Source of the DNA: Candidatus Tectimicrobiota bacterium
GTDB lineage: Bacteria > JACPSX01
NCBI GenBank assembly: GCA_016193065.1
Contig: JACPSX010000201.1
Span: 1-13,725, forward strand
Length of the DNA: 13,725 nt
Direction of reading: 5' to 3'
Position numbers and translations under genes: made by a program. Each line of letters starts with the position of its first letter. Position 1 is the stretch's first letter. The notes beneath the pieces were generated by a model, which made no database searches, was not told where the DNA came from, and was given only the letters and a program-made list of their open reading frames with translations. This document shows positions 1 through 13,725 of the stretch, piece by piece.

Positions 1-1
1 A

Positions 2-350
2 GATCGCCTGCGGGGGCAACCCCTCGGAGGAGAGAGTACCAAGGGGACTGTCCTTCCTGCCCTGAGCGCAACTGCCGGGAGCAGCGGCACCCAGAGGGTA
101 CCCGACCGGGAGCGGCCAGGGATGGGAAACCGCGCAGCCTAAACTCGCTTGCAGATAGATGAAAGTCTATCGTGGCGGTAGCGGAGGGATCCCACCCTGG
201 CCGCCCCGCTGCGGGACACCCGCAAGGCGGGTACCCGGAGCGAAGGGCAGGAAGACAGTCCCTTTGCCAGGGATTCGCCAAAAGTGGGGATGGGTAAGGG
301 TATCTTGTTCCTTTGCCCGTACGGCCCTAGTGCACTCTCCGCCGGTGATC
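2..350 (+). ncRNA. Candidate large structured RNA, family unknown
   Basis: No convincing gene lies here, but the plus strand folds into nested helices. The ends pair (2-8 with 344-350, then 26-34 with 335-343 with one A-G mismatch) around a small hairpin (13-16/20-23, CAA loop). A long helix pairs 40-51 with 255-266 and 53-62 with 245-254, leaving only C52 bulged. Inside it are a hairpin (73-77/85-89), a 9-bp helix (96-104/228-236) closing a junction, an 18-bp helix with two bulged A's (108-127/190-207), helix 129-133/175-179, hairpin 154-160/165-171 with a GAAA loop, and hairpin 210-215/219-224. Another hairpin is 292-300/310-318. Five G-T pairs (6/346, 43/263, 160/165, 295/315, 298/312) would be C-A mismatches on the other strand, so transcription from the plus strand is inferred. 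I see no RNase P, tmRNA, 6S or cobalamin-riboswitch core motifs. A fold-back DNA repeat is the main alternative. Confidence 0.45.
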
Positions 351-363
351 CGTGAAAAGGATC
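347..363 (+). repeat. Perfect 5-bp hairpin competing with the RNA closing helix
   Basis: GATCC (347-351) and GGATC (359-363) are perfect inverted repeats around a 7-nt A-rich loop. Bases 347-350 are also needed for the terminal helix with 2-8, so the two pairings exclude each other. The right arm abuts the TTGACA box at 364. There is no T-run, so it is not an ordinary intrinsic terminator. It may be a DNA operator instead. Confidence 0.35.
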
Positions 364-393
364 TTGACAGAGGTGCTGTTGTTCAACTATTAT
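364..393 (+). promoter_or_regulatory. Sigma70-type promoter of the iclR-led cluster
   Basis: A perfect TTGACA (-35) lies at 364-369. An 18-bp spacer separates it from TATTAT (-10, 5 of 6 consensus) at 388-393. The expected transcription start is near 400, about 30 nt upstream of the chosen ATG of the IclR gene at 432. It is the best promoter seen ahead of the co-directional genes 432-7456. Confidence 0.65.
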
Positions 394-419
394 TACCACT
401 GTTTCCAATATCTGAACAA
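379..419. promoter_or_regulatory. Inverted repeat bracketing the -10 box, possible operator
   Basis: TTGTTCA (379-385) and TGAACAA (413-419) form a perfect 7-bp inverted repeat around the -10 box and the expected transcription start. A second palindrome, GGATC-GG-GATCC (420-431), directly follows and touches the ATG. IclR-family proteins commonly repress their own promoter through such sites, so autoregulation is plausible, but binding is inferred. Confidence 0.35.
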
Positions 420-431
420 GGATCGGGATCC

Positions 432-1262
432 ATGACTTCCGCAAAGCTGGTCGGTTCCGCCAACAAGGCCCTCGCCATCCTGACCTCCTTCACCCTGGAC
501 AAGTTGGAGCGTGGGGTCAGTGAACTGAGCCGGGAACTCGGCCTCCACAAGGCGACGGTGCATCATATCCTGAAAGATTTGGAGCGCTGGGCTTTCGTGC
601 AGAAGGATGAAAAGACGCAAAAGTACCGTCTCGGAATGCGGCTCTTGGAGCTGGGAGATCTCGTCCGCAGGAATTCGGATCTCATCCAGAACAGCCAGCC
701 CTTTTTGGATGGGCTCAGCAGGAAGACCGGGGGGACCGTCACTCTGAGGATTCTGGAGAAGGATAGCCTCCTGGTGCTCGCCAAGGCGGAGAGCGTTCAC
801 AATCTGAAAATTACCTACGATGTGGGCTCCCGCCTTCCCTGCAACTTCGGCGCCTCGGGGAAGCTGCTCCTGGCTTTTCTTCCGGTAGGGGAATTCCGGA
901 GGCTGGCCCGGATGGGAAAGATCAGGAGGTTGACCCCCCGCACTGTGGTCAATCCCCGGGAGCTTGAGCAGGAGTTCGAAAGAATCCGCCGCCGCGGCTA
1001 CGCCTTCAGCAGCGAGCAGGCCATCAGCGGGGCGCGGGGGGTGGCGGCTCCCATACGGGACCGGCTGGGCAACGTGGTGGCGGCTCTGGGGTTCAGCATG
1101 CCGGTGAGCCTCCTCCCGCAGAATAAAGTTCCGGAAATTACCCGAGAAGTTCTGGAAACCGCCGCCGCAATCTCCGCCCGTTTGGGCTACCCGCCCCAGC
1201 TCAATGAAGAGCGGATGGATAAAGGAGCAAGGGATGACGGCCGAAGAGCCGCGGCGCGTTAA
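432..1262 (+). CDS. IclR-family transcriptional regulator
   Basis: A 276-aa helix-turn-helix regulator of the IclR family, which typically senses small organic acids or aromatic intermediates and controls catabolic operons. An N-terminal winged HTH (about residues 8-70) contains SELSRELGLHKATVHHILKDL. The IclR effector domain (about 80-255) has the family signature around LPCNFGASGKLLLAF (135-149) and a C-terminal AISGARGVAAPIRD segment. The frame is open back to 159, but residues before 432 look non-coding and overlap the structured element. The ATG at 432 lies downstream of the promoter at 364-393, has an AAGGA 10 nt upstream, and gives the usual family length. It is unusual in being the first gene of the cluster on the same strand, where many IclR genes are divergent. 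The likely targets are the Mo enzyme and amidohydrolase genes, but the ligand cannot be told. Confidence 0.9.
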   Translation: MTSAKLVGSANKALAILTSFTLDKLERGVSELSRELGLHKATVHHILKDLERWAFVQKDEKTQKYRLGMRLLELGDLVRRNSDLIQNSQPFLDGLSRKTGGTVTLRILEKDSLLVLAKAESVHNLKITYDVGSRLPCNFGASGKLLLAFLPVGEFRRLARMGKIRRLTPRTVVNPRELEQEFERIRRRGYAFSSEQAISGARGVAAPIRDRLGNVVAALGFSMPVSLLPQNKVPEITREVLETAAAISARLGYPPQLNEERMDKGARDDGRRAAAR

Positions 1263-1545
1263 GGTTGTCTATCTGGGGTTGGTGCGCAACGTGCTTGACT
1301 GTCCAGAGGAAGTGGCGGAGGTGGGAGACCGGACGACAGTGGGCCAGCTCCTGGAGCAGTTAGCATCCCGACACGGAGATCCCTTTCGCTGGAGTGTCTT
1401 CAAGGGGAATGGAGAGCTTCGTTCCACTGTTCTGATCTGTATGAACGATTCCGATGTTTCTCAACTCAGTGGCCTGGAGACCCAACTGGAAGCCGGCGCC
1501 CAGTTGACCGTCATCGTGGGGGTCTACCCCCCGGAGGGAGGATAG
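1234..1545 (+). CDS. MoaD/ThiS-family small sulfur carrier protein
   Basis: A 103-aa ubiquitin-fold protein ending in the diagnostic Gly-Gly (residues 102-103, ...YPPEGG). In MoaD, ThiS and relatives this tail is adenylated and thiocarboxylated to deliver sulfur. The VKVVYLGLVRN strand, the TVGQLLEQLASRHGD helix and the LEAGAQLTVIVGVYPPEGG end fit the family. The ATG at 1234 is chosen over 1204 because AAAGGAG (1221-1227) sits 6 nt upstream. This overlaps the IclR gene by 29 bp, suggesting translational coupling. The next gene, 3 bp downstream, encodes a molybdopterin enzyme, so the likely role is sulfur donation to its dithiolene cofactor. A MoaD paralogue dedicated to one Mo/W enzyme is the favoured reading; a ThiS-like role is less likely here. 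Confidence 0.8.
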   Translation: MTAEEPRRVKVVYLGLVRNVLDCPEEVAEVGDRTTVGQLLEQLASRHGDPFRWSVFKGNGELRSTVLICMNDSDVSQLSGLETQLEAGAQLTVIVGVYPPEGG

Positions 1546-1548
1546 ATA

Positions 1549-4104
1549 ATGGAGCAAGATATGGTGACTCCTGGCCTAAGAAACTCCGGGGATGATACCT
1601 GGATCCACAGCGCCTGCGACATGTGTTTTGCTGCCTGCGGGATTATCGCCCACAAGCAGGACGGGGTGCTGGTGAAGATTGATGGAGATCCCAACTGCCC
1701 GGCCAGCGAGGGGAACCTGTGCGCCAACGGGCAAGCGGGGCTCATCGGACTGTACGATCCCTCGCGCGTGAAGACTCCCCTCAAGCGAACCAACCCGAAG
1801 AAGGGGCTAGGAGTCGACCCGCAGTGGCAGGAAATCACCTGGGCTGAGGCATTGGACATACTGACCGAGAAGCTCACCAAAGTGCGCCGGGAAGATCCTC
1901 GCAAGCTGGTGATCACGAGCTTCGACCAAATCGCCCTCTCTTACTTTATCAGACCCGCGTGGGGGGTTGCCTTCGGCACGCCCAACACGGATTGGGTTGG
2001 ATACTATTGCGGAAATTACCTGCACGCCTCCATGTACCTGACCAACGGCTCTTTCCATTCGGACTTTGACCTGGACTACTGTAACTATGCCATTCTTCTC
2101 GGAAACCAGCAGGGATTCATGGCGGGTCTCAACGCCAATGTGGCTGCCCGCAAGATGGCGGAGGCGCGCAAAAGAGGAATGCGGGTGGTGGTCGTGGACC
2201 CCGTGGGGACCAACGCAGCGGCGAAAGCGGATGAATGGGTTCCGATCCGGCCCGGCACCGACGGCGCCTTCATTTTGAGTTTGATCCACGTGCTGGTGAA
2301 CGAGATCGGTTGCTACGATCGTGAGTTCTTGAGCTTCCGGAGCAACGGTGCGTACCTGGTTGGGGAGGACGGCCACTATCTCCGGGAAACAGCGAGCTCC
2401 AAACCTCTGGTCTGGAATCGACGGACAGGAAAGGCAGTCCCCTTTGATCAGGAGGGAATCGATCCCGCGCTGGAGGGAGTTTTCGAAGTCCAGGGGCACA
2501 AATGCCAGCCCGCCTTCCAGCTCTTGAAAAAGCAAGTCCGGGCGTACGATCCGGAGAAAGTTGCGGAGATCACCACAATCCCTGCCGGGACCATCCGTCG
2601 CATCGCCAAAGAGTTTGGAGAGGCGGCCCGGATCGGCTCCACGATCGTGCTGGACGGAAAGACTCTCCCATACCGGCCTGTGGCGGTGAACATTTACCGT
2701 GGGGCGGGTGCCCACAAGCACGGGACACATACAGCCCTGGCGGTTCAAACCTTGAACATGGTGGTGGGTGCTTTCTATGTTCCGGGTGGGCACCGGGGGG
2801 TCAATCTGGTCGGTCCAAACGGCCGCTGGTCCCCCGGTGCTACCAAAGAGGGACTCATTACCCCACCCTCAGAAATCGGGCGGGCGGCCCGGTATTACGA
2901 CTTCGAAGCCAGGCCACCGGAGGACATGGGGCTGCACGAACTCTTTCCCCTGACCACGAACCGCAGTCCCCTCTACCAGCTCAATGCCTCACAGGAATCA
3001 CCATTTAAACTCCCCTACACTCCGGAAGTCCTCATCGTCTGCCGGCGCAACCTGATGATGAACAACGTGAGCGCGCAGTCCGGCGCCGAGATGCTGATGA
3101 AGATCCCCTTTGTGGTTACGTTCAGCGTCCATCTGGATGAGGTGGCGGAGTTTGCGGATCTGGTCCTTCCCGAGGCGCATTACCTCGAGCGGTTCGACCT
3201 GTTCCCGAACCGTCCCAGCCATACCATGAGCCCTGCCACGGGGCATTTCTACTGGGGACTGCGCCAGCCCGTAATCGAGCCGCTGGGGCAGGCGCGCCGG
3301 TGGATCGATGTCCTGTACGAGGTGGCCGATCGCATGGGATTCCTGGGAGATGTCTACCGGCTCATGAACGTGAACCTCGGCATCAAGGGCCCGTACAAGC
3401 TCAACCCGTCGGAGCGCTATTCCATGGAGGAGATCTACGATCGCTGGACCAAGTCCCTGTTTGGTCCCGAGCGGGGGATTTCCTGGTTCAAGGAGAACGG
3501 CTATCACAAAGTTCCGCGGGCGGTGGAGGAACGCTACCCGGGCCCCTTTCTCCGGGCCCGCTTTCCGATCTATTACGAGAACATGCTGGAGGCAAGAAAG
3601 TCCGTGGAGAAGTTATCGGAGCAGATCCATCTGAAATGGGATACCTCCGATTACGTCCCCCTGGCGAACTGGAAACCCTGCCCGGCTTTTTCGGACGGGA
3701 CGAAGGAGTATGACCTCTATGTCGTGAATTACAAGCTCCCCTTCCACAGCCTCTCGATTACCACTCAAAACCCGTGGCTCAACGAGATGGCGGAGAGCCA
3801 TCCCTACGCCTACCGGATCATGATCAACGCGGAGACCGCGAAGAGAAAGGAGATTCTTGACGGCCAGGAAATCTGTGTGGAATCGGTGGCCGGTAAAGTG
3901 AAGGGAAGAGCGAAAGTCACCCAATGCATTCACCCCGAAGTTCTGGGGATCGCCGGTGTCTTTGGGAGTTGGGCCAAAGGGAAGCCCGTCGCCAACGGCA
4001 AGGGGGTGCATTTCAACAATCTCCTGCCGATCTCCGTGGAACGGCTTGACCCGGTTTCCGCCGGAGTGGATTCTTGCATCCGGGTCCGCGTCACGAAGGC
4101 ATAG
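1549..4104 (+). CDS. Molybdopterin (bis-MGD) oxidoreductase, catalytic subunit
   Basis: An 851-aa member of the DMSO-reductase superfamily. The N-terminal [4Fe-4S] motif is C23-x2-C26-x3-C30-x27-C58. The core pterin-binding domain follows (about 60-600), with the likely Mo/W-ligand Cys154 in GYYCGN. The C-terminal molydopterin-binding domain (about 715-850) contains NPWLNEMAESHPYAY. There is no twin-arginine signal, so the enzyme should be cytoplasmic, unlike most respiratory DMSO-, polysulfide- or arsenate-reductase relatives. Cytoplasmic relatives such as acetylene hydratase, pyrogallol-phloroglucinol transhydroxylase and resorcinol hydroxylase act on organic substrates. The MCIGN segment of acetylene hydratase, as I remember it, aligns with YYCGN here. 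The start follows GGAGG at 1536-1540. The next gene encodes its ferredoxin partner. Family assignment is firm; substrate and choice of Mo or W are not known. Confidence 0.9.
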   Translation: MEQDMVTPGLRNSGDDTWIHSACDMCFAACGIIAHKQDGVLVKIDGDPNCPASEGNLCANGQAGLIGLYDPSRVKTPLKRTNPKKGLGVDPQWQEITWAEALDILTEKLTKVRREDPRKLVITSFDQIALSYFIRPAWGVAFGTPNTDWVGYYCGNYLHASMYLTNGSFHSDFDLDYCNYAILLGNQQGFMAGLNANVAARKMAEARKRGMRVVVVDPVGTNAAAKADEWVPIRPGTDGAFILSLIHVLVNEIGCYDREFLSFRSNGAYLVGEDGHYLRETASSKPLVWNRRTGKAVPFDQEGIDPALEGVFEVQGHKCQPAFQLLKKQVRAYDPEKVAEITTIPAGTIRRIAKEFGEAARIGSTIVLDGKTLPYRPVAVNIYRGAGAHKHGTHTALAVQTLNMVVGAFYVPGGHRGVNLVGPNGRWSPGATKEGLITPPSEIGRAARYYDFEARPPEDMGLHELFPLTTNRSPLYQLNASQESPFKLPYTPEVLIVCRRNLMMNNVSAQSGAEMLMKIPFVVTFSVHLDEVAEFADLVLPEAHYLERFDLFPNRPSHTMSPATGHFYWGLRQPVIEPLGQARRWIDVLYEVADRMGFLGDVYRLMNVNLGIKGPYKLNPSERYSMEEIYDRWTKSLFGPERGISWFKENGYHKVPRAVEERYPGPFLRARFPIYYENMLEARKSVEKLSEQIHLKWDTSDYVPLANWKPCPAFSDGTKEYDLYVVNYKLPFHSLSITTQNPWLNEMAESHPYAYRIMINAETAKRKEILDGQEICVESVAGKVKGRAKVTQCIHPEVLGIAGVFGSWAKGKPVANGKGVHFNNLLPISVERLDPVSAGVDSCIRVRVTKA

Positions 4105-4113
4105 GGGGCGACC

Positions 4114-4710
4114 ATGCGCTACGGGATGGTGATTGATCTGAAGACCTGCATCGGGTGTAACGCCTGCACCATGGCCTGCAAGGCCGAGCACGCGACGCCA
4201 GCGGGGATTTTTTACGCCAAAGTTTTGGAAAAGGAAGTGGGAAAATTTCCGGCGGCTCGCCGTATATTTCTCCCCGTGCTGTGCAATCACTGCGAAAATC
4301 CCATCTGCCGGGAGGTGTGCCCCACCGGGGCGACGTACAAGCGCCAGGATGGGATCGTCCTGGTGGATTATGACAAGTGCATCGGCTGCCGGGCCTGCAT
4401 GGAGGCGTGCCCCTACTGGGCCAGGACTTACTATGATGGAGACGGAGCCTACTACCCGGGAGAAAGGACTCTCTTCGAGGAGATCAAACAGAATTTTCCC
4501 GAGGGCGTGGTGATGAAATGCAACTTCTGCGCTCATCGGGTGGATCAGAGAGTTGAACCAGCCTGTGTCCAGACGTGTCCCACGGATTGCCGGATTTTCG
4601 GGGACTTGGATGATCCGACCAGCGAAGTGTCCCGGCTCGTCGCGGAACGAAAGGGCCGCCAGCTTTTGGCGGAGAAAGGTCTCAACCCCTCTGTCTACTA
4701 CATCGAGTAA
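4114..4710 (+). CDS. Four-cluster ferredoxin subunit (DmsB/PhsB type) of the Mo enzyme
   Basis: A 198-aa electron-transfer subunit with four complete cysteine sets: C12/15/18/22, C57/60/65/69, C89/92/95/99 and C136/139/151/155. This matches the DmsB, NrfC and PhsB pattern of four [4Fe-4S] clusters. There is no signal peptide or membrane segment. The ATG follows the catalytic-subunit stop by 9 bp, with a G-rich SD (GGGGGCG), so the two are almost certainly co-translated and form a soluble heterodimer. No NrfD/DmsC-like membrane anchor is encoded in the window, so electrons probably go to a soluble carrier; the Rieske protein at 7094 is a candidate. The family call is firm; the partner is inferred from adjacency. 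Confidence 0.92.
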   Translation: MRYGMVIDLKTCIGCNACTMACKAEHATPAGIFYAKVLEKEVGKFPAARRIFLPVLCNHCENPICREVCPTGATYKRQDGIVLVDYDKCIGCRACMEACPYWARTYYDGDGAYYPGERTLFEEIKQNFPEGVVMKCNFCAHRVDQRVEPACVQTCPTDCRIFGDLDDPTSEVSRLVAERKGRQLLAEKGLNPSVYYIE

Positions 4711-4758
4711 CCGCAGAGGGAAAGGACAAATGACAGAGGGGGAAGGGAGGGTGGAATC

Positions 4759-5778
4759 ATGAAGTGTCTGCGTCTCTTGTTACTTCTGGCGCTTGTTTTC
4801 GCCATGGTGCCCTTGACAACCCCCGCGCTGGCAGCCGAGTCCACGATGGTGCGGATCGCCCACGGCGCTTTCAACGAAAAAATCGCCGCTCTTTGGATTG
4901 GAGCCGACAAGGGGCTCTTCAAGAAGCACGGGGTGGATGTGGAGGTTCTGCAGATTCGCAGCGGACCTCAGACCATGGCGGCTCTGGCCTCCGGGGATCT
5001 CCAGATGTCCTATACGATTCCTGGGTCCGTCCTCAGTGCCAAGGCCGGGGGCATGGATGTGGCTTTTTTCGCGGGACTGGTGAATAAGCCCGATGGGGAG
5101 ATCATTTCCTCTCAGGCAATCAAGAGCCCGGAAGATCTCAAAGGGAAGCGAATCGGAGTTCAAAGCATCGGGGGCGGGGTCTGGTCCCTGACGATGGTTG
5201 CCCTTGGATACTGGGGTCTGGACCCGAAGCGGGATAAGATGCTTATTCAGGTCCTGGGGGACCAGTCTGTTCTGGTCCAGGCGTTGGATACGAATAACAT
5301 CGACGCAACCTACCTGAGCTACACCCTGGCCAATGACCTGAAGAAAAGAGGGTTCCATTCTCTGGTTGATTTGGGGAAGACCGGGATCCCGTACCAGGGA
5401 TTGGCACTGGCTGCGCGGCGGGCCTACCTCCGTGAGAATCCGGATACCGTGGACGCTGTCCTCCGAGGGGTTCTGGAGTCCATCGCTTTCGTAAAGAACC
5501 CGGCCAACAAGACCGCGGCCATCGAAAATCTCACGAAGCACCTGCGGCTCTCTCGTCCTGCAGACGCAGAGGTGGGTTACCAGGTCCTTCAGTACCTGTA
5601 CGACTACGACATCCGTCCAAGCCTGGAGGGGATCCGCACCATGCATCGCCTGCTCTCCCCGCTCAACCCCAAAATGCAGAACGTGAGATCGGAAGACGTG
5701 ATTGACGAAGCTCCGGTTCAGAAGCTGGAGAAGAGCGGTTTTTTGAACAAGTTTTTGGAGACGCTCAAACGAAACTAA
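4759..5778 (+). CDS. ABC transporter substrate-binding protein, SsuA/TauA/NMT1-like
   Basis: A 339-aa periplasmic binding protein. Residues 1-25 are a Sec signal peptide with a hydrophobic Leu-rich core and an ALA cleavage site. Cys3 is not in a lipobox. The mature protein has the NMT1/SsuA hallmarks: VRIAHGAFNEKIAALWIGADKGLFKKHGVDVEV at the start, MAALASGDLQM, and SPEDLKGKRIGV in the hinge region. This family captures sulfonates, nitrate, pyrimidine precursors and many unknown organics. A purine-rich SD (GGAAGGGAGGG) lies upstream of the ATG, 48 bp after the ferredoxin gene. No permease or ATPase gene is present in the window, so it is an orphan binding protein that must borrow a transporter or act as a sensor. 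Its position suggests that it binds the substrate of the pathway. Confidence 0.88.
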   Translation: MKCLRLLLLLALVFAMVPLTTPALAAESTMVRIAHGAFNEKIAALWIGADKGLFKKHGVDVEVLQIRSGPQTMAALASGDLQMSYTIPGSVLSAKAGGMDVAFFAGLVNKPDGEIISSQAIKSPEDLKGKRIGVQSIGGGVWSLTMVALGYWGLDPKRDKMLIQVLGDQSVLVQALDTNNIDATYLSYTLANDLKKRGFHSLVDLGKTGIPYQGLALAARRAYLRENPDTVDAVLRGVLESIAFVKNPANKTAAIENLTKHLRLSRPADAEVGYQVLQYLYDYDIRPSLEGIRTMHRLLSPLNPKMQNVRSEDVIDEAPVQKLEKSGFLNKFLETLKRN

Positions 5779-5809
5779 CGGAGGCGGGTTTGAAATCATT
5801 GATAGTTTC

Positions 5810-5838
5810 CGTTCGTGCTGAGCCTGTCGAAGCATGAA
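5810..5838. repeat. Dispersed TTCG...CGAA hairpin repeat (one copy)
   Basis: TTCGTGCT (5812-5819) pairs with AGCATGAA (5831-5838) over 8 bp with one G-T, around the loop GAGCCTGTCGA. From general knowledge, the core TTCGTGCTGAGCCTGTCGAA is a dispersed intergenic repeat in many environmental genomes, where it gives spurious peptides such as LRQAQHER. Only one copy is seen in this window. Confidence 0.6.
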
Positions 5839-5877
5839 GATCACTTTGCAGCGATTTGTTGGCGGAGGAGGAGAGCG

Positions 5878-5934
5878 ATGCTGGAGAAGATGGATGAGCT
5901 GATCCGGGTCTGCCTCTACGACTCAGTCATGTAA
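5878..5934 (+). CDS. Possible 18-aa peptide ORF between two operon segments
   Basis: An 18-codon frame encoding MLEKMDELIRVCLYDSVM has a strong purine-rich SD (GGAGGAGGAGAG, 5864-5875) just upstream. A second strong SD (AAAGGAGG, 5933-5940) overlaps its stop, but no good start codon follows that SD. It may be a leader peptide, or a relic left when a gene between the binding protein and the amidohydrolase was deleted. I do not recognise the peptide. Confidence 0.25.
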   Translation: MLEKMDELIRVCLYDSVM

Positions 5935-5976
5935 AGGAGGAAAACGACCAAGCAAATCTCCGTGCCACGGCCGGTC

Positions 5977-5989
5977 GGATAAGTTATCC
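5977..5989. promoter_or_regulatory. Odd-centred palindrome upstream of the amidohydrolase gene
   Basis: GGATAA-G-TTATCC is a perfect 6+1+6 palindrome 36 bp before the amidohydrolase ATG. A palindrome of similar length with a single central base is the form of the E. coli IclR operator (TGGAAATNATTTCCA, from memory). It may therefore be a target of the IclR protein encoded upstream. No clear promoter boxes are seen beside it. Confidence 0.3.
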
Positions 5990-6025
5990 TGAAAGCGTTT
6001 TGCCATTCATTAAGGAGGGGGAATT

Positions 6026-7081
6026 ATGGCAGTCAACGGCTTTACCGTCATCGATACGGATGCTCACTATCTCGAGTCTTTTCAGGAAGTCGCCAAGTAC
6101 ATGGAGGAGCCCTACAAGTCACGGCTCCTCAAAGCCGCCCATCGATTGATTCCAACCACCACTGGGGACCGCTTCATGGAGGGGAGAATCCGCCGGGATG
6201 AAGTTTCCTATCCCCAGAAGCCCATGACCCCGGAGGAAATCCCGGCGGCTCAGAAGCGTCTCGGAGTGGATGTCTCGGTCATCCTGCCGAACAATCTCCT
6301 GGAACTCGGCAAGTTTCCCGTAAAGAACATGGCCCTGGCCATCTGCAGGGGGTTCAACGACTATATGCTGGACCAGATCGTGGACCCCAAGCGGGGAATC
6401 TACACGATGGTTTTTGTTCCCCTGCTGGATCCCCCCGAGTCGGCCAAGTTGATCGACCGGGTCGGCAAGCACCCCGGTGTAGCGGCCGTCTGCTTTATCA
6501 GTGCCAACGTGGAACCCCCACTGGGGGATACCTTCTACAATCCGGTCTACGAGGCGGCCCAGCGCAACGGGCTTCCCATCGTGTATCACAGCGCGGGCTC
6601 GGACCTGCACGACTTCTTCGTGAGAGGGTTTCAGTCGTTTATGGAGACTCACTCCCTGGGATTTGTTTTCTGGAACTACATTCACATGACCAGTGTCGTC
6701 ATGGAAGGGATTCCGGAACGTTTCCCCGGACTTAAGTTTGGGTTTCAAGAGTCCGGGATCTTCTGGGTCCCCCAACTCATGTACCGTTTGGACAATGCTT
6801 ATATGAAGCGGCGCTCCGAGTCGCCGCTCTTGAAGAAGCTGCCCAGCGAATACATGCGGGACTTCCGGTTTGGCACCCAGCCCCTGGAATCCCCAAAGAA
6901 TCTGGATCACCTCAAGTATGCCTTTGAGATGGTGGATGCGGAAAACACCCTGATGTTTGCCACCGACTATCCCCATTGGGATTTTGATCCCCCCTCCACG
7001 ATTACCGACTTGCCCTTTCTGAGTCACAAAGCGAAGACGCGAATTCTCAGTGAAAATGCCCAGAACTTTTTCCGGTTTTAA
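6026..7081 (+). CDS. Amidohydrolase-2 family metal-dependent hydrolase/decarboxylase
   Basis: A 351-aa TIM-barrel enzyme of the amidohydrolase-2 group (PF04909), which includes ACMSD, gamma-resorcylate decarboxylase and related hydrolases. The first barrel strand has D12-A-H14 (TDAHYLE), where many relatives have HxH. A metal-ligand His is likely at 188 (VYHSAG), and the conserved Asp is 314 (FATDYPHWD). FQESG (240-244) and H220 are further family-like positions. It should be cytoplasmic, since there is no signal peptide. SD AAGGAGGGGG precedes the ATG. It is followed after 12 bp by a Rieske gene and lies downstream of the Mo enzyme genes, so a decarboxylation or C-C/C-N hydrolysis step in the same catabolic route is likely. 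Substrate and reaction cannot be read from sequence. Confidence 0.88.
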   Translation: MAVNGFTVIDTDAHYLESFQEVAKYMEEPYKSRLLKAAHRLIPTTTGDRFMEGRIRRDEVSYPQKPMTPEEIPAAQKRLGVDVSVILPNNLLELGKFPVKNMALAICRGFNDYMLDQIVDPKRGIYTMVFVPLLDPPESAKLIDRVGKHPGVAAVCFISANVEPPLGDTFYNPVYEAAQRNGLPIVYHSAGSDLHDFFVRGFQSFMETHSLGFVFWNYIHMTSVVMEGIPERFPGLKFGFQESGIFWVPQLMYRLDNAYMKRRSESPLLKKLPSEYMRDFRFGTQPLESPKNLDHLKYAFEMVDAENTLMFATDYPHWDFDPPSTITDLPFLSHKAKTRILSENAQNFFRF

Positions 7082-7093
7082 AGGAGGGGGAAA

Positions 7094-7456
7094 ATGGCGA
7101 AGCATCGAATTGCCCGGGTGGAAGAGATCCCGGCTGGTGAAAGGAAGTTGGTGGAGGTGGAAGGGAAGTCTATCGGAGTTTTCAACGTGAGGGGCGAATA
7201 TCACGCGCTGGAGAATGTCTGTTGTCACCGGGGGGGGCCGGTCTGCGAGGGGAACCTGTTTGGCCGGCTGGAGTCCGAGGTGATGCCCGACAAGCGCACC
7301 CGGGAGTATTACGCCACGGAGGGGGACGTGATCGCCTGCCCTTGGCACGGCTGGGAATACGAGATCCCGAGCGGAGAATGCCTGGCCGACCGCACCTATA
7401 AACTGCGCAAGTTCCCAGTGGTAGTTGAAGAAGGCGCACTCCGGGTGGTCCTGTAG
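7094..7456 (+). CDS. Rieske [2Fe-2S] protein with extended inter-motif loop
   Basis: A 120-aa soluble Rieske protein. Ligand box 1 is C43-x-H45 (CCHRGGP) and box 2 is C82-x2-H85 (CPWHGWEY). The WHGWEYEIPSGEC segment is typical of Rieske ferredoxins and ring-hydroxylase components. The spacer between the boxes is 36 residues, about twice the usual 15-17. The extra part (about 54-79) is charged and contains SEVMPDKRTREYYATEGD. The gene starts 12 bp after the amidohydrolase stop with a GGAGGGGG SD, so the two are co-translated. A dedicated electron carrier is the obvious role, but no oxygenase subunit is nearby; the partner could be the Mo enzyme or a protein outside the window. It is probably the last gene of the cluster, although no terminator is visible. 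Confidence 0.9.
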   Translation: MAKHRIARVEEIPAGERKLVEVEGKSIGVFNVRGEYHALENVCCHRGGPVCEGNLFGRLESEVMPDKRTREYYATEGDVIACPWHGWEYEIPSGECLADRTYKLRKFPVVVEEGALRVVL

Positions 7457-7478
7457 TCCTGTTCCAACTTGATTGCCT

Positions 7479-7726
7479 ACGCAATACACCTCCATATTGC
7501 AGCGGGCTAAGCAGGGGCGTACGCAGGTCTGAGATCTTACACCCGTGAGCACCTTCAAGAGCAAGTCGCATCCCCCCCACCATGCGCCCGTTGAAGTTCT
7601 CTACTATGATGCGTGTCTGGGCGAAGCGGACGTCAAGAGACGGGAACGATGTCTGAAGGGGGGAAGAGCGAACGGTACTTACGGCGAAGGATTGTCCTAC
7701 GACCGGCAGAAAATGACCACAAGTAA
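7479..7726 (+). pseudogene. Decayed GIY-YIG endonuclease-domain gene
   Basis: The frame starting at ACG 7479 reads TQYTSILQRAKQGRTQV, a stop (TGA 7530-7532), then DLTPVSTFKSKSH and VEVLYYDACLGEADVKRRERCLKGG. This follows the layout of small GIY-YIG (UPF0213/YhbQ-like) proteins: YxYILQS.KDGRxYVG, DLxxRVxxH, ELVYYEA, DAxRREKYLK. After the G6 run at 7658-7663 the similarity moves to another frame, reading KSERYLRRRI to a stop at 7724-7726, as if one G had been lost. The start codon position is ACG rather than ATG, and the GIY/YIG region is damaged near the stop. Three independent lesions indicate a dead gene. It lies just upstream of the TIR-like module and may mark a site of repeated insertion. 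Confidence 0.65.
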
Positions 7727-7781
7727 TTGGAACGACACTAGTTCCGGGAAAGATTTAAAAAATTCCCCCGCGCCATTCATC

Positions 7782-7811
7782 TTGACAGATCATTCGCCCG
7801 AGCTTTATAGT
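7782..7811 (+). promoter_or_regulatory. Sigma70 promoter of the TIR-like gene pair
   Basis: A perfect TTGACA (7782-7787) is followed after 18 bp by TATAGT (7806-7811, 5 of 6 consensus). It lies in an AT-richer stretch, with transcription expected from about 7818. The short leader has a CCCC-TGC-GGGG hairpin at 7827-7837 before the GGAGG (7862-7866) of the 65-aa gene. It gives the pair its own transcription unit. Confidence 0.65.
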
Positions 7812-7875
7812 AGTTTCAGCATTTGTCCCCTGCGGGGCGGTTGCTTCAGTTCTTGTATAAGCGGAGGTAAAGATA

Positions 7876-8073
7876 ATGATCTCAAGAGCTAAAGCCAGGA
7901 TGAAAAAGAAGGTAACATTGCCGCAAGCGCCCGGGAGTTCTGTTGCCCTAAGGGCCCGTAAGTTGCACATTGTGCCTCCTTCCTCAGCTGAGGAGATCCG
8001 CGCAGCCTTAGACATTAACGCTAAGGATCTCAGCAAAGCCAAACTGGCCATCCGTTCGGTAAGTTCCCAGTAA
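7876..8073 (+). CDS. 65-aa basic protein, possible antitoxin or partner of the TIR-like gene
   Basis: A small protein with an Arg/Lys-rich N-terminus (SRAKARMKKK), a middle segment LRARKLHIVPPSSAEEIRAAL and a helical end (DINAKDLSKAKLAIRSV). SD GGAGG lies 9 nt before the ATG, and a strong promoter lies at 7782-7811. The VPPSSAEEIRAALDI part resembles, as I recall it, the C-terminal segment of short proteins encoded just before larger effector-like genes, but I cannot name a family. It is 27 bp upstream of the TIR-like gene on the same strand, the order usual for antitoxin-toxin pairs. The basic tail would suit nucleic-acid binding. Base composition is lower in GC than in the cluster upstream. 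It is a real gene by its start signals; function is unproven. Confidence 0.6.
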   Translation: MISRAKARMKKKVTLPQAPGSSVALRARKLHIVPPSSAEEIRAALDINAKDLSKAKLAIRSVSSQ

Positions 8074-8100
8074 CTGGCTGCCCTCTAAGTCTGATTCCAA

Positions 8101-8715
8101 ATGCGGCATAAAGTCCACCCAGACGAACACAGCGTCTTCCTCAATGTGCCATACGATGAAGGCTATGAACCGTTGTTCGTTGCGCTTGTCGCCACACTGA
8201 TTTCCATCGGCAGGAAGCCCCGATGCGTACTGGAGATAGCAGAACAAGGTCAAGGGAGGCTCACGCGGATCATAGAGCACCTTGAGAGCTGTAGGGTTTC
8301 CATCCACGATCTCAGTCGAGTTGGGGGCCCTGCCAGATTTAACATGCCTTTCGAGCTAGGACTTGCCTATGCACTTAGGAAGTATGCAAGGCATAGACAT
8401 CCCTACTTGTTTGTCCTGCTCGAGAAGGAACGCCACAGGCTTAATCGTACCCTCAGTGATATGGCAGGTCATGACCCTCAGATACACCGGGGGAAACCTC
8501 GCGATCTGATTTCTTCCGTACTGGATGCCATTGGCACAGGTGATGATGATCCAACGGCAGAGCAGGTGTACGTCCTTTGGAAAAGGTTGATGAAGGCCAC
8601 TCGGGAGCTGAAGCGGACCCAAGGTCGATCGACCATCTTTTCGCGAACCCTCTTCAAACGGGTGGTAGCCGCGGCGACTGTTCTCGCGACTGAGACCAAT
8701 CTCATCCCGCAATAG
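8101..8715 (+). CDS. TIR/nucleoside-deoxyribosyltransferase-like uncharacterised protein
   Basis: A 204-aa protein with the pattern VFLNVPYDEGYEPLF (12-26), RLTRIIEHLESCRVSIHDLSRV (53-74), RFNMPFELGLAYA (79-91) and LSDMAGHDPQIHRGKP (118-133). I recognise this as a widespread family of mostly hypothetical proteins (FLN-PYD ... SIHDLSRV ... PRFNMPFELG). The SIHDLS and NMPFELG strands resemble the nucleotide-binding and catalytic-Glu regions of TIR, DUF4062 and nucleoside 2-deoxyribosyltransferase proteins; Glu85 would be the catalytic candidate. The C-terminal third (about 150-204) is probably helical. There is no clear SD before the ATG, so translation may depend on coupling to the 65-aa gene 27 bp upstream. 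With that partner, its own promoter and atypical composition, a toxin or anti-phage effector that cleaves a nucleotide is a reasonable but untested idea. Confidence 0.65.
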   Translation: MRHKVHPDEHSVFLNVPYDEGYEPLFVALVATLISIGRKPRCVLEIAEQGQGRLTRIIEHLESCRVSIHDLSRVGGPARFNMPFELGLAYALRKYARHRHPYLFVLLEKERHRLNRTLSDMAGHDPQIHRGKPRDLISSVLDAIGTGDDDPTAEQVYVLWKRLMKATRELKRTQGRSTIFSRTLFKRVVAAATVLATETNLIPQ

Positions 8716-8721
8716 CGTTTC

Positions 8722-8807
8722 GATCCATCCTATTGGACCTGATCTTCCCTTCCTGCAAAGTAAGTCTGCTTTTTGAGGAGGGAGTCAACAACTCGCTAGG
8801 ATGGATC
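8722..8807. repeat. 11-bp perfect inverted repeat flanking a 64-nt spacer
   Basis: GATCCATCCTA (8722-8732) and TAGGATGGATC (8797-8807) are exact reverse complements. They lie just after the TIR-like stop, in the gap before the ParB-like gene. The spacer has no gene; it holds a short T5 run (8770-8774) without a good stem. It could be the closing helix of a leader RNA, a tiny mobile-element relic, or a right boundary of the acquired segment. Confidence 0.5.
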
Positions 8808-8863
8808 AGCCTGGAAGTGCGGGAGTGCCTCCTTACCAGAGCCCTCCGTTTCGGTGTAAAATA

Positions 8864-8888
8864 CCTCCGGTTGGATAGCCACCGGAGG
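8864..8888 (+). promoter_or_regulatory. Hairpin enclosing the ribosome site of the ParB-like gene
   Basis: CCTCCGGT (8864-8871) is the perfect complement of ACCGGAGG (8881-8888), with a 9-nt loop. The right arm contains the GGAGG that serves the ATG at 8897, so in mRNA the stem would block initiation until opened. A TAAAAT box at 8857-8862 could be a -10, but no matching -35 is seen; if it is used, transcription would start inside the left arm and weaken the stem. Confidence 0.45.
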
Positions 8889-8896
8889 AAAATCCC

Positions 8897-9805
8897 ATGG
8901 GGCAGGCGGCGTGGGCCACGTTTCCAGCGGAGACGAAACCCCCTGCGGGGGTATTGGATCTGGCGGGGCAGGTGGAAACGGACGGGGGGAGCGCCCTCGC
9001 CCTGTATCAGGAGCCTGTGGGGAAGGGGTGGCAGATCTTTGCCCTTCTCCCCCTTGAGCAGGTGGAGCCCACCCCTTACCAGAGAGACCTTTCCAAGACT
9101 CACGCCGATCGCCTCCGTGAGATCATCAAGAAGCTTGATCGCTTCGTGGACCCCGTGGTGGCCGTGCGAGTGGGCGCCAAGAAGTACTGGACCCCGAACG
9201 GCAATCACCGGCGGGCCGCTCTGGAGAAGCTCAAGGCGAAGTTCATTCCGGTCATCCTGATCCCGGAGGTGGAGGTGGCCTTCCAGATCCTGGCTCTCAA
9301 TACGGAGAAAGCCCACAACTTGAAGGAGAAGTCTCTGGAGGTGATCCGCATGTACCGCGGCCTCATGGAGGCGGAAGGCGGAAAGAGCGAGGAATCCTTT
9401 GCCTTTCAGTTCGAGCAGCCCCACTTCATCACGCTGGGACTTCTGTATGAAAAGCACCCCCGCTTTGCCGGCGGAGCCTTTGCCCCGATCCTCAAACGGG
9501 TGGACAAGTTCTTGAAAGATTCTCTGGTGAAATCGTACCGGCAGCGGCAGGAACGCGCGGACCTTGTCGATGCCGCCAGCGAGGTACTGGACGAAGTAGT
9601 CGCCAAGATCAAAAAGCGGGGGATCAATCACCCCTATGTGAAGAACTTTGTCCTGGCCCGCTGCAATCCCTTAACCCGAGCCCGGAAGACCGTCCCCACC
9701 TTCGAGCAAACCTTCACGAAGCTCACCGACGCCCTGCAGAAATTCGACCCCGGCAAGCTCCGCATGGAAGACATCGCCCGGGCCGCCGTGATGGCGGGAG
9801 AATAG
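8897..9805 (+). CDS. Stand-alone ParB/Srx-fold protein
   Basis: A 302-aa protein with a ParB/sulfiredoxin-like domain at about residues 48-125: LPLEQVEPTPYQRD, a HADRLREIIKKLDRF helix, then PVVAVRVGAKKYWTPNGNHRRAALEKL. The GNHRR segment (102-106) sits where ParB proteins have the CTP-binding GERR-type motif. The rest (about 126-302) is mostly helical and shows no clear DNA-binding HTH. There is no ParA gene or parS-like repeat next to it, so a chromosome-segregation role is not supported. Similar stand-alone genes are often annotated ParB-like nuclease domain protein. Translation may be controlled by the hairpin over its SD (GGAGG, 8884-8888). ATG 8897 is 8 nt after that SD. Fold assignment is good; function is unknown. 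Confidence 0.75.
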   Translation: MGQAAWATFPAETKPPAGVLDLAGQVETDGGSALALYQEPVGKGWQIFALLPLEQVEPTPYQRDLSKTHADRLREIIKKLDRFVDPVVAVRVGAKKYWTPNGNHRRAALEKLKAKFIPVILIPEVEVAFQILALNTEKAHNLKEKSLEVIRMYRGLMEAEGGKSEESFAFQFEQPHFITLGLLYEKHPRFAGGAFAPILKRVDKFLKDSLVKSYRQRQERADLVDAASEVLDEVVAKIKKRGINHPYVKNFVLARCNPLTRARKTVPTFEQTFTKLTDALQKFDPGKLRMEDIARAAVMAGE

Positions 9806-9836
9806 TCCCCTGCCACCTCTCCGAGATTGTTTTTCT

Positions 9837-9845
9837 TGATACAAT
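9837..9845 (+). promoter_or_regulatory. Possible extended -10 promoter of the yqeC-like gene
   Basis: TGATACAAT fits the extended -10 form (TGn then TACAAT, 5 of 6). It lies in a T-rich stretch after the ParB-like stop, with no recognisable -35. Transcription would begin near 9852, almost on top of the first ATG (9855), which favours the start at 9873 for the next gene. Confidence 0.35.
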
Positions 9846-9848
9846 GCC

Positions 9849-9882
9849 AAAGGAATGATGAAGGACGAAAGGATGATGGGAG
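9849..9882. repeat. Degenerate AAGGATGATG short-unit repeat
   Basis: Units AAAGGAATGATG, AAGGACG and AAAGGATGATG follow each other. A related GAATGATGAAAGAAG occurs at about 10818-10832. From general knowledge, such degenerate ATGAAGGATGA strings occur between genes of many environmental bacteria. Here they create several alternative starts for the next gene. Confidence 0.35.
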
Positions 9883-10604
9883 AACCCAAGAGCAGATTCT
9901 TATCATCCGGTTCCCTCTTGGGAGCCCTTGAGCCGAAATACCCGGAGATCGTCACGCTGACCGGGGCGGGGGGCAAGACGACCACCATGCTGCATCTGGC
10001 CCGGGAGGCGTATGCTGTGGGCAAGCGGATGCTGGTCACGGTGACGACGAAAATATACGAGTCGGATGCGGCCAGGTTTGGTCCGCTGGTGTACGCCGCA
10101 GAAAAGCTCTCCGGCAAACGCCTGGCCGTCTATGTCGCTGGCAAGGACGAGTCGACGGGCAAACTGATCGGCATCGATCCGGATGCGATCCCGGATGGCT
10201 TCGACCTCGTTCTGGTAGAGGCCGACGGGTCGGCCGGCAAGCCGCTCACGGCGCCGAAAGCGCACGAGCCGGTCATTCCAGCATCGACCACCACCGTTCT
10301 CGCCGTCGCGGGGCTGGACGCGCTGGGGCAACCGGTACACGCGATGCACCGGCCGGAGGTCATCGCCAATCTGACCGGTGTGAGCCTGGACGCCCCCGTC
10401 AACGCCGAAGTGATGGCCGCGGTTCTGTCGCACCCTCTGGGCAACACCAAGGGGAGGCCGGCCCGAGCCCGCGTCATCTACCTCCTCAACAAGGCCGATG
10501 ATGACGAGCGACTTCAACACGGCAAGGCCGTCGCCGAGCTCCTTCCCGGTCCTGTGCTGGCAACCTCGCACGGCCGGGTCCGCTGGTCAAAGCCGGTGGG
10601 CTGA
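9873..10604 (+). CDS. yqeC: YqeC-like maturation factor of selenium-dependent Mo hydroxylases
   Basis: A 243-aa P-loop protein of the YqeC family, known as an accessory factor for selenium-dependent molybdenum hydroxylases (cofactor selenation, usually with YqeB and a MocA-like protein). Diagnostic segments are the Walker-like GAGGKTT (31-37), TVTTKI (56-61), VEADGSAGKPL (115-125), HEPVIP (131-136), GLDALGQPV (147-155), HRPE (159-162) and NKAD (206-209). The frame is open from ATG 9855, but those first codons are in a simple repeat with an SD too close. AAGGA (9861-9865) is well placed for ATG 9873. The end looks complete for the family. No xanthine-dehydrogenase-type hydroxylase, YqeB, SelD or MocA gene is in the window, so partners must be elsewhere. 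The DMSO-reductase-type enzyme at 1549 is not a known YqeC client. Confidence 0.85.
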   Translation: MMGEPKSRFLSSGSLLGALEPKYPEIVTLTGAGGKTTTMLHLAREAYAVGKRMLVTVTTKIYESDAARFGPLVYAAEKLSGKRLAVYVAGKDESTGKLIGIDPDAIPDGFDLVLVEADGSAGKPLTAPKAHEPVIPASTTTVLAVAGLDALGQPVHAMHRPEVIANLTGVSLDAPVNAEVMAAVLSHPLGNTKGRPARARVIYLLNKADDDERLQHGKAVAELLPGPVLATSHGRVRWSKPVG

Positions 10605-10983
10605 GGTCCCGGCAATGCCGGCCGGACGCAACTTGAGGTTTCTGGACAACCCTGACCACGCCGAGAGCCTGGGTCTTCTGTACGTGGCGGCATACGAGAG
10701 CTTCCACTGGTGTTCGTCGCGCCAAACCATCGAAAAACTGGAGGGGGGACGTTTTCCTGTCGCCCAAGAGGGACCTCGGACCCTACCTCCTCGTTTTCTC
10801 TTGACACGAGCACGAAAGAATGATGAAAGAAGCTATCCAGATGGCACTATGGGGAAGCAGGGGGAGCCTCGTGAGATGGTTGGGTCTCCCGCCTCAACAA
10901 CAAATTCTTTGACCTCTCAGGCACATCGATGCACTTTGGGGGGTGTCCCTAAAGTGTAATCTTCCGGAAAGGGAGGGAGTGTC
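10605..10983. other. Intergenic stretch without a recognisable gene
   Basis: I read this stretch in its plus-strand frames and found no product I recognise. A TTGACA at 10801-10806 has no partner -10 box at the right distance. Near the right end, CACTTTGGG (10932-10940) can pair with CCCTAAAGTG (10947-10956), leaving one T unpaired; the hairpin lacks a T-tail and could be an operator for the next gene. TGTAAT (10955-10960) is a weak -10 candidate. The only clear signal is the SD GGGAGGGAG just before ATG 10984. Confidence 0.5.
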
Positions 10984-12783
10984 ATGGCATCGCGCTGTCC
11001 AAGGCCCTGGCTCCTATGGATTCAGACGGTTGTGCTTTTCGCGGCTGTAGGCTCCGGATTTGCGGAACCCGTCACGGTGGAGGTCCATCCCAGAGTCGGT
11101 ACGGCGATTCAGCTGAAAGGGGATGCTGATCAGCCATTGAAGTTCCATGTCGGTCCGGTTTCTTTCGAGGTGTCGCTCCATCTCCTCCGCGAGATTCAAT
11201 TCGGACGGAGCAACGCACACAGAGTAACCTTGCAGTCTGGTCAAGTGTTTACAGCGACTGATCTGGCAGGCGAGGTCGCTGAAAAGTGGAAATTGGACGA
11301 TCCCAGCATAGATTGGGATGCGTTCCGAAGCCTGACCTTGAGGAAGGCGGCGGATAAGAAGGATGCAGGTAAGGAGACGCTTAGCAAAGATCACCCGCTC
11401 TCGGGCCTCATCGCCAAGGACGGGACGAGGCTCTCGGGGTTGGACCTGCAGAATATTGAAGTGAAGGTTGCCGTCGGCCGATTTCATGTCAGGGCTCCGG
11501 GTGAGAAGTTGACGGAGGTCAGAGTTGCCGGGGGAGACTCCGGTACGGTTGCACTGACTCTTCGCACGCCATGGGGCGAGACCCTGCAGGGTGTATCCGA
11601 AGAGGAGGAGTTCTCCGGTCATCTCAGTGGGGGGGGATCGTTTAGGGTGGGGTGGAAAGATCTTAGTCTTGTTAACTTTGGGCCGAAAGCTCCTTCCAAA
11701 CAGCCGGAATTGCAAGGGCTCGTCGCACACGCGCAGGCGTCCGGCAGTTCGGGGCTTCCCGAAACTCGGTTCAAGGGCGAGCAGTTGACCTTCACGCGTA
11801 AGGAACTGACGCTCGCGCTGGATTCCCTCATCGTGCGGCAGATTAAGCGGTTGGGCGCCGATGCTGGCTGGGAGATCGAGATTGCGAGCAGGGGCGATAT
11901 CCGTCTCAGCAGCATGAAGCCGACCGATGATCAACTCTGCTTGGAAGCCCGGATCGGCACGGCCTGTGCCGCGTGGGCCGATCTCACATCCGTCGAGTTC
12001 CGACCGAAGCCGGTAAAGGGTGCATCCCCCGAGCCACCCCGCAGAACTGCGTACCTGGTTCGGACCGTGTCTGGAGATGAAATCTCTACCACGAGCTTGG
12101 AGGGCGAGTATTCTTCGGCAACAGTCTCCGGCGAAAAGCCTGTCGTTCTCCATGTCGGCTCGTTCCGGCTGGAGATTCGCCCGGAGACGATCGCCGGATG
12201 GGCCCGCCAGGGTGAACTTGCTACGGTGGCGTTGTCGGATGGGACATCGTTGACGGGGGTTCCTTCCACGAGCCAAGTCTCCGGCGGCTTGCTGCTGGGT
12301 GGTATCGCCTCGAAGAGCAGTTTCCGCTTGCCCGCGCGCGATATCGCGTCCATCCAGGTCCGCCGGAAGCTCCCACCTATGAAACCTCGTCAGGCTGCCT
12401 TGGGCATCAGGATCGTAGAGAAATCGGGCAGTGAGATGCTTGTTGACTCCCTCCGGGCTTACGAGGAGCGGCATATATGTGGGAATTGTATTTGCTTAGG
12501 GGGCGGGTGTGCCGGGTTTCCGGATCAAGAGCCAACCAAGATCCCGCTTGATCAGAAGGGAAGCGTGATCGAGGTGATCTGGTCCGACCTCAAGAGAGTA
12601 GAGATGTTGAGGGAAAACACCCTGTCCCTCACCAAGAAAAACGGCAGCGTTCTATCCGGAACCCTGAAATTTGACGCGACCAGGTATTGCGAGTGCTCAG
12701 GGGAGACGGGCTTTCTCGGGCGGACCCGGTGGGGAGCTGCGTTTCTGAAACTGGAGGACCTTCGCTCGATCGAGCTTCCGTGA
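10984..12783 (+). CDS. Secreted modular beta-rich protein of unknown function
   Basis: A 599-aa protein with a Sec signal peptide (hydrophobic core 9-24, likely cut GFA-EP at 27). No known domain is recognised. The mature chain seems built from about nine related units, each with a (K/S)-(D/S)-G-x-x-L/F-x-G turn and ending in a W/R-x-D-L-x-x-V/I-x-F-like strand: about 30-74, 78-119, 138-183, 186-232, 296-339, 355-408, 411-459, 473-541 and 546-598. Clear examples are IAKDGTRLSGLDL, VALSDGTSLTGV and LTKKNGSVLSGTL, and the ends WKDLSLVNF, WADLTSVEF and WSDLKRVEML. Unit 8 carries CGNCICLGGGC (499-509) and unit 9 a CEC (569-571), possible disulfides or metal ligands. SD GGGAGGGAG fits ATG 10984. 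It is probably periplasmic or surface-attached, with no link to its neighbours evident. Confidence 0.7.
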   Translation: MASRCPRPWLLWIQTVVLFAAVGSGFAEPVTVEVHPRVGTAIQLKGDADQPLKFHVGPVSFEVSLHLLREIQFGRSNAHRVTLQSGQVFTATDLAGEVAEKWKLDDPSIDWDAFRSLTLRKAADKKDAGKETLSKDHPLSGLIAKDGTRLSGLDLQNIEVKVAVGRFHVRAPGEKLTEVRVAGGDSGTVALTLRTPWGETLQGVSEEEEFSGHLSGGGSFRVGWKDLSLVNFGPKAPSKQPELQGLVAHAQASGSSGLPETRFKGEQLTFTRKELTLALDSLIVRQIKRLGADAGWEIEIASRGDIRLSSMKPTDDQLCLEARIGTACAAWADLTSVEFRPKPVKGASPEPPRRTAYLVRTVSGDEISTTSLEGEYSSATVSGEKPVVLHVGSFRLEIRPETIAGWARQGELATVALSDGTSLTGVPSTSQVSGGLLLGGIASKSSFRLPARDIASIQVRRKLPPMKPRQAALGIRIVEKSGSEMLVDSLRAYEERHICGNCICLGGGCAGFPDQEPTKIPLDQKGSVIEVIWSDLKRVEMLRENTLSLTKKNGSVLSGTLKFDATRYCECSGETGFLGRTRWGAAFLKLEDLRSIELP

Positions 12784-12840
12784 TAGTGCCGAAACGCGCA
12801 TCAAAGAGTGCGTGCAAGGCGGCGCGTCCTGTTGACCCTC

Positions 12841-13704
12841 TCACGCCCTCAAGCGCATGATTGTGTTCACGTAGTCCCGGACTCCCCTGTCAACGTCATA
12901 CAGAGGCTCGTTCGGAAAGAGGCTCTTCAGGACCGCCAGGAATTCCCTAGGTGTCGATCCTCTGCCGGTCCCGACGTTGAAGACCCAGCGATTTAAGTTT
13001 TCCGCCTTCAGGGCCAGGAAGATCGAGCGCGCCACATCTCCCACATAGACCGCGTCGTTTCGCTGGTCTCCGCCTTGGGGGATCACCCAGGGTTCACCGG
13101 CTTGGGTCTTCTCGATGAGCTGGCCGTAAAACGAAAGGGCCCCGTGGCGGGCCTCCTTTCCCGGCCCGTAAATCGTCGAGAAGCGGAGAGCGACGAATTC
13201 GACTCCGTACGTCTCCCAGTAATACTGTCCCAGCTCCTCGCAGCACACCTTGATGACCCCGTAGAGATCGGCCGGGCGTTTCGGGTGGTCCTCGGTGACC
13301 GGCAGGAACCTCGGCTCCCCGAAATCTCCCACCATTTCCCCATAGACCGCCTTGGAGCTGGTGAACACGATGCGCGAGATTTTATGGGCTCGGGCCACCT
13401 CCAGGATATTGAGGGTGCCGTCCACCCCGACTCTCATCGCCAGGCGGGGATTTTCCTCGGCGGGTTCGGGCATGAGGGCGGCGAGGTGCGCGATATGAGT
13501 GATCCGGTAATCCGCGACCATCTTCTCCAGGGCTTGGAAATCGGTGACGTCCCCTTCCAGCAGATCGACCTTGTCCTTGATGTCGCCGATGAGGGAGAGA
13601 TCCATCCGGTTGTCCATGAGGACAGGACGCATCCCCTCCGAAACGAGGAGTCTGGACGTGGCGGCCCCATTCACCCCGGTGCCTCCCGTGATCAGAACCT
13701 TCAT
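12841..13704 (-). CDS. NAD-dependent epimerase/dehydratase (extended SDR), short C-terminus
   Basis: A 287-aa extended short-chain dehydrogenase acting on a nucleotide sugar or similar substrate. The Rossmann motif is GGTGVNG (7-13), the acidic cofactor residue is D31, and GDVTD (51-55) follows. The active site is S116/S117 (TSSKAVYG) with Y148-x3-K152 (YGVIK), and there is an RFSTIYGPG segment (174-182). I chose ATG 13704 because GGGGG (13711-13715) is well spaced from it; the TTG at 13710 would touch that SD. The end reads FLAVLKSLFPNEPLYDVDRGVRDYV. Relatives usually have some 25-35 residues, including the helix before an ELG(F/W)xP turn, between the FP and the YDxxxGxxDY parts, so an in-frame deletion is likely. 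It is convergent with the 599-aa gene, leaving 57 bp with no obvious terminator. Confidence 0.85.
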   Translation of the reverse strand: MKVLITGGTGVNGAATSRLLVSEGMRPVLMDNRMDLSLIGDIKDKVDLLEGDVTDFQALEKMVADYRITHIAHLAALMPEPAEENPRLAMRVGVDGTLNILEVARAHKISRIVFTSSKAVYGEMVGDFGEPRFLPVTEDHPKRPADLYGVIKVCCEELGQYYWETYGVEFVALRFSTIYGPGKEARHGALSFYGQLIEKTQAGEPWVIPQGGDQRNDAVYVGDVARSIFLALKAENLNRWVFNVGTGRGSTPREFLAVLKSLFPNEPLYDVDRGVRDYVNTIMRLRA

Positions 13705-13725
13705 ACTCAACCCCCAAAAAAATAA

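Follow-up and report, generated by a model that had tools for sequence, protein, structure and literature searches.

A probable family of non-autonomous, promoter-upstream-targeting transposable elements with an elaborate folded interior in a Candidatus Tectimicrobiota genome

Features of the locus

The window (the whole 13,725-nt stretch analysed, contig JACPSX010000201.1 of a Candidatus Tectimicrobiota bacterium) begins with a 5'-truncated copy of a dispersed, non-coding element that is bounded by inverted repeats; the 3' part of that copy occupies positions 1-298 of the plus strand. The first downstream gene, which is not part of the element, encodes an IclR-family regulator (432-1262, plus strand; PF01614, PF09339), and the genes further downstream encode ThiS/MoaD-like, molybdopterin oxidoreductase, 4Fe-4S, NMT1-like and amidohydrolase proteins. 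The promoter of this operon is predicted on the plus strand at 364-393, between the element end at 298 and the iclR start at 432. It consists of TTGACA (364-369) and TATTAT (388-393) separated by 18 nt, with 11 of 12 matches, and lies outside and downstream of the element.

The window was compared by blastn with its own assembly (2.9 Mb in 294 contigs, 86% complete), which yielded 65 matching places; apart from the window copy itself, the best of these reach 82-85% identity across most of its length, and complete copies that have the two terminal repeats lie elsewhere. Because the window begins at a contig end, its copy is cut at the 5' side, where about 150 bp fall past the contig edge. The end of another contig, C190, has 87 bp identical to window positions 1-87 and carries TTGACA 13 nt from its 5' repeat; on these two grounds, C190 is probably the continuation of the window copy. 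A matching target duplication between the C190 flank and the window flank was looked for and none was found, so the join is not confirmed. Two copies may have recombined, or the true join may be another one.

Several parts can be distinguished in the window copy, all given here for the plus strand. Positions 1-30 are the 3' arm of a 5' hairpin module, A5, as judged from a module match and the A5 consensus fold; the 5' arm is missing here. An outer core helix, supported by the fold and by covarying pairs, is formed by 40-62 and 245-266 and encloses a structured core (63-244), which was defined by alignment, conservation and a covariance model with 32 genome copies. Within the core, an inner helix pairs 107-127 with 190-208, leaving A111 and A122 bulged; it is supported by the fold and by compensatory changes, among them C-G to G-C and A-U to G-C changes in copies L024 and L025. 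An apical, GAAA-capped hairpin lies at 154-171. It is followed at 211-240 by a small palindromic insert of the ACCCGCAAGGCGGGTACCCG type, recognized from matches restricted to the insert on contigs C241, C257 and C53. The 3' terminal inverted repeat, AAAGTGGGGATGGGTAAG, is at 281-298 and has three mismatches to the family consensus.

The initial annotation had described a 22-bp helix with one bulge and an 18-bp helix with two bulged A's, and both are present as the outer and inner helices. The GAAA-capped hairpin that it listed is likewise present, but belongs to the window copy, as the sequence of the apex varies between copies. It had also placed the structure at 2-350, with ends that pair with each other, boundaries that were not confirmed. 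That pairing seems to have used 2-8 with 343-349, yet the right end of the element is at 281-298, so these pairs join the element to non-element DNA. At the other side, positions 1-30 belong to a hairpin whose other arm lies off the contig.

Folding and covariation

The plus strand of window positions 1-360 had a predicted folding energy of -201.2 kcal/mol, as compared to -153.2 ± 6.6 kcal/mol for dinucleotide-shuffled sequences (z = -7.3; 0 of 100 shuffles). A real fold, as the initial annotation had proposed, is thus present. The minus strand was likewise far below its shuffles (z = -5.7).

The pairing also covaried across copies within the same genome. In a consensus structure across 21 copies, 96.2% of cells were paired, and this value fell to 42-54% when the structure was slid by 1-3 columns. 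Double changes were found at 9 pairs, compared with 4.7 ± 1.1 in shuffles, and the covariation score exceeded that of all 500 shuffles, evidence that is strong but not absolute because the shuffles ignore relatedness among copies. Compensatory changes were also present at 8 of the 25 pairs in the consensus fold of 27 A5 copies.

No Rfam 15 family matched the window (plus strand at E 10), a complete copy, a copy with the B5 hairpin or a copy with the alternative core (both described below), either at the gathering threshold or at E 10. A group I or group II intron or a HEARO-like RNA was considered and rejected, having no Rfam support. Like the ornate RNAs GOLLD, ROOL and OLE, as these are outlined in PMC12286853, the element has a large multi-branched structure; unlike them, it is mobile, multi-copy and bounded by inverted repeats, and it matches neither their families nor any other in Rfam. 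The suggestion of a new structured RNA thus holds as to the ordered, covarying fold that matches no Rfam family. It does not hold as to a single RNA gene, as the window carries one of 32 core-bearing copies.

The element family in the genome

A covariance-model search (E <= 1e-4) located these 32 core copies; the genome also has many partial ones. Complete copies (L002, L003, L005, L010 and L017) are about 400-452 bp long and are bounded by symmetric 18-bp terminal inverted repeats, CTTGCCCACCCCCAGTTT and its reverse complement. On both strands together, 44 sites in the genome were within three mismatches of CCTTGCCCACCCCCAGTTT, as compared to 3 for the reversed control. No ORF spanning the complete copies was seen, as judged from gene calls and module maps.

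The interior has a modular build. It consists of A5, the hairpin at the 5' side, which in some copies has a further hairpin, B5, in its apex, and of the core, which has two alternative apical domains. In six copies, the apical domain of the core is replaced by another conserved domain of about 75 nt (GAGGCCCGCGCCGGATGAAAGCCGGAACTGACCGCAGGGAATTCCGG...) on the same scaffold; it is found at L060:21-96 and L062:69-143, and on contigs C279, C241, C57 and C182. Such a combination of a covarying, conserved core with interchangeable hairpin modules is unusual for an element of this kind. Small palindromes are inserted at several points within the elements, where the ACCCGCAAGGCGGGTACCCG type and a second type, CACACCCAGGATGGGTACCC, are each repeated at several places. 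Isolated matches to the small palindrome were also seen elsewhere (contigs C241, C257 and C53), as if it were an independent mini-repeat. In L072, L081, L083, L087 and others, the A5 module is joined to an inverted B5 module, and from these composites, element ends appear to have been shuffled between copies.

Homologues were found neither in 40 other genomes, a set that contained no other genome of the phylum, nor in viral contigs. When genome contigs were searched with the conserved-core pattern, only two single matches were obtained, in an Oscillospiraceae MAG and a Hyphomicrobiaceae MAG, and both were taken for chance.

Among known dispersed repeats, pneumococcal BOX elements are modular boxA/boxB/boxC repeats. 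To the extent that they are described in PMC3049150, they resemble the present family in being modular, structured, dispersed intergenic repeats; the elements studied here differ in being larger and more nested, and in inserting upstream of promoters with target duplications.

Insertion sites and promoter spacing

Flanking 10-bp direct repeats with at least 8 of 10 matches were present in 6 of 29 candidate repeat pairs, while random pairing of flanks gave a fraction of 0.0025. The duplications were perfect in L005 (ATTTCTCGGT) and L015 (CGATCCGTCC), matched at 9 of 10 positions in L002, L010 and L081, and at 8 of 10 in L017. The length of the target duplication is 9-10 bp.

The distance to nearby promoters was fixed. 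TTGAC, pointing away from the element, started exactly 13 nt outside the repeat at 16 of 53 well-matched ends (Poisson P = 3e-32); 3 further ends had it at 12 nt, and no other position had more than 1. A TAnnnT box was found at positions 35-37 outward at 17 ends, with 1.2 expected (P = 3e-14), and the sigma70 -35 box at an element end usually has a -10 box 17 bp further on. Weaker -35 boxes (TTGCCA, TTGATT, TTGATC, TTGCCG) accompany good -10 boxes (TATAAT, TATCTT, TAGGTT, TAATTT), which suggests that the insertion target is the promoter as a whole and not the -35 hexamer alone. Both orientations occur: a hand count gave about 10 copies with the 5' end nearest the promoter and about 12 with the 3' end there. 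In the window copy, there is no -35 box at 13 nt from the 3' end (the promoter lies at a distance of 65 nt), and the 5' end is off the contig.

These positions bear on the proposal of the initial annotation that the structure might be a large leader sensing something relevant to the Mo-enzyme cluster. In its general form, this explanation would make the family a very large, riboswitch-like cis-regulatory leader RNA copied before many operons, a role that would fit a structured, covarying core running toward the downstream gene start in 24 of 32 cases (hand count; P = 0.0035). However, the frequency is little lower for the 5' side, which has a gene start ahead of it in 14 of 23 cases (Fisher P = 0.38), either element end can be promoter-proximal, and the terminal repeats and target duplications indicate insertion. 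A leader or riboswitch would be located within the transcript that it regulates. The predicted promoter positions, in the window and at promoter-proximal ends, instead place the elements upstream of the promoter; in the window, the element lies upstream of the iclR promoter (364-393) and is therefore outside the transcript of that promoter. Furthermore, the same core stands upstream of unrelated genes, accompanied by inverted repeats, target duplications and the fixed promoter spacing, and no link between the element and the downstream Mo-cluster genes is visible. The leader hypothesis was rejected on the position of the promoter, and we regard it as highly improbable. The first reading of positions 2-350 as a new structured element was right in substance, while a leader or sensor function was not supported.

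Classification and proposed mechanism

Overall, this is a family of non-autonomous, promoter-upstream-targeting transposable elements with an unusually elaborate, constrained interior, and very probably one of DNA transposons (MITEs) that insert upstream of promoters by means of a trans-acting transposase. Like bacterial MITEs, the elements are short, non-coding and intergenic, are present in many copies, and have inverted repeats and target duplications. Unlike them, they keep a fixed distance to promoters and have a conserved, covarying, modular interior, and no parent IS sharing the element ends was found in the 86% complete assembly.

The insertion habit matches that of the Mutator-type transposons ISLre2 and ISKra4 (PMC3942029), and for this reason we read the family as a non-autonomous element of that class. 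According to Guerillot et al. 2014 (PMC3942029), insertions of TnGBS/ISLre2 (p-MULT 3) and ISKra4-group elements lie 13-17 bp upstream of the -35 box of sigmaA promoters, elements with symmetric, near-perfect repeats insert in both orientations, and the published target duplications are 8-9 bp long. The present elements share with ISKra4 (p-MULT 4) and ISLre2/TnGBS (p-MULT 3) repeats of at least 18 bp, near-perfect symmetry, both orientations, the -35 spacing and a short duplication. Specifically, the -35 box lies at 13 nt at 16 of 53 ends and at 12 nt at 3, as compared to 13-17 bp in the p-MULT group; the repeats at both ends of complete copies are 18 bp, as compared to 18-39 bp; and the two orientations are represented by about 10 and about 12 copies. 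In contrast to ISKra4 and ISLre2 elements, they are only about 100-460 bp in size, have a large, conserved, folded interior and a duplication of 9-10 instead of 8-9 bp, and carry no transposase gene, no ORF having been found in complete copies. We therefore do not class the family as an IS of the p-MULT group, but as a non-autonomous element with the behaviour of that group.

A transposase acting in trans, probably a promoter-targeting Mutator-like enzyme (ISLre2/ISKra4, p-MULT 3/4) judging from these likenesses, would recognise the symmetric 18-bp repeats. Insertion would take place just upstream of a sigma70 -35 box, with 9-10 bp duplicated and the -35 hexamer about 3 bp beyond the duplication. 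The promoter would remain intact after insertion, so that insertion would do little harm. Targeting may proceed via promoter-bound RNA polymerase or the DNA to which it binds; by analogy with Ty3, Guerillot et al. proposed that the transposase contacts the transcription machinery (PMC3942029).

A transposase gene with matching ends (CTTGCCCACC...) was not found in the 86% complete assembly, and a PF00872 transposase was absent from it. Two candidate partners were rejected. The only UPF0236 match, an ISKra4-like protein on contig C242, is encoded by the one ISKra4-like IS of this genome, whose ends (GGGTGTGCGAC...) are unrelated to those of the element, and a DDE_Tnp_1_4 protein does not share the element repeats. 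In the ISKra4-like IS itself (L100, contig C242:1500-6500; L099), the ends, GGGTGTGCGACAAATTTGTGG, are near-perfect and the flanks show what looks like a 9-bp duplication, CAGCCATCT; its neighbour is a second transposase gene (PF13701, DDE_Tnp_1_4).

Promoter-targeted bacterial transposition is already known for a few transposase-encoding elements. The family described here is a high-copy, non-coding one with the same habit, and its dozens of natural insertions, all within a single genome, give a precise target rule: 13 nt from the element end, and about 3 bp from the duplication to the -35 box. Its covarying, domain-swapping interior also raises the testable question of why a gene-less transposon maintains an elaborate fold.

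Function of the interior

Between copies, identity is 91-95% in the central blocks of the core, as compared to 55-75% in the outer arms, apex and tails of these copies. All parts of one element are equally old, and we infer from this that constraint has acted on the core in those lineages from which new copies arise. Selection thus appears to keep the interior in copies that seed new insertions, and would most likely do so by helping the element to propagate.

The initial annotation had seen five G-T pairs that make sense only on the plus strand. An excess of plus-strand G-U pairs was at first apparent across copies as well, but it was inflated by plus-strand folding and was largely gone when the count was restricted to pairs shared by the two strand predictions: the ratios of plus-strand G-U to A-C pairs (G-U on the minus strand) were 17:9 in the core, 3:5 in A5 and 0:1 in B5. 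The minus strand, as noted above, likewise folds well below its shuffles. The core leans to plus-strand RNA, a strand preference that is weak and not decisive.

It is possible that a functional RNA is encoded within the mobile element. That the interior specifies a trans-acting non-coding RNA, involved in transposition or RNA polymerase targeting or adopted by the host, is a refinement of the transposon reading that we consider unlikely. It would account for the conservation and covariation of the core, for the exchange of whole helical domains as modules, and for the better folding of the core alignment as the plus strand (-74 versus -60 kcal/mol for the minus strand), but no promoter or transcript was identified for the core, no homologous RNA is known, and the wobble pairs favour the plus strand only weakly. 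More speculatively, a transposon-encoded structured RNA with exchangeable domains might aid transposition or steer insertion to promoter-bound RNA polymerase. This idea is decidedly improbable; if true, the element would be an RNA-assisted, promoter-targeted DNA transposon.

A second refinement of the transposon reading, tentative and also rather unlikely, is that pairing matters at the DNA level only, through cruciforms, single-strand hairpins or the binding of dimeric proteins. The long asymmetric internal loops of invariant sequence in the core are typical of RNA and, together with the lean of the core to the plus strand, argue against it. Consistent with a role at the DNA level, nested imperfect palindromes occur throughout the element, including small ones that seem to be repeats themselves, both strands fold far below shuffles, and the A5 alignment folds better as the minus strand.
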